Source of the DNA: Lacrimispora sphenoides JCM 1415
GTDB lineage: Bacteria; Bacillota; Clostridia; Lachnospirales; Lachnospiraceae
Reading direction: 5' to 3'
DNA length: 64,000 nt
Assembly: GCF_900105615.1 (NCBI RefSeq)
Contig: NZ_LT630003.1
Location: 4,402,501 to 4,466,500, forward strand
Shown piece by piece: positions 1-64,000 of this stretch (position 1 is its first letter; each line of letters begins with the position of its first letter). Under the pieces are notes generated by a model. The model made no database searches. It had not been told where the DNA came from and saw only the letters and a program-made list of their open reading frames with translations. A program made the translations under genes and the position numbers.

Positions 1-187
<187 letters not shown>

Positions 188-276
188 AAGAAGAAGTAAG
201 GGTTTTATATACTGTTGAGTCTTAAGTTTTCAAAGAAGTAAAAATGAATATGGAAACACCAAGAAGACAAAAGATT

Positions 277-393
277 TCTGGTGCCGATGCGCTTAGGGGA
301 GACACCCGTTCCCATCCCGAACACGATGGTTAAGACTTAAGCGGCCGATGGTACTATGCTGGAGACGGCATGGGAGAGCAGGTGGGTGCCAGA
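277..393 (+). rRNA. rrf: 5S rRNA, placed between 16S and 23S
   Basis: A 117-base gene whose ends pair over nine positions (TCTGGTGCC at 277-285 with GGTGCCAGA at 385-393, allowing G-U pairs). The internal CCCATCCCGAACACG segment is typical of bacterial 5S. It lies about 90 bases after 16S and about 470 bases before 23S, and no second 5S follows 23S before the tRNA genes. The usual bacterial order is 16S-23S-5S, so the placement is notable. Confidence 0.95.
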
Positions 394-409
394 TTACTTT
401 AAAAAAATT

Positions 410-427
410 CACTCTAGCGAGTGTTTT
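410..427 (+). terminator. Small terminator-like hairpin after 5S
   Basis: CACTC (410-414), loop TAGC, GAGTG (419-423), then TTTT. The stem is only five pairs, so it may be a weak terminator, a processing site or a relic of an operon end. It follows the 5S gene directly, where an operon would end in the usual gene order. Confidence 0.35.
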
Positions 428-524
428 ATATAGAACGGACATGTTCCAATGGGCGGAGGGAAAAGCGAAGCCTGTGTTAAAGAATGTGTTAACCTGATTC
501 AGCAGGGCAGTGCTGTTTTATATA

Positions 525-570
525 GCTGGTTTTTACCAGTGATTCGTGGGTTCGAGTCCATCGAGCAAGC
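525..570 (+). other. tRNA-like relic in the 16S-23S spacer
   Basis: The GGGTTCGAGTCCA segment at 548-560 looks like a T-arm, with CTGG/CCAG at 526-539 as a possible anticodon stem before it. No matching 5' acceptor strand or D-arm is visible upstream, so it is not a working tRNA gene. Many bacterial rRNA spacers carry tRNA-Ile or tRNA-Ala; this may be what is left of one. Chance resemblance remains possible. Confidence 0.3.
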
Positions 571-725
571 GAATGACTGATAAACTTCAGTCAGGTGATG
601 CCAAAAGAAAGTATTTATTGCTTTTGATGACATCGTGTATGTACCTTGAAAACCACATATTGAAATATATCTAGATAGAGTTTTTATATGTTAAAGTATA
701 AAGACGACATCAAGACATCCGAGGT

Positions 726-745
726 GTTACATCGAACGATGTAAC
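726..745 (+). other. Perfect hairpin in the 23S leader
   Basis: GTTACATC at 726-733 pairs with GATGTAAC at 738-745 around a GAAC loop. It lies about 120 bases before mature 23S and is probably part of the precursor structure used in rRNA processing. Confidence 0.4.
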
Positions 746-861
746 CAAACAAAACTCGTTAAAGTAACCGTAACGTACGGTGAAATAACAAACCTAAGAC
801 CAGAGATACAACGCTATGTATCTTAGATTAGTAACCCGCACCCGCAGGTGAACATCGAATT

Positions 862-3751
<2,890 letters not shown>

Positions 3752-3844
3752 AGGTTGGTTTAGGTAAGAGGAAGAACGGATGAAAATAGATATGTAGCAA
3801 TGTGTGGTTTTGAGGGTATATGCAACAGCCTTCAAAAAAGGTTT

Positions 3845-3918
3845 GGCCTGGTGGCTCAGCTGGTTAGAGCGCCGCCCTGTCACGGCGGAGGTCGTGGGTT
3901 CGAATCCCATCCGGGTCG
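3845..3918 (+). tRNA. tRNA-Asp (GTC)
   Basis: Acceptor strands GGCCTGG and CCGGGTC pair with G-U allowed; the anticodon loop CTGTCAC gives GTC, and the T-loop is TTCGAAT. The 3' CCA is not encoded. First of seven tRNA genes behind 23S, about 93 bases after it. Confidence 0.96.
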
Positions 3919-3941
3919 TTTGAAAACTAAATTTTGTATAT

Positions 3942-4014
3942 GGGATCTTAGCTCAGCTGGGAGAGCATCTGCCTTACAAGCAGAGGGTCATAGGTTCGAG
4001 CCCTATAGGTCCCA
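3942..4014 (+). tRNA. tRNA-Val (TAC)
   Basis: Acceptor GGGATCT pairs with AGGTCCC; the anticodon loop CTTACAA carries TAC. All four arms fold and CCA is not encoded. Confidence 0.96.
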
Positions 4015-4050
4015 TTCAGTATGCAAAGCAACACGCATGAGAAGATTTGT

Positions 4051-4123
4051 GCCGATGTGGCTCAATTGGCAGAGCAGCTGATTTGTAATCAGCAGGTTAT
4101 CGGTTCGAGTCCGATCATCGGCT
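4051..4123 (+). tRNA. tRNA-Thr (TGT)
   Basis: Acceptor GCCGATG pairs with CATCGGC; the anticodon stem GCTGA/TCAGC encloses TTTGTAA, giving TGT. No encoded CCA. Confidence 0.96.
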
Positions 4124-4144
4124 TGCATCACTTTAATAAAATAT

Positions 4145-4226
4145 GGATGGGTTCCCGAGTGGCCAAAGGGGGCAGACTGTAAATCTGTTGCGACACGCTT
4201 CGATGGTTCGAATCCATCTCCATCCA
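4145..4226 (+). tRNA. tRNA-Tyr (GTA)
   Basis: A class II tRNA of 82 bases with a long variable arm. The anticodon loop CTGTAAA carries GTA, and acceptor GGATGGG pairs with TCCATCC (one G-U). No encoded CCA. Confidence 0.95.
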
Positions 4227-4272
4227 TTTAGTGATTAAAATCTTAATCACTGCATATACTATAATTGAATAA

Positions 4273-4346
<74 letters not shown>

Positions 4347-4394
4347 TTTTTTTTGACTAATTTTATAAAAACGTGTACTAATGAAAGTACATAG

Positions 4395-4467
<73 letters not shown>

Positions 4468-4470
4468 TAT

Positions 4471-4543
4471 GGGATACTAGCTCAGGTGGTAGAGCACTTG
4501 ACTTTTAATCAAGTTGTCCGGGGTTCGAGTCCCCGGTGTCTCA
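4471..4543 (+). tRNA. tRNA-Lys (TTT)
   Basis: Acceptor GGGATAC pairs with GTGTCTC (G-U allowed); the anticodon loop CTTTTAA carries TTT. Last tRNA before the operon terminator. Confidence 0.96.
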
Positions 4544-4548
4544 GGACA

Positions 4549-4583
4549 AGCCTTGAAACAGAAATGTTTCAGGGCTTTTTATT
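4549..4583 (+). terminator. Terminator of the rRNA-tRNA operon
   Basis: A 12-pair stem (AGCCTTGAAACA at 4549-4560 with TGTTTCAGGGCT at 4565-4576, G-U included), GAAA loop, then a T run. It starts five bases after tRNA-Lys. Confidence 0.9.
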
Positions 4584-4591
4584 TGCTATCA

Positions 4592-4822
4592 TCATTCATC
4601 AAATTCTACAATCACATAATATCCCCGGTCATTGTGTTTTATCTCTTTGACAATGCCGTGATCAGATTTAATCCGGTCACGTCCTACGTAGCAGCCGGAC
4701 ATGGCCACTGCAGGGTCTATGATATAGCTATAGCTGCTGGTTCCTTCCCTTTCTATGATCTGAACTTCATCTCCGGCTTTAACCAGACCGGGACGCTCCA
4801 TCTTAAATTCGATTAATCTCAT
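4592..4822 (-). CDS. Small conserved hypothetical protein (76 aa)
   Basis: I do not recognise this family. The protein is 76 residues, acidic-basic mixed, with no signal peptide, membrane segment or cysteine pair; its beta-rich pattern (alternating valine, isoleucine, tyrosine) suggests a small all-beta fold. The reading frame is credible because AAAGGAGATGG lies eight bases before the ATG. It is transcribed towards the tRNA operon, and its stop lies nine bases beyond the tRNA terminator T run, so that hairpin may serve both transcripts. Confidence 0.7.
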   Translation of the reverse strand: MRLIEFKMERPGLVKAGDEVQIIEREGTSSYSYIIDPAVAMSGCYVGRDRIKSDHGIVKEIKHNDRGYYVIVEFDE

Positions 4823-4879
4823 AATATAACCATCTCCTTTTTCATTTCCAAAATTATATTATAGCTCTGCGAGAAAAAA

Positions 4880-4908
4880 TTGTAAAGAGAGGATAAGGAT
4901 GCTATACT
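4880..4908 (+). promoter_or_regulatory. SigA-type promoter for the decarboxylase operon
   Basis: TTGTAA (4880-4885), 17-base spacer, TATACT (4903-4908), about 84 bases before the decarboxylase start. Confidence 0.6.
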
Positions 4909-4991
4909 AAAAGAGTCGGTTTATAAAGAAAAATGTAAAAAGAACAGGGAATGAGCCCAGTGGTTTATGCAGACGAAAGGCGGTTCATACT

Positions 4992-6467
4992 ATGAATGTT
5001 ACACCGAATTTATTAAAAAAGTTAATGGAATATGGAGAATCGGATTTTTATCCTTTTCACATGCCGGGACATAAAAGGCAGTATCATGGATCCTTTGCCG
5101 ATAATTTTCCAAATCCTTTTTCCATAGATATTACGGAGATCGATGGTTTTGATAACCTGCACCATCCGGAAGGGATTTTAAAGGAGTCTATGGAATGGGC
5201 TTCCAGGGTATACGGGAGCAGCAGAACGTATTATCTTGTTAATGGAAGCAGCAGCGGGATCCTTAGTGCCATAAGCGGGACCGTATCAAGGGGTGGAACC
5301 ATTCTTATGAGCAGAAACTGTCATAAGTCAGCGTTTCATGGAGTTTTCCTCAATCAGTTAAGCGCGGAATATATTTATCCACAAATTATACCTGAATTCG
5401 GTATTCAAGGTGGATTACTTCCGGAAAAAATCGAAGAGATGTTGATGAGCAATCGGAAGATTCAAGCGGTGTTTATTGTATCTCCAACTTATGATGGCAT
5501 TGTATCTGATATTAAGGCCATTGCAGAGGTAGCTCATAAATTCCGCCTGCCACTCATTGTGGATGAAGCTCATGGAGCACACTTTTCCTTTGGAAGAGAG
5601 GTAGGATTTCCGGTTTCTGCTTTAGAACTTGGAGCGGATGTGGTGATTCAGAGCCTTCATAAAACTCTTCCTTCTTTTACTCAGACGGCTGTTATGCACG
5701 TAAAGGAAGGATATGTGGATATGGGGAGATTGGATCGCTATGTGCATATGTATCAGACCAGCAGCCCCTCCTACGTGCTGATGGCAGGGATCGAGGGCTG
5801 TATACGGTATATGGCCGGGGAAGGGCTGGAGCAGATGAGGATCTTTTCCGATAGAATAGGAGAGGTCCGAACGGCTTTGTCTAGTATGAAACACCTAAGG
5901 CTTCTTACGGATCAGGAAAAGGGGATGAATGGAATCTTTGATATGGATCTCTCTAAAATCATTGTTTCCACAAGAGGTACGGAGAAATCAGGAGCCTGGC
6001 TGGATGACAAACTGAGAGAGGAATATCATCTGGAGATGGAAATGTGCGGTTCAGACTATGTGACTGCCATAACGACACTTGCTGATACGCAGGAAGGTCT
6101 AAAACGGCTGTGTAAAGCTCTGCTTCATATTGATTCCGTGCTTTCTGCTGAGGAAGGCTGTGAAGATGAGAATTGCTTATATCAGGGGCTGGAGAGAATG
6201 CCGGAATGCCGGTTGAGCATTGCCCAAGCGATGGATGAACCGAGGCGAAGGATGGCTATTCCTGACTGCGAGGGTAAGATATCAGCAGAATTTGTTTACG
6301 TGTATCCCCCGGGGATACCCATCGTTGTACCAGGTGAGGTTTTAAAAAAGGAATCCATTGATCTGATTATGAAGTATAAAGAGCTTGGCCTTGCAGTTCA
6401 GGGGATGGAAGATGAAGAATCCAGAGAGCTTTTTGTGGTTGATGAAGCTGGAATAAATGTTAGATAG
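4992..6467 (+). CDS. Orn/Lys/Arg decarboxylase-family PLP enzyme
   Basis: A cytosolic fold-type I PLP enzyme of 491 residues, the family that decarboxylates lysine, ornithine or arginine to polyamines. Visible marks are the N-terminal FHMPGHK motif (about residue 22), IVDEAHGAHF (about 190) with the aspartate that contacts the PLP nitrogen, and QSLHKTLPS (about 222) with the PLP-binding lysine. It lacks the N-terminal wing domain of inducible E. coli enzymes and matches the short Firmicute form. The substrate cannot be told from sequence alone. In Firmicutes this gene commonly stands before a nucleotide kinase and holB, as here except for the sugar island in between. AAAGGCGG precedes the ATG. 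Confidence 0.85.
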   Translation: MNVTPNLLKKLMEYGESDFYPFHMPGHKRQYHGSFADNFPNPFSIDITEIDGFDNLHHPEGILKESMEWASRVYGSSRTYYLVNGSSSGILSAISGTVSRGGTILMSRNCHKSAFHGVFLNQLSAEYIYPQIIPEFGIQGGLLPEKIEEMLMSNRKIQAVFIVSPTYDGIVSDIKAIAEVAHKFRLPLIVDEAHGAHFSFGREVGFPVSALELGADVVIQSLHKTLPSFTQTAVMHVKEGYVDMGRLDRYVHMYQTSSPSYVLMAGIEGCIRYMAGEGLEQMRIFSDRIGEVRTALSSMKHLRLLTDQEKGMNGIFDMDLSKIIVSTRGTEKSGAWLDDKLREEYHLEMEMCGSDYVTAITTLADTQEGLKRLCKALLHIDSVLSAEEGCEDENCLYQGLERMPECRLSIAQAMDEPRRRMAIPDCEGKISAEFVYVYPPGIPIVVPGEVLKKESIDLIMKYKELGLAVQGMEDEESRELFVVDEAGINVR

Positions 6468-6534
6468 ATTAAAAGATAAAATAAAAGTTAAAATAAAAGA
6501 TAAAAAAGATAGGATAAAAGATGGAGCAGATAAT

Positions 6535-7125
6535 ATGGGCAAAATATTCTATGTAATGGGAAAAAGTGCTTCCGGAAAAGATACAGTTTATAAAAGACTT
6601 TTAAAGAGGCTTCCCCAATTAAAGAAAGTAGTTTTATATACCACCAGACCGATTCGGGATGGAGAAAAGGATGGGGTGGAATATTATTTTACTACCAGTG
6701 ATAAGCTGGAGGAATTCCGAAAAGAACACAGGCTTATTGAGGAGAGGACTTATGAAACTGTTTATGGTCCGTGGAGCTATTTTACTGTTGATGACGGTCA
6801 GATCAATTTAGCCGGGAATAATGGATATCTGATGATCGGAACCCTGGAATCTTATGAAAAGACAAGGGCTTATTTTGGAGAGGATAGGTTGTTTCCTATT
6901 TATATTGAGGTTGAGGATGGAGACCGGCTTTTGAGAGCTATTAAACGAGAGAAGGGACAGAAGACACCTAAATATAGGGAACTTTGCAGAAGGTTTCTGG
7001 CGGATGAAGAGGATTTTAAAGAAGAAAATCTACTTAGATGCGGAATACATAAGAGATTCTGCAACCAGGAGCTGGAATCTTGCCTGGATGAGATCGTAAA
7101 TGCCGTGACCGCAGAGATAGAATGA
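6535..7125 (+). CDS. Guanylate-kinase-like nucleotide kinase
   Basis: A 196-residue P-loop kinase resembling Gmk, which phosphorylates GMP to GDP. After the start come KIFYVMGKSASGKDT (Walker A, GKSASGKD), then YTTRPIRDGEKDGVEYYF, the GMP-binding loop typical of Gmk (TTRxxRxGE.dG..Y.F). The frame stays open upstream to 6457 and overlaps the decarboxylase, but those extra 26 residues come from an A-rich repeat and have no good ribosome site; GGAG eight bases before the ATG at 6535 supports the shorter form. Several clostridia carry a second, divergent Gmk at this locus, so this may not be the housekeeping enzyme. Confidence 0.8.
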   Translation: MGKIFYVMGKSASGKDTVYKRLLKRLPQLKKVVLYTTRPIRDGEKDGVEYYFTTSDKLEEFRKEHRLIEERTYETVYGPWSYFTVDDGQINLAGNNGYLMIGTLESYEKTRAYFGEDRLFPIYIEVEDGDRLLRAIKREKGQKTPKYRELCRRFLADEEDFKEENLLRCGIHKRFCNQELESCLDEIVNAVTAEIE

Positions 7126-7134
7126 GTTGATCTT

Positions 7135-7167
7135 CCCCACTTCATTGCCGGAAAGGCATAAGTGGGG
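7135..7167 (+). terminator. Hairpin after the gmk-like gene
   Basis: CCCCACTT (7135-7142) pairs with AAGTGGGG (7160-7167), with an inner GCC/GGC pair block. There is no T run, so termination is uncertain; it may protect the mRNA end. Confidence 0.45.
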
Positions 7168-7183
7168 GGCTTACTTGATGAAG

Positions 7184-7240
7184 TTAAAATAAGCATGAAA
7201 GAGTTATGGAATTCCATAGCGCCTTTCATGCTTATTTTAA
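7184..7240. terminator. Long perfect inverted repeat between convergent genes
   Basis: Two perfect 18-base arms (7184-7201 and 7223-7240) enclose a second perfect 14-base palindrome TATGGAATTCCATA (7205-7218). The arm ends are A/T-rich, giving T-rich tails in both directions, so it probably acts as a two-way terminator for the gmk-like gene and the sugar permease, whose stop lies 11 bases beyond. Confidence 0.65.
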
Positions 7241-7250
7241 GGTTAAGCTT

Positions 7251-8252
7251 TTATTTAGCTGCAAGCCGTTTCGCCTTTGCTTCCATACGTGTCCTTGTTA
7301 CATCGATAAATACAGCGGCGATGATAACCAGACCGATCACAATATATTGTACGGAACTGGAGGTATTTAAGAGTGTTAAACCATTTCGAATGGTAGAAAT
7401 CATCAGGGCGCCGATTAAAGTTCCCCAGATGGTTCCTTTTCCTCCCATAAAGGAGGCACCGCCAATAATACATGCCGCAATGGCATCCGTATCATATGGT
7501 GAGATGGCAGCAGAAGGATTGGCAACAGCGGATCGTCCGACTATAACCAGTGCGGCAATGGAGCACATAAAACCGGATAAGCTGTAAACAAAAATCAGTA
7601 TATTATCGGAATTGATTCCGGAAAGCCTGGCAGCTTCCGGATTACCGCCTACGCAGTAAATCATTCTTCCAAGTGCGGTTTTGTTTAAAAAGAAATGATA
7701 TACGATATAGATTAATATTAAAATGATAAAGCAAAGTGGGATCCCGGAGAATCCGCCGGATACTTTAAATAAGTTGCTGGAGCCTAAAAATGTAACGGCA
7801 GCCGGAAAGTCGGAGATTGTCTTTGTTGAGACCACCAGCAGTGCCAGTCCGCACAGTACGTTTTTCATACCCAGGGTTGAAACGAAAGGATGGGGAAGAT
7901 GCATTTTTGTGAGCAGGATGCCGTTTAAGAATCCAACGGAAATTCCGGTTATGATACAGACCAGGATTAATACCAGAGAGTTTGTAATGCCGAAGGATGA
8001 TTTCAGCATACCCATCATACACGCGCACAGGATTGCATTTGCACCAACGGATAAGTCGATGCCTGCCGTAATCAGTACCACCAGCATGGCTGCGGAAATC
8101 AGCCCGTTAACAGCCGTTTGTCTTAGAATATTCATCATATTATTGAGTGTAAAAAATTTATCAGTTGCCAGTGATAAAACAATGAACAAAAGAACCAAGG
8201 CCAGTAAAGGAGCCACCTTTCCTATAATATCTTTCATTTTCTTCGTCTTCAT
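7251..8252 (-). CDS. RbsC-type sugar ABC transporter permease
   Basis: A 333-residue inner-membrane permease of the BPD_transp_2 (RbsC/XylH/MglC) family, with about eight to ten hydrophobic segments. Typical RbsC stretches include the N-terminal TDKFFTLNNMMNILRQ, a TAGIDLSVGA segment near residue 66, and GGNPEAARLSGI near 205, the cytoplasmic loop that contacts the ATPase. The frame extends upstream to a TTG at 8270, but the ATG at 8252 overlaps the rbsA stop as ATGA and has GGGGAGG nine bases before it. Last gene of an rbsB-rbsA-rbsC operon; the exact sugar is unknown. Confidence 0.9.
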   Translation of the reverse strand: MKTKKMKDIIGKVAPLLALVLLFIVLSLATDKFFTLNNMMNILRQTAVNGLISAAMLVVLITAGIDLSVGANAILCACMMGMLKSSFGITNSLVLILVCIITGISVGFLNGILLTKMHLPHPFVSTLGMKNVLCGLALLVVSTKTISDFPAAVTFLGSSNLFKVSGGFSGIPLCFIILILIYIVYHFFLNKTALGRMIYCVGGNPEAARLSGINSDNILIFVYSLSGFMCSIAALVIVGRSAVANPSAAISPYDTDAIAACIIGGASFMGGKGTIWGTLIGALMISTIRNGLTLLNTSSSVQYIVIGLVIIAAVFIDVTRTRMEAKAKRLAAK

Positions 8253-9754
8253 CGAATTTCGCCTCCCCAAGCCGCTTTCATGATTATTTCCTGATTCAGG
8301 ACATCTGTTTTTCTCGAAAGTTCACCCATGACTTTTCCTTCCCTCATGACGATTACCCGGTCACTCATTCCTATGATCTCCGGTAATTCGGAAGAAATCA
8401 TGATAACACATTTTCCGGCACGGACCAGACGGTTCATGATGTTATAAACTTCGACCTTAGCACCTACGTCAATTCCTCTGGTCGGTTCATCAAATATGTA
8501 GATGTCCGCGTTTGTATTGATCCATTTTCCGATGACCACTTTTTGCTGATTGCCGCCTGACAGCTGCCCCACCACCTCATCGGCGGTGGGAGTTTTTATT
8601 TTCAAGTCACTGATATTTTCTTCGGCCAGCTGATCGATCTGTTTCTCATCAAAGAACAGGCCTTTCGTACAGCGTCTCATATTACTTAAGATCAGGTTTG
8701 TTCGGACTGATTGGGAAAGAACAAGTCCCTGCCCTTTGCGGTCTTCTGTTAAAAATGCCATCCCGCAGCGGATACCGGCTTTTGGAGACTTTATGGCCAC
8801 TTTCTCCCCATTTACATAAATATCTCCGCTGTCATATGGGTCAGCACCGAATACAGCCCGGAATGTTTCGGTTCTGCCGGCGCCTACTAAACCGGCAAAA
8901 CCGAGGATTTCTCCATGGTTTGCATGAAAGCTCACATCCCTTAATACACCTGCGGAGTTTAAATGCTCTACCCGGAGGGCTTCCGTACCGGTCTCCGCAT
9001 CAATTTTCGGATATTGATTATCCAATGTTCTGCCTACCATGGCTGAGATCAGCGAATCGTTATCTAATTCATCCGTATTTTTTGTCAGGATGTGTTCTCC
9101 ATCTCGCATGACTGTAACGCGGTCGCATAGCTCAAAGAGCTCCTCCAGCTTATGGGAGACAAAAAGAATAGCAATACCTTTTTCTTTTAAGGAACGGACT
9201 GTTTTCATTAACTGTTCCACTTCCTTTTCCCCAAGGCTGGATGTAGGTTCATCCATGATGATGAGTTTTGCATCGATCAGGACAGCTTTTGCAATTTCCA
9301 CCATTTGCTGGATTCCCATACCATAGGAACCGCATTCTTTTTTTACAGCAATGTCCTGACCCAGGGAAAGCATAACTTCATGGGCTATTTCATGCATTTT
9401 GGTATAATCCAGAAACGGGCTGCCTTTCTTATTAATTGCTTTGTTAATAAAAATATTGTCTGTGACAGATAGAAGTTTAACAATATTTAATTCTTGATAT
9501 ACACAGGCAATACCGGCAGTTGCAGCTTCATTTGGATTCTTAAATGAAACCTTGTTTCCTTCGATGTAAATGGTGCCTTCTTCCGGAATATGTACACCGG
9601 TCAGTACCTTGATCAGGGTGGATTTACCGGCGCCGTTTTCACCGATCAGACCGTGGATCTCTCCAGGCCTGATTTGTAATGACATGTTTCGCATTGCTAC
9701 TACACCAGGGAAGCGTTTTGTTACACCTTTCAGCTCAACCAAATAATTACTCAT
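8249..9754 (-). CDS. RbsA-type double ABC ATPase for sugar uptake
   Basis: A 501-residue ATPase made of two fused nucleotide-binding domains, as in RbsA/MglA/XylG. Domain 1 has an intact Walker A (GENGAGKST, about residue 38) and Walker B (LIIMDEPTSS), but a weak signature. Domain 2 has a divergent Walker A (GLVGAGRTE), a good signature (LSGGNQQK) and Walker B (IYIFDEPTRGID). This uneven split is normal for the family and leaves at least one complete composite site. It energises import through the neighbouring permease. It is a useful intact reference for the degenerate paralogue at 10990-12420. Confidence 0.93.
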   Translation of the reverse strand: MSNYLVELKGVTKRFPGVVAMRNMSLQIRPGEIHGLIGENGAGKSTLIKVLTGVHIPEEGTIYIEGNKVSFKNPNEAATAGIACVYQELNIVKLLSVTDNIFINKAINKKGSPFLDYTKMHEIAHEVMLSLGQDIAVKKECGSYGMGIQQMVEIAKAVLIDAKLIIMDEPTSSLGEKEVEQLMKTVRSLKEKGIAILFVSHKLEELFELCDRVTVMRDGEHILTKNTDELDNDSLISAMVGRTLDNQYPKIDAETGTEALRVEHLNSAGVLRDVSFHANHGEILGFAGLVGAGRTETFRAVFGADPYDSGDIYVNGEKVAIKSPKAGIRCGMAFLTEDRKGQGLVLSQSVRTNLILSNMRRCTKGLFFDEKQIDQLAEENISDLKIKTPTADEVVGQLSGGNQQKVVIGKWINTNADIYIFDEPTRGIDVGAKVEVYNIMNRLVRAGKCVIMISSELPEIIGMSDRVIVMREGKVMGELSRKTDVLNQEIIMKAAWGGEIR

Positions 9755-9790
9755 AATGCCTACAAACCTTTCTGTACATATTCAAATGGA

Positions 9791-10765
9791 TTATTTCAGG
9801 TAGCCTTTCAGTGTTGTTAAGTATTCTTCTGCATTGTCTGCTGTAATGACTTCACAGCCGGTATCTACGAATGTATCAACGGTCTCTCCCTTTATCGCCT
9901 TAAGGGCTGTTTCAACCGCCTGATAGCCCATGGTATAAGCAGCCTGTGCACAGGTGGCCGTGATGTTGCCGTCAATGATATTCTGGACACCGCTTTGGTT
10001 GCCGTCGAAACCAACGATAATGACGTCCTTTAAACCAAGCTGTTTTACGGCATTGGATGCGCCTGCAGCCGTATCATCGTTGTGGCAGCATACGATCTGA
10101 ATATCTCCGTTCTGAGCGGTTATGATATTTTCCATTACATTTGCAGCCGTATCCGGATTGGATTGGGCATACTGTATGGAAACAACCTCTACACCATTTT
10201 CTTCCAGAGCTTTTATATATCCTGCCTGACGGGCATCGCTGGTGGCATTGCCCTCAACGCCTCCGATAATAGCGGCTTTTGCACCTTTTCCGGCTTTTTT
10301 AGCTGCGAATAAACCACCCTGGTAAGCTGCGTTGTCGTTACCGGTTCCCACGAAGGAGACCTTTCCTGGTATTTCCGCATCAGTGTCAACGGTGATAACA
10401 GGAATTTTAACATCTCCGATTACACTTGCTACAGAGTCTGATTGAAGGGGGGAGATGACAAATGCATCTACACCGCCGGAGAGCATGGTTTCGATCATAT
10501 TGTTCTGTTCATCATAAGCAGTTTCAGAGGCCGGACCCTGCAGATCAACCTTAACCCCTAAATCCTTGGAGGCCGCTTGAACACCTGCCGCAACATATCC
10601 CCAGTATTCACTGGAAAGTGTTTTCAGAATAACGCCAACGGTGATATCCCCGGAAGCAGTTTTTTCTGTTGCAGTTGGCTGTGAAACAGTCTTTTGTTCC
10701 CCGCAGCCAGTTACGGAAGCCAGTATAGCAGATACTAACAGCATGGATAAAATCTTTCTTTTCAT
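9791..10765 (-). CDS. Sugar-binding lipoprotein of the RbsB family
   Basis: A 324-residue solute-binding lipoprotein (Peripla_BP_4 type). The first 20 residues form a lipoprotein signal ending in SVTGC (Cys21), followed by a flexible linker and then ITVGVILKTLSSEYWGYV, the usual start of the RbsB fold. IIVGFDGNQSG near residue 245 is the conserved ligand-domain strand. It should catch a sugar outside the membrane and deliver it to the RbsC-type permease. Being first in its operon fits the high amounts such proteins need. The ligand could be a pentose, galactose, autoinducer-like furanose or other small polyol; the sequence does not decide. Confidence 0.9.
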   Translation of the reverse strand: MKRKILSMLLVSAILASVTGCGEQKTVSQPTATEKTASGDITVGVILKTLSSEYWGYVAAGVQAASKDLGVKVDLQGPASETAYDEQNNMIETMLSGGVDAFVISPLQSDSVASVIGDVKIPVITVDTDAEIPGKVSFVGTGNDNAAYQGGLFAAKKAGKGAKAAIIGGVEGNATSDARQAGYIKALEENGVEVVSIQYAQSNPDTAANVMENIITAQNGDIQIVCCHNDDTAAGASNAVKQLGLKDVIIVGFDGNQSGVQNIIDGNITATCAQAAYTMGYQAVETALKAIKGETVDTFVDTGCEVITADNAEEYLTTLKGYLK

Positions 10766-10830
10766 TACTTTTAATCTCCCTTCCTACTCTCAATCGTTTT
10801 GATAGGTACAATGAATGATATGTGTTTGTT

Positions 10831-10859
10831 ATTTTAACAGTAAAAAGAGGATGAAACAA
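10831..10859 (-). promoter_or_regulatory. Possible promoter of the sugar importer operon
   Basis: On the minus strand TTGTTT (10859-10854), 17-base spacer, TAAAAT (10836-10831). The -35 is weak, which fits a promoter needing an activator such as the neighbouring AraC-type response regulator. Confidence 0.45.
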
Positions 10860-10911
10860 TGGTATATTTTGTGCTAAATGGGGGTGTATTTTTCGAAATC
10901 AGCTTTTTTAT

Positions 10912-10952
10912 AATAAAAAAAGCCTTATTATTTTTAAAAATAAGACTTTTTT
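10912..10952 (-). terminator. Terminator of the two-component/pseudo-ATPase operon
   Basis: On the minus strand AGTCTTATT pairs with AATAAGGCT around a TTTAAAAAT loop, followed by seven T. It separates the regulatory operon (15097-10990) from the importer operon. Confidence 0.75.
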
Positions 10953-10989
10953 ATGGTTAAAGTTTACAACAAACTTCCATTTGAAAGAG

Positions 10990-12420
10990 TTAATCCATTG
11001 CTATTGCTCCATTGTGAAAGGTAATATTCTTACCTTCCATGGTGTAAGCTTCTGCAATCTGGTTCGTAATGATGATTACAGAGATTCCTGACTTCAAAAC
11101 TTCTTTCAGCAGGTTAATGGTGATCTGACGCATTTGAAAATCAACGGAGGAAAATGGTTTTATGCATACCAGGACCAGCGGCCGAACAAAAATCCAGCGG
11201 TAATATAAAAGCTTTAGTTTGCATTCATCACTGACCGAGTATGTTTTTTTCATCAATTCCTCTTCGCTGAATATTCCATCTAACAGGTACCGGGTCATCT
11301 TTCTGTATTTTTTTCTCAGAAAGAACTTTTTTTTATTTCGCTGGATCATAAACGTCATGTGGTCTAAAACGGTCATATCGGCGAACAGCATTTCTTCCAT
11401 TGGCCTTGCTTCGATGAAGGCGATGCCATCCCGGATGGACTGGTGAACGGATTGAAAGGAATATTCTTTTCCGTTTAATAAAATTTTACCTGCTTCAAAT
11501 CCACATTCTCCCTGCAGAATTGGAAGGATATTTCTGCATTCTGCAGAATCCAGGTCCAATATGTTTAAAACTTCTCCTGCATTTAACGATAGAGTAAAAA
11601 CGGGAAGATCCGGCAGCTTTACATTTTGGAATTCAAGAACCGTTTTTTTATCAATCTGCTTTTGTAATAAGTCATTTCTTTTTAAGGTGTTTTTTCTGGT
11701 CTTTTCAAACAATTCCATATAGGTCTGAAATTTAGAGAAATCTTCCCGGTTCATATGGCCGATGGTCCTGCCGTTTTTGATAATCGTTATTTCATCGGCA
11801 TATTTGTATAATTTGGTGGAGCTGTTTACAATGTAGAGGAACGTCATACCCCGGTCTTTTAATTTTGTCACCAGAGCAAAGAAGTTTTTGAGCTGCTCTT
11901 CTGTCATGATCATTTCGATATCCGTTATAACGGCCAGACTGCATCCGGAGACATAAGCGCGCATTAACTCGGCTTGTTTCTGCATGCCGGGGTCCAGCAT
12001 GTGGGCTTTAGCAAGCAGGGGAATGGAAATATCCCAATCCTTAAAGAGTTTCGGAGCGTGCCTGCAGAGAGGATTTACCCGGCTCCAGAAGGGGACCCTG
12101 CCGCTGGCCACGAAAATGTTCTCAGCGACACTCAGCTCAGAAAAGATTCCTTTGTTGCGGCCGATAAATGCAGTCTGCTTTAACATCTGTTCCTGAATTT
12201 TGGAGGATACTATTTTTTCCCCTTTATAATAGGACCAGCCGTAGCCTGGTTTTAAGTTTCCGTACAGAAGCTGCAGGAAATATTCTTTTTCAATGGTATT
12301 GTTGACGATGACACAGCAGATTTCTCCCTCAAATGCCCGAAAGAAGAGTCCATTTAAATAAGCCTGGCCATCCATGGAACAGTGTATATTTTCATAACGG
12401 ATCACTTCTTTTTTCATCAT
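10990..12420 (-). CDS. Degenerate RbsA-like double ABC protein (pseudo-ATPase)
   Basis: A 476-residue protein with the size and two-domain plan of RbsA but without working ATPase motifs. The Walker A of domain 1 reads VNNTIEKEYF (about residues 39-48; the lysine stays, the glycines and Ser/Thr are gone). Walker B of domain 1 is LAVITDIEM (no catalytic Glu). In domain 2 Walker A is DLDSAECRN (289-297), the signature is SVSDECK where RbsA has LSGGNQQ, and Walker B is LVCIKPFSSVD where RbsA has IFDEPTRGID. The frame is intact and its start overlaps the kinase stop as ATGA, so it is not a decayed gene. I infer a non-catalytic partner of the kinase or of the RbsC-type permease. Confidence 0.75.
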   Translation of the reverse strand: MMKKEVIRYENIHCSMDGQAYLNGLFFRAFEGEICCVIVNNTIEKEYFLQLLYGNLKPGYGWSYYKGEKIVSSKIQEQMLKQTAFIGRNKGIFSELSVAENIFVASGRVPFWSRVNPLCRHAPKLFKDWDISIPLLAKAHMLDPGMQKQAELMRAYVSGCSLAVITDIEMIMTEEQLKNFFALVTKLKDRGMTFLYIVNSSTKLYKYADEITIIKNGRTIGHMNREDFSKFQTYMELFEKTRKNTLKRNDLLQKQIDKKTVLEFQNVKLPDLPVFTLSLNAGEVLNILDLDSAECRNILPILQGECGFEAGKILLNGKEYSFQSVHQSIRDGIAFIEARPMEEMLFADMTVLDHMTFMIQRNKKKFFLRKKYRKMTRYLLDGIFSEEELMKKTYSVSDECKLKLLYYRWIFVRPLVLVCIKPFSSVDFQMRQITINLLKEVLKSGISVIIITNQIAEAYTMEGKNITFHNGAIAMD

Positions 12421-13451
12421 CCAATCCCTTCTGTCTGCTCAAACATATAAGGAAGTGTGAGACATACTTCGGTTCCGATTCTGGGAGTGCTTAAAATGTG
12501 GATGCCATATTCGTCACCCATGAGAAGACGGATTCTGGAATTTACATTTATGAGTGCGATTCCTCCCTTTCCTCCTTCATTGGCGGAACTGTCATTGGCA
12601 TCCATTCGGGAAAGCTTTTCATTGAGGCAGCCAAGCCTGGCTTCTTCAATGCCGATCCCGTCATCAACCACGGAAAGATAAAGTACGGTATCACTGTGCT
12701 CGATGTCAATGACAATGGTTCCCCCTGAAACCTTAGGTTCCAATCCGTGTTTAATGGCATTCTCCACGATTGGCTGGAGAGTTAGCTTGGGGATCCGGGT
12801 TTTTAAAATTTCTTCATCATCCAGGGGCAATTTGATTTTTAATTCCAGCTTATCATCAAAGCGGTATTTCTGTATTAAAAAATAATTTTCTACATTGTTA
12901 AGCTCTTCCTGAAGGGTGCTGAGACTCTCCATTTTTGAAGTTGTATAGCGGAAGAATACAGCAAGAGCCTCTGTGATCTTTCCGATTTCCGGGACTCCCG
13001 CCATAATCGCATCGGAACGTATGGATTCCAGTACATTATAGAGGAAATGAGGGTTGATCTGATTTTGTAGGGCTAAGTATCTTGCCTGCTGTTTGGCATT
13101 TTCCATTATTTTATCCTTGTCCAGGATGGTGTGTACCTTTAAAAGCAGGGCATCTGTATCCGGTGAGATTCCTTCCAGATTTTTAAATATTTCGGTAAAA
13201 ATAATCCCATCGTTGAAAAGCTCTATTTTTTTCCGGATGGTCCGAAAGGGTTCTAAAATCATAATTTTACCTATAGCAAGCATGAGGAAAAAGGATAACA
13301 GCATACTCCACGCCATAACTGTATATAGGATGGATTCCGTCAATTCCGGCCTAAGCAGAATCAGAAAGAACAGGATCAGGGCAAGACAGCTCCATGAAAT
13401 CATGGCTCTTATCCAGATCAGAATCCGTTTTTTTAACCATTGTTTTTTCAA
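12417..13451 (-). CDS. YesM-type sensor histidine kinase with minimal sensor
   Basis: A 344-residue membrane kinase. Two hydrophobic segments (about residues 10-33 and 41-65) are joined by only about seven residues, so there is almost no extracellular domain, unlike typical YesM kinases. The phosphoacceptor box is QINPHFLYNV (His135), the N box is ENAIKHGLE, and ATP-lid glycines lie in DDGIGI and the later GGIALINV. It should phosphorylate the adjacent YesN-type regulator. The start is a TTG at 13451 with GGGGAGGAG before it. With no outside sensor it probably takes its signal through a partner, such as the binding protein, permease or pseudo-ATPase beside it. Confidence 0.88.
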   Translation of the reverse strand: MKKQWLKKRILIWIRAMISWSCLALILFFLILLRPELTESILYTVMAWSMLLSFFLMLAIGKIMILEPFRTIRKKIELFNDGIIFTEIFKNLEGISPDTDALLLKVHTILDKDKIMENAKQQARYLALQNQINPHFLYNVLESIRSDAIMAGVPEIGKITEALAVFFRYTTSKMESLSTLQEELNNVENYFLIQKYRFDDKLELKIKLPLDDEEILKTRIPKLTLQPIVENAIKHGLEPKVSGGTIVIDIEHSDTVLYLSVVDDGIGIEEARLGCLNEKLSRMDANDSSANEGGKGGIALINVNSRIRLLMGDEYGIHILSTPRIGTEVCLTLPYMFEQTEGIG

Positions 13452-13468
13452 AGGATCTCCTCCCCTTT

Positions 13469-15097
13469 TCAGCGTTCCAGAAACATTTTGCGGTATTCAT
13501 TGGGAGAGACGCCCAGCGCCTTTTTAAACTGTTTGGTAAAAAATTTGATATCACTGTAACCAACCAGTTCCGCTACTTCGCTTACGTTCCGCTCTTTTTC
13601 CACCAGAAGCTTTTTGGCGGCCTCTATCCTTACCATCTGTATATATTCGGTCAGTGTTTTCCCTGTTTCTTTTTTAAATAAGTATGAAAAATAGGTATAG
13701 CTGAAACCGGCGTTTTTTGCCAGCTCTTCCAGCTTTATTTGAACGCCCTTGTTTTTTTCTATATAGTGCTTGGCATAAGCAACCGGTTTTATTTCCCTGC
13801 TTTTTAAATGGCTCAGAACTTCAAGCAATGATTTTGTAAGGGTCTCTTCCAGGAGTTCAAAAGCCTGGTCAAGGCTGATGCAATGCTCATACATTTCAGA
13901 GAAGTAAGCGGCTTTTCCGCTTTTGTCCAGAGAGGCATCAAGAAGTTCAAACCAGTCCAGATAATTATGGGCCAGCCGGAGCAGCTCCATTTTAATATCA
14001 AGCCCGGAGATGTTTTTTTCCGTTTGCATGATTTGTTTTGCATCATTTAAGCAGCTTTTTATTTCTTCCGGTTCAAAGGATTCCGGTCTGTCTTCTAACA
14101 GCCTGGAAATCTCTGCGGTTAAGGAGTTCTTTTCTTCTGATCCGGCAGCAGGCGCATTCAATTTCGACACCGTATTGGCATCCGTAAGGAGCCGGTTGTA
14201 CATGGCGATCCGGCTGTACTGTATCTGCCTGATCAGTTCCTCGTCTGTATCCACCTGCTCTGTGATGATAGCTGAAAAGTATATCTTTGGAAATAGATCC
14301 TGAAGTCCCATGACCCGGTCTCTGACATGGTTTAAGGCCTTCATCAGTTCTTCCTTATCTGAAGGTTCATGGAACAGTAATAAAAATATTCCCTCTTCGG
14401 ATGCCTCAATCGTTAAATCTCCTTCTTCAGAAGCAAATTCGACCTGAAGGATCTCAATCGTTTTATCAATTAAAAGCTGATAAGCATCTTTTGTAAAATC
14501 CTTATACTCAATATCCGGCTTCACAACCAGACACCGGCCGCCCTGGTTAACAACCCGGGACGGATTGATTTTTCGAACTTCTTTTAATACGGACTCAGGC
14601 TTTTCCTCCGGTTTTTGCTCCAATACCATTTTTAGAAATACCCGTTTAAACTCTCCGGAATAGTTTCTTATGGTTTCTTCTAAGTGCATCTGGACTTCCT
14701 GGCTGCTTTTCTGCTCCAAGGTTTCTTTGACCAGTTTTTTTAACGTACGGGTCAGGTCATCCTGGTTAATTGGCTTCAGCAAATAATCCCGTACTCCGTA
14801 CCGGATTCCCTGTTGTGCGTATTGAAAGTCCTTATAGCCGCTTATGATAATGCATTTAAGAGAAGCATTCTGCTTCTTGGCCTCTTCAATCAGCTGGAGG
14901 CCATCCATACCCGGCATTCTGATGTCCGTAAGCAGAACGTCAGGTTTCTTTTCCTGAATCAGCTGAAATGCAGAAATGCCATCATAAGCAACCCCCAATA
15001 GCTTTACCCCTATCTCATCCCAGTCGATCAAATATTCTAAAAGCCTGCAGATTTTCTTTTCGTCGTCTGCTATTATTATTCCTAAAATTGAAATCAT
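13469..15097 (-). CDS. YesN-type response regulator with AraC DNA-binding domain
   Basis: A 542-residue response regulator. The receiver domain (about 1-125) has the acidic pair ADD (10-12), phospho-acceptor Asp58 in LLTDIRMPG and the conserved lysine in YLLKPIN. A middle region of unclear function follows, then two AraC-type helix-turn-helix motifs in the last 100 residues, with NAGFSYTYFSYLFKKETG and SEVAELVGYSDIKFFTKQF. It likely activates the importer genes in response to its sugar. First gene of a three-gene operon with the kinase and pseudo-ATPase. The ribosome site before the ATG is poor (AGGGG directly at the start), so the start is less certain. Confidence 0.9.
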   Translation of the reverse strand: MISILGIIIADDEKKICRLLEYLIDWDEIGVKLLGVAYDGISAFQLIQEKKPDVLLTDIRMPGMDGLQLIEEAKKQNASLKCIIISGYKDFQYAQQGIRYGVRDYLLKPINQDDLTRTLKKLVKETLEQKSSQEVQMHLEETIRNYSGEFKRVFLKMVLEQKPEEKPESVLKEVRKINPSRVVNQGGRCLVVKPDIEYKDFTKDAYQLLIDKTIEILQVEFASEEGDLTIEASEEGIFLLLFHEPSDKEELMKALNHVRDRVMGLQDLFPKIYFSAIITEQVDTDEELIRQIQYSRIAMYNRLLTDANTVSKLNAPAAGSEEKNSLTAEISRLLEDRPESFEPEEIKSCLNDAKQIMQTEKNISGLDIKMELLRLAHNYLDWFELLDASLDKSGKAAYFSEMYEHCISLDQAFELLEETLTKSLLEVLSHLKSREIKPVAYAKHYIEKNKGVQIKLEELAKNAGFSYTYFSYLFKKETGKTLTEYIQMVRIEAAKKLLVEKERNVSEVAELVGYSDIKFFTKQFKKALGVSPNEYRKMFLER

Positions 15098-15138
15098 CCC
15101 CTATTGTTTTAATTCCGATACAAATACCTTCTCTTCTC

Positions 15139-15167
15139 AGTATACTTCACCGGGTTTATAATCTCAA
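15139..15167 (-). promoter_or_regulatory. Promoter of the regulator-kinase-pseudo-ATPase operon
   Basis: Minus strand: TTGAGA (15167-15162), 17-base spacer, TATACT (15144-15139). Close to consensus, about 42 bases before the regulator start. Confidence 0.65.
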
Positions 15168-15252
15168 CTTAAAAAGTTTATGTGCTGAAAAATATTGACT
15201 GAAAATGTGCAGAAATGCGGGAAATGAGAAAGGATTTGCCAATACTTCTTTC

Positions 15253-15281
15253 TTGTGGTGATAAACGTTCTATGTTATAAT
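15253..15281 (+). promoter_or_regulatory. Promoter of the holB operon
   Basis: TTGTGG (15253-15258), 17-base spacer, perfect TATAAT (15276-15281), 72 bases before holB. It gives the housekeeping block its own promoter next to the sugar island. Confidence 0.6.
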
Positions 15282-15353
15282 TAGTTAAATTCGTTTTTCC
15301 GTTTTCAGAGACAGGGAGGACGGATTAGACAACAGTGACAGGGGGGTGCCTCT

Positions 15354-16343
15354 ATGCCAGGGTTTAAAGATATCATCGGCCATGAGAGAATCAAAGAACA
15401 TTTGCAAAAAGCCATTGAATCAAATCATGTTTCCCATGCGTACATTTTGACAGGGGAAGCGGGGATGGGGCGTAAGTCCCTGGCCAATGCATTTGCAATG
15501 ACCCTTCTCTGTGAAAAGGGAAAGAGTGAGCCATGTATGCAGTGCCATGCATGCAAGCAGGTCATGAGCGAAAACCATCCGGATCTGATTTATTTATCCC
15601 ATGAGAAGTCAGGAAGCATTGGCGTTGACGATATCAGGGACCAGATAAATAACACCATAATGATACGCCCTTATAGCAGTTACTATAAGATTTACATTGT
15701 GGATGAAGCGGAAAAGATGACGGTTCAGGCCCAGAATGCCCTGTTAAAGACGATTGAAGAACCTCCTTCTTATGCGGTTATTATGCTGCTTACGACCAAT
15801 CAGGAGGCATTTCTTCCCACCATTCTTTCCAGATGTGTGCAGTTAAAGCTTAAGCCTTTGCAGGATTCGGTGGTAAGATCCTTTTTAACAGGATCTTTGG
15901 GAATCGCAGAGAGCAAAGCGGAGATTTATGCAGCATTTGCCAGAGGGAATCTTGGAAGGGCGATACATCTGGCTTCTTCTGAGGAGTTTCAGGTAATGTA
16001 TAAGGAATTGATCCATATGCTGAAGCACATCAAGGATATGGATATTGTGGAGCTGCTTTTTTACATTAAGAAGATGAAAGATGAAAATCTGGATATCTAT
16101 GACTGCCTTGATTTTATGCAGCTATGGTACCGGGATGTTTTAATGTATAAAGTGACTCAGGATATTAATCTTCTGGTTTTCAGGGAAGAATACAATACAA
16201 TGAAAGAGATGAGCGCTGCCAGTGCTTATGATGGCATTGAGATGATATTAAAGGCCATTGACAAGGCCAGGATCCGTCTGGATGCCAATGTCAATACGGA
16301 GCTGGCTATGGAGCTCATGCTGCTTGTTATGAAGGAGAATTAA
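15354..16343 (+). CDS. holB: DNA polymerase III delta' subunit
   Basis: A 329-residue AAA+ clamp-loader subunit that helps load the sliding clamp at the replication fork. It has a modified P-loop GEAGMGRKS (about residue 34), a zinc-binding cysteine set (CEKGKSEPCMQCHAC region, about 52-65), the Walker B region YIVDEAEKM and the LSRC sensor motif. GGGGGTG precedes the ATG. First gene of a holB-ricT-trmN6-rsmI block, common in Firmicutes. Confidence 0.93.
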   Translation: MPGFKDIIGHERIKEHLQKAIESNHVSHAYILTGEAGMGRKSLANAFAMTLLCEKGKSEPCMQCHACKQVMSENHPDLIYLSHEKSGSIGVDDIRDQINNTIMIRPYSSYYKIYIVDEAEKMTVQAQNALLKTIEEPPSYAVIMLLTTNQEAFLPTILSRCVQLKLKPLQDSVVRSFLTGSLGIAESKAEIYAAFARGNLGRAIHLASSEEFQVMYKELIHMLKHIKDMDIVELLFYIKKMKDENLDIYDCLDFMQLWYRDVLMYKVTQDINLLVFREEYNTMKEMSAASAYDGIEMILKAIDKARIRLDANVNTELAMELMLLVMKEN

Positions 16344-16346
16344 TTT

Positions 16347-17255
16347 ATGATAAAGGTAATAGGCGTTCGGTTCCGCAACGCAGGAAAAATTTATTACTTT
16401 GATCCCATGAGCCTGGAGGTACGGACCGGGGATCATGTAATTGTGGAAACTGCCCGGGGAGTAGAATATGGTTACGTTGTCCTTGGATGCCGGGAAGTGG
16501 AAGACGATAAAGTAGTTCAGCCCTTAAAGCCGGTGATCCGTATGGCAACCAAGGCTGACGATGAAGTGGAAAAAAGAAATCATGAAAAGGAAAAGGAAGC
16601 ATTTAAGATCTGCAAAGAGAAGATCAGAAAGCACGGTCTTCAGATGAAGCTGATTGATGCGGAATATACCTTTGATAATAATAAGGTACTGTTTTATTTT
16701 ACTGCGGACGGAAGAATCGATTTCAGGGAGCTTGTCAAGGATCTGGCTTCTGTATTCAAGACCAGGATCGAGCTTCGTCAGGTAGGAGTCCGGGATGAGA
16801 CAAAGATCGTGGGAGGAATCGGCATCTGCGGAAGAACCTTATGCTGCCATTCCTACCTTTCAGAATTCATACCTGTATCCATTAAGATGGCAAAAGAGCA
16901 GAATCTGTCTTTAAATCCCACCAAGATATCCGGAGTTTGCGGAAGGCTTATGTGCTGCTTAAAGAATGAAGAGGAAACCTATGAGGAGCTTAACAGCAAG
17001 CTTCCCAATGTAGGTGATTTTGTGACAACGGATGACGGACTTAAGGGAGAGGTACATTCCGTAAGCGTTTTAAGGCAGCTGGTAAAGGTGGTTGTAACCA
17101 TTAAGGATGAAAAAGAAATCCGGGAATACCGGGTGGATCAGCTGAAGTTTAAGCCCAGACGCCGTCGGGAGAAGGCTCAGGTAACAGATGAGGAGTTAAG
17201 GGCATTAGAGGCTCTTGAAAAGAAAGAAGGAAAGTCTAAGTTAGATGACAATTGA
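16347..17255 (+). CDS. ricT: PSP1-domain protein RicT/YaaT
   Basis: A 302-residue protein of the PSP1 family. In Bacillus, RicT joins RicA and RicF in a Fe-S complex that stimulates RNase Y mRNA processing and phosphorelay signalling. Two cysteine clusters, GICGRTLCCHSY (about residue 156) and GVCGRLMCCLKNE (about 190), are the expected cluster ligands. The C-terminus is highly charged. It begins three bases after holB and overlaps trmN6 by about ten bases, so the genes are co-translated. Function here is inferred from Bacillus. Confidence 0.9.
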   Translation: MIKVIGVRFRNAGKIYYFDPMSLEVRTGDHVIVETARGVEYGYVVLGCREVEDDKVVQPLKPVIRMATKADDEVEKRNHEKEKEAFKICKEKIRKHGLQMKLIDAEYTFDNNKVLFYFTADGRIDFRELVKDLASVFKTRIELRQVGVRDETKIVGGIGICGRTLCCHSYLSEFIPVSIKMAKEQNLSLNPTKISGVCGRLMCCLKNEEETYEELNSKLPNVGDFVTTDDGLKGEVHSVSVLRQLVKVVVTIKDEKEIREYRVDQLKFKPRRRREKAQVTDEELRALEALEKKEGKSKLDDN

Positions 17256-17982
17256 TTTAAAAGAAAATGAACGTATAGATGATCTGCAAAGAAACGGATA
17301 TCAGATCATACAGAACCGGGATGGGTTCTGCTTTGGTATGGATGCGGTTCTTCTTTCGGGCTTTGCGCTGGTAAAGCAGGGGGAAAAGGCGATAGATTTA
17401 GGGACAGGCACCGGGATCATCCCCCTCCTTTTGGAGGCTAAAAATCAGGGCCTTCATTATACCGGGCTGGAGATTCAGGAAGCGATGGCGGAAATGGCCA
17501 GAAGGAGCGTAGCCTTAAATCATCTGGAAGAAAAAATATCCATTGTTACGGGAGATATAAAGGAAGCCAGCCGTTTATTTGGCGCGGCTTCCTTTGACGT
17601 AGTGACCTCTAATCCCCCGTATATGAACGATTCTCACGGCCTTAAGAATCCGGAACTGCCTAAGGCCATTGCCCGTCACGAGGTGTTATGCACCCTTCAT
17701 GATGTAACAAGAGAAGCAGCAAAGCTTTTGCGACCGGGCGGGAGGTTTTACATGGTACACCGGCCTCACCGGCTGGTTGAGATTATAACGGCTTTAAAAA
17801 GCTGTGGTTTGGAGCCAAAGCGGATGAAGATGGTTCATCCCTATGTGGACAGAGAAGCCAACATGGTTCTCATTGAAGCTGTAAGGGGAGGAAGATCCAT
17901 GATCAAGGTGGAGGCTCCTGTTATTGTATATAAAGAACCAGGTGTGTATACGGATGAGATCTATACCATTTACGGGTATTGA
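17245..17982 (+). CDS. trmN6: tRNA1(Val) adenine N6-methyltransferase-like protein
   Basis: A 245-residue SAM-dependent methyltransferase of the TrmN6/YabB family, which methylates N6 of A37 in tRNA-Val. The SAM-binding motif I reads DLGTGTGIIPLL (about residue 50) and the catalytic adenine-N6 motif is SNPPYM (about 122). No fused GIY-YIG nuclease is present, though Firmicute yabB and the nuclease gene yazA are often neighbours. The target tRNA is inferred from the family. Confidence 0.85.
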   Translation: MTIDLKENERIDDLQRNGYQIIQNRDGFCFGMDAVLLSGFALVKQGEKAIDLGTGTGIIPLLLEAKNQGLHYTGLEIQEAMAEMARRSVALNHLEEKISIVTGDIKEASRLFGAASFDVVTSNPPYMNDSHGLKNPELPKAIARHEVLCTLHDVTREAAKLLRPGGRFYMVHRPHRLVEIITALKSCGLEPKRMKMVHPYVDREANMVLIEAVRGGRSMIKVEAPVIVYKEPGVYTDEIYTIYGY

Positions 17983-18875
17983 TGACGAAAAAGAGGAAAC
18001 GGCTGGGAGCAGGAAAATTGGAAGAGAATAAAGGAAAGTTATTTTTGTGTGCAACGCCCATAGGGAATCTTGATGATATTACCCTGAGGGTTTTAAATAC
18101 GTTAAAGGAAGTGGATTTGATCGCGGCGGAAGATACCCGACACAGCATCAAGCTTTTAAACCATTTTGATATTAAGACACCCATGACGAGCTACCATGAG
18201 TATAATAAGGTGGAAAAAGCCAGGTACCTGGTGGAGCAGATGAAACAAGGAGTTCAGATTGCCTTAATCACAGATGCAGGGACGCCGGGTATCTCGGATC
18301 CTGGAGAGGAACTGGTAAAGCAGTGCTATGAGGCAGGGATTGAGCTGACATCTCTTCCCGGACCGGCAGCCTGTATTACGGCTCTCACTCTTTCCGGGCT
18401 TGGTACCAGACGTTTTTCCTTTGAAGCGTTTTTACCGACGGATAAGAAGGAGAAGCAGTGGATTTTAGAGGAGCTTAAGGAAGAGACCAGGACCATGATC
18501 ATTTACGAAGCACCTCACCGGCTTGTCAGAACCTTAAAGGAGCTTTATGAGGCTTTGGGAGACCGGAGGATCACCATTTGCAGGGAGCTTACGAAACGTT
18601 TTGAAACTGCGTTTCGAACAACCTTTTTGGAAGCCTTAAAGGCTTATGAAGAGGAAGATCCAAAGGGCGAGTGTGTCATCGTCATAGAGGGAAAGAGTAT
18701 CAGGGAGAAAATAGAGGAAAGATCCATGGCTTCCCGGGAGATGTCCATGGAGGAACACATGGAGCTTTACGAAAGCCAGGGGATAGACCGGAAGGAAGCA
18801 ATGCGCATGGTGGCAAAGGACAGGGGAATCAGCAAGAGAGAGGTTTATCAGTACCTGTTGAACCATGAATTGTAA
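17982..18875 (+). CDS. rsmI: 16S rRNA (cytidine-1402 2'-O)-methyltransferase
   Basis: A 297-residue tetrapyrrole-methylase-fold enzyme that adds the 2'-O-methyl group to C1402 in the ribosomal decoding centre. Signature parts are LFLCATPIGNLDDIT near the start, AAEDTRHS, ALITDAGTPGISDPG and SLPGPAACITAL. The ATG at 17982 overlaps the trmN6 TGA by one base; the frame also contains a TTG three bases earlier, which I consider less likely. Its C-terminal tail (ISKREVYQYLL) is the usual RsmI helical end. Confidence 0.93.
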   Translation: MTKKRKRLGAGKLEENKGKLFLCATPIGNLDDITLRVLNTLKEVDLIAAEDTRHSIKLLNHFDIKTPMTSYHEYNKVEKARYLVEQMKQGVQIALITDAGTPGISDPGEELVKQCYEAGIELTSLPGPAACITALTLSGLGTRRFSFEAFLPTDKKEKQWILEELKEETRTMIIYEAPHRLVRTLKELYEALGDRRITICRELTKRFETAFRTTFLEALKAYEEEDPKGECVIVIEGKSIREKIEERSMASREMSMEEHMELYESQGIDRKEAMRMVAKDRGISKREVYQYLLNHEL

Positions 18876-18883
18876 AATTTCTC

Positions 18884-18912
18884 TTGACAATCTGCGTATC
18901 ATTTTATAAAAT
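18884..18912 (+). promoter_or_regulatory. Promoter of the fatty-acid synthesis operon
   Basis: Perfect TTGACA (18884-18889), 17-base spacer, TAAAAT (18907-18912). It begins nine bases after the rsmI stop and lies about 76 bases before fabH. Confidence 0.75.
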
Positions 18913-18915
18913 TAC

Positions 18916-18937
18916 TTTGATATTCAAAATATTTGAA
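18916..18937 (+). promoter_or_regulatory. Interlocked inverted repeats, likely FASII operator
   Basis: TTTGA-TAT-TCAAA (18916-18928) overlaps TTCAAA-ATA-TTTGAA (18923-18937). Both are perfect and share the central TTCAAA. They sit at the expected transcription start, where a bound repressor would block the polymerase. The TTTGA...TCAAA form resembles the FabT (MarR-family) box of lactic acid bacteria; no fabT gene lies next to the operon here. Confidence 0.55.
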
Positions 18938-18987
18938 ATATAAAACAATCCAACGCGGCATGGTTCCCTCAGAGGTGGGAGACATGG

Positions 18988-19965
18988 ATGGGGGAATTTA
19001 TGACAACAAGAATAATAGGAACAGGTTCAGCTGTCCCGGAGCAAGTGGTAACCAATGACGATCTGGCAGGGTTTGTGGATACCAGTGATGAGTGGATAAG
19101 GACCAGGACCGGAATAAAGGAAAGACGGATCGCATCGGCGGAGTCGGGAACCTCTGATCTGGCCATTCAGGCTGCAAAAGAGGCGCTTATTAATGCCGAT
19201 GTATCGGCAGATGAACTGGATATCATCATTTTAGCCACTTCTTCTGCGGACTGCTGTTTCCCCAGCGGCGCCTGTGAGGTACAGGCGGCAATCGGAGCTC
19301 ACAGGGCAGCTGCTTTTGATTTAAGTGCGGCATGCTCCGGATTTGTTTATGCCCTAAATACAGTTCACGGCTTTATTAAGGCCGGGATCTACCGGACCGG
19401 GCTCGTGATCGGGGCGGATACCTTAAGTAAGCTGATAGACTGGAATGACAGAAGCACCTGTGTTCTGTTCGGGGATGGAGCCGGAGCGGCTGTCGTCCGG
19501 GCAGAAGAAAAGGGGATACTTCACATGACCATGGGAGCGGATGGCACCAGGGGAAGCGCTCTGGAATGCGGAGGAAGGACCACAGGAAACTTCCTCACTG
19601 GAGAGAAGCCGGAGCTTGGATATATGACCATGGACGGCCAGGAAGTGTTCAAATTTGCAGTCAAGACTGTGCCGGAGGCCATTAAACAGGTAGTGGAAGA
19701 AAGCGGAACCGACATAGAAGAAATTAAATATTTTATTCTGCATCAGGCAAATTACCGGATTTTTGAATCCATCGCAAAGCGGTTGAAGATACCTATGGAA
19801 AAATTTCCTACCAATCTGGAACGGTTTGGAAATACATCAGGAGCAACCATACCAATCCTTTTGGATGAGATGAACCGGGAAGGAAAGTTACAGCGGGGAG
19901 ATAAACTCGTATTTGCCGGCTTTGGAGCAGGATTAACCTGGGGAGCCACTCTTTTGGAGTGGTAA
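18988..19965 (+). CDS. fabH: 3-oxoacyl-ACP synthase III
   Basis: A 325-residue thiolase-fold enzyme that condenses acetyl-CoA (or a branched starter) with malonyl-ACP to start fatty-acid synthesis. The catalytic triad is visible: Cys in LSAACSGF (Cys116), His in ILHQANYR and Asn in FGNTSGATIP. The ATG at 18988 has GGGAG six bases before it; a second in-frame ATG at 19000 has a weaker site. First gene of the operon. Confidence 0.93.
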   Translation: MGEFMTTRIIGTGSAVPEQVVTNDDLAGFVDTSDEWIRTRTGIKERRIASAESGTSDLAIQAAKEALINADVSADELDIIILATSSADCCFPSGACEVQAAIGAHRAAAFDLSAACSGFVYALNTVHGFIKAGIYRTGLVIGADTLSKLIDWNDRSTCVLFGDGAGAAVVRAEEKGILHMTMGADGTRGSALECGGRTTGNFLTGEKPELGYMTMDGQEVFKFAVKTVPEAIKQVVEESGTDIEEIKYFILHQANYRIFESIAKRLKIPMEKFPTNLERFGNTSGATIPILLDEMNREGKLQRGDKLVFAGFGAGLTWGATLLEW

Positions 19966-20043
19966 TGATTTCAGCTAATACTTTGAAACTCAAAGTAATA
20001 GAATAAAAATAATAAGAATGAAAATGAAAGAGGAGATTGAATG

Positions 20044-20277
20044 ATGTTAGAGAAAATGCAGGAAATTATCGCAGAGCAGTTAAACGTGGAGGCAAGTAAA
20101 ATTACCGCCGAATCCTCCTTCAAAGAGGACTTAGGAGCAGATTCTCTGGATTTGTTTGAGCTTGTTATGGCTCTTGAGGATGAGTATTCTGTTGAAATTC
20201 CATCTGAGGATTTAGAGAAACTGACTACGGTTCAGCAGGTTATGGACTATTTAAAAGCGAAGGGCGTGGAAGCGTAA
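20044..20277 (+). CDS. acpP: Acyl carrier protein
   Basis: A 77-residue acidic carrier protein. The phosphopantetheine serine lies in the DSL of GADSLDLFE. Two adjacent ATG codons (20041 and 20044) are possible; AGGAG is five and eight bases away, so I prefer the second. It carries growing acyl chains among the enzymes of this operon. Confidence 0.95.
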
Positions 20278-21200
20278 TGAAAACCAGAATTACCGAACTT
20301 TTGGGAGTGGAACATCCGATTATCCAGGGCGGTATGGCCTGGGTGGCTGAGCATCATCTGGCCGCTGCCGTGTCGGAAGCCGGAGGTTTAGGCCTCATCG
20401 GCGGGGCAAATGCTCCCGGCGAGGTGGTACGGGCGGAGATCCGCAAGGCAAAGGAACTGACGGGAAAAACCATCGGCGTCAATGTCATGCTGTTAAGCCC
20501 TCACGCAGAGGATGTGGCAAAGGTAGTGGTGGAGGAAGGCATCAAGGTGGTGACCACCGGAGCCGGAAACCCGGAAAAATATATGGATATGTGGAAGGCA
20601 GCAGGAATCAAGGTGATTCCGGTGGTGGCTTCTGTGGCTCTGGCAAAGAGAATGGAGAAATACGGCGCAGATGCAGTAGTGGCAGAAGGATGTGAATCCG
20701 GCGGCCATATCGGCGAACAGACGACCATGACGTTAGTTCCCCAGATAGTGGATGCAGTATCCATACCGGTGATCGCTGCCGGCGGTATCGGAGACGGACG
20801 GGGAATCGCCGCAGCATTTATGCTGGGAGCAGAGGCTGTCCAGATCGGAACCAGGTTTGTAGTTGCAAAGGAATCCATTGTCCATGACAACTACAAGCAG
20901 CGGATCATTAAGGCAAAGGATATTGATTCTGCAGTAACCGGACGCAGCCATGGCCATCCCGTAAGGTCTTTGAGGAACCAGATGACCAGGGAGTATGCTA
21001 GACTGGAAGAGGAAGGCAAGTCCTTTGAAGAATTGGAATATATGACCCTTGGAACTCTAAGAAAAGCGGTTCAGGAGGGGGATATCACAAACGGTACGGT
21101 TATGGCCGGACAGATTGCAGGTATGATTTCCAGGGAACAGACCTGCAAAGAAATGATTGATGAGATGATGGAACAGGCAGAACGATTGCTTGGCCGTTAA
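20277..21200 (+). CDS. fabK: Enoyl-ACP reductase II (FMN-dependent)
   Basis: A 307-residue flavoprotein of the nitronate-monooxygenase fold that reduces the enoyl-ACP double bond. It starts with TELLGVEHPIIQGGMAW and contains VVAEGCESGGHIG and PVIAAGGIGDGRG, the FMN-phosphate and catalytic regions of FabK. Its ATG overlaps the acpP stop (TAATG). No FabI or FabL is seen in this operon, so this is probably its enoyl reductase; FabK-type enzymes are triclosan-insensitive in other species. Confidence 0.9.
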   Translation: MKTRITELLGVEHPIIQGGMAWVAEHHLAAAVSEAGGLGLIGGANAPGEVVRAEIRKAKELTGKTIGVNVMLLSPHAEDVAKVVVEEGIKVVTTGAGNPEKYMDMWKAAGIKVIPVVASVALAKRMEKYGADAVVAEGCESGGHIGEQTTMTLVPQIVDAVSIPVIAAGGIGDGRGIAAAFMLGAEAVQIGTRFVVAKESIVHDNYKQRIIKAKDIDSAVTGRSHGHPVRSLRNQMTREYARLEEEGKSFEELEYMTLGTLRKAVQEGDITNGTVMAGQIAGMISREQTCKEMIDEMMEQAERLLGR

Positions 21201-21216
21201 AGAGGAGTTTATTATC

Positions 21217-22137
21217 ATGAGCAAGATTGCATTTATTTTCCCAGGCCAGGGTGCGCAGTACTGTGGTATGGGCCAGGATTTTTATGAGCAGACAAAGATT
21301 GGAAAAGAAACATATGATATGGCTTCCAGCCTGCTTGGTTTTGACCTACCGGAGCTTTGCTTTGAAAAGAATGACCGGCTGGATATTACGGAATATACTC
21401 AGGCAGCCATGGTAACCACCAGCATTGCCATGCTGCGGGTGCTGGAAGCAGAAAAGGGCATAAGACCGCAGGTAACTGCCGGTTTAAGCCTGGGAGAATA
21501 CTGTGCGCTTGCGGCTGCAGGCGTCATGAGCGATGCAGATGCCATCCGGACTGTCAGGCAGAGGGGAATCCTCATGCAGGAAGCGGTTCCTAATGGGATC
21601 GGAGCCATGGCGGCTATTCTGGCACTGGATGCCTTAACGATTGAAGAAGTATTAAGCGGTATGGAGGGAGTCCAGATCGCCAATTACAACTGCCCGGGGC
21701 AGATTGTAATATCAGGTAAAAAAGAGGCTGTGGAAGCAGCAAATGAAAAGCTTCTGGCAGCAGGTGCAAAACGGGCGCTGATGTTAAATGTCAGCGGACC
21801 TTTCCATTCCTCCATGCTCACCGGTGCGGGGGAGAAATTGGGAGAGGTGCTTAAGGGCGTGGAAATAAAAACCCCTCAGATTCCCTACGTGGCGAATGTG
21901 ACAGCCCAGTATGTAACCGCCAGTGAAATGGTAAAGCCTTTGCTTAAGGAGCAGGTGTATTCTTCCGTGCGGTGGCAGCAGAGTGTGGAAACCATGGTAG
22001 CAGACGGTGTGGATACCTTTATCGAAATCGGGCCGGGTAAGACATTGGCCGGGTTCATTAAGAAGATTACGAAAGACGCAAGAGTCTTTAATATAGAGAA
22101 GCTGGAAGATATGGCGAAATTGATCAATTTTTCCTAA
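21217..22137 (+). CDS. fabD: Malonyl-CoA:ACP transacylase
   Basis: A 306-residue acyltransferase that moves malonyl from CoA to ACP. It begins KIAFIFPGQGAQYCGMG, has the nucleophile elbow GLSLGEYCAL (catalytic Ser) and the catalytic His in SGPFHSSMLT. The frame is open to 21190, but AAGAGGAG lies eight to ten bases before the ATG at 21217. Confidence 0.94.
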   Translation: MSKIAFIFPGQGAQYCGMGQDFYEQTKIGKETYDMASSLLGFDLPELCFEKNDRLDITEYTQAAMVTTSIAMLRVLEAEKGIRPQVTAGLSLGEYCALAAAGVMSDADAIRTVRQRGILMQEAVPNGIGAMAAILALDALTIEEVLSGMEGVQIANYNCPGQIVISGKKEAVEAANEKLLAAGAKRALMLNVSGPFHSSMLTGAGEKLGEVLKGVEIKTPQIPYVANVTAQYVTASEMVKPLLKEQVYSSVRWQQSVETMVADGVDTFIEIGPGKTLAGFIKKITKDARVFNIEKLEDMAKLINFS

Positions 22138-22180
22138 AGGTGAATCGAACTCCCTTTTAAGGATGCAGGAGGAAAAGAAC

Positions 22181-22921
22181 ATGTTAGATGGTAAGATAGC
22201 AGTGGTGACCGGAGCCGCCAAAGGAATCGGAAGGGCAATTGCCGTAAAGCTGGCAGACCAGGGAGCAACCGTGATTATTAATTATAATGGTTCTGATTCC
22301 CAGGCCATGGAAGTAGTGAAGGAGATTGAAGAAAAGGGTGGTAAGGCAGAAGCCGTTCAGTGTAACGTAGCAGAATATGAAAGCGTGGGCGTATTATTAG
22401 AAGGTGTGATAAAGAAATACGGTAAGCTGGATATTCTTGTGAACAATGCAGGGATCACACGGGATAATCTGCTGATGAAGATGTCTGAAGAAGATTTTGA
22501 TGCGGTGATCAATACCAATTTAAAGGGTGTATTCAACTGCATGAAGCATGTTGCCCGCCAGATGATCAAGCAAAAGAGCGGAAGGATCATAAATATTTCC
22601 TCTGTCTCCGGCGTGTTAGGCAATGCCGGGCAGGCAAATTACTGTGCAGCCAAGGCCGGTGTTATCGGTATCACCAAGTCTTTTGCCAGAGAGGCCGCAA
22701 GCAGAGGAATCACAGTAAATGCAATAGCCCCCGGTTTTATCCATACGGCGATGACTGAGGTTCTGCCGGATTCCGTAAAGGCAGCATCCTTAGAACAGAT
22801 CCCGATGAAACGTTTTGGAGCAGTAGAAGATATTGCCGGAGTGGCAGCATTTCTGGCATCAGAGGAAGCTGGGTACATCACTGGTCAGGTGATCAGTGTG
22901 GATGGCGGCATGGCTATGTAA
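22181..22921 (+). CDS. fabG: 3-oxoacyl-ACP reductase
   Basis: A 246-residue short-chain dehydrogenase that reduces 3-oxoacyl-ACP with NADPH. The cofactor motif is TGAAKGIGRAIA, followed by NNAGITRDNL, a catalytic Ser in NISSVSG and YCAAKAG (Tyr and Lys). AGGAGG stands seven bases before the chosen ATG; the frame extends 18 bases further up without a good site. Confidence 0.94.
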   Translation: MLDGKIAVVTGAAKGIGRAIAVKLADQGATVIINYNGSDSQAMEVVKEIEEKGGKAEAVQCNVAEYESVGVLLEGVIKKYGKLDILVNNAGITRDNLLMKMSEEDFDAVINTNLKGVFNCMKHVARQMIKQKSGRIINISSVSGVLGNAGQANYCAAKAGVIGITKSFAREAASRGITVNAIAPGFIHTAMTEVLPDSVKAASLEQIPMKRFGAVEDIAGVAAFLASEEAGYITGQVISVDGGMAM

Positions 22922-22936
22922 GCGAGGAGAGATGGT

Positions 22937-24175
22937 ATGAAGAGAAGAGTGGTAGTAACCGGCATGGGTGCCATTACCCCAATCGGGAAAGATGTAGAGA
23001 GCTTTTGGAATGGCTTAAAGGAAAATAAGGTGGGGATCGGACCGATCACCCAGTTTGATACAACGGATTATAAAGCAAAACTGGCTGCCGAGGTAAAGGA
23101 TTTTGATCCAAAGGATTATATGGATGTAAAGGCAGCAAAACGTATGGAACGCTTTGCCCAGTTTGCCGTGGCGGCTTCAAAGGAAGCCTTAGAGACGTCA
23201 GGCATTGACATGGAAAAGGAAGACCCTTACCGGGTGGGCGTAAGCGTTGGTTCAGGAATCGGAAGCTTACAGGCCCTTGAGAGGGAGAATAAAAAGCTTT
23301 TGGAAAGAGGGCCGGGCAGGGTAAATCCCCTTCTGGTTCCTCTGATGATATCTAATATGGCGGCCGGAAACGTGGGAATCCAGTTCGGATTAAAAGGAAA
23401 GTGCATCAATGTGGTAACTGCCTGTGCCACTGGAACCCATTCCATAGGGGAAGCCTTCCGTTCCATCCAGTACGGAGAAGCGGATGTCATGGTGGCGGGA
23501 GGAGCAGAAGCCAGCATCACCCCGATCGGTGTGGCAGGATTTACGGCTCTTACGGCACTTACGACTGCAGATGATCCCCTGCGCGCTTCCATCCCATTTG
23601 ATAAAGACAGAAGCGGCTTTGTTATGGGAGAAGGAGCAGGCGTGGTTATTTTAGAAGAGCTGGAGCATGCGCTCTCAAGAAATGCGGTCATCTACGGTGA
23701 AGTGGTTGGCTACGGTTCAACCTGTGACGCATACCACATCACATCCCCGGCTGAGGATGGAAGCGGTGCGGCAAGAGCCATGACCGAGGCCATAAAGGAT
23801 GGGGGAATTGCTCCTGAGAATATCGATTATGTGAATGCCCATGGTACCAGCACTCATCACAATGACCTGTTTGAGACCCTGGCCATTAAGACTGCCTTAG
23901 GCGACCATGCAAAGGATGTAAAGATCAGCTCCACTAAGTCCATGGTGGGCCATCTCTTAGGCGCTGCAGGAGGGATCGAGTTCATTGCCTGTGTAAAATC
24001 TATCCGGGATGGCTTTGTTCATGCAACTGCCGGCCTTTTAGAAGAAGGAGAAGGCTGTGATCTGGATTATACCAAAGGGGAAGGTGTTGCCTGTGATGTA
24101 ACATATGCCATCAGCAACTCCCTGGGATTCGGCGGACATAATGCCAGCATTCTTGTGAAGAAGTTTGAACAATAG
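22937..24175 (+). CDS. fabF: 3-oxoacyl-ACP synthase II
   Basis: A 412-residue elongation condensing enzyme. The catalytic residues are Cys in VTACATGTHS, His in NAHGTSTHHND and His in KSMVGHLLGAAGG. It elongates acyl-ACP with malonyl-ACP. No FabB paralogue or FabM isomerase is seen in this window; if absent elsewhere, unsaturated acids would need another route. Confidence 0.94.
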   Translation: MKRRVVVTGMGAITPIGKDVESFWNGLKENKVGIGPITQFDTTDYKAKLAAEVKDFDPKDYMDVKAAKRMERFAQFAVAASKEALETSGIDMEKEDPYRVGVSVGSGIGSLQALERENKKLLERGPGRVNPLLVPLMISNMAAGNVGIQFGLKGKCINVVTACATGTHSIGEAFRSIQYGEADVMVAGGAEASITPIGVAGFTALTALTTADDPLRASIPFDKDRSGFVMGEGAGVVILEELEHALSRNAVIYGEVVGYGSTCDAYHITSPAEDGSGAARAMTEAIKDGGIAPENIDYVNAHGTSTHHNDLFETLAIKTALGDHAKDVKISSTKSMVGHLLGAAGGIEFIACVKSIRDGFVHATAGLLEEGEGCDLDYTKGEGVACDVTYAISNSLGFGGHNASILVKKFEQ

Positions 24176-24185
24176 GAGGCAGTCT

Positions 24186-24665
24186 ATGGAGATCAATGAT
24201 ATTATCAGGCTGATGCAGGCTGTAAAAGAAAATGAATTAACCAGCTTTAGAATGGAAGAGGGAGACTTAAAGCTTTCCATTAAGAAAGAAAAAGAAAGAG
24301 AATTCGTGACAATATCCGGAAATTCTGTGGTTCAGACAGAAGCGGCAGCAGGTGTTTTCGCCCAGCAGGCGGTTCCCGCGGTCACTCCAGCCGGGAAGCC
24401 CTTGGAAGGGGCTGGAAATGATATCTGTTCGGATAAGCTTGTATCCTCTCCTTTGGTAGGAACTTTTTATAATGCGTCGTCTCCTGAAAGTGAACCATTT
24501 GTAAAGGTTGGAGATCAGGTTAAGAAGGGGCAGGTCTTAGGAATTATCGAAGCCATGAAGCTGATGAATGAGATTGAATGTGAATTTGATGGCGTGTTGG
24601 AAGCCATTTTGATAGGTAACGAAGATGTGGTGGAGTACGGTCAGCCTCTGTTCCGTATCCGGTAA
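24186..24665 (+). CDS. accB: Biotin carboxyl carrier protein of acetyl-CoA carboxylase
   Basis: A 159-residue carrier. The C-terminal biotinyl domain has the biotin-accepting lysine in IEAMKLMNEIE; the N-terminal part is a short helix region, then an Ala/Pro-rich linker (about 55-85). TAGGAGG precedes the ATG at 24186; the frame upstream overlaps fabF. Confidence 0.94.
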   Translation: MEINDIIRLMQAVKENELTSFRMEEGDLKLSIKKEKEREFVTISGNSVVQTEAAAGVFAQQAVPAVTPAGKPLEGAGNDICSDKLVSSPLVGTFYNASSPESEPFVKVGDQVKKGQVLGIIEAMKLMNEIECEFDGVLEAILIGNEDVVEYGQPLFRIR

Positions 24666-24680
24666 TCAGTTGTGAAATCT

Positions 24681-24712
24681 AAGAGAGGCCCAGAGGCTGG
24701 GCCTCTCTTTTA
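24681..24712 (+). terminator. Terminator-like hairpin inside the FASII operon
   Basis: AAGAGAGGCCCAG (24681-24693) pairs perfectly with CTGGGCCTCTCTT (24697-24709) around a three-base loop, then a short T run. It sits between accB and fabZ and looks like an intrinsic terminator or attenuator that would lower expression of the downstream acc genes. Confidence 0.7.
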
Positions 24713-24730
24713 AAAGCAGGAGGGCGCATG

Positions 24731-25153
24731 ATGTTAGGTATTAAGGAGATTCAGGAGATTATTCCTCACAGACACCCGTTTTTACTGGTGGACTGCATCG
24801 AGGAGTTTGAGCCTGGAGTGAGAGCGGTTGGATATAAATGTGTGTCTTATAATGAACCTTTTTTCCAGGGACATTTTCCGGCAGAGCCGGTAATGCCGGG
24901 AGTCCTGATCATAGAGGCCCTGGCACAGGTAGGTACAGTTGCAATGTTAAGCATGGAAGAGAATAAAGGGAAAATTGGTTATTTTGGTGGTATTGACAAG
25001 GCCAAATTCAAGCACAAGGTCATCCCGGGAGAAAGGCTTAAGCTGGAATGTGAGATCATTAAGCGCAAAGGTCCTGTGGGTGTGGGAAAGGCAACCGCAA
25101 CCGTAGACGGGAAGCTGGCGGCCAGTGCGGAACTGACATTTATGATTGGGTAG
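24731..25153 (+). CDS. fabZ: 3-hydroxyacyl-ACP dehydratase
   Basis: A 140-residue hot-dog-fold dehydratase. The catalytic His is in [11 protein letters not shown] and the acidic partner in [13 protein letters not shown]. Two adjacent ATG codons exist (24728, 24731); AGGAGG seven bases before the second favours it. It follows the mid-operon hairpin by about 20 bases. Confidence 0.93.
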
Positions 25154-25162
25154 GTGAGGCTC

Positions 25163-26515
25163 ATGTTTGATAAGATTTTAATTGCCAACCGCGGAGAGAT
25201 TGCGGTACGTATCATAAGGGCCTGCAGGGAAATGGGGATTAAAACGGTTGCTGTTTATTCAGAGGCGGACCGGGAGAGTCTTCATACCTTATTAGCCGAT
25301 GAGGCGATCTGCATTGGTCCGGCCCCCTCGACCCAGAGCTACTTAAACATGGAGAGGATCCTCACGGCCACCGTAGCCATGAAAGCGGATGCCATTCATC
25401 CAGGCTTTGGCTTTTTATCGGAAAATGCCAGGTTTGCGGAACTTTGTGAAAAGTGTAACATTACCTTTATCGGCCCATCTGCAGCAGTAATAGGGAAGAT
25501 GGGAAATAAATCCGAGGCCAGAAAGACTATGATAGAAGCAGGGGTCCCCGTGATCCCAGGCGGAAAAGAAGCGGTCCGCCAGGTACAAGAGGCGAAGGCA
25601 ATGGCGGAAAGGATCGGTTTTCCTGTTATGATCAAGGCTTCCTCAGGAGGCGGCGGGAAAGGTATGAGGATTTCCAGAAGCCTGGAGGATTTCGAGGCTA
25701 ATTTTAAGAATGCCCAGATGGAGTCCGTAAAGGGATTTTCAGATGATACCATGTATATTGAAAAATATATCGAAAAGCCAAGGCATATTGAATTTCAGAT
25801 TATGGCTGATCAGTTTGGAAATGTAGTGCATCTGGGGGAACGTGACTGTTCCATTCAAAGACGCCATCAAAAGGTGCTTGAAGAATCCCCGTCAGCAGCT
25901 ATCTCTGAGGAGTTAAGGAACCGCATGGGAGAGATTGCGGTCCGCGCGGCCAAGGCCGTTCACTATGAGAATGCAGGAACAATTGAGTTCCTTTTGGATA
26001 AACATAAAAATTTTTATTTTATGGAAATGAACACCCGAATCCAGGTGGAGCATCCGGTGACGGAAATGGTGACCGGCCTGGATTTAATCAAGGAACAGAT
26101 CCGGATCGCAGCAGGAGAGCCATTAAGTGTAAGGCAGGAGGATGTAGCCATTACAGGCCATGCCATTGAATGCAGAGTCAATGCAGAAAATCCTGCGAAA
26201 AACTTCATGCCCTGTCCTGGCCTTATAAAAAATGTCCATGTGCCCGGAGGCAACGGAGTCCGCATAGACACACACATTTACAACGAATATAAGGTTCCGG
26301 CCAATTATGATTCCATGCTGATGAAGATGATCGTCCACGGAAAAGACCGGGAGGAAGCCATCTTAAAGATGAGAAGCGCTCTTGGAGAACTGATCATCGA
26401 GGGGATTGAGACAAATGTGGATTTTCAGTTTGATATCCTGAGTCATGAAGCTTACCGGGATGGAGATGTGGATACGGATTTTATTCCCAAATATTTTCCG
26501 GATTATGTCCGGTAG
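25163..26515 (+). CDS. accC: Biotin carboxylase subunit of acetyl-CoA carboxylase
   Basis: A 450-residue ATP-grasp enzyme that carboxylates biotin on AccB. It begins FDKILIANRGEIAVRI, has the glycine-rich ATP loop KASSGGGGKGMRI (about residue 160) and the catalytic EMNTRIQVEHPVTE region. An in-frame GTG at 25154 is an alternative start. Confidence 0.95.
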   Translation: MFDKILIANRGEIAVRIIRACREMGIKTVAVYSEADRESLHTLLADEAICIGPAPSTQSYLNMERILTATVAMKADAIHPGFGFLSENARFAELCEKCNITFIGPSAAVIGKMGNKSEARKTMIEAGVPVIPGGKEAVRQVQEAKAMAERIGFPVMIKASSGGGGKGMRISRSLEDFEANFKNAQMESVKGFSDDTMYIEKYIEKPRHIEFQIMADQFGNVVHLGERDCSIQRRHQKVLEESPSAAISEELRNRMGEIAVRAAKAVHYENAGTIEFLLDKHKNFYFMEMNTRIQVEHPVTEMVTGLDLIKEQIRIAAGEPLSVRQEDVAITGHAIECRVNAENPAKNFMPCPGLIKNVHVPGGNGVRIDTHIYNEYKVPANYDSMLMKMIVHGKDREEAILKMRSALGELIIEGIETNVDFQFDILSHEAYRDGDVDTDFIPKYFPDYVR

Positions 26516-26535
26516 GCAGGTAAAGGAGCAATCTT

Positions 26536-28260
26536 ATGTTAAAAAGCATGTTTAAGAAAACCTATACATTAATAGACAGCAAATACAAGGCTCCTGAAAA
26601 AGCAGAGGAACCGGGCATTCCGGAAGGGCTGTGGAGGAAATGCAATAAATGCTGTCAGCCCATCTATGTGGAGGATGTGCGAAGCAATCATTTCATCTGT
26701 CCAAAATGCAAGGGATATTTCCGTCTTCATGCTTACCAGAGGATTGAGATGGTAGCGGATGAGGGGACCTTTGAGGAATGGGATAAGGAGATGGAATTTA
26801 AAAATCCCCTTGATTTTCCGGGATATGAAAAGAAGGTCGCAGCAGCCAGGGAAAAAACCGGGCTTTCCGAAGCCATTGTCACCGGCTGCTGTGAAATGAA
26901 TGGCCAGAAGGCAGTGATCGGAGTCTGTGATGCCCGTTTCATCATGAGCAGCATGGGTCATGTGATGGGGGAAAAGATCGCTAGGGCCGTAGAGCGGGCG
27001 ACGAAGGAGAAGCTTCCGGTGATCATCTTTGCATGTTCCGGAGGAGCCAGGATGCAGGAGGGGATTGTATCACTCATGCAGATGGCAAAGACTTCGGCAG
27101 CCTTAAAGCGCCATCACAAGGCAGGCCAGCTTTTTATCAGTGTCCTTACAGACCCTACCACAGGCGGGGTGACGGCCAGTTTTGCCATGTTGGGTGACAT
27201 CATTCTGGCAGAGCCTTTCGCCCTGATCGGATTTGCAGGCCCCCGGGTAATTGAACAGACCATTGGTCAGAAGCTGCCGGAAGGATTCCAGAGAGCGGAA
27301 TTTTTGCTTGAACATGGCTTCATTGATAAGATCGTACCCAGGGAAGAGATGAAGGAAACCTTGGCTAACATCTTAAGGCTCCACAATCCCCAAAGCAGTC
27401 AGGACCTTCCTGTGGATAACCGAACAAAAGCGGAATCAAATGGTGGAAAAAAGAAGGTTCTCCGGTTGAAAAAGAATAAAAGGAGTGCCTGGGATACCGT
27501 ATTGCTATCCAGAAGCTCGGACCGGCCGGTGGCATCGGATTACATTCATGCGCTGTTTGATGATTTCATGGAGTTTGCCGGGGATCGTTATTATAAAGAT
27601 GACGGGGCAATTATAGGCGGGATCGCTTCCTTCCATGGAATTCCCGTTACGGTCATCGGACAGGAAAAAGGGAAGAATACTAAGGATAACATCAGGCGTA
27701 ATTTTGGAATGCCATCACCCGATGGATACCGGAAGGCTCTGCGGCTGATGAAACAGGCGGAAGTCTTTGGCCGTCCGGTCATCTGTTTTGTGGATACACC
27801 GGGAGCCTTCTGCGGCCTGGAGGCCGAAGAAAGGGGCCAGGGAGAGGCCATCGCCAGAAATTTATTTGAAATGGCAGATTTAACCGTGCCGGTTCTTTCC
27901 ATTGTTATAGGAGAGGGCGGCAGCGGCGGCGCTCTTGCCATGGCGGTTGGAAATGAAGTCTGGATGATGGAGAATTCCATTTATTCTATTCTCTCCCCCG
28001 AGGGCTTTGCATCGATTTTATATAAAGACAGCAAAAAGGCAAATGACGCTGCCAGGGTCATGAAGATCACGGCCAGGGATTTAATGGAGTTAGGTCTCAT
28101 AGAGCGGGTGATCTCAGAAGAAGAACCGGCCTGTGCAGATAATCTTGACCGAATTGCGGAGGAAATGGATAAGGCCATGGAAGAATTTTTTGCCGTTTTC
28201 CTTACCATGACAAAGGAAGAACTTGCAGATCAAAGATATGAAAGATTTAGGAGAATGTAA
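26536..28260 (+). CDS. accDA: Fused acetyl-CoA carboxyltransferase, beta-alpha
   Basis: A 574-residue single chain joining AccD and AccA, which together move the carboxyl group from biotin to acetyl-CoA. Residues 1 to about 285 match AccD: the zinc ribbon CNKC...CPKC (about 35-57) and the crotonase-fold core with CSGGARMQEG. After a Lys-rich linker (about 295-315), residues 318 to 574 match AccA (GDRYYKDDGAIIGG, FVDTPGAFCGLEAEERGQ, IGEGGSGGALAM). E. coli has two separate proteins. The fusion is in frame with no stop, so it is natural. AAAGGAG precedes the ATG. Confidence 0.92.
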   Translation: MLKSMFKKTYTLIDSKYKAPEKAEEPGIPEGLWRKCNKCCQPIYVEDVRSNHFICPKCKGYFRLHAYQRIEMVADEGTFEEWDKEMEFKNPLDFPGYEKKVAAAREKTGLSEAIVTGCCEMNGQKAVIGVCDARFIMSSMGHVMGEKIARAVERATKEKLPVIIFACSGGARMQEGIVSLMQMAKTSAALKRHHKAGQLFISVLTDPTTGGVTASFAMLGDIILAEPFALIGFAGPRVIEQTIGQKLPEGFQRAEFLLEHGFIDKIVPREEMKETLANILRLHNPQSSQDLPVDNRTKAESNGGKKKVLRLKKNKRSAWDTVLLSRSSDRPVASDYIHALFDDFMEFAGDRYYKDDGAIIGGIASFHGIPVTVIGQEKGKNTKDNIRRNFGMPSPDGYRKALRLMKQAEVFGRPVICFVDTPGAFCGLEAEERGQGEAIARNLFEMADLTVPVLSIVIGEGGSGGALAMAVGNEVWMMENSIYSILSPEGFASILYKDSKKANDAARVMKITARDLMELGLIERVISEEEPACADNLDRIAEEMDKAMEEFFAVFLTMTKEELADQRYERFRRM

Positions 28261-29381
28261 TGGGAACATTAAAACCTTTGATAATAGGAGAGCTGGTGGC
28301 AAACCATCCGGTGATCCAGGGCGGTATGGGAGTAGGAATCAGTCTTTCTTCTTTAGCAGGAGCAGTGGCAAAGGCCGGAGGGATCGGAATTATTTCTACG
28401 GCTCAGATCGGTTTTCGGGAGCCGGATTTTAAAGAGAATCCATTGGAAGCAAATCTGCGGGCCATTGGACAGGAAATGAAAAAGGCAAGAGAAATCGCGC
28501 CGGAGGGCATCATTGGGTTTAACATTATGGTTGCCACGAAAAGTTATGCAAGCTATGTGAAAAAAGCGGTAAAAGCCGGAGCGGATCTTATCATATCCGG
28601 AGCCGGGCTTCCTGTGAGCCTGCCGGAATATGTGGCAGAGGCAGCGGAAGAGGCCGGAGTCGCGTTAAAAACCAAGATAGCTCCCATTGTATCAACGGTT
28701 AAGTCTGCTATGGTTATTTGCAAGATGTGGGACCGTAAATACCATCAGGCGCCTGACCTGGTAGTAGTGGAAGGGCCTCTGGCAGGAGGACACTTAGGAT
28801 TTTCCAGAGAGGATCTGGGAAACCTTGGGGTGGATACAGAGGATGTGGAACACACCTATAAGCAGGCGGAATATGAAGAAGAAGTAAAAGGCATTATCCG
28901 GCTGGTAAAGGAATATGGAGATAAGTACAATAAGGTGATCCCGGTCGTGACCGCGGGAGGCATTTACTCCCATGAGGATGTCATGCACCAGCTCTCCCTA
29001 GGAGCCGACGGCGTCCAGGTGGCGACCCGGTTTGTGACCACCGAGGAATGCGATGCACCGGAAGCGTTTAAGCAGGCTTATCTTCATGCAAAGAAAGAAG
29101 ATATCGTCATTACCAAAAGCCCGGTTGGAATGCCGGGAAGGGCTATTAAGAATCCTTTCTTAAAGACCGTGGGAGATACTCCTTTCCGTCTGGAGCATTG
29201 CTATCAATGTTTGGACAAATGCGACAGGAAGACCATTCCTTATTGTATTACGAAGGCTTTGGTTAACTCCGCAGAAGGGAGAACCGAAGAAGGGCTTGTC
29301 TTTTGCGGCAGTAAGGCTCATCTTGCAACCCGGATGGAAACGGTAAAAGAGGTTATGAAAGATCTGGTTGGTGAGAATTGA
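28260..29381 (+). CDS. NPD-family flavoprotein, FabK-like second enzyme
   Basis: A 373-residue FMN oxidoreductase of the nitronate monooxygenase/2-nitropropane dioxygenase family, distinct from fabK. It contains HPVIQGGMGVGISLSSLA, ISGAGLPVSLPEY, VVVEGPLAGGHLGF and VVTAGGIYSHEDV. Its C-terminus carries a cysteine group (HCYQCLDKCDRKTIPYC) that FabK lacks. It starts on the accDA stop (TAATG), so it belongs to the FASII operon. It could be a second enoyl reductase, a nitronate detoxifier or a lipid-linked reductase; the sequence alone does not decide. Confidence 0.8.
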   Translation: MGTLKPLIIGELVANHPVIQGGMGVGISLSSLAGAVAKAGGIGIISTAQIGFREPDFKENPLEANLRAIGQEMKKAREIAPEGIIGFNIMVATKSYASYVKKAVKAGADLIISGAGLPVSLPEYVAEAAEEAGVALKTKIAPIVSTVKSAMVICKMWDRKYHQAPDLVVVEGPLAGGHLGFSREDLGNLGVDTEDVEHTYKQAEYEEEVKGIIRLVKEYGDKYNKVIPVVTAGGIYSHEDVMHQLSLGADGVQVATRFVTTEECDAPEAFKQAYLHAKKEDIVITKSPVGMPGRAIKNPFLKTVGDTPFRLEHCYQCLDKCDRKTIPYCITKALVNSAEGRTEEGLVFCGSKAHLATRMETVKEVMKDLVGEN

Positions 29382-29448
29382 TTCTAATAAGTGCAATGAG
29401 CCAGGGTTAAGCCAGCTTGACTTTGGCGGCTGGAATATTTAATTAAAA

Positions 29449-29498
29449 GGGGCTGCAAAGCTGCCGGTTTGAAGAAACCGGGGGCAGCAGCCTTTTTT
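29449..29498 (+). terminator. Terminator of the FASII operon
   Basis: GGCTGC and GCTGCCGGTTT pair with AAACCGGGGGCAGC and AGCC around a GAAG loop, followed by TTTTTT. Confidence 0.9.
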
Positions 29499-29579
29499 CC
29501 GGAGTATTGGGCGGATAAGACTCATTCATAAGCTGAAGTCCAATGGTGTACACTGGAAGAATTCTCCAATTTTAAGTGG

Positions 29580-29608
29580 TTGCGTGAAAATAGAGGTAGT
29601 GCTATAAT
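29580..29608 (+). promoter_or_regulatory. Promoter of the uracil/xanthine permease gene
   Basis: TTGCGT (29580-29585), 17-base spacer, perfect TATAAT (29603-29608). The -10 overlaps the in-frame ATG at 29607, which rules against that codon as the translation start. Confidence 0.65.
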
Positions 29609-29657
29609 GGGAAAGATAAAAAATTTTAAGAAGACTAAGAGAGAAATGGAGAGCTGT

Positions 29658-30920
29658 ATGGAAAGCAAGAAAATCATTCAGGTGGAAGAGAAAGTGCCAT
29701 TTAAGTTGCTGGTGCCTTTAAGTATCCAGCATATGTTCGCAATGTTCGGGGCATCGGTCCTGGTTCCTTTTATATTTGGAATCAACCCGGCAGTTGTACT
29801 GTTCATGAATGGAATGGGAACATTATTTTTTATTTTCATAACAAAGGGAAAAGCACCGGCATACCTTGGCTCCAGTTTTGCATTCCTGGCACCGGCAGGA
29901 ATTGTTATCAGCAAATGGGGCTATAATTATGCCCTGGGCGGGTTTGTGGCCGTGGGGATTTGCGGTTGTGTTGTGGCACTGATTATTTATAAATTCGGTT
30001 CAGACTGGATTGATATCGTTCTTCCTCCGGCCGCTATGGGACCGGTTGTGGCACTGATTGGACTTGAGCTTGCTGGAACAGCGGCAGCCAATGCAGGCTT
30101 AAAGGATGAAATGATTGATATGAGAAATGTCATTGTATTTCTGGTAACTCTACTGACAGCGGTACTTGGTTCTGTGGTATTCAGAAAATTCTTATCTGTT
30201 ATCCCGATTCTGGTTGCAATAATTGTAGGATATGTGGCAGCACTTTTAAGTGGTGTTGTAGATTTTAGTGAGGTCAGCACCGCAGCATGGTTGTCCTTGC
30301 CTAATTTTGCAGCACCGAAGTTTAAATGGGAAGCAATTGTCATTATTCTTCCAGTACTTCTGGTCGTTACTTCAGAACATATCGGCCATCAGATTGTAAC
30401 CAGTAAAATTGTAGATAGAGATTTGATAAAGGATCCCGGGCTTCATCGCTCTCTGCTGGGAGATTATATATCAACTACCCTTTCCGGCCTCGTCGGTTCA
30501 GTACCAACCACCACATATGGGGAAAATATCGGTGTCATGGCTATGACAAAGGTATACAGCGTCTATGTAATCGGGGGAGCGGCAGTTCTTTCTGTTGCCT
30601 GCTCTTTTATCGGAAAGATGACGACATTAATCAATACAATTCCAGGGCCGGTAATCGGCGGAATTTCCTTCTTACTTTATGGAATGATCGGAGCCTCAGG
30701 TATTCGTATTCTGGTAGATGCACAGGTTGATTATGGAAAATCCAGAAATATGGCCATGACCTCCGTTATCTTTGTAACAGGACTATCCGGTGTTGCCGTA
30801 AAGTTTGGAAGCATCCAGTTATCAGGTATGGTTCTCGCATGTGTGGTAGGCATGTTGATGGGCCTGATGTTCTTTGTTCTGGACAAGCTGAATCTTACAA
30901 ATGACAGGGATCATGCGTAA
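29658..30920 (+). CDS. uraA: Uracil/xanthine permease (NCS2 family)
   Basis: A 420-residue membrane transporter of the nucleobase-cation symport-2 family, with about 12 to 14 hydrophobic segments. Family marks are PLSIQHMFAMFGASVLVP near the start, GSSFAFLAPAG (about residue 70), and TSEHIGHQ (about 240) with the substrate-binding Glu. The frame is open to 29580, but the promoter -10 box covers the earlier ATG, and GGAG lies six bases before the ATG at 29658. The sequence favours a uracil permease (UraA/PyrP) but does not exclude xanthine. A one-gene unit with its own terminator. Confidence 0.88.
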   Translation: MESKKIIQVEEKVPFKLLVPLSIQHMFAMFGASVLVPFIFGINPAVVLFMNGMGTLFFIFITKGKAPAYLGSSFAFLAPAGIVISKWGYNYALGGFVAVGICGCVVALIIYKFGSDWIDIVLPPAAMGPVVALIGLELAGTAAANAGLKDEMIDMRNVIVFLVTLLTAVLGSVVFRKFLSVIPILVAIIVGYVAALLSGVVDFSEVSTAAWLSLPNFAAPKFKWEAIVIILPVLLVVTSEHIGHQIVTSKIVDRDLIKDPGLHRSLLGDYISTTLSGLVGSVPTTTYGENIGVMAMTKVYSVYVIGGAAVLSVACSFIGKMTTLINTIPGPVIGGISFLLYGMIGASGIRILVDAQVDYGKSRNMAMTSVIFVTGLSGVAVKFGSIQLSGMVLACVVGMLMGLMFFVLDKLNLTNDRDHA

Positions 30921-30984
30921 TTAGAATAAGGAAATATCCGGGAGTGTTAATGACCGGAAAATGTGAATATAGGATCTGTATATA

Positions 30985-31021
30985 CCGCAAAGCAACGAAC
31001 TATCATGCTTTGCGGTTTTTT
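30985..31021 (+). terminator. Terminator of the permease gene
   Basis: CCGCAAAGCA (30985-30994) pairs with TGCTTTGCGG (31006-31015), then a run of six T. Confidence 0.92.
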
Positions 31022-31116
31022 GCGCAGAATTTGTAACAGGGAAAACACATAAGGCTATTTTGGCGGGAATAAGATGGATTAAGAAGAATTGAAAGAAGTT
31101 AAAAAGAGGAAAAGCA

Positions 31117-31749
31117 ATGCTGAATTATTTATGGGCCTTCATGATGCTGGTTGGAGTCCTTTGGGGAGCATTCCACGGGAATTTAAATGGTGTGACAGAT
31201 GGGGCTTTAACCTCTGCAAAAGATGCTGTTATGTTGTGCATCACCATGCTGGGAATCATGTCTTTTTGGAGCGGAATCATGGAGGTTGGGCGGAAATCCG
31301 GATTGATCGAACGGATGTCACAAAAAATGAGCCCCGTACTTCATTTCCTTTTTCCACGGATTCCGGATGAACATCCGGCGCTTGAATACATATCTACTAA
31401 TATCATCGCTAATATTCTGGGGCTTGGGTGGGCGGCTACCCCGGCAGGACTAAAAGCCATGGAGGCTTTAAAGGAGCTGGAAGAGAAGCGGAGAAAAGGA
31501 GAAGTTACCGGGAAGTATGTGGCAAAGCCGGTTCCGGAAGGAACTGCAAATAATGAGATGTGTACGTTTCTTATCATAAATATTTCTTCCCTTCAGTTAA
31601 TACCGGTTAATATGATCGCCTACAGAAGCCAGTACGGCAGTCCTAATCCAATGGCTGTGGTGGGGCCGGCTTTATTGGCAACATTGGTTTCTACGATAGT
31701 GGGTGTTGTATATTGTAAATTGATGGATACAGGTAAGCATTCGTTTTAA
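31117..31749 (+). CDS. spmA: Spore maturation protein A
   Basis: A 210-residue membrane protein of the nucleoside-recognition (Gate) family; in Bacillus SpmA and SpmB are needed for spore-core dehydration and heat resistance. About four or five hydrophobic segments are seen, with the typical MSFWSGIMEVGRKSGLIERM stretch (about residue 48) and ANILGLGWAATPAGLKAM (about 98). GAGGAAAAGC precedes the ATG. spmB normally follows directly, but here a terminator and an unrelated convergent operon follow. It supports a spore-forming host. Confidence 0.88.
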   Translation: MLNYLWAFMMLVGVLWGAFHGNLNGVTDGALTSAKDAVMLCITMLGIMSFWSGIMEVGRKSGLIERMSQKMSPVLHFLFPRIPDEHPALEYISTNIIANILGLGWAATPAGLKAMEALKELEEKRRKGEVTGKYVAKPVPEGTANNEMCTFLIINISSLQLIPVNMIAYRSQYGSPNPMAVVGPALLATLVSTIVGVVYCKLMDTGKHSF

Positions 31750-31756
31750 AACAGAG

Positions 31757-31797
31757 CGTCCAGGAATGAAAGTCTTATAAGCCTTCATTCCTGGACG
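31757..31797. terminator. Shared terminator between spmA and the sulfur operon
   Basis: CGTCCAGGAATGAA (31757-31770) pairs perfectly with TTCATTCCTGGACG (31784-31797). Short T runs appear on both strands, so it can end spmA from the left and hcyD from the right. Confidence 0.75.
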
Positions 31798-31812
31798 TTT
31801 GCACGCGCTTCA

Positions 31813-32226
31813 TTAAGGTATGGCAACTATTTCTTCTTGCTTCACCGTATCCCCGGTAATGCCAAATGCTTTCAGCACAGGTACCTCTTCGGCCAGGGAT
31901 AGGATTAGATAGCTCGCAGAAGGATCATAGGCCAGGCGGATATCCTCCATGGAGGGCCAGGCAGGAGTAGATGGATGAGAATGGAAATTCCCAAGGGGCA
32001 ACCAACCGTTTCTGCGCATATCCTTGATTGCGGAGAGATGCTCTTTGGGGTCAATGGAAAAATGCTCCGGGCTTTGGTCGGGATTGGAAAGCAGATATAC
32101 CTTCTCAACCGTCTTACTGCCGCCCTCCACAGTACCTGCAATCAATCCGCAGACCTCGTTGGGAAGGCCGTTCCTGGCGTGTTCCACAATTAATTTAACA
32201 TCAGTCTTTTTTATCGTAAGCTTCAT
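31813..32226 (-). CDS. hcyD: JAMM metalloprotease for a sulfur-carrier protein
   Basis: A 137-residue Zn protease of the JAB/MPN+ family. The motif is complete: Glu in LPNEVCGLIAG, then HSHPSTPAWPSMED (HxH-x7-S-x2-D). In bacteria such enzymes trim the C-terminus of ThiS-like carriers (Mec+ on CysO; HcyD on HcyS in Wolinella). It overlaps the E1-like gene as ATGA and stands near a carrier ending GGGQ, so it very likely removes the last residue(s) of that carrier. Last gene of the sulfur operon. Confidence 0.85.
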   Translation of the reverse strand: MKLTIKKTDVKLIVEHARNGLPNEVCGLIAGTVEGGSKTVEKVYLLSNPDQSPEHFSIDPKEHLSAIKDMRRNGWLPLGNFHSHPSTPAWPSMEDIRLAYDPSASYLILSLAEEVPVLKAFGITGDTVKQEEIVAIP

Positions 32227-33026
32227 TTTAAATCACACACCGCCTGTTCATAATCAAAGGGAGCCAAAATAGAGAGATGTTCTCCGCATACCTCACAGCC
32301 CGGGTTCTTTGGAAGCTTGATTTTACGAAATGTCATGGATAATGCGTCATAGGTCAGGAGTGAACCGGTCAAGAGTTCCCCTTTGCCAATGAAATATTTG
32401 ATTGCCTCCATTGCCTGGAGGGTACCGATGACACCGCCCATCGTACCAATCACACCGGCCTGTCTGCAGGTGGGAACTGCATCTGGTGGAGGGGGATTCT
32501 TAAAAACGCAGCGATAGCAGGGGCCCTGCCCCGGTACATAGGTCATCAGCTGCCCTTTGAACCGGATAATGCCGGCATGAGAAAAAGGCTTCTTCGCCAG
32601 TACACAGGCATCATTAATCAGAAACTTAGCGGGAAAATTATCGGTGCCGTCAATGATAAAATCATAATCGGAAATCAGATCCATCACATTGTCTGCTGTC
32701 ACAAAAGTACGGTAAGTTTTGACTGTCACGTCAGGGTTAATGGCCTTGATGCTTTCTTTGGCTGACTCCACCTTGGCTTTGCCCACATCGGGCGTGCTGT
32801 GAATGACCTGCCGCTGGAGGTTGGAAAGATCCACTTCGTCAGCATCGGCTACCCCGATGGTTCCTACACCCGCAGCAGCCAGGTACAGCGCACAGGGAGC
32901 GCCAAGCCCTCCGGCTCCGATGATCAGTACCCTGGCATCCAGAAGCTTTTTCTGTCCCTTTACACCTACCTCGGAGAGAAGGATGTGCCGGGAATAGCGT
33001 TCTAACTGCTCATTGGTAAATGCCAT
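32223..33026 (-). CDS. hcyF: E1-like activating enzyme for the sulfur carrier
   Basis: A 267-residue ThiF/MoeB-family adenylyltransferase. Marks are LLDARVLIIGAGGLGAPCA (ATP loop), VDLSNLQRQ, DGTDNFPAK, a Cys in VPTCRQAGV that may form the sulfur or acyl adduct, and two zinc pairs (CYRC and CEVC). It should adenylate the HcyS C-terminus so sulfide can form a thiocarboxylate. The frame extends 114 bases further up, but AGGG before the ATG at 33026, just past the hcyS stop, defines the start. Confidence 0.87.
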   Translation of the reverse strand: MAFTNEQLERYSRHILLSEVGVKGQKKLLDARVLIIGAGGLGAPCALYLAAAGVGTIGVADADEVDLSNLQRQVIHSTPDVGKAKVESAKESIKAINPDVTVKTYRTFVTADNVMDLISDYDFIIDGTDNFPAKFLINDACVLAKKPFSHAGIIRFKGQLMTYVPGQGPCYRCVFKNPPPPDAVPTCRQAGVIGTMGGVIGTLQAMEAIKYFIGKGELLTGSLLTYDALSMTFRKIKLPKNPGCEVCGEHLSILAPFDYEQAVCDLK

Positions 33027-33027
33027 A

Positions 33028-33234
33028 TCACTGCCCTCCGCCCATAAAGTATAAAAACTCAACGCTGGCACCGTCGTGCAGCTGTGTTTCGCCGAAAGCA
33101 TCTCCGGAAATAAACTCATCGTCAACAGATACAGTGGCATATTGGGGTGTTTCTATCTGCTCTATTTCTATCAGCTCCGCTACAGTCAGTCCGTCAGCGT
33201 ATTCTTTTTTATTTCCTGCTATAGTTAGTATCAT
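33028..33234 (-). CDS. hcyS: ThiS/MoaD-like sulfur-carrier protein ending GGGQ
   Basis: A 68-residue ubiquitin-fold protein. It has the ThiS pattern (MILTIAGNKKEYADGLTVAE ... FLYFMGGGQ), but the diglycine is capped by an extra glutamine, so it must be trimmed before activation. The JAMM protease gene downstream fits that need. GGAGG lies seven bases before the ATG. Context points to sulfide transfer in methionine or cysteine synthesis rather than thiamine; no thi genes are nearby. Confidence 0.85.
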   Translation of the reverse strand: MILTIAGNKKEYADGLTVAELIEIEQIETPQYATVSVDDEFISGDAFGETQLHDGASVEFLYFMGGGQ

Positions 33235-33312
33235 TTCGATTCCTCCATAATTTAATCGATGTGCTGAAAGGGAAGATAATGATTGACATTTATCTTACAG
33301 ATGTTAAGCCAG

Positions 33313-33558
33313 CTATTCTCCGGCTTTTCGCACGATCAGGTTATAGGTTCCGTCTTCATTCTCTGTCAGGCGCAGAATTTGATGTCCCTCTTCCTTTACA
33401 CTGCGGGGAACATTTTGCACCGGTTCACCGTCGTTTAATCGAATGGACAGGATTTGTCCTTCGTCTAACTCTTCAAGTGCCACTTTTACTTTGACAAAGG
33501 TGGCCGGGCAGACCACATCTGTGATATCCAGTGTTTCATTTATATTAAAATCAGCCAT
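33313..33558 (-). CDS. TusA/SirA-family sulfur-transfer protein
   Basis: An 81-residue protein of the TusA/YedF/SirA family, small cysteine carriers of persulfide sulfur. The core is DITDVVCPATFVKVKVALEE; the usual CPxP has become CPAT, keeping the active Cys and losing the second proline. The ATG at 33558 overlaps the sulfite reductase end by eight bases. It may hand sulfur from the reductase to the HcyS carrier (inference). Confidence 0.82.
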   Translation of the reverse strand: MADFNINETLDITDVVCPATFVKVKVALEELDEGQILSIRLNDGEPVQNVPRSVKEEGHQILRLTENEDGTYNLIVRKAGE

Positions 33559-34411
33559 TGTAAGCAGCCTCCATTTCACGTTTGAATTCCTCCCAGCCTG
33601 TGCGTTCGATGGCGACCCGGAATCGCTCGCTGGGTTTTGCATTCCTGTTGAAGAAATCAAGTGCCGCATCGGTTACACGAAATAAAGTTTCTTTGTCACG
33701 GATAATAGGCAAAAATTGCTGTCCCCTGGCAATTAAGTTGCCGAAGGTACCCCCGAAGGAAACCAGATATCCCGGTTCGCTTTTCCAGGCGTCAAAGGGG
33801 CAGGATTTGGCGCAGCGGCCGCAATTGCTGCATTTATCGCGGTCCATGAGAATTTTGCCGTCTGTTTGGGTGAGAGCGCCTTCCCGGCAGGCTTTGGTAC
33901 ATACACCGCACAGGGTACAGGCCTCTTGAATCCAGTCCACTGTATAGCCGCCCTTTATGCCTAGGTCATTTTCCTCCGCCTTGAGGCAATTGTTCATACA
34001 GCCGGTTACCCCAAACTTAAATTTATGAGGCAGTTCCCGTCCAAAATACCGGTCGGAAATCTCTACCGCAAGGGGATAAGTATCTATGCAGCCGGACGGG
34101 CAGATGGCGTTGCCTTGGCAGGCTGTAACGGTTCGCACCCGGGGACCGCAGACGCCGGTGTCCACGCCGCCATCTTCCAGATCAGCTTTGACTGTATCCA
34201 CATCCTCCAGCTTGATAAAAGGAATCTCTACGCCTTGGCGGGAAGTAAGATGGACATGGCCATCGCCGTATTTCTCGCTGATTTCGGCAATCACGGCCAG
34301 CTGCGCAGCTGTTAGATTGCCGCCCACTACCTTTAACCGCAAGGAGAAATGGTTTTTCTGTACCTGACGCATAAATCCGCCGTTTTTCAATTCTTTATAG
34401 TTAACTGCCAT
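33551..34411 (-). CDS. Small sulfite reductase with built-in ferredoxin domain
   Basis: A 286-residue siroheme/Fe-S reductase expected to turn sulfite into sulfide by six electrons. The siroheme-cluster cysteines are ACQGNAICPSGC (C-x5-C) and GCMNNC (C-x3-C). An inserted bacterial ferredoxin part adds CTLCGVCTKAC and CSNCGRCAKSC, two [4Fe-4S] sites. This compact, ferredoxin-containing form resembles AsrC and Fsr-type enzymes, not E. coli CysI. The frame reads further up to 34453, but GGGG six bases before the ATG at 34411 fits better, inside the end of the metY remnant. Confidence 0.85.
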   Translation of the reverse strand: MAVNYKELKNGGFMRQVQKNHFSLRLKVVGGNLTAAQLAVIAEISEKYGDGHVHLTSRQGVEIPFIKLEDVDTVKADLEDGGVDTGVCGPRVRTVTACQGNAICPSGCIDTYPLAVEISDRYFGRELPHKFKFGVTGCMNNCLKAEENDLGIKGGYTVDWIQEACTLCGVCTKACREGALTQTDGKILMDRDKCSNCGRCAKSCPFDAWKSEPGYLVSFGGTFGNLIARGQQFLPIIRDKETLFRVTDAALDFFNRNAKPSERFRVAIERTGWEEFKREMEAAYNG

Positions 34412-34867
34412 AATTATCCCCGCTTTCATATATTTTTGAAATTGCCTGTGCAAAATCTTCTTTTAAATCTTCAATATCTTCCAGCCCGACGCTGACACGG
34501 ATCAGGTCGTCATATACGCCTGCGTTTTGTTTTGTCTCCTCGCTTGCATGGCTGTAAATGGTGGAGGCGGGATGAATCACCAGTGTGCGTACATCCCCGA
34601 TGTTGGTTGCAATACGAACGTATTTCAGCGCATTAATCAGACTGCATCAAGACCGCCTTCCAGAACCGCAATTCTCTTTTCAAAAGCAGAAATTGTGGGG
34701 TTGGATATACGCGTATAGGCAAACTCAGAGGCCGTATTCGCAAAAACCTTTTCCAGTTTTTCTGCCGATTCCTGGGCAAAGGCCGATACCAGATACACGG
34801 GAGGAAGTGTTGCGCCATGAAAATCCGGAGGAAATGCTCCGTGTAAAAACCTGGTATTAAATTTCAT
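34401..34867 (-). pseudogene. metY: O-acetylhomoserine sulfhydrylase remnant with internal deletion
   Basis: Two ends of a MetY-type PLP enzyme without its middle. From 34867 the frame reads MKFNTRFLHGAFPPD, then VYLVSAFAQES, AYTRISNPT and AVLEGGLDAV, and stops. In another frame, from about 34636 to the stop at 34401, comes the family C-terminus: LINALKYVRIATNIGDVRTL, then VIHPASTIYSHAS and later VSVGLEDIEDL. A normal enzyme has about 425 residues; some 280, with the PLP lysine, are absent and the junction shifts frame. The start overlaps the cysN end, as expected for a former operon member. In Wolinella, MetY uses the HcyS thiocarboxylate to make homocysteine. Confidence 0.85.
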
Positions 34868-36470
34868 AAGAATCCTCCCAAATCAGCACACGGCGGTATT
34901 TTCCAAAATTACGGGGCAGTTCTCCTTCTGTCTGAATGCCGTTGGTATTAATCAGCGGTATCTTTTCATCACGGCTGCCAAACCCCACAAAAACTCCCTG
35001 ACGAATGCAAGCGACCTCCTGGCCGCAGGGCAGATCAAAATCAAGAGGATAATCAAACTGGTCGGTTTTTAAAGGAAGGGCATCTCCCGCTATATATACA
35101 ACCGGATCAGGGCTATGACGCAGCACAGCATGAATGCCCGGATGGTAATAAAAGTTATCAAACAGCCGAATGATCAGCTTTTTCTCTCCATCTTGCAAGA
35201 GGATACCCTCTTGTTTTTGTTCGTCTGTCTCTTCAATGACGCCGCAGGCGGTCGTAGAGTGTTTCACCCGGTCGATTAATATCAGTTCGCCCAGGCTTTT
35301 ATGCCGTTTGAATTGATCCAATACAATAGGTTCGGACAATGAGATCTCGCAGCGCAGTATTTCATTTTTGCCCACTGATTCGGCAGGCAGCAGTACGCCG
35401 CTGTTTATATCCACTTTATGCTGGATACCCGTCACAACGGCCGGGCTTAGCTTAGTCCCCAGTTTGAGTAAATACTCCTTTCCGGGAATCAGATTTTCTT
35501 CATCCATCCATAGAAGTGTGGCAATAAAGGTCCTTTCCAGCTTGAGGCCGGCGTCTTTAACCAGCACACAGCCCCGGGAAACATCCACTTCCCGGTCAAG
35601 CTGAATGGTGACCGGCTGTCCTACAGACGATTCGGCCGCATTTTTCCCGGCAATGGAAATGGATTTTACAAGAGCGTGTTCTCCGCTTGGCAAGGCTGTC
35701 AGCTGATCGCCAACTGATACCCTGCCTGCCTCCACCTGCCCCTGGAACCCTCGAAAGCTATGGTCGGGGCGGCAAACCCGCTGCACTGGCATATAAAACC
35801 CTGCTTCCGGCTGTTCATCGGAAATATCCACTGTTTCCAGATGCGAAAGCAATGTTTCCCCTTGATACCACGGCATATTTTCCGAATGTCTGGTGACATT
35901 GTCTCCTTCTGTGGCTGAAACAGGGATGATAACCACATGTTCCAGTGACAATTCCTCGCAAAGAGCCACGATATCTTTCGATATCTCGTTGAATTTTTCC
36001 CTGCTATAGGAAATCAGATCCATTTTGTTGACGGCAAAAATGAAAAAGCGTATCCCCATCAAAGAACAGATCCTGGTATGCCGGCGGGTTTGCGCCAGCA
36101 CGCCCTGGGATGCGTCTACAAGAATGACCGAGAGCTCCGCAAAAGAGGCACCCACCGCCATATTCCGTGTATACTCTTCGTGGCCCGGCGTGTCGGCTAC
36201 GATAAAGCTTCGTGCATTGGTTGTAAAGTAACGGTAAGCAACATCAATTGTGATCCCCTGTTCCCGTTCAGCCATCAGACCATCTAACAGGAGAGAATAG
36301 TCGATCGCGCCGCCCCTGCTTCCCACCTGGCTATCCAGAATCAGTGCCTGCTCCTGATCCGCATAAAGCAGCTTTGAGTCATACAGAATATGCCCGATCA
36401 AGGTGGATTTCCCGTCGTCCACACTGCCGCAGGTAATAAATTTCAAAAGTCCGTTTTCTGTACTGCCCAT
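34857..36470 (-). CDS. cysN: Sulfate adenylyltransferase large subunit (GTPase)
   Basis: A 537-residue EF-Tu-like GTPase that drives APS formation from sulfate and ATP together with CysD. G motifs are GSVDDGKSTL (about residue 15), DTPGHEEYTRN (G3) and VNKMD (G4). Translation-factor-like domains II and III follow. No APS kinase (CysC) domain is fused. It starts on the cysD stop (TAATG). Confidence 0.93.
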   Translation of the reverse strand: MGSTENGLLKFITCGSVDDGKSTLIGHILYDSKLLYADQEQALILDSQVGSRGGAIDYSLLLDGLMAEREQGITIDVAYRYFTTNARSFIVADTPGHEEYTRNMAVGASFAELSVILVDASQGVLAQTRRHTRICSLMGIRFFIFAVNKMDLISYSREKFNEISKDIVALCEELSLEHVVIIPVSATEGDNVTRHSENMPWYQGETLLSHLETVDISDEQPEAGFYMPVQRVCRPDHSFRGFQGQVEAGRVSVGDQLTALPSGEHALVKSISIAGKNAAESSVGQPVTIQLDREVDVSRGCVLVKDAGLKLERTFIATLLWMDEENLIPGKEYLLKLGTKLSPAVVTGIQHKVDINSGVLLPAESVGKNEILRCEISLSEPIVLDQFKRHKSLGELILIDRVKHSTTACGVIEETDEQKQEGILLQDGEKKLIIRLFDNFYYHPGIHAVLRHSPDPVVYIAGDALPLKTDQFDYPLDFDLPCGQEVACIRQGVFVGFGSRDEKIPLINTNGIQTEGELPRNFGKYRRVLIWEDSYEI

Positions 36471-37366
36471 TAAAAATACCCCTCCCGTTTCCGACGTTCC
36501 ATGCTGCCGGCCGTCTCATTATCAATGACCCGGCTGGTGCGTTCACTTGTGGCCGAGGCCAGCGTCTCCTTGATTACTGCCTCCAGTGTATCTGCTTCGG
36601 ATTCCACTCCGCCGGTGAGCGGGTAACAGCCGAGTGTGCGAAATCGGACTTTTTTGAGCTGCGGAACTTCCCCCGGACTTAAACGCATCCGGTCATCGTC
36701 TACCATGATAATGTTTCCATCCCGATAAACGACAGGACGTTCTTTTGCAAAATACAAGGGTACAATGCCGATATTTTCCCGCCGGATATATTGCCAGATA
36801 TCCTTTTCTGTCCAATTGGAAATAGGGAAGACGCGCATGCTCTCACCCTTACTAATCTGCGTATTGTATAATTTCCACATCTCCGGGCGCTGGTTTTTGG
36901 GATCCCATGCGTGATATTCGTTCCGAAAGGAAAAGATTCGCTCCTTTGCCCGGGATTTTTCCTCGTCTCGCCGCCCGCCGCCAAAGGCAGCCGTGAACTG
37001 ATATTTGGTAAGCGCGTCTTTGAGCGCTTGCGTCTTCATAATATCGGTGTATGCGGCGCCGTGGTCAAAGGGATTAATTCCTTGCGCGATCGCCTCTTCG
37101 TTCCGGTAGACCAGCATATTGATGTTTAACTCTTTTGCGCGCTGGTCACGAAATGCAATCATTTCACGAAATTTCCAGCTGGTATCGATATGCAGAAATG
37201 GGAAAGGCGGCTTTTCCGGGTAGAAAGCTTTCATGGCCAAATGAAGCATTACCGACGAATCCTTTCCGATAGAGTATAGCATCACCGGACGTTCGCACTC
37301 AGCAGCGACCTCACGAAAAATATAGATCGCTTCAGCTTCCAATTGATCTAAATGTGTCAGAGACAT
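36470..37366 (-). CDS. cysD: Sulfate adenylyltransferase small subunit
   Basis: A 298-residue ATP pyrophosphatase-family subunit that adenylates sulfate to APS. The PP-loop is [14 protein letters not shown], and [13 protein letters not shown] and [16 protein letters not shown] are typical CysD segments. The ATG at 37366 has AGGAGAG before it; an upstream in-frame ATG at 37402 is less likely. Confidence 0.94.
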
Positions 37367-37450
37367 GGGGATCTCTCCTCTCTTGATATAATCTGTTTTC
37401 ATATGGATTAATTGTTCGCTTGCCAGCGAGACGAAAACAGGTAAAAGTGT

Positions 37451-37762
37451 TTAGTATTTGTTGGCGCTGCGGCTGTCTACCGTCAGCGTTTTTGTGCTGC
37501 CATCCGGATTTGTGAGCATCCAGTGCAGCTGGGTACCGGTTCGCCGGATGGTAAACCGGCCGCCCAGTCCCCCGATGTCCTCGCCCAGATAAAGCGCAAT
37601 GGCCTGTACCGGACACTCCTTAAGACAGGATGCGCAGCCCCAGCAACGCTCCGGCCGTAAAATTTCAGCTTTTCCCTGTTGCAGGCGTATCAGGCTGCCG
37701 GGACAGATGCTGCGGCACCGGCCGCATCCAATACATTGCTCTGACCTTATTTCAATGCTCAT
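37451..37762 (-). CDS. aprB: APS reductase beta subunit-like ferredoxin
   Basis: A 103-residue ferredoxin with two [4Fe-4S] sets (CIGCGRCRSIC and CWGCASCLKEC) and a C-terminal tail of about 50 residues with beta strands, as in AprB. It should pass electrons to the FAD of AprA. It overlaps the aprA end by about 11 bases, so the two are co-translated. AGGAG precedes the ATG. Confidence 0.85.
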   Translation of the reverse strand: MSIEIRSEQCIGCGRCRSICPGSLIRLQQGKAEILRPERCWGCASCLKECPVQAIALYLGEDIGGLGGRFTIRRTGTQLHWMLTNPDGSTKTLTVDSRSANKY

Positions 37763-39440
37763 ATGTTTCTCCTTCCCCAAAAAGCGGCCGGAAGAGAATC
37801 TTCAAATTGCCGTTCTCAATCCTGGAATTGACATAGCATTCCATTTCGGAACTGATGTCCGGGTAATCGGTGTTCTCTGCAAAGCTGTGCCAGCGTGTTT
37901 CCCGCCGGGCTGCCAAATGGGCGATCACTGACCGGCTGAGGATTAATCGTTCACGCAGCTCCAATATGTATACAAGTTCCTGCATATCCGGGGCTGCCAA
38001 AGCGTTTGTCTGCCTTTGAATCTCCTCAATCTTTTCATCGGCAATGCGGAGGGAGTCTTCAGAAAAACGGTAGTCGGAGCCAATCCCTCCGGCGTATTGA
38101 TCCATGACGGACTGCATTTTTTCTTCCAATTCGTCTGTGGTAACACTGACTTTATCCTGGCTTATAAATCGCTCCAACCAGAGCTTTTTTTCCAGTACCT
38201 GCCCGGCATCTGGCAGCGCAGCTTCTCTGATCATGCAAGAAATCGCTGCATTTGCTGCGATTTCTCCCTCTGCAAATGCACCGGTTACGTACTTTTGGGG
38301 GCACCCTCCGGCCACATCTCCGGCAGCAAACAGTCCCTTTATGGTGGTTTCCCGATTGGTATCCACCCAATAGCCGCTGGCCGTGTGTCCTCCTACGATA
38401 TAGGGTTCGGTTCCCTCAATTTCTACGTTTTTGATGCGGGGTGTTTCACCGCTTTCCAACCATCTTAGCGTTTGACTAGGTGCCATGTTGAGATACGCTT
38501 TCTGTAAATCCTCATCCTGTTCTTCTGTGATCCCCATGGTGCGCAGGGTGCATGGACCGCGGCCTTCACGGCTTTCTGTCACTGTTCCATGCAGGCGCTG
38601 AGAGGTGGTCAATCCATATTTCTGTTCATAGATCTCTCCCTGGGAATTGATCTGCTTTGCACCGACACCCTGTGCCAGCGTTCCTGTAGGTGCAATGGTA
38701 TCCTTGCAGCGCAGGGCAATAAAGCGCATTTCCAAAGTGGTCATCTCAGCACCTGCCAGAATGCCCATGGCATATCCGGCACCGGTATTGAAGGGCGGAT
38801 ACCACATTTTGTGCCGGGAAAATCCGGGATGATTGGGGCGGTATAGGCCTGCAGCGCCGCCGGTGGCGCAGAGTACTGCTTTGGCCGTAAGGACGTACAG
38901 CACCGGCTCATCTATGCTGATGGCATAGGCGCCCTGAATGCGATTGTCCTTCACAATATACTCAAACACGTTGACGCGGTTCATCACTGTAATTTCCGGT
39001 CTCTTTGATACGGCGTCAGCCAATATCGGTTTTATGTTTTCTCCGTTTATTTTAATATTTCGATTACCGCGTATGGTATATCCGCCTTGCTCATCCTTGA
39101 GAACCGTAAGTCCCAGTCCTTCCAGTTTTTGCGCTGTCCGGTTCAGTCTCTCGGCTATTGTCAAAAGTAAGTCACCGCGTACAATCCCTTGCGCGTCGTT
39201 ACGGGCGTAATCCACATAATCCTGAGGCGTTTTTCCCGGCACGATGTATGCGTTGATTGCATTGACCCCTGCGGCCAGGCAGCCGCTGCGCCGTATATCC
39301 GCCTTATCGGTAATCAATATGCGGCCGCAGCTTTGTTCACTGAATGTCAAAGCAGCATAACACCCTGCTGTGCCGCCGCCAATGATCAAAAAATCTGTTT
39401 CTAAATATTCCGTACGTAGCATCTTACTGAACTGTTTCAT
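37752..39440 (-). CDS. aprA: APS reductase alpha subunit-like flavoprotein
   Basis: A 562-residue FAD enzyme of the fumarate reductase/AprA superfamily. The dinucleotide motif is DFLIIGGGTAGCYAALTF, followed by RRSGCLAAGVNAINAYI, which matches AprA better than SdhA or aspartate oxidase. Later come GLFAAGDVAGGCPQKYV and the substrate-side ALRCKDT region. It is shorter than the sulfate-reducer enzyme (about 650). With aprB and cysDN beside it, the likely reaction is APS to sulfite and AMP. No PAPS reductase (cysH) is nearby. First gene of the sulfur operon; a second Met at residue 7 is possible. Confidence 0.85.
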   Translation of the reverse strand: MKQFSKMLRTEYLETDFLIIGGGTAGCYAALTFSEQSCGRILITDKADIRRSGCLAAGVNAINAYIVPGKTPQDYVDYARNDAQGIVRGDLLLTIAERLNRTAQKLEGLGLTVLKDEQGGYTIRGNRNIKINGENIKPILADAVSKRPEITVMNRVNVFEYIVKDNRIQGAYAISIDEPVLYVLTAKAVLCATGGAAGLYRPNHPGFSRHKMWYPPFNTGAGYAMGILAGAEMTTLEMRFIALRCKDTIAPTGTLAQGVGAKQINSQGEIYEQKYGLTTSQRLHGTVTESREGRGPCTLRTMGITEEQDEDLQKAYLNMAPSQTLRWLESGETPRIKNVEIEGTEPYIVGGHTASGYWVDTNRETTIKGLFAAGDVAGGCPQKYVTGAFAEGEIAANAAISCMIREAALPDAGQVLEKKLWLERFISQDKVSVTTDELEEKMQSVMDQYAGGIGSDYRFSEDSLRIADEKIEEIQRQTNALAAPDMQELVYILELRERLILSRSVIAHLAARRETRWHSFAENTDYPDISSEMECYVNSRIENGNLKILFRPLFGEGETYEH

Positions 39441-39520
39441 GAAATCACCTACTTTATCTATGGGAAATATATAATATGACTCATTTTACTTGTTCGAAAG
39501 ATGGAAATCCAGAGCAAATT

Positions 39521-39585
39521 ACGCAATCGTTACACAAGAAAATCAGTAAAATTATGGAAAAAACTGGCGCAAACGTTACACAAGA
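39521..39585. promoter_or_regulatory. Two repeated LacI-type operators between aprA and the regulator
   Basis: ACGCAATCGTTACACAAGA (39521-39539) and GCGCAAACGTTACACAAGA (39567-39585) agree at 17 of 19 positions, 46 bases apart. Their GCAAACGTT core matches the left half of the palindrome at 40892. They lie between the divergent aprA and lacI genes. Confidence 0.65.
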
Positions 39586-39591
39586 TTTATC

Positions 39592-39620
39592 TTGATTTTT
39601 CATATTTATCTATATATCAT
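39592..39620 (+). promoter_or_regulatory. Possible promoter of the LacI regulator gene
   Basis: TTGATT (39592-39597), 17-base spacer, TATCAT (39615-39620), 46 bases before the ATG. The nearest operator ends seven bases upstream of the -35. Confidence 0.5.
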
Positions 39621-39665
39621 ACTAAACATATAGATATAATATGTTAATTGGGGGAGGGTAATCGT

Positions 39666-40703
39666 ATGACATTAAAAGAAGTTGCGGCACGGGCCGGGGT
39701 TTCTGTGTCCACCGTTTCCAGAATTATCAATTCAGCGGACGGGAGCTTCGCCCGCAAGGAAACCCAGGACCGGGTATGGGCTGTCATCAAGGAAACTGGT
39801 TATATGCCCAACCAGAGTGCACGGAACTTAAAAAGGGGGAAAAACGGGGGACAGCAAACACCGGCCGGAACGTTTGCCTGTATTTTAGGGAGAGCGAAGA
39901 CTTTGGATGATAATCCCTTTTTTGCTCAGCTTGCGCAAGTCATTGAACAGCAGGCCATGGAACGAAACTATCCTGTACGGCTCTCTTATTCCGTTTTTGA
40001 TATCAAAATGATCTCGACCCTTGAAAAAATTGAATCGGCAAACGTGGACGGCGCTATTGTGCTTGGGCGGTTCAGTGAGGCAGCAACAGCATTCCTGGAG
40101 AGTCATTACAAAAATATCGTTTATGTGGGACGTAATTTAATTCATGCTGAATGGGATCAGGTAATTTGCGATGGCTATGAGGCAACACAAATGGCCATAG
40201 AACACCTTGTCTCCTATGGCCACCGGCGGATTGGCTATATTGGTGAAACAGACGATGAAACACGGTACCAGGCGTATCGTGATATGATTTGTAAATGCGG
40301 ACTGGAAGACAACCGGCGTTTCGTTTGCAATGTCCCGCACACCGGCGAGGGGGGATACCGGGGAGCGGATCTGCTTTTGCGCGGGTGTGCTGAGTTGCCC
40401 ACCGCAGTTTTTTGCGCAGCCGATGTGTCAGCCATTGCTGCATTGCGCCGCTTCAGGGAGGCGAGAATCAAGGTCCCGGAGCAGCTTTCCATAATCAGCA
40501 TGGACAATATAGAATTGTCCAGCTATGTTTCTCCCATGCTGACAACAGTTGGCATGCCAATTGCTGAAATAGGAAGCATGGCGGTACAGTTGCTCATCGG
40601 CCGGATTCACAAACAACACCGGCTCCCGCTGAAACTATACCTGCCGAATAAGTTGATGCGGCGGGAAAGCGTATTCAATATAAACGAAGGAATGTATATA
40701 TGA
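39666..40703 (+). CDS. LacI-family regulator of the sulfur island
   Basis: A 345-residue regulator. The N-terminal helix-turn-helix reads TLKEVAARAGVSVSTVSRII, followed by the hinge and a periplasmic-binding-protein-like sensor domain; ISMDNIELSSYVSPMLTTVG near the end is the usual LacI region. The start at 39666 has GGGGGAGGG before it. It stands between the sulfate-reduction operon and the sulfate importer, and matching operators occur in both intergenic regions. LacI proteins usually sense sugars or nucleotides; a sulfur-cycle effector (APS, adenosine phosphate, O-acetylhomoserine) is only a guess. Confidence 0.88.
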   Translation: MTLKEVAARAGVSVSTVSRIINSADGSFARKETQDRVWAVIKETGYMPNQSARNLKRGKNGGQQTPAGTFACILGRAKTLDDNPFFAQLAQVIEQQAMERNYPVRLSYSVFDIKMISTLEKIESANVDGAIVLGRFSEAATAFLESHYKNIVYVGRNLIHAEWDQVICDGYEATQMAIEHLVSYGHRRIGYIGETDDETRYQAYRDMICKCGLEDNRRFVCNVPHTGEGGYRGADLLLRGCAELPTAVFCAADVSAIAALRRFREARIKVPEQLSIISMDNIELSSYVSPMLTTVGMPIAEIGSMAVQLLIGRIHKQHRLPLKLYLPNKLMRRESVFNINEGMYI

Positions 40704-40876
40704 AAGACAAAATACGATGGGATATCCTGCTTGTTGGTTTCGGTAATTTGGCGGTTTTAGAGGGTGAGGTGAGGTTCCTGTTTCCCGGCTGCCGGGTCAT
40801 CTCTGCACGGACGGTACAGTCAGGGCTTACGCTTTCTCCTATCCGGCAGATGTTTCTGCAAACGATTGCTGAATGA
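40700..40876 (+). CDS. Unrecognised 58-residue ORF coupled to the LacI gene
   Basis: I do not recognise this product. It starts on the LacI stop (ATGA overlap), which suggests co-translation, and reads MKDKIRWDILLVGFGNLAVL at its start, with a single Cys in FPGCRVIS. It has no membrane segment or signal sequence. It may be a true small protein, a decayed domain, or chance reading. It ends 16 bases before the operator at 40892. Confidence 0.4.
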   Translation: MKDKIRWDILLVGFGNLAVLEGEVRFLFPGCRVISARTVQSGLTLSPIRQMFLQTIAE

Positions 40877-40891
40877 TATGACCTTTTTATA

Positions 40892-40909
40892 TAAGCAAAC
40901 GTTTGCTTA
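40892..40909. promoter_or_regulatory. Perfect LacI-type operator before the sulfate importer
   Basis: TAAGCAAACGTTTGCTTA is an 18-base perfect palindrome with the CG centre typical of LacI/CcpA-type sites. It ends eight bases before the -35 at 40918. Confidence 0.75.
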
Positions 40910-40917
40910 ATTTGCCG

Positions 40918-40946
40918 TTGCAATCATGGAATCAGATTCGTATAAT
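40918..40946 (+). promoter_or_regulatory. Promoter of the sulfate importer operon
   Basis: TTGCAA (40918-40923), 17-base spacer, perfect TATAAT (40941-40946). It gives a leader of about 210 bases before sbp, which contains the cysteine-rich ORF. Confidence 0.65.
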
Positions 40947-40996
40947 GCATAGTAAACATATTTGTTTTGTATGTAATGGATTTGGGGGTGAATCTG

Positions 40997-41098
40997 ATGC
41001 GAAAAAAAACTGCTCTGCGCATGACGGCAAAGTGCCGATGTTATAAATGTTGTCACTTTACTGCTGGGAAAACCTGTGGCTTAAAAGAACGAATGTGA
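40997..41098 (+). CDS. 33-residue cysteine-rich ORF in the sulfate importer leader
   Basis: A short ORF with a good ribosome site (GGGGGTG, seven bases before the ATG). It encodes 33 residues with five Cys, four within CRCYKCC, and many Lys/Arg. It lies between the importer promoter and sbp. Such a peptide could be a cysteine-sensing leader, where slow decoding of Cys codons changes expression of the downstream genes, or a small metal-binding or thiol protein. No clear terminator hairpin is seen between its stop and sbp, so any attenuation mechanism would differ from the trp model. Confidence 0.55.
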   Translation: MRKKTALRMTAKCRCYKCCHFTAGKTCGLKERM

Positions 41099-41161
41099 TT
41101 TCAGATTTTCTAAATTAAAATGAGGCATAAAAATAACATGGCGAAATGAGGTATTTCCATT

Positions 41162-42226
41162 ATGAAACGTATAACGATATTATCCAATAAGGTCTTAGGG
41201 CCAACTGTCGTATTAGCTTCTGTCCTCGGTGTATTAACGGGCTGCTCCGGTAATGCTGTCACTTCTGATGGGAACCGTGGGGCCTCTGAATCAAAAACGG
41301 TATCAATTACAAATGTCTCCTATGACCCTACCCGGGAGTTGTATGAGCAATATAACAAGCTTTTCCAAACCTATTGGGAGGAGGAAAAAGGGCAGGCCGT
41401 GGAAATCACTCAGTCTCACGGCGGATCAGGCAAGCAGGCACGTTCCGTATTGGAGGGCAACGAGGCCGATGTGGTAACACTGGCCCTTGAGGGCGATGTG
41501 GATGAACTGCGAAAAGGCGGACTGATTGAAGACGGCTGGGTAGACGAACTTCCAAAGAACAGTTCCCCCTATACCTCCACAATTGTATTCCTGGTTCGAA
41601 AAGGGAATCCGAAAAACATTCAGGATTGGGATGATCTTGCCGGGCCAGGTGTTGAAGTCATCACCCCTGATCCGAAAAGCTCCGGCGGCGCCCGGTGGAA
41701 CTTTTTAGCTGCCTGGGCCTACTCCGATAAAACATATGGCGGGAATGAGACAAAGAACAGAGAGTTTTTACAAGCGCTTTACGCCAATGTATCCGTACTG
41801 GATTCTGGCGCCAGGGGAGCAACCACAACATTTGTAGAAAACAAAAAAGGGGATGTGCTGTTGGCGTGGGAGAACGAGGCGTTTCTTTCGGTGGTGGAGC
41901 ATCCCGATGAATATGAGATTATAACTCCCAGCTTAAGCATTCTGGCACAGCCGTCCGTTGCTGTGGTAGACGCCAATGCCAAAAAGCACGAAACAGAGGA
42001 GATTGCTAAGGCTTACCTTGCTTACCTCTATTCAGACGCGGCTCAGCGGCTGGAGGGAGAAAATTATTACCGTCCTTCCAATCCTGACATCCTGAAGGAA
42101 TTTGGAGATACCTTTGATCTTGATATCCAGCTGGTCAATATCAACGATGATTTTGGAGGGTGGGCTTCCGCCAGTGAGAAATTTTTTGCCGACGGGGCGA
42201 TTTTTGATCAGATTTATAAGAAGTAA
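41162..42226 (+). CDS. sbp: Sulfate-binding lipoprotein of the ABC importer
   Basis: A 354-residue solute-binding lipoprotein, with a signal ending in VLTGC (Cys28). Family features of sulfate/thiosulfate-binding proteins are SYDPTRELYEQYN (about residue 53), SHGGSGKQARSV (about 85), VTLALEGDVDEL and GGARWNFLAAW. These supply the backbone and side-chain contacts to the oxyanion. It should deliver sulfate (or thiosulfate) to CysTW. First structural gene after the cysteine-rich ORF. Confidence 0.92.
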   Translation: MKRITILSNKVLGPTVVLASVLGVLTGCSGNAVTSDGNRGASESKTVSITNVSYDPTRELYEQYNKLFQTYWEEEKGQAVEITQSHGGSGKQARSVLEGNEADVVTLALEGDVDELRKGGLIEDGWVDELPKNSSPYTSTIVFLVRKGNPKNIQDWDDLAGPGVEVITPDPKSSGGARWNFLAAWAYSDKTYGGNETKNREFLQALYANVSVLDSGARGATTTFVENKKGDVLLAWENEAFLSVVEHPDEYEIITPSLSILAQPSVAVVDANAKKHETEEIAKAYLAYLYSDAAQRLEGENYYRPSNPDILKEFGDTFDLDIQLVNINDDFGGWASASEKFFADGAIFDQIYKK

Positions 42227-42258
42227 CACGGCTGCAATCGCCAGGCGCAGGGGGAATC

Positions 42259-43107
42259 ATGCATAACTTTGAAAAAATTTTTTTAAAACGGAAAATCAGA
42301 GTGATACCAGGATTTGGTCTTTCCATCGGCATCACGGTCACAATGCTCAGCTTGGTTGTGCTGATTCCTCTGTTTTCTGTATTCTTACTACTTTCCGATT
42401 CTTCTTTCAGCGATTTTTTGAGAGTGATTACGGATAAACAAACGATAGCGGCCTATCAGGTCAGTCTCAGCTGCTCCGCCATTGCCGCGGTCGTTAATGT
42501 GGTGTTCGGTATTTTGCTGGCCTGGATTTTAACCCGTTATCAATTTCCTATGCGGCGGATATTGGATGGCCTGATCGAGCTGCCGCTCGCCCTTCCCACT
42601 GCTGTGGCAGGGATTGCGCTGACCACCTTATATTCTGAACACGGATGGATTGGCAGATGGTTTGCAAAAATAGGAGTGAAAATCTCCTATTCAAAAACAG
42701 GAATTGTGATTGCTATGATTTTTATCGGAATACCACTTGTGGTACGCTCCGTTCAGCCGGTTCTGGAAAAGCTGGATCCACAGTATGAGGAAGCGGCACA
42801 GGTATTAGGAGCCAGCCGCTCCCGTACCTTCTTTAAAGTGGTGCTTCCTGAAATTCTGCCGGCTGCCCTGACCGGTTTCGGCCTTGCCTTTGCCAAGTCC
42901 ATTGGCGAATATGGCAGCGTGGTGTTTATCGCGGGAAATATCCCCTATGAGACACAGATCGTACCGCTTATTATCATGAATAAGCTGGAACAGTTCAACT
43001 ATCCGGCTGCAACAGCAATTGCTTTCGTAATGGTGGTATTTGCGTTCCTGCTCCTGTTCGGTATCAACTTAATTCAGGCGCGCATCCAAAAAATTGCAAG
43101 GGGGTAA
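42259..43107 (+). CDS. cysT: Sulfate ABC transporter permease CysT (CysU)
   Basis: A 282-residue permease with about six membrane segments. The EAA loop reads EEAAQVLGASRSRTF (about residue 178), the docking site for CysA. FAKSIGEYGSVVFIAGN is a strong CysT signature. It pairs with CysW. Confidence 0.93.
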   Translation: MHNFEKIFLKRKIRVIPGFGLSIGITVTMLSLVVLIPLFSVFLLLSDSSFSDFLRVITDKQTIAAYQVSLSCSAIAAVVNVVFGILLAWILTRYQFPMRRILDGLIELPLALPTAVAGIALTTLYSEHGWIGRWFAKIGVKISYSKTGIVIAMIFIGIPLVVRSVQPVLEKLDPQYEEAAQVLGASRSRTFFKVVLPEILPAALTGFGLAFAKSIGEYGSVVFIAGNIPYETQIVPLIIMNKLEQFNYPAATAIAFVMVVFAFLLLFGINLIQARIQKIARG

Positions 43108-43113
43108 GGGCGA

Positions 43114-43923
43114 ATGAAAGAGAACATCATAAAATGGCTTTTGATCTTAATTGGAGCGGCGTTTTTAGGCATCATGCTCGTATTGCCTCTTGCCGCCGTG
43201 CTGGTATATTCCCTGCGTCAAGGCTTTGAGGTTTTCTTCCTGGCAGTTACTGATGATTATACTGTGAAAGCACTAAAGCTGACGCTGTTTACTACGGTCA
43301 TTTCTGTTGCTGTGAATACACTGTTTGGCGTTTTTGCTGCCTGGGGTATTTCTAAATTCCAATTTCGGGGAAAGCAGGCGCTTACTACGCTGATCGATAT
43401 CCCATTCTCTATTTCCCCAATTATCGCGGGGCTGGTGTTTATACTGGTATTCGGGCGAATTGGCTGGGCATACCCTTTGCTGGAGGCATGGGATATTAAA
43501 ATTGTATTTGCCGTACCTGGAATTGTATTAGCAACGATTTTTGTTACCTTTCCCTTTGTTGCCCGAGAGCTGATTCCCTTGATGCAGGCACAGGGCAGCG
43601 ATGAGGAGGAAGCCGCAGCCCTGATGGGTGCGAAGGGGCTGCGGATTTTCCGCAAGGTTACTTTTCCGCATATCAAATGGGGACTCTTGTACGGTATTAT
43701 TCTCTGCACAGCACGTGCTTTGGGCGAGTTTGGTGCGGTATCGGTAGTATCCGGCCATCTGCGAGGTAAGACAAATACATTACCGCTGCACGTGGAAATT
43801 CTGTTCAATGAATTTAAACTGACTGCGGCTTTTGCTGTCTCATCTATTTTGGTGTTGATTGCGGTATTGATTCTGATCCTGCGCAATATTGTAGAGTATC
43901 GTGTCAAGCGGGAAGAGAGGTAG
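43114..43923 (+). CDS. cysW: Sulfate ABC transporter permease CysW
   Basis: A 269-residue permease. The EAA loop is EEAAALMGAKGLRIF (about residue 168), and ALGEFGAVSVVSGHLRGKTN is the conserved CysW stretch. It begins six bases after cysT and forms the second membrane half of the importer. Confidence 0.93.
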   Translation: MKENIIKWLLILIGAAFLGIMLVLPLAAVLVYSLRQGFEVFFLAVTDDYTVKALKLTLFTTVISVAVNTLFGVFAAWGISKFQFRGKQALTTLIDIPFSISPIIAGLVFILVFGRIGWAYPLLEAWDIKIVFAVPGIVLATIFVTFPFVARELIPLMQAQGSDEEEAAALMGAKGLRIFRKVTFPHIKWGLLYGIILCTARALGEFGAVSVVSGHLRGKTNTLPLHVEILFNEFKLTAAFAVSSILVLIAVLILILRNIVEYRVKREER

Positions 43924-43928
43924 GGCCT

Positions 43929-44987
43929 ATGTATGTACAGCTAAAAAACATCAATAAAAAGTTCGGTTCTTATCAGGCCGCGGAGAACATTAGTTTTTCC
44001 ATTGAAAAAGGAAAGCTGATTGGGCTGTTGGGTCCCTCAGGAAGCGGGAAAACAACTATTTTACGTATGATTGCAGGACTGGAAGCGCCGGACAGCGGCG
44101 ATATTTATATCGATGGCCAGTGTGTGAACGGTCTTCCTGCAAGCAAACGGGGGATTGGCTTTGTATTTCAAAACTACGCCCTATTTCGTTATATGTCGGT
44201 TTTTGATAACATTGCATTTGGCCTGGAAGTACAGAAAAAGGATAAGACGTATACCAAACAGCGGGTAAACGAGCTGATAGAGCTTATCGGGCTGAAAGGG
44301 CTGGAAAACCGGCGGCCTCACCAGCTTTCAGGAGGACAGAAGCAGCGTGTGGCTTTTGCCAGGGCACTCGCGCCGAACCCTCATCTGCTGCTGCTTGATG
44401 AGCCCTTTGCCGCCATTGATGCGAAGGTGCGTAAAGAATTGCGTACATGGCTGAGAGAGACCATAAACAAGGTTGGGATCACCAGTATCTTTGTCACCCA
44501 CGATCAGGAGGAAGCAGTCGAGGTAGCGGATGAAATCATCATCACCAATACTGGCCATATTGAACAAATCGGGTCACCGGTGGAGATTTATAAAAATCCG
44601 GCTACACCTTTTGCTGCGAGGTTTATTGGTGAATCCATGATTGTAGAGGATTATGGCCGGCTCAGCGGCTTTGAATTGGAAGAGGGCTATGAAAAAGCCG
44701 TTCTTCGGCCTGAATTCATAAAGGTCACAAGAACGGACAAAGAGGTCTATCCACACGCTTCTCAGCGTGCGGTCATCGAAGACAGCCTTTTTCGAGGCAA
44801 TATGTTAGAGTTGAGATTGAATGTCAGTGGGATAAAGCTTGTTGCATACCGGTCCTTAGAGGATGACTTCCTCGCTGTCGGTGAAGAAGTCAGTGTGCTG
44901 ATTTACCGTTTGTATCTTTACAACGACACACAGGTGCGCCTGGCGGAAAACAAGTCTTTTCAGGCCAGCGATATATTTACCATCTGA
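43929..44987 (+). CDS. cysA: Sulfate ABC transporter ATPase
   Basis: A 352-residue ATPase with all motifs intact: Walker A GPSGSGKTT, Q-loop FVFQNYALF, signature LSGGQKQR, Walker B LLLLDEPFAAID and the H-loop IFVTHDQEE. A C-terminal TOBE-like domain (about 240-350) is of regulatory type. It powers CysTW. Confidence 0.94.
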   Translation: MYVQLKNINKKFGSYQAAENISFSIEKGKLIGLLGPSGSGKTTILRMIAGLEAPDSGDIYIDGQCVNGLPASKRGIGFVFQNYALFRYMSVFDNIAFGLEVQKKDKTYTKQRVNELIELIGLKGLENRRPHQLSGGQKQRVAFARALAPNPHLLLLDEPFAAIDAKVRKELRTWLRETINKVGITSIFVTHDQEEAVEVADEIIITNTGHIEQIGSPVEIYKNPATPFAARFIGESMIVEDYGRLSGFELEEGYEKAVLRPEFIKVTRTDKEVYPHASQRAVIEDSLFRGNMLELRLNVSGIKLVAYRSLEDDFLAVGEEVSVLIYRLYLYNDTQVRLAENKSFQASDIFTI

Positions 44988-45080
44988 CAGGTCAGTTTTC
45001 TTTGGGAGGGCTCCCCTTCTCATGATATGAACCAGTGATAAGTGTTTCTTCTGTTATCAGCTCATTCTGGAGGCGGTAAG

Positions 45081-45617
45081 ATGAATCTTCTTTTAAAGTC
45101 AGGTGCTCTGTACCAGGAAGACAATAAGGCATCCGGCCTGGCATTGGCCAACATACACAATTGCTTGTTCGGTTTAGAAAAGCATATTATTGCAGGAGAA
45201 AAACAGTTCCTCACCCAGATCCGGACGGAGGTGCCTACCGGTGAGCGGATTTGTGATGTCTGCTCCAGGCAATACCTGCTGAAAAATTCTGACGGCGAGA
45301 TTCTGTTATCCGGCGTTCCAAAATATGCAGACGAAAACGGTCCTTTCATTGTGTGGAAGTTCGGCTATCGGATGCCGCGGGTAAAATCTGCAGAACTCAT
45401 GTTTCAGGACCGGATCGGACTTCTGCAGATGATCAACAGCCAAAACTACCGTTTGACTGACTCTTCCGGTAAAGTGATCCTCACTCTTTCACGCAGGGGA
45501 ATCTTTTCTCGTTGCTGGAACCTTGACGCAGCAGAGGAGTTCTGTCCTGAGTTTTTATGTGGTATCTTTATATTTTGCCGATATATGGAGCAGGAGAATG
45601 AATTATTCATTGTATAA
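45081..45617 (+). CDS. Possible LURP-one/tubby-like small protein
   Basis: A 178-residue protein with no signal peptide. Its repeating beta-strand pattern (LLKNSDGEILLSG, YRLTDSSGKVILTLSR) suggests the LURP-one/tubby C-terminal barrel family seen in Bacillus YxjI, but I am not sure. The start at 45081 has GGAGG before it; the longer frame from 45042 lacks one. It follows cysA by about 90 bases and may belong to the importer operon. Its role in sulfur uptake is unknown. Confidence 0.55.
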   Translation: MNLLLKSGALYQEDNKASGLALANIHNCLFGLEKHIIAGEKQFLTQIRTEVPTGERICDVCSRQYLLKNSDGEILLSGVPKYADENGPFIVWKFGYRMPRVKSAELMFQDRIGLLQMINSQNYRLTDSSGKVILTLSRRGIFSRCWNLDAAEEFCPEFLCGIFIFCRYMEQENELFIV

Positions 45618-45730
45618 CTGCAAGAACTTATGAAAGGTGTTCTGCTTTAAATATTTTCTGATAAGTGAATAGGAATAATAGTGATAGAGTGTGTTTCCAG
45701 GACATGGCCTTAAGAAGAAAAATAAACTGA

Positions 45731-45766
45731 CCCGGAATAAGAGTGTTTTAATTCTTTCATTCCGGG
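45731..45766 (-). terminator. Terminator of the small minus-strand unit
   Basis: On the minus strand CCCGGAAT (45766-45759) pairs with ATTCCGGG (45738-45731), extended by G-U pairs, followed by a T-rich tract. It ends a transcript started at 46011-45983; it may also serve the cysA operon from the other side. Confidence 0.6.
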
Positions 45767-45840
45767 CCGCTTATTATGTATATGCTGCAGATCTTAAATT
45801 TCCTCATAGTGCAGAAGCCTCTTGCGTATTTGACTGTATT

Positions 45841-45900
45841 TTAATATGGTGGTGTCCACATACACTCAGGCATATACAGCGGCTGTACCATCTTCATCAT
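45841..45900 (-). CDS. 19-residue ORF in its own transcription unit
   Basis: The ORF reads MMKMVQPLYMPECMWTPPY with GAGGAATAATT directly before the ATG. Five of 19 residues are Met and four are Pro. It is framed by a near-consensus promoter (45983-46011) and a terminator (45731-45766), so a transcript of about 250 bases is predicted. I do not recognise the peptide. It may be a peptide gene, a regulatory RNA with a short ORF, or a signal peptide precursor without export sequence. Confidence 0.45.
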   Translation of the reverse strand: MMKMVQPLYMPECMWTPPY

Positions 45901-45982
45901 AATTATTCCTCTTCAAAAGGAGAAATGTCATGTAATCCCACCATCATATTTTCTTTATAAGAGCAGGAATTCCGTTAATGGT

Positions 45983-46011
45983 ATTCTAGCATGACAGAAT
46001 TATCTTGTAAA
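45983..46011 (-). promoter_or_regulatory. Promoter of the 19-residue ORF unit
   Basis: Minus strand: TTTACA (46011-46006), 17-base spacer, TAGAAT (45988-45983). Each box differs from the SigA consensus at one position. Confidence 0.65.
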
Positions 46012-46032
46012 CACGTGTGTAAAATTTAAGCC

Positions 46033-46281
46033 TTAGGACAGAGTTCCTTTATAGTTTTTTAACGCCTGTGCCAGCTGATCCGGGCAGGAGGTGGGTCTGA
46101 AGCCGCACTGGATCCCTTCCAGCCTTTTGATTGCTTCGTCTACATCCATGCCTTCCACCAGCCGGGACACGCCCTGGGTGTTGCCGGAGCAGCCGCCTAC
46201 AAACTGAACTTTAACCAGTTTGTTATCCTCAACTTCAAAATTGATTTCCTGCGAACAAACGCCGCGTGTTTTATATTTCAA
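46033..46281 (-). CDS. TSCPD-domain protein (TIGR03905-like)
   Basis: An 82-residue protein of the small TSCPD family, found alone in clostridia and at the end of some ribonucleotide reductases. The hallmark TSCPDQLA is near the C-terminus, with further Cys in GGCSGNTQG and GIQCGFRP, suggesting metal or cofactor binding. An ATG ten codons up (46311) has no ribosome site; TTTGGAGGAATTTAA before a TTG at 46281 marks the likely start. Function unknown. Confidence 0.82.
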   Translation of the reverse strand: MKYKTRGVCSQEINFEVEDNKLVKVQFVGGCSGNTQGVSRLVEGMDVDEAIKRLEGIQCGFRPTSCPDQLAQALKNYKGTLS

Positions 46282-46461
46282 ATTAAATTCCTCCAAATTA
46301 TAAAATTTCATTCATAGCAGATTATAAAATTATAGGAAATCCAGGCAAGGATGTCAATAGCTCTTTGCAAACCGGAAATATTCAGTCATTCCAAACCGTG
46401 ATTCATACGAGGATCAGCCTTTAAGTCCAAAGAAATCCAGTGAATTTCCCGTGTATTTTTC

Positions 46462-46490
46462 CTGACAAATTTGATACAAACTGTTATAAT
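46462..46490 (+). promoter_or_regulatory. Promoter of mtnN
   Basis: CTGACA (46462-46467), 17-base spacer, perfect TATAAT (46485-46490), 60 bases before the start. Confidence 0.7.
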
Positions 46491-46549
46491 AGGTAGCAGT
46501 GTACTTATATGCCCGGAAAACACGGGTTTAAATGGAAAGGAGAACAATT

Positions 46550-47248
46550 ATGTTAGGAATCATCGGGGCCATGGATGTAGAAGTGGCAGAAGTAAAAAAA
46601 GCCATGGAGGATGTTACGGTAGAGACCATCGCTGCAATGGATTTTTATAGAGGAATCTTAAAAGGGAAGGAAGCGGTGGTGGTTCGTTCCGGCATCGGCA
46701 AGGTAAATGCGGCAATCTGCACTCAGATTCTGGCCGATCATTACCATGTGACTGCGGTCATCAATACCGGAATCGCCGGTTCTCTGAAGAATGAAATCAA
46801 CATCGGGGATGTGGTGCTGTCCACAGATACGGTCCATCATGATATGGATGCCACTGGCTTTGGATACCCTGCAGGGCAGATCCCCCAGATGAAGGAATTT
46901 GCTTTTCAAGCAGATGAAAGGCTTCGGAATCTGGCTGAAGAGTGCTGCAGGAAGGTCAATCCTGAGATTGAAGTTTTCGTCGGAAGGGTAGTTTCAGGGG
47001 ACCAGTTTATTTCTGATAAGGTTAAGAAACAGTGGATAGGGGATACCTTTGGGGGATATTGTACGGAAATGGAAGGAGCTGCGATCGCACAGGCGGCGTA
47101 CTTAAACCACATCCCTTTTCTCATCATCAGAGCCATTTCAGATAAGGCGGATGACAGCGCAAATATGGACTATAGCGAGTTTGAGGAGAAGGCGGTTAAG
47201 CATTCTGTGAACCTTATTTTAGCCATAGCTGAACGGTATTCATATTAG
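46550..47248 (+). CDS. mtnN: 5'-methylthioadenosine/S-adenosylhomocysteine nucleosidase
   Basis: A 232-residue cytosolic hydrolase that splits MTA and SAH into adenine and the thioribose, recycling SAM by-products. It begins MLGIIGAMDVEVAEVKKAM, has GIGKVNAAICTQIL, the catalytic Glu in FIEMEGAAIAQ-like CTEMEGAAIAQAA, and Asp in RAISDKADDSAN. AAAGGAG precedes the ATG at 46550. SAH hydrolysis can feed LuxS and homocysteine, a link to the sulfur island. Confidence 0.93.
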   Translation: MLGIIGAMDVEVAEVKKAMEDVTVETIAAMDFYRGILKGKEAVVVRSGIGKVNAAICTQILADHYHVTAVINTGIAGSLKNEINIGDVVLSTDTVHHDMDATGFGYPAGQIPQMKEFAFQADERLRNLAEECCRKVNPEIEVFVGRVVSGDQFISDKVKKQWIGDTFGGYCTEMEGAAIAQAAYLNHIPFLIIRAISDKADDSANMDYSEFEEKAVKHSVNLILAIAERYSY

Positions 47249-47301
47249 GTTAAGAATCGAATCCTGACAGGATTTGACGAACGATTCTAGGCTCTCTCAT
47301 C

Positions 47302-47330
47302 TTCCCAAAGCGAAATCGTGTGATTATAAT
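47302..47330 (+). promoter_or_regulatory. Possible promoter of the membrane protein gene
   Basis: TTCCCA (47302-47307), 17-base spacer, perfect TATAAT (47325-47330). Confidence 0.5.
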
Positions 47331-47375
47331 AAACCTATCACCGGTCGAAACCGGAAAGAAAGGGGAGTTATAATT

Positions 47376-48317
47376 ATGCTGGAATTTTTACAGACAGGCA
47401 AGGCGCTATTCGTGCTGGGAGCCCTGTGCGGCATCGGCATTGTCACCAGATGGCTGACACGTAACCTCTACAAAAGATTGATCAAAGAATCTGATAACCT
47501 TACATTGACCAAAAACAAGAGTCTTCGGGCATTTAAACAGAAGACGGAAAACACGTACCAGATTAACCAGGGAATCCCAAAGGTAAAGCCGTATCTGGAA
47601 CGGCAGATGTATGATTTTAAATATATGGGAGTAACACTCCACGGCTGGAATATATTTTCCAACCAAATGACACTATGGTGCTTTCTGGCAGGAGGTGCGG
47701 CGGCATTTGCATCCTACTGGTTCCGTGCCGATTCTTATTACATAGTCTTGTATGGCTCTGCAGGTATCATGGGCGGACTGTTTACTATTCTGGTAGACCA
47801 CGGCGCAGGAATTGTGGAGAAGCGGCAGCAGCTGTTTGCGACTCTGGACAATTATCTGGAGAATACGTTGATTTACCGGTTGGATATGGAAAGAGAGGAA
47901 ACACAGGCAATGTCGGGGCCTCATATGGAAACCCGTGAAAATATAAGATCCATTTATTCCCAGTCACCAAAGGGAGGAGTAGAAGTCGAGCCGGAGCAGG
48001 ACAAGAAGGCAGACAGGAGAAGCGCAAGGCAAAGAAATGGGACATTAGAAAAACCCTTAAGGAGCCGCACTCACAAACAGTCCATGGATGTGTTTTCCGA
48101 TGCTCCGGAGCAGGTGCCCGAAAGAGCGGAAAGCCAGGCGCAGCCAGACCTTAAGAACTCCAGGCGGGATGTGGATTACTTAAAACGGAGCCTGGAACAG
48201 ATTGCCGCCAGCAGGGAAAGAGAACGGGGCGGCAGGCAGGGAGAGGACTGGTTAAAGGATCTAAGCCCTGATGAGTTAAAGCTGATCGGTGAAATTCTTC
48301 AGGAATATTTAACGTGA
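47376..48317 (+). CDS. Uncharacterised membrane protein with charged tail
   Basis: I do not recognise this family. The 313-residue protein has one N-terminal membrane segment (about 8-26), two more near 98-118 and 120-140, and a long, charged, probably disordered cytoplasmic tail (about 175-275) rich in Glu, Arg and Gln. It ends in a short helix (DLSPDELKLIGEILQEYL). AAAGGGGAG precedes the ATG at 47376. The layout suggests a membrane anchor for an interaction tail. Confidence 0.7.
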   Translation: MLEFLQTGKALFVLGALCGIGIVTRWLTRNLYKRLIKESDNLTLTKNKSLRAFKQKTENTYQINQGIPKVKPYLERQMYDFKYMGVTLHGWNIFSNQMTLWCFLAGGAAAFASYWFRADSYYIVLYGSAGIMGGLFTILVDHGAGIVEKRQQLFATLDNYLENTLIYRLDMEREETQAMSGPHMETRENIRSIYSQSPKGGVEVEPEQDKKADRRSARQRNGTLEKPLRSRTHKQSMDVFSDAPEQVPERAESQAQPDLKNSRRDVDYLKRSLEQIAASRERERGGRQGEDWLKDLSPDELKLIGEILQEYLT

Positions 48318-48368
48318 ACGTTTGGAAGGCGGAAAGAAAATCATGTCGCATTCAGAACCATTCTGTGG

Positions 48369-48374
48369 TATAAT
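48369..48374 (+). promoter_or_regulatory. Likely -10 box of the pgi promoter
   Basis: A perfect TATAAT, with no good -35 at 17 bases. A small inverted repeat CAGAA-CCA-TTCTG (48353-48365) lies just before it and may be an activator or repressor site. Confidence 0.4.
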
Positions 48375-48441
48375 TTTCCTAAGCAGGGAGTCAGAAACCT
48401 GAAGTCAAATAACCCATAGCTAGTTACGGGCTATTTGGCCC

Positions 48442-48494
48442 CGCAGGCAGTTGCCAAGGTCAGGAAAGCTTGGCTTCGGCTCGCTGCCGTTGCG
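48442..48494 (+). promoter_or_regulatory. Structured leader of the pgi mRNA
   Basis: Nested stems: CGCA (48442-48445) with TGCG (48491-48494), GGCAG (48446-48450) with CTGCC (48484-48488), and GCCAAG (48453-48458) with CTTGGC (48469-48474). The structure ends about 30 bases before the pgi ATG. No known riboswitch class was recognised. Confidence 0.4.
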
Positions 48495-48523
48495 AGAATA
48501 GAAGGAAAAGGAGAATAATAGCA

Positions 48524-49870
48524 ATGGGAAATGTAATTTTTGATTATTCCAGGGCAGCAGGATTTGTATCAGCAGAGGAAATGGAGAACATGAAGGCCAC
48601 AGCAATGTGTGCAAAGAGTGTGCTGATGGACAAGTCTGGTGCAGGCAGTGATTTCTTGGGTTGGATCGATCTTCCGGTGGATTATGATAAGGAAGAATTC
48701 CAGAGAATAAAGATGGCAGCAGAGAAAATTCAAAATGATTCGGATGTTCTGCTGGTCATCGGTATCGGCGGTTCCTATCTTGGAGCCAGGGCAGCCATAG
48801 AATTTTTATCCCACAGCTTTTACAATGTATTGCCAAAAGGAAAACGTAAAACTCCGGAGATTTATTTCGTTGGAAACAGCATCAGCAGCAAATACATCCA
48901 TGACCTAAAGGATGTGCTGGAAGGAAAGGATTTCTCCGTTAATATTATATCAAAATCAGGAACCACCACAGAGCCGGCAATCGCTTTCCGGGTATTTAAG
49001 GATATGCTGATTGAGAAATATGGCCGTGAAGAGGCAAATAAAAGGATTTATGCCACTACGGATAAGGCAAGGGGCGCTCTGAAGAATCTGGCTGACGAGG
49101 AAGGCTATGAATCTTTCGTGGTTCCGGATGACGTAGGAGGACGTTTCTCAGTGCTTACAGCAGTCGGCCTTCTTCCGATTGCAGTATCCGGCGCTGATAT
49201 TGATAAATTAATGGAAGGCGCGGAGGCGGCCAGGATGGAAGCCCTGGAAGCGCCCTATGAGTCAAACGGCGCCCTTCAGTATGCGGCTGTGCGCAATATC
49301 CTGCTTCGGAAAGGGAAAACGGTGGAGATCGTGGCAAACTATGAGCCAAGCCTTCATTATGTTTCCGAGTGGTGGAAGCAGTTATTTGGAGAAAGTGAAG
49401 GAAAAGATCAAAGAGGGATCTTTCCAGCCGCAGTGGATTTAACCACAGACTTGCACTCTATGGGACAGTTTATTCAGGATGGGGCCAGAATTATGTTTGA
49501 AACCGTGCTGGATGTCGAAGAATCGTCCGCGGAAATTCTCCTCAAGGAAGAAGCAGTTGATACCGATGGTATGAACTACCTTGCAGGAAAGAGCGTTGAT
49601 TTTGTTAATAAGAGTGCTATGAACGGAACCATTCTGGCTCATACCGACGGAAACGTGCCAAATCTTATGGTAAGGATTCCCGGACAGGATGAGTACAGCC
49701 TGGGACAGCTGTTCTACTTCTTTGAATATGCTTGCGGCATCAGCGGATATATTTTGGGTGTAAATCCGTTTAACCAGCCAGGAGTAGAAAGCTATAAGAA
49801 GAATATGTTCGCACTTCTTGGAAAACCTGGATTTGAGAAGGAAAGGGAGGAACTCTTAAAGAGGTTATAG
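48524..49870 (+). CDS. pgi: Glucose-6-phosphate isomerase
   Basis: A 448-residue glycolytic isomerase (glucose-6-P to fructose-6-P), of the shorter Firmicute form. Segments include [31 protein letters not shown] (sugar-phosphate binding), [14 protein letters not shown] and [19 protein letters not shown] before the ATG at 48524 decides the start; 18 codons are open upstream. Confidence 0.95.
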
Positions 49871-49886
49871 AGTGTTGGCAGGAAAC

Positions 49887-49940
49887 GCCGGTATTCTGGT
49901 TCAGACTTAAAAAAGTCGGACCGGAGTACCGGCTTTTATA
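49887..49940 (+). terminator. Terminator of pgi
   Basis: GCCGGTATTCTGGTTCAGACTT at 49887-49908 pairs with the segment ending CCGGAGTACCGGC at 49933, around a short A-rich loop, followed by TTTTATAT. Confidence 0.9.
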
Positions 49941-50060
49941 TATTTTTTGGCTTAATTGGGAACAATAAAGAGATATTTAAGAAAAACTTAGATATGAAAT
50001 GTCGGTGCAGTATAGTATACTTATAATTGTGATAAAAACACATAATTAAAGGAGGAAGAT

Positions 50061-50831
50061 ATGAAAAAATATTTAATGCTTTTACTTGCTGTGGCTACGG
50101 CCCTGTCATTGACTGCTTGCAAAGGGGAAAAAGATCCAAAGGTGCTTTATGATGAGGCCTCGAAAAAAACGTCGGAGCTGACATCCATGGATGTGACCTC
50201 TGTGATCAACATGCAGATGACCCAGGGAGAGGAAACCACAGACATCAATATGGATCTTGATATGAAGATGGCGGACATTAACACCGAGAACATGAGATAT
50301 CTGGCTAAGGGCACTACTTCACTTATGGGCCAGAATCTGGATATCCTCATGTATTATGAGAACGGTTATTATTATATGGATTCCATGGGCCAGAAGGTGA
50401 AATACGCCATGGATTTAGATGCCATGATGAAACAGGTAAAGCAGAGCACAGAAGGCGCAAGCGTAAATTCTTCTTATCTCAAGGAGATCACGGCAAAGAA
50501 GGATGGAAATAACCAGGTCCTTACCTTTACGGTTGATGCTGAAAAGATGGATGCCTACGTTCAGGATATGATGGGGCAGTTAGGAACCAACATGGAAGGC
50601 GTAACTTACACCATCAAAGAGGCAAGCGGTGAAGCAACGGTCAATAAGGATGGGTACTTTACAAACTCAAAGGTCAAGATGTCCCTTGAAATGAATACTC
50701 AGGGTGAGACGATAGCTATGGTAATGGATACAGATTCCACTTACAACAATCCTGGTCAAACCGTTGAGGTCACAGCGCCGGATCTGGAGGGATATACGGA
50801 AATCGATGCAAGCGCAATGGAAAACCAGTAA
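50061..50831 (+). CDS. DUF6612-like lipoprotein
   Basis: A 256-residue lipoprotein. The signal ends in LSLTAC (Cys20). The mature part has the Met-rich, LolA/LppX-like beta pattern of the DUF6612 family (TDINMDLDMKMADI, YYENGYYYMDSMGQ). The family has no settled role. AAGGAGGA precedes the ATG. Single-gene unit between two terminators. Confidence 0.75.
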   Translation: MKKYLMLLLAVATALSLTACKGEKDPKVLYDEASKKTSELTSMDVTSVINMQMTQGEETTDINMDLDMKMADINTENMRYLAKGTTSLMGQNLDILMYYENGYYYMDSMGQKVKYAMDLDAMMKQVKQSTEGASVNSSYLKEITAKKDGNNQVLTFTVDAEKMDAYVQDMMGQLGTNMEGVTYTIKEASGEATVNKDGYFTNSKVKMSLEMNTQGETIAMVMDTDSTYNNPGQTVEVTAPDLEGYTEIDASAMENQ

Positions 50832-50901
50832 ATCGATTGCATAATAAAAAGTTCCCATCATTAGCTCATACCTAATCAATGAAGTATTAAGGAATATTCA
50901 G

Positions 50902-50962
50902 AAAGGCAAAGGCATTTGAAGCGGCAGGATATGCCAGAAAGCTTCCGCCTTTGCCTTTTTTA
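50902..50962 (+). terminator. Terminator of the lipoprotein gene
   Basis: AAAGGCAAAGGC (50903-50914) pairs with GCCTTTGCCTTT (50947-50958), with an inner GAAGC/GCTTC stem, then a T run. Confidence 0.88.
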
Positions 50963-50984
50963 AATATTTTGAGTTTATCTCTAT

Positions 50985-51250
50985 GTGAAAGCTATACATT
51001 TATTCATAACTGCCATTATCTCCATTTACCATTGCCTTAAATTCTTAATCGCACTTTTCGTACAATTCTGTATGGTCTGTTAATAAATATATTGATTCAA
51101 ATCCTATATTACCTAAATTTTTTCTGGAAAAAACCAAATAGTAATTTGATATGCTAAATCCGCGATAAATTTTTTAGACATATAAATTGGGTTTGAGTCT
51201 TTCTGTTCATGGAAGTCATTTTCTATAAATCCTGCCAAGCTGTAATTTCC
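50985..51250 (-). pseudogene. Decayed GNAT acetyltransferase fragment
   Basis: The minus strand of this AT-rich gap shows broken pieces of a GNAT family protein: GFIENDFHEQKDSNPIYMS, then GFESIYLLTDHTELYEKC, then in another frame EFKAMVNGDNGSYE before a stop and MYS. These match the order of the C-terminal half of small GNAT enzymes (IENDFH, the YLxTDH core, Y.kYGWEF, MY). Stops and at least one frame change break it, and the acetyl-CoA-binding loop is missing. Confidence 0.6.
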
Positions 51251-51545
51251 CACTTTTCATCTTAAAAATTTACCATTGAGAGATTCCTGTTTTTTATTGT
51301 GCACTCATTTTGTTAGAACAATAATCTTCCGCCTTTGAATCTTCCTTCTCCATACCTTATATATAGCATGGGTGTTAAGAACATTGTCTATATATTTTAG
51401 TAAAATGTGGTAAAGATTTACTGGAAGAATATTTGAGGAAAATATAAAAAGTTAATAATAATCACAAAAACAGGTAATTATGCACAAATACCATATATGA
51501 AAAATGTTAAAAATAGAAGAAGATACAAAGATTCGACTAAAATTG
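51251..51545. other. AT-rich gap with no gene seen
   Basis: No convincing ORF, RNA gene or repeat was found between the GNAT remnant and the sugar-operon promoter. It probably holds upstream control sites for that operon and further decayed sequence. Confidence 0.5.
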
Positions 51546-51574
51546 TTGAAAAATTACTTAGTAAATTATATAAT
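51546..51574 (+). promoter_or_regulatory. Promoter of the disaccharide operon, with possible operator
   Basis: TTGAAA (51546-51551), 17-base spacer, perfect TATAAT (51569-51574). The spacer contains the odd palindrome TTACT-T-AGTAA (51554-51564), and TGAT-TTT-ATCA follows at 51574-51584; either could bind the LacI regulator encoded at 61768. Confidence 0.7.
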
Positions 51575-51603
51575 GATTTTATCAAAAAAGAGGAGGTATT
51601 TTT

Positions 51604-52842
51604 ATGAAAAGAAAGTTGGCAGCATTGTGTATGTTATCTCTGACAGTTATAACCGTATTAAGTGGATGCGGCGGAAGTAATGCCAATCAGGATTCAGCAA
51701 AAGGCGGAAAAACTAAAATCCGTTTTGCATCCTGGGATGTGGCAGAAGATGTAGACCGCCAGCAGGAGCTGGTGGATAAGTTTAATGCGGCACATGAGGA
51801 TATTGAAGTAGCTCTGGAAGCCTATGGTAAAGATTTTGATACAAAAATCAGTGCAGGCATGGGATCCGGGGATACTCCCGACGTAATGTATATGTGGAAT
51901 TATCCAGCGTATTATCAGGGGTTAGAACCGCTGGATAGCTTTATTGAAAAAGAAGGGGAAGCATATAAAGCTAATTTCTATGATACCTTATGGAATTACA
52001 ACTCCATGGATGGACAAATATATGGTATTCCGATCGGATTTACGACACACACCTTGTTCTATAATAAGGATTTATTCCAGGAAGCAGGAATTCCTGAGCC
52101 TACCAATGATTGGACATGGGATGATTTGCAGCAAGCGGCAAAGACCATATCTGAAAAAACCTCTGCAAAAGGCTTTGCATTCCCGATGAAGCCGGATCCA
52201 TATGATTTTGAAATGTATTTATGGAGCAATGGAGCAGCGTATTGTGACAATGAGGGAAAGCTGGAGGGAAACATTAATTCCAAAGAGTCAGAGGAAGTGT
52301 TCCAGATGTTCCAGGATATGGAGAAAGATGGATATGCAGTTGCAACGGAAAAAAGCGGAACCGATGAATTCCGTTCCGGAGCAGTAGCAATGTATGTTTA
52401 TGGTGCGTGGTCAATTAATTCCTTAAAGGAAGACGGTTTAAACTACGGCGTGGTTGCGATTCCCGCTTTTGCCAATGCAGGAAAAGATTCTGTCAGTATT
52501 TTAAGTTCTTCCGGTATCTCCATTTCAAAAGACAGCAAGTATAAAGAAGCAGCATGGGAATTTGTGAAATTCTGGACCAATGAAGAATCCAATAAAGCGC
52601 GTATTGGTCTGGAATTACCGGTACTTAGCAGTGTTGTAGGATCTGAAAAGATTATGGATCAGCCGGAATATGCACCATTCTACTTAATGCTTGAACAAAG
52701 CACGGGTTATACTTCTGCAAGCTTTATTATTAAAGAGTGGTCTGAATTATCAGAAAACCTGTCCTTGTCCTTTGAAGAAGTATTTAATCCAAGTTCTCTT
52801 CAGAGCGTACCGGATGTATTGAACAGTGCGGCACAGCAGTAA
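51604..52842 (+). CDS. Sugar-binding lipoprotein (MalE-like, SBP family 1)
   Basis: A 412-residue solute-binding lipoprotein, signal ending VLSGC (Cys22). The mature part begins TKIRFASWDVAEDVDRQQEL and has YGIPIGFTTHTLFYNKDLF, the common core of family 1 sugar-binding proteins, followed by WTWDDLQQAAKT. AGAGGAGG precedes the ATG. It should bind an oligosaccharide for the two permeases after it. No ATPase gene is present; such systems often share a common MsmK/UgpC-like ATPase encoded elsewhere. Confidence 0.9.
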   Translation: MKRKLAALCMLSLTVITVLSGCGGSNANQDSAKGGKTKIRFASWDVAEDVDRQQELVDKFNAAHEDIEVALEAYGKDFDTKISAGMGSGDTPDVMYMWNYPAYYQGLEPLDSFIEKEGEAYKANFYDTLWNYNSMDGQIYGIPIGFTTHTLFYNKDLFQEAGIPEPTNDWTWDDLQQAAKTISEKTSAKGFAFPMKPDPYDFEMYLWSNGAAYCDNEGKLEGNINSKESEEVFQMFQDMEKDGYAVATEKSGTDEFRSGAVAMYVYGAWSINSLKEDGLNYGVVAIPAFANAGKDSVSILSSSGISISKDSKYKEAAWEFVKFWTNEESNKARIGLELPVLSSVVGSEKIMDQPEYAPFYLMLEQSTGYTSASFIIKEWSELSENLSLSFEEVFNPSSLQSVPDVLNSAAQQ

Positions 52843-52946
52843 AACAAAATAGAAAAGAAGAATTTGGCGGTCTGGTGAATCGCTGCCAGATAGCCAGATT
52901 CCTCTAAGGGGCTACGAAAAAGAATCAGCTTAATGGGAGAATCGCT

Positions 52947-53867
52947 ATGAAGCAAAAAAAGTTTATAAGGAATGCAACTCCATATTTCTTCATTACTCCG
53001 TGGATTATTGGGTTTTTAGTATTTACAATCGGACCGCTTATTCTGTCCCTGGGCATGAGCTTTTTTGACTGGCCATTGACGTCTGATCCGGTATTTAAGG
53101 GGTTCGGTAATTATACTGAGATGTTCACAAAAGATACTCAGTTCTGGAAGTCCCTGACAATCAGCTTGAAGTATGCAGCAATTTTTGTACCGCTTAATAT
53201 GGCGATTGCGCTGTTCCTCGCAATGTTAATCACACAGCCGGTAACCGGCGTTAAAATGTACCGTACGATTTTCTATATACCGGCAGTTATTTCCGGTGTT
53301 GCGGTATCGATTATCTGGGGCTGGATTTTAAATGGGGACTATGGCGTATTGAATTATTTATTATCCTTACTGGGGATTACAGGCCCCAGGTGGCTGGTAG
53401 ACCCTGCCTGGGCGCTGTTTGCAGTTGTTTTGGCCAGTGCTTTTGGCGTAGGAACGATGATGCTTATTTTCTACACGGATATTAAGAATATATCAATTGA
53501 TTTATATGAAGCATCATCTTTAGACGGAGCCAGTCCGGCAAGACAGTTTTTTAGTATTACGCTGCCGATTATTACACCTACCATTTTGTTTAATTTAATC
53601 ACTTCTGTTATCAGCTCTTTCCAGCAGGTGACGCTGGTAATGCTGCTGACCGGAGGCGGACCGTTAAAATCCACCTATTTCTATGGGCTGTATACCTATA
53701 ACAATGCGTTTAAGCACCATAAGCTGGGCTATGCAAGCGCCAATGCTTGGGTGATGTTTATTATTATCTTAATTCTGACGGCACTGATCTTTAAGTCTTC
53801 TTCTACATGGGTATTCTATGAAACGGAAGCAAAGAATGGAAAGAAAAAAAGGGGAGGTAAAAAATAA
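52947..53867 (+). CDS. Sugar ABC transporter permease, MalF type
   Basis: A 306-residue permease with six membrane segments. The EAA loop is EASSLDGASPARQF (about residue 190). A gap of about 100 bases with small hairpins separates it from the binding-protein gene, a common way to make more of the latter. It overlaps the next permease stop/start. Confidence 0.9.
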   Translation: MKQKKFIRNATPYFFITPWIIGFLVFTIGPLILSLGMSFFDWPLTSDPVFKGFGNYTEMFTKDTQFWKSLTISLKYAAIFVPLNMAIALFLAMLITQPVTGVKMYRTIFYIPAVISGVAVSIIWGWILNGDYGVLNYLLSLLGITGPRWLVDPAWALFAVVLASAFGVGTMMLIFYTDIKNISIDLYEASSLDGASPARQFFSITLPIITPTILFNLITSVISSFQQVTLVMLLTGGGPLKSTYFYGLYTYNNAFKHHKLGYASANAWVMFIIILILTALIFKSSSTWVFYETEAKNGKKKRGGKK

Positions 53868-54688
53868 TGAAAATGTCCATGAAGTCAAAAGTGATTATCT
53901 ATACCCTTCTGACTGCTGTTGCAGTTTACTTTCTGGCACCTTTTATTTATATGTTTTTTACTGCCTTTAAGACGGAAGCAGAAGCCATTGCCTACCCGCC
54001 CCGGCTATTTCCTTCTAAATGGCTGTTTGAAAACTTTAAAAACGCATGGGAATCACAGCCCTTTGGTACATACTTAAAAAATTCAATTATCATAACGGTT
54101 ATGACGACTGCAGGGCAGATCCTTTCCTGTTCCTTGGTGGCATATGGTTTTGCAAGGTTTGAATTTAAAGGAAAAAACCTGTTATTTATGATTTTGCTTT
54201 CTACTATGATGATTCCATGGGATGTTACCATGATTCCTCAATATATGGAATTTAATTTATTTGGCTGGATTAATACTTTAAAACCGCTGGTTGTGCCGGC
54301 ATGGTTTGGCTCGGCCTACTATATTTTCTTAATGAGGCAGTTCTTAATGGGGGTTCCAAAGGACTTTGAAGAGGCGGCGCGAATTGACGGTGCCAATGCA
54401 TTTCAGATTTATTGGAAGATTTTCATGCCGATCTTAAAGCCTTCCCTCATTCTAGTAGGCGTCTTAAATATGATTACGGTGTGGAATGATTATCTTGGGC
54501 CATTGATCTTTCTTCATGACAGAAGCAAATATACACTTGCTTTAGGTCTTGCAACCTTTAAGGGAGTTCACAGCACACGGATTATCCCTATGCTTTGTAT
54601 TACAATCATTATGATTATCCCGCCAATTATTATATTCATTATTGCGCAAAAGTATATTGTAGAAGGGACAAGTGGTTCTATTAAATAG
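53867..54688 (+). CDS. Sugar ABC transporter permease, MalG type
   Basis: A 273-residue permease with six membrane segments and the EAA loop EAARIDGANAFQIYW (about residue 168). It forms the second membrane half with the MalF-type protein. The start overlaps the previous stop (TAATG). Confidence 0.9.
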   Translation: MKMSMKSKVIIYTLLTAVAVYFLAPFIYMFFTAFKTEAEAIAYPPRLFPSKWLFENFKNAWESQPFGTYLKNSIIITVMTTAGQILSCSLVAYGFARFEFKGKNLLFMILLSTMMIPWDVTMIPQYMEFNLFGWINTLKPLVVPAWFGSAYYIFLMRQFLMGVPKDFEEAARIDGANAFQIYWKIFMPILKPSLILVGVLNMITVWNDYLGPLIFLHDRSKYTLALGLATFKGVHSTRIIPMLCITIIMIIPPIIIFIIAQKYIVEGTSGSIK

Positions 54689-54695
54689 AAAGAGC

Positions 54696-57775
<3,080 letters not shown>

Positions 57776-57799
57776 GAAGGGTAAAGGAGCAGTCGAAGA

Positions 57800-60121
57800 A
57801 TGATAAAAGAGAGATTTTCAGGGAAATTAAAAGAGTTGCTAAGCTCCGATGACTGGATGATTCTGCAGCAGGAATATGAACCGGAAGAAAATTTGAAATT
57901 TGAAAGTTTATTCAGTTTATCCAATGGGTATCTGGGAATCAGGGGAAGTTATGAAGAAGGCGGGAAAATAACCCTCCCATATTTATATATTAATGGCGTA
58001 TTTGATAAATCAGAAACCTTTATGAGGGAACTTGCTGCACTTCCCAATTGGCTTGGGATAAAGCTTTATATTGAAAAAGAGCTGATTGGAATAGAAAACT
58101 GCCAGATTCTAAAGTTTTCCAGAGCCCTTGATATGAAACAGGCCCTTCTTGCAAAAAGTTATATATTGCGGGATAAAAAGGGAAGAGAAACCCTGGTGGA
58201 AGGAATCCGGTTTGTGAGCCGTGCCAATGTACATCGCATGGGAATCAAACTGTATGTCACACCGTTAAATTACAGCGGAATCATAGAAGTGGAAAATATC
58301 ATTGACGGTACGATAATTAACTTCCATGATGCCCCCCGCTTTAAAGTAAAACATACATATATGACAGCAAATGATGCGCTGGATAAAGATGGTATTTATA
58401 TGGAAGTGGCGACCAGGGATGATCACCTTCATGTAGGATCCGGATGCCGGATCGAAGCCTATAAAAATGGCAAGGGAATTCTGAAAAACCGGATGTTCCA
58501 CGCCTTTGGGGAACAAGGGGTGGAGTTTGGTGATTTTGATGCCATGGAAGGGGAAACAGTAGAAATCATAAAATATGTATCCATGTATACAGAACGTGAT
58601 GCAGCCAGATATGCACTTCATGGGTCGGTAAAAGATGAAATAGATGGATTTTTAGAAATAGGTTTTGAAGAAGAGCTGGCAGCCCATAGGGCGGTTTATG
58701 AGGAGATGTGGAAAGCCGCGGATATCCGTATTGAAGGTGACTTTGAGCTGGACCGGGCAGTCCGTTTCAATATTTTCCATTTAATGAGCACGGGCAATGA
58801 GAGAGATGCCAGAGTCAATGTGGGCGCAAAGCTCCTTTCCGGCGAAGAATACGGCGGCCATGCCTTTTGGGATACGGAAATTTTCATGCTTCCCTTTTTT
58901 GCATACGTTTTCCCTAAAACGGCAAGAAATCTGGAATCTTACCGGTATCATTTGCTGGATGCAGCAAGGGAAAATGCCAGGAAAAACGGCTATAAAGGAG
59001 CACAATATCCATGGGAATCTGCGGATGACGGCACAGAGCAGTGCCCTGACTGGACCATTGAGCCGGATGGTTCCTGTTACCGCTGTTATGTAGCCGTTTA
59101 TGAGCATCACGTGACGGCGGCAGTTGCTTATGGCATTTATAATTATGTGAAAATAACCAGAGACATCGATTTTTTACTGAACCAGGGAGTGGAGATTTTA
59201 ACAGAAACAGCAAGGTTTTGGGCCAGCCGGTGTGAATATGTCGCAGAAAAGGACTGCTATGAGATTAACCAGGTAACCGGCCCTGATGAATGGCATGAAC
59301 CGGTAAATAACAATCTCTATACCAATTATCTGGCGAAATGGAATCTGCGCTATGTGATTGCCTTAATTGACACCCTTAAGAAAGAGCATGCCAAAGATTA
59401 TGATACGATAATCCGGAAAACAGGGTTAACGGACGGAGAAATCAAAAATTGGGAGATCGTCCAGGAAAAGATGTACCTTCCGAGAAAAGAAGGCACGAGC
59501 CTTTTAGAGCAGTTTGAAGGTTACTTTAAGCTGGATGATGTGGTGATTGAAAAATACGATGAAAATGACTGGCCGATTCGTCCGGAAGCCTTTAAGACCA
59601 AGAAGGCAAGACAGACACAGATTATTAAGCAGGCGGATGTGGTCATGCTTCTTCACTTAATGGGAGAAGAATTTTCGGAAGATGAGATAGGTCAAAATTA
59701 CGAGTATTATGAAAAACGTACCCTTCATGGATCTTCTTTAAGCCCAAGCATTTACTCTGTTATGGGATTAAAGGTAGGAGACGATTCCAAGGCGTACCGG
59801 TATCTGAAAAGAGCCGCTTTCCTGGATTTGCTGAACTTACAGAAAAACACGAGGGAAGGGATTCACGCTGCAAATACCGGAGGCGTATGGCAGACCGTGG
59901 TATTTGGATTTGCCGGGGTTTCCATTGGGGAAGACGGTATGCTGACTGTTCGCCCTCACATGCCAAAGGAATGGGAGGGGCTGGACTTTAGCCTCCACTA
60001 TCGGAATTCCTGGTTAAAGATCACCATCAGCAGGGATAACAGCGTCTTAGTGAAGGTACTGGACGGGGAAGCCCTTAATGTAAAGGTAAATGGGCAGATC
60101 ATAAAGGCATCCAGGGAATAG
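57800..60121 (+). CDS. GH65 disaccharide phosphorylase
   Basis: A 773-residue inverting phosphorylase of family GH65, which splits an alpha-glucoside with phosphate to give beta-glucose-1-phosphate. The catalytic Glu is in VTGPDEWHEPVNNN (about 495), and GGHAFWDTEIFMLPFF (about 352) is the conserved barrel region. The loop around GAQYPWESADDGTEQCPDW differs from maltose phosphorylase and resembles the kojibiose-phosphorylase type, but the acceptor is not known. The adjacent beta-phosphoglucomutase handles its product. Confidence 0.88.
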   Translation: MIKERFSGKLKELLSSDDWMILQQEYEPEENLKFESLFSLSNGYLGIRGSYEEGGKITLPYLYINGVFDKSETFMRELAALPNWLGIKLYIEKELIGIENCQILKFSRALDMKQALLAKSYILRDKKGRETLVEGIRFVSRANVHRMGIKLYVTPLNYSGIIEVENIIDGTIINFHDAPRFKVKHTYMTANDALDKDGIYMEVATRDDHLHVGSGCRIEAYKNGKGILKNRMFHAFGEQGVEFGDFDAMEGETVEIIKYVSMYTERDAARYALHGSVKDEIDGFLEIGFEEELAAHRAVYEEMWKAADIRIEGDFELDRAVRFNIFHLMSTGNERDARVNVGAKLLSGEEYGGHAFWDTEIFMLPFFAYVFPKTARNLESYRYHLLDAARENARKNGYKGAQYPWESADDGTEQCPDWTIEPDGSCYRCYVAVYEHHVTAAVAYGIYNYVKITRDIDFLLNQGVEILTETARFWASRCEYVAEKDCYEINQVTGPDEWHEPVNNNLYTNYLAKWNLRYVIALIDTLKKEHAKDYDTIIRKTGLTDGEIKNWEIVQEKMYLPRKEGTSLLEQFEGYFKLDDVVIEKYDENDWPIRPEAFKTKKARQTQIIKQADVVMLLHLMGEEFSEDEIGQNYEYYEKRTLHGSSLSPSIYSVMGLKVGDDSKAYRYLKRAAFLDLLNLQKNTREGIHAANTGGVWQTVVFGFAGVSIGEDGMLTVRPHMPKEWEGLDFSLHYRNSWLKITISRDNSVLVKVLDGEALNVKVNGQIIKASRE

Positions 60122-60134
60122 AGAGGGCATGTAC

Positions 60135-60995
60135 ATGAAAAAAAGGCTTGCAATCGGGGGGCTTATCTTAGTAACCATCATATGGGGCGGCGGCTTTGTT
60201 GCCAGCGATATGGCTCTGGAGAGTATGAGACCATTTCAGATTATGGCGGTCCGTTTTCTATTAGGCACTATTTTAATGGGGCTGATCAGCATACGTTCCT
60301 TAAAAGGAATCACAAAATCAGAAGTAAAGGCAGGGGGGCTCATGGGTCTCGCCCTCTTTGCCGGATTTGCATTTCAGATTGTGGGGCTTCAATACACCAC
60401 ACCCTCTAAAAATGCATTTTTAACAGCGTTAAATGTGGTGATCGTTCCGTTTATTTCATTTCTGATCTTAAGAAAGAAAATAGGAGCAAGAGGGATCGCC
60501 GGGGCAGTGATGTCCATAGCAGGTGTGGCCCTTCTGTCATTAGACCGAAATTTTTCCTTAGGCCTTGGGGACGGGCTGACTCTTATCTGCGCTGTTGGGT
60601 TTGCATTTCAAATATTTCTTACAAGTGAATATGTAAAGAAATACCGTGCGACTGTATTGAACTTTATTCAGATGATAACCGCATTCTTTTTATCCTTCAT
60701 CAGCTTAATTGCTTTTGGAGAGACACAGTTTCATGTGACCGGGAAAGGAATATTAAGTGTTCTTTATTTAGGAGTGATCAGCACAACGGTATGCTACCTG
60801 CTTCAGACAGCAAGCCAGAAATATGTAGATGAAACAAAAGCGGCTATTATTCTGTCCCTGGAATCCGTATTTGGAACATTGTTTTCTATTCTGATTCTTG
60901 GGGAAATTGTCACCCCCCGCATGTTGGCGGGCAGCTTGATCATCTTAGGAGCAGTTGTAATATCAAACCTTTCAGAAGCCGGGCAGGTAGAATAG
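60135..60995 (+). CDS. EamA-family (DMT) transporter
   Basis: A 286-residue inner-membrane protein with ten hydrophobic segments in two EamA repeats, in the drug/metabolite transporter superfamily. It begins with GGLILVTIIWGGGFVASDMA. AGGG seven bases before the second ATG (60135) favours it over that at 60129. It sits inside the phosphorylase operon, between GH65 and pgmB; a role in moving a sugar or product is possible but not shown by sequence. Confidence 0.85.
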   Translation: MKKRLAIGGLILVTIIWGGGFVASDMALESMRPFQIMAVRFLLGTILMGLISIRSLKGITKSEVKAGGLMGLALFAGFAFQIVGLQYTTPSKNAFLTALNVVIVPFISFLILRKKIGARGIAGAVMSIAGVALLSLDRNFSLGLGDGLTLICAVGFAFQIFLTSEYVKKYRATVLNFIQMITAFFLSFISLIAFGETQFHVTGKGILSVLYLGVISTTVCYLLQTASQKYVDETKAAIILSLESVFGTLFSILILGEIVTPRMLAGSLIILGAVVISNLSEAGQVE

Positions 60996-61005
60996 GAGGT
61001 TCCTT

Positions 61006-61647
61006 ATGAAATATAAGGCAGTTATTTTTGATTTGGATGGGGTGATCTGTCATACGGACAGATACCATTATCAGGCATGGAAACAGGTCGCAGAAGAACT
61101 TGGCGTTTATTTTGATGAAGAAATCAATAACCGGTTGCGGGGAATCAGCCGCATGGAAAGTCTTGAGATCATTTTGGAGAATTATCACGGGAACTTAAAC
61201 CAGGAAGAAAAGACGTTTCTGGCAGAAAAGAAAAATGAAATCTATAAGGAGTTATTGAAGCATATGAGCCCGAAGGATCTTTCCGGGGAAGTAAAGGCAA
61301 CACTTAATGCCCTCCGCTTAAAAGGGCTGAAGCTTGGCATTGGATCTTCCAGTAAGAATGCAGGATTCATCTTAGAGCGTATTGGCCTTTTTGGGTATTT
61401 TGATGCTATTTCTGACGGAAATAATATTATTAATTCCAAACCTGACCCGGAAGTGTTTCTAAAAGCAGCCAGGTTCCTTTCAGAGGACCCGAAAGGCTGC
61501 CTTGTGGTAGAAGATGCCAAAGCCGGATTAGAGGCTGCCAAAGCCGGAAATATGGACTGCGGGGCAATTGGAGATGGGATATCCTGCAATATTGCAACCT
61601 ATCAATTAAATACATTCTCTGATCTGCTTAAAATCGTAGAACCTTGA
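61006..61647 (+). CDS. pgmB: Beta-phosphoglucomutase
   Basis: A 213-residue HAD-family mutase that turns beta-glucose-1-phosphate into glucose-6-phosphate. Motifs: FDLDGVICHTDRYHYQAW with the two aspartates, RGISRMESL (cap domain, substrate selection), GIGSSSKNAG, NSKPDPEVFL and VVEDAKAGLEAAKAG. GGAGG precedes the ATG. Its presence shows that the GH65 enzyme is a phosphorylase and not a hydrolase. Confidence 0.93.
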   Translation: MKYKAVIFDLDGVICHTDRYHYQAWKQVAEELGVYFDEEINNRLRGISRMESLEIILENYHGNLNQEEKTFLAEKKNEIYKELLKHMSPKDLSGEVKATLNALRLKGLKLGIGSSSKNAGFILERIGLFGYFDAISDGNNIINSKPDPEVFLKAARFLSEDPKGCLVVEDAKAGLEAAKAGNMDCGAIGDGISCNIATYQLNTFSDLLKIVEP

Positions 61648-61704
61648 TGGATCACAACGCCGGACTGTAACAAATTTGATATTGTGACAGACATATGATG
61701 ATAG

Positions 61705-61733
61705 TTGCGGCACAAAATCAGATATGATAAAAT
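61705..61733 (+). promoter_or_regulatory. Possible promoter of the LacI regulator of the sugar operon
   Basis: TTGCGG (61705-61710), 17-base spacer, TAAAAT (61728-61733), 35 bases before the GTG start. Confidence 0.45.
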
Positions 61734-61746
61734 GAGGACAATATAA

Positions 61747-62763
<1,017 letters not shown>

Positions 62764-62789
62764 AATTAAGGGCTGCCGGCTCTATCAAG

Positions 62790-62831
62790 ATGCTGTTTCT
62801 TCGCGTTTGTGCGGGAGGAACAGCATTTTTT
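62790..62831 (+). terminator. Terminator of the LacI regulator gene
   Basis: ATGCTGTTTCTTCGC (62790-62804) pairs with GCGGGAGGAACAGCAT (62811-62826), G-U included, then TTTTTT. Confidence 0.9.
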
Positions 62832-62850
62832 GTGGATTTTATAAATCTGC

Positions 62851-62902
62851 TTGACAAGTATCTGATTTCAGATTAACCTTTAAGTGTCCGATATCGGATA
62901 CT
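62851..62902 (+). promoter_or_regulatory. MarR-gene promoter with two matching operators
   Basis: A perfect TTGACA (62851-62856) is followed by AGTATCTGATTTCAGATTA (62857-62875) and AGTGTCCGATATCGGATACT (62883-62902). Both share AGTRTCYGA and its mirror. The expected -10 between them is weak. Placement and symmetry suggest self-control by the MarR protein. Confidence 0.6.
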
Positions 62903-62924
62903 TTATGATAGAGGAGATTCTGGA

Positions 62925-63368
62925 ATGAATGAACCGATCAAAAAGCAACAAGGAATTTTAAACCAACAGGAAAAGGAACTTGCAGCCATCTATCACAGCG
63001 CTGCTATAAGATACGGAATTTCTGACAGTGAACTTTGGGTATGGTATGCCCTTCTTGTTTGGGGAGGTGAGTATTCCCAGCAAGACATCTGTGATATATG
63101 GTCTTTGCCGAAACAGACTGTCAACTCCGTAATCGCAAATTTAACAAAAAAAGGCTATGTATTCCTGGAAACAGTTCCTGGAACGCGCAACCGGAAAATC
63201 ATCCGTCTTACCGAAGCAGGAAAAGCGTTTGGTGAAAACAGGGTACTGCATATATATGAAGCAGAAACGAGAGTCATCGAAAAGATGCCGGAGCAGGAGC
63301 TTAAGACATTCATCGCATTGATGGGGAAGTATATTACCCTTTTGCGTGAAGAAATAAATAAAGAGTAA
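62925..63368 (+). CDS. MarR-family transcription regulator
   Basis: A 147-residue winged-helix regulator. The recognition region reads QQDICDIWSLPKQTVNSVIA, then LTKKGYVFLETVPGTRNRKI, the wing. Dimer helices lie at both ends. AGAGGAG precedes the ATG. It probably controls itself and the following lipid-related gene through the two palindromes before it. Confidence 0.88.
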   Translation: MNEPIKKQQGILNQQEKELAAIYHSAAIRYGISDSELWVWYALLVWGGEYSQQDICDIWSLPKQTVNSVIANLTKKGYVFLETVPGTRNRKIIRLTEAGKAFGENRVLHIYEAETRVIEKMPEQELKTFIALMGKYITLLREEINKE

Positions 63369-63392
63369 TGAAAACAAGCAGAAAGGAGAATT

Positions 63393-63953
63393 ATGAATCG
63401 AGAACCTCAAAATAGGATCCTGACAATCCCAAATATGCTTTCCGCTTTACGCATATGCATGATACCGCTTCTTGTCTGGCTATACTACGTAAAACAGGAT
63501 TATTTAAGGACAGGAGGCCTTCTGATCCTGTCTGGCCTGACAGATGTTGTAGATGGTTTTATTGCAAGACGTTTTCAAATGATCAGCAATTTGGGTAAGG
63601 TATTGGACCCGATTGCTGATAAGCTGACCCAGGGGGCGATGCTCTTTTGCCTTGTCACCCGCTTCCCCTTAATGATGGCACCGCTTGTTCTTCTGATTCT
63701 GAAAGAGATATTTGCAGGAATCACAGGCTTTTTGGTGATCCGGAACACGGGGCAGGTTTTTGGGGCAAATTGGCATGGTAAAGCAGCAACGATTCTGCTT
63801 TATGCCATGATGATCCTTCATGTGATATGGAATGACATTCCCAGGATATTATCGGATATGCTTATTGTAATTTGCATCCTTATGATGTTTGTTTCTCTTG
63901 TTCTTTACGGAATCCGCAATATAGCGGCATTGAAGAATACAAACAAAACTTAG
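63393..63953 (+). CDS. CDP-alcohol phosphatidyltransferase
   Basis: A 186-residue membrane enzyme of the PgsA/Cls family. The family motif DVVDGFIARRFQMISNLGKV continues into LDPIADK, giving D-G-x2-A-R-x8-G-x3-D-x3-D, the Mg and CDP-diglyceride site. About five or six membrane segments are seen. It could be a phosphatidylglycerophosphate synthase, but its place behind a MarR gene suggests a specialised paralogue; the acceptor is not known. It begins 24 bases after the MarR stop. Confidence 0.85.
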   Translation: MNREPQNRILTIPNMLSALRICMIPLLVWLYYVKQDYLRTGGLLILSGLTDVVDGFIARRFQMISNLGKVLDPIADKLTQGAMLFCLVTRFPLMMAPLVLLILKEIFAGITGFLVIRNTGQVFGANWHGKAATILLYAMMILHVIWNDIPRILSDMLIVICILMMFVSLVLYGIRNIAALKNTNKT

Positions 63954-63972
63954 CAAAGAAAGGAGAAGAATC

Positions 63973-64000
63973 ATGCATAATGACACAATCAATCTGCTTG
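63973..64000 (+). CDS. Start of a further gene, cut by the window end
   Basis: An ATG at 63973 with AAAGGAGAAG about six bases before it opens a frame reading MHNDTINLL up to the edge. Too short to identify; its spacing suggests it belongs to the MarR operon. Confidence 0.55.

Follow-up and report, generated by a model that had tools for sequence, protein, structure and literature searches.

Some Clostridia encode, usually near a working sugar importer, an ATPase-dead paralogue of RbsA, the ATPase of sugar ABC importers, which probably tells a histidine kinase the state of that importer. The gene occurs together with genes of a YesN-type response regulator and of the kinase; below, these three genes are referred to as the trio and the ATPase-dead RbsA paralogue as the dead protein. 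On balance, we favour the view that the trio forms a three-component sensor of transport. The dead protein may serve in it as a surrogate coupling the RbsB-RbsA-RbsC importer to a sensorless kinase that would induce the importer. This reading is based on the conserved trio, the loss of catalytic motifs, the selection acting on the gene, the missing sensor domain of the kinase, a direct repeat before the importer genes and the pattern of distances among the gene trees. Such a sensor would account for the working of a group of kinases that have no sensor of their own.

Organisation of the locus

In the window (the whole stretch of DNA analysed, 64,000 nucleotides of the genome of Lacrimispora sphenoides JCM 1415), the order of transcription on the minus strand is YesN-type regulator, kinase, dead RbsA, RbsB, intact RbsA and RbsC. 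The features are as follows.

13469..15097, minus strand: YesN-type response regulator (receiver and AraC-type HTH) of 542 aa, first gene of the trio; Pfam Response_reg 90.7 bits, HTH_18 80.9 bits.
12417..13451, minus strand: His_kinase-family histidine kinase of 344 aa with two membrane helices and a hairpin, without an extracellular domain; Pfam His_kinase 80 bits, HATPase_c 49.5 bits.
10990..12420, minus strand: ATPase-dead RbsA paralogue (pseudo-ATPase) of 476 aa, identified by motif loss, clade membership, dN/dS and a model with pLDDT 85.6.
10916..10952, minus strand: possible terminator that separates trio and importer operon, an AT-rich stem-loop followed by a T run, seen by eye in the alignment of orthologues.
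10861..10892, minus strand: direct repeat AAAATACACC-12-AAAATATACC, putative regulator site before the binding-protein gene, from a pattern search and conservation.
10815..10844, minus strand: promoter-like hexamers TTTACT-18-TATCAT just downstream of the repeat, from a consensus scan only.
9791..10765, minus strand: RbsB-type sugar-binding protein of 324 aa; Peripla_BP_4 179.8 bits.
8249..9754, minus strand: intact RbsA-type tandem ATPase of 501 aa; ABC_tran 169.1 bits in two stretches; P-loops, LSGG and DEP motifs present.
7251..8270, minus strand: RbsC-type permease of 339 aa; BPD_transp_2 124.8 bits.

The start of the dead RbsA gene overlaps the stop of the kinase gene (ATGA), which agrees with the intact, start-stop coupled reading frame described in the original prediction, and the intact RbsA said to lie nearby for comparison is the gene at 8249..9754, with its P-loops, LSGG and DEP. 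A terminator scan demanding three G-C pairs found no terminator, and the consensus scan gave three promoter-like sites in the region versus 1.5 in shuffled sequences.

Structure and motifs of the dead protein

The dead protein of the window aligns with the intact RbsA over the whole length at 21% identity. Its predicted structure is a tandem ABC ATPase fold (pTM 0.53), and the model was matched over its whole length by DppD, a tandem NBD protein, so that RbsA length and two-domain order are retained, as had been claimed. Both P-loops, Walker B and LSGG are replaced, with one lysine still aligned with the Walker A lysine; the replacement of both P-loops, both Walker B glutamates and the domain 2 signature had been noted in the original prediction. 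Thus, the dead protein has its length (about 500 aa in working proteins), domain order, fold and common ancestry in common with working RbsA-type sugar ABC ATPases, but lacks the Walker A, Walker B and LSGG motifs of the latter, belongs to a separate clade and adjoins a kinase.

Distribution

In a protein search, 33 relatives scored at least 174 bits, followed by a gap to RbsA proteins at 125 bits (best 120 of 488 matches). Where the source supplies a name, the relatives are called 'hypothetical protein', 'ATP-binding cassette domain-containing protein' or 'ABC-type sugar transport system ATPase', and none of the 33 top proteins, all of 398-491 aa, is a fusion of kinase and dead ABC. A second copy in the same genome (L002), 23-24% identical to the first, lies directly behind another short kinase, which rules out a one-off in this genome. 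The same genome also contains about 30 RbsA-like tandem ATPases; the match L008 (2289554-2290900), for example, was reported with one in-frame TAG.

Within the genus, 13 genomes including that of the window were sampled, with the window type in 11 and the second type in nine; a fourteenth genome (G341) gave no match. Wider draws, in each of which the genome of the window was counted, were made from the family, the class and the phylum. The family draw, with a 38-sequence profile, gave matches in 37 of 397 genomes (33 of 334 genera); at least one locus was fetched from each matching genome and all contained a dead-clade gene, in G164 and G384 only a half-dead one. The class draw gave 16 matches in 391 genomes, 13 of them dead and three (G470, G557 and G642) live on inspection, and the phylum draw six in 299, of which four were dead, one (G1056) was live on inspection and one (G1038) was left unclassified. 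Matches set aside as live after fetching were L140, L141, L180-L184 and L264, and 13 weak matches from the scan of named genomes described below (L199-L211, 17-24% identity, mostly in other phyla) are presumed to be ordinary ATPases. The dead gene is thus also present in several families besides that of the window. A scan of named genomes, which used a closer alignment and names only relatives of the window type, found the nearest one in Lacrimispora celerecrescens (93%), followed by Clostridium sp. Marseille-P2415 (80%), and relatives of about 50% identity to the window type in L. xylanisolvens, L. defluvii and L. amygdalina.

Altogether, 79 dead genes from 62 genomes were collected, the window included. 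They were fetched with their flanks as a first set of 60, 15 from other families and four later ones, and include four half-dead genes.

Conserved and lost positions

LSGG is kept in none of the 60 first-set dead proteins. In NBD1 of these proteins, a lysine is aligned with that of Walker A in 25 and the preceding glycine in 32, the Walker B aspartate is kept in 16, the Walker B glutamate in eight and the H-loop histidine in three. In NBD2, the Walker B aspartate is found in none, its glutamate in two and a basic residue (Arg/Lys) of Walker A in one.

Conservation was compared at positions at least 90% conserved in live RbsA, using nonredundant sets of 40 dead and 12 live proteins, with nucleotide-site and post-Q-loop positions chosen by what we take to be the general anatomy of ABC proteins. 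Mean retention in the dead proteins was 13% at 29 nucleotide-site positions and 32% at 78 other positions. The asparagine behind each Q-loop is kept in all 40 nonredundant dead proteins, the post-Q-loop class consisting of two positions only, and the segments behind the Q-loops of both halves rank second and fourth among the most conserved nine-residue windows of the family. An asparagine at this place is common in ABC ATPases, so its conservation may be structural. Some P-loop positions are kept above average (the aligned N in 70%, the last G in 60% and the K in 32%), which slightly lowers our confidence in the three-component sensor. In view of these positions, of three proteins that keep GKS and of four that keep the NBD1 P-loop, the dead proteins might still bind nucleotides.

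The N-terminus (residues 2-10) is specific to the trio, with Glu5 in 60 of 60 first-set dead proteins versus 0% of live ones and Arg8 in 92% versus 11%, and might be considered a candidate for the kinase contact.

Kinases without a sensor domain

According to hydropathy, 57 of 59 first-set kinases possess two hydrophobic membrane segments joined by loops of 1-16 aa; of the exceptions, L086 is cut by a contig end and L128 has one segment, and L112 was left unscored. Two segments with loops of 3-9 aa were also found in all 14 kinases of the second set, and among three later kinases that of L259 shows one segment. The AlphaFold model of the window kinase (pLDDT 84.8) consists of helices 5-33 and 37-80 followed by the kinase core. 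Thus, no extracellular sensor domain was detected by hydropathy in any kinase examined, nor in the model of the window kinase.

In the genome of the window, frames of at least 468 aa account for 36 of the 39 kinase matches. The other three are the two trio kinases and a soluble kinase of the same type, 272 aa long, beside another sugar operon. The latter (L227, 7296-8114, near 2,115,300 of the genome) has a YesN-type regulator of its own and adjoins a sugar importer operon of another class; a dead ABC gene was absent among the frames listed for this locus.

Gene neighbourhood

In 77 of 78 testable loci, the kinase gene is found directly upstream of the dead gene and in the same orientation; the regulator gene precedes the kinase in 75 of 76, contig ends excluding L086 and L122 for the regulator and L262 for both genes. 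The exception is L168 (G746, dead gene 8001-9455), where kinase and regulator were absent within 8 kb; this dead gene is flanked by a gene similar to those of isoleucyl-tRNA synthetases and by three genes of M42 peptidases. The kinase of L112 is broken, being spread over three frames. A 4-nt overlap of the dead and kinase genes is permitted by the frame in 33 of 77 pairs (L263 included, L112 and L168 left out).

A live RbsA gene above the score cut is present within the fetched 8 kb in 53 of the 60 first-set loci, in three of them on the other strand. The remaining seven are L100, L103, L118, L122, L133, L137 and L138, some of which lie at contig ends or have a lower-scoring or partial live RbsA. 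L100 (G102) contains genes of the regulator, kinase, dead ABC, RbsB and RbsC. The last two are separated by only 16 bp, whereas in the related L101 a live RbsA gene occupies this place. The best live RbsA match is 47% identical in G102, a genome 96% complete, versus 82% in G100, the genome of L101. A lanthionine-synthetase-like gene (DUF4135 and LANC_like; L100 1831-4872) is located downstream of the L100 importer that lacks a live ATPase gene. In L131 (G221), the last 4 nt of the dead gene are shared with an RbsC-type gene, and a full importer is also encoded upstream; directly downstream of this permease gene is a phage-type integrase gene (5795-6859). The RbsB-type proteins of L125, L127, L128 and L129 measure 611-635 aa, roughly double the length usual for such proteins.

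Direct repeat before the importer genes

In the stretch from the dead gene to the importer, direct repeats are enriched at a spacing of 21 bp (z about 10; z 4 at 20 and 22 bp), as calculated for 25 representative loci of 46 usable ones with 60 shuffles; five control sets gave z 1.9-2.7 at 21 bp. Repeats phased by 21 bp often resemble CCAAAGAATACCCC. A count made with a strict half-site is descriptive only, this half-site having been defined with the sequences in view. In the window, the repeat is situated between the dead gene and rbsB, directly upstream of the promoter-like pair. The pattern written from it has its sole match there, both in the window (0 of 100 shuffles) and in the 5.3-Mb genome, and the repeat block appears conserved by eye in eight aligned loci, including one of another genus. 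In 11 loci with the importer elsewhere, the signal is weak, with z 3.8 before the first importer gene; as controls, the stretches behind the dead gene and before the regulator gave 2.7 and 2.2. The 21-22-bp direct repeat before the importer genes is likely a regulator site, for which it is a putative candidate by sequence.

Distances between the gene trees

Tree distances were compared in 39 nonredundant loci of 62 with all six genes. Distances of the dead protein are correlated with those of the kinase (0.85) as well as with those of live RbsA (0.75), RbsC (0.72) and RbsB (0.66). Given the kinase and regulator, the partial correlation of the dead protein with the importer is 0.47-0.55 (0 of 1000 permutations as high), and that of the kinase with the importer given the dead protein is -0.08 to -0.17. 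Physical linkage was rejected as the whole cause of this pattern, which is stronger, not weaker, in the loci where live RbsA lies upstream or divergent, although these number only 12 (dead-importer partial 0.62-0.67 versus kinase-importer -0.25 to -0.29; for L131, one of the 12, the permease counted is that beside the dead gene). The contrast is weak in the 27 loci with live RbsA downstream, with a dead-importer partial of 0.23-0.36 and a kinase-importer value still at 0.14-0.16. These distances fit a chain kinase - dead ABC - importer, as a correlation and not as a contact, and may partly reflect a better-resolved tree of the dead ABC.

Proposed mechanism and its alternatives

The original prediction suggested a signalling role, either by binding RbsC in place of RbsA or by linking the transport state to the kinase. 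This interpretation is supported in part. The role as such is strongly supported by the fixed gene order, purifying selection, the sensorless kinases and the position of the dead protein as a bridge between the kinase and importer distances; the contacts may be envisaged as follows. Since the RbsA fold is retained in the dead protein, together with the conserved segments that follow the Q-loops, this protein might dock on RbsC from the cytoplasmic side but drive no transport, and it would also touch the kinase. Docking of ligand-loaded RbsB on RbsC would then move the dead protein and thereby switch the kinase, and the YesN-type regulator would bind the 21-22-bp-phased repeat and turn the importer operon on.

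More tentatively, and with some doubt on our side, the system might represent a receptor class, an importer whose motor is swapped for an ATPase-dead copy, where RbsB would bind the sugar outside, RbsC would pass the signal without transport and dead RbsA would hand it to the sensorless kinase.

Alternatively, the dead protein could be a cytoplasmic ligand sensor for the kinase, with a remodelled pocket that binds a sugar phosphate or nucleotide and with the importer untouched. Such a sensor would provide the partner that the kinase needs, would suit the trios of seven first-set loci without live RbsA above the cut, and agrees with the four early relatives whose NBD1 P-loop could bind ATP. We nevertheless regard it as unlikely: on average, conservation at the former nucleotide site is lower than in the remainder of the fold and the replacements there are varied, unlike a retained pocket, and the tie of the dead protein to the importer in the distances exceeds that explained by the kinase.

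The dead protein may also be imagined as a transport brake, which competes with RbsA for RbsC and lowers uptake, the adjacency of the kinase setting its expression only. However, the distances track the kinase more closely than the importer, the overlap with the kinase gene is possible in many pairs, the kinase would be left without any sensor, and L100 keeps the dead gene though its operon has no live RbsA gene; this makes a brake quite improbable, even with the RbsA fold and size, the conservation of post-Q-loop segments in both halves and the live RbsA gene nearby in most first-set loci speaking for it.

A scaffold that joins the kinase and regulator or stabilises the kinase, with no role in sensing, would be in line with the constant trio and the trio-specific N-terminus (Glu5, Arg8), but it leaves unexplained both the partial distance correlation with the importer and the conservation of the segments behind both Q-loops, and is given very little weight here.

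Selection and decay

For three ortholog groups within one genus, the median dN/dS of the dead genes is 0.088 (window type, from seven orthologues), 0.099 and 0.071. In the same groups, the medians are 0.101, 0.045 and 0.054 for the kinases and 0.043, 0.048 and 0.048 for live RbsA, so that the values of the dead genes are near or above those of the kinases and above those of live RbsA. An in-frame stop was reported in one of the 79 collected dead genes (L118/G234). A pseudogene is contradicted by these ratios and by the report of no more than this one stop, and neutral decay, which the original prediction had named as counter-evidence, is thus not borne out within the one genus; elsewhere, L118, with its stop, and L112, with its broken kinase, look damaged. 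A functionless rbsA duplicate in decay, to which the low identity, the lost motifs and the stop of L118 might point, is hardly credible in view of the low dN/dS, the single stop and the single clade of support 1.0 described below.

Comparison with known systems

In BceAB-BceRS, the bacitracin-sensing system of B. subtilis, the kinase has no extracellular sensing domain and is controlled by an ABC transporter, which is in turn induced by the regulator (PMC10314905, PMC7828314). The trio would be similar in that its sensorless kinase would depend on an ABC transporter too. Its kinase has the BceS-type arrangement of two membrane helices without an extracellular sensor domain, and a tie of kinase and transporter is suggested by the importer genes adjoining the trio and by the repeat before them, induction itself being a prediction from sequence. 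In contrast, the working BceAB is itself required for activation of the kinase, whereas a separate ATPase-dead RbsA paralogue is present here in the sensing operon, and the Bce permease has a large extracellular loop and bacitracin as the substrate, whereas the set found here is of the RbsBAC sugar type with a BPD_transp_2 permease. There is accordingly neither a BceB-like permease with a large loop nor an active BceA partner, the permease being of RbsC type and the ABC protein lacking ATPase motifs. A further difference from Bce is the combination, in the trio, of a His_kinase-type (PF06580) kinase with a YesN/AraC-type regulator.

A three-component sensing system, CuaDSR, was described in a Clostridium-type bacterium, where a YesN/AraC-type regulator induces the neighbouring sugar ABC importer, and CuaS is a protein of 627 aa with an ectodomain construct of 267 residues (PMC10384115). 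The trio shares the YesN/AraC-type regulator (Response_reg and HTH_18 here) and, presumably, the importer as a target. The third component of CuaDSR and of XylFII-LytS is an extracellular binding protein on the kinase ectodomain, whereas that of the trio is predicted to be cytoplasmic and the examined kinases have no ectodomain. By this comparison, the trio lacks a defining feature of BceS-type systems and one of CuaDSR.

In the Pst-PhoU-PhoR system, the state of the phosphate importer reaches the kinase via a cytoplasmic partner, which would be similar to the trio in passing the state of an ABC importer to a kinase. PhoU, however, is a helical adaptor with no relationship to ABC ATPases, and the ATPase PstB is active, whereas the relay of the trio would be a dead RbsA. 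To our knowledge, how a kinase reads the state of a transporter is not settled even for Bce systems. A text search of the literature, covering titles and abstract openings with subscription journals mostly outside its reach, found no description of an ATPase-dead RbsA with a two-component system. Evolution seems to have split two jobs here, transport being left to one RbsA and signalling to a dead one, and owing to this division sensing could be studied without ATP hydrolysis.

Stepwise loss of motifs

In a FastTree tree, all 79 dead genes form one clade with a support of 1.0. Its first branch consists of L137, L138, L259 and L261, the half-dead members, in which the NBD1 P-loop is intact and the NBD2 P-loop and LSGG are gone. 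Among the other 75, GKS persists in L105, L109 and L179 while the first glycine is missing, the L262 sequence is cut ahead of the NBD1 P-loop, and the remainder have neither P-loop. The sister of all 79 is L263 (G153, 8001-9452; support 0.979), an ABC gene in the third position after a regulator and a kinase. Both P-loops and LSGG are present in L263, and DQ replaces DE in the Walker B of NBD2 (Gln for the catalytic Glu).

The original prediction had listed, as an argument against it, homologues that occupy this operon position with their Walker motifs intact. Such homologues do exist, with both P-loops and LSGG in L263 and with the NBD1 P-loop in L137, L138, L259 and L261. Because of their sister and first-branch positions in the tree, we interpret these five as earlier stages of the same system. 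It seems from these sequences that the paralogue joined the kinase first and lost catalysis afterwards, a view that rests on one intact locus. Such stepwise loss would record the passage from an enzyme to a signalling pseudoenzyme, and, if the receptor class is real, its clade would trace the change of a transporter motor into a component of signalling, with L263 as the intact stage, the first branch as the half-dead one and the others as fully dead. The L263 kinase has 392 aa and a 26-residue loop between its membrane segments, and close matches to L263 in the database are limited to two proteins (97% and 81%), followed by one at 40%.
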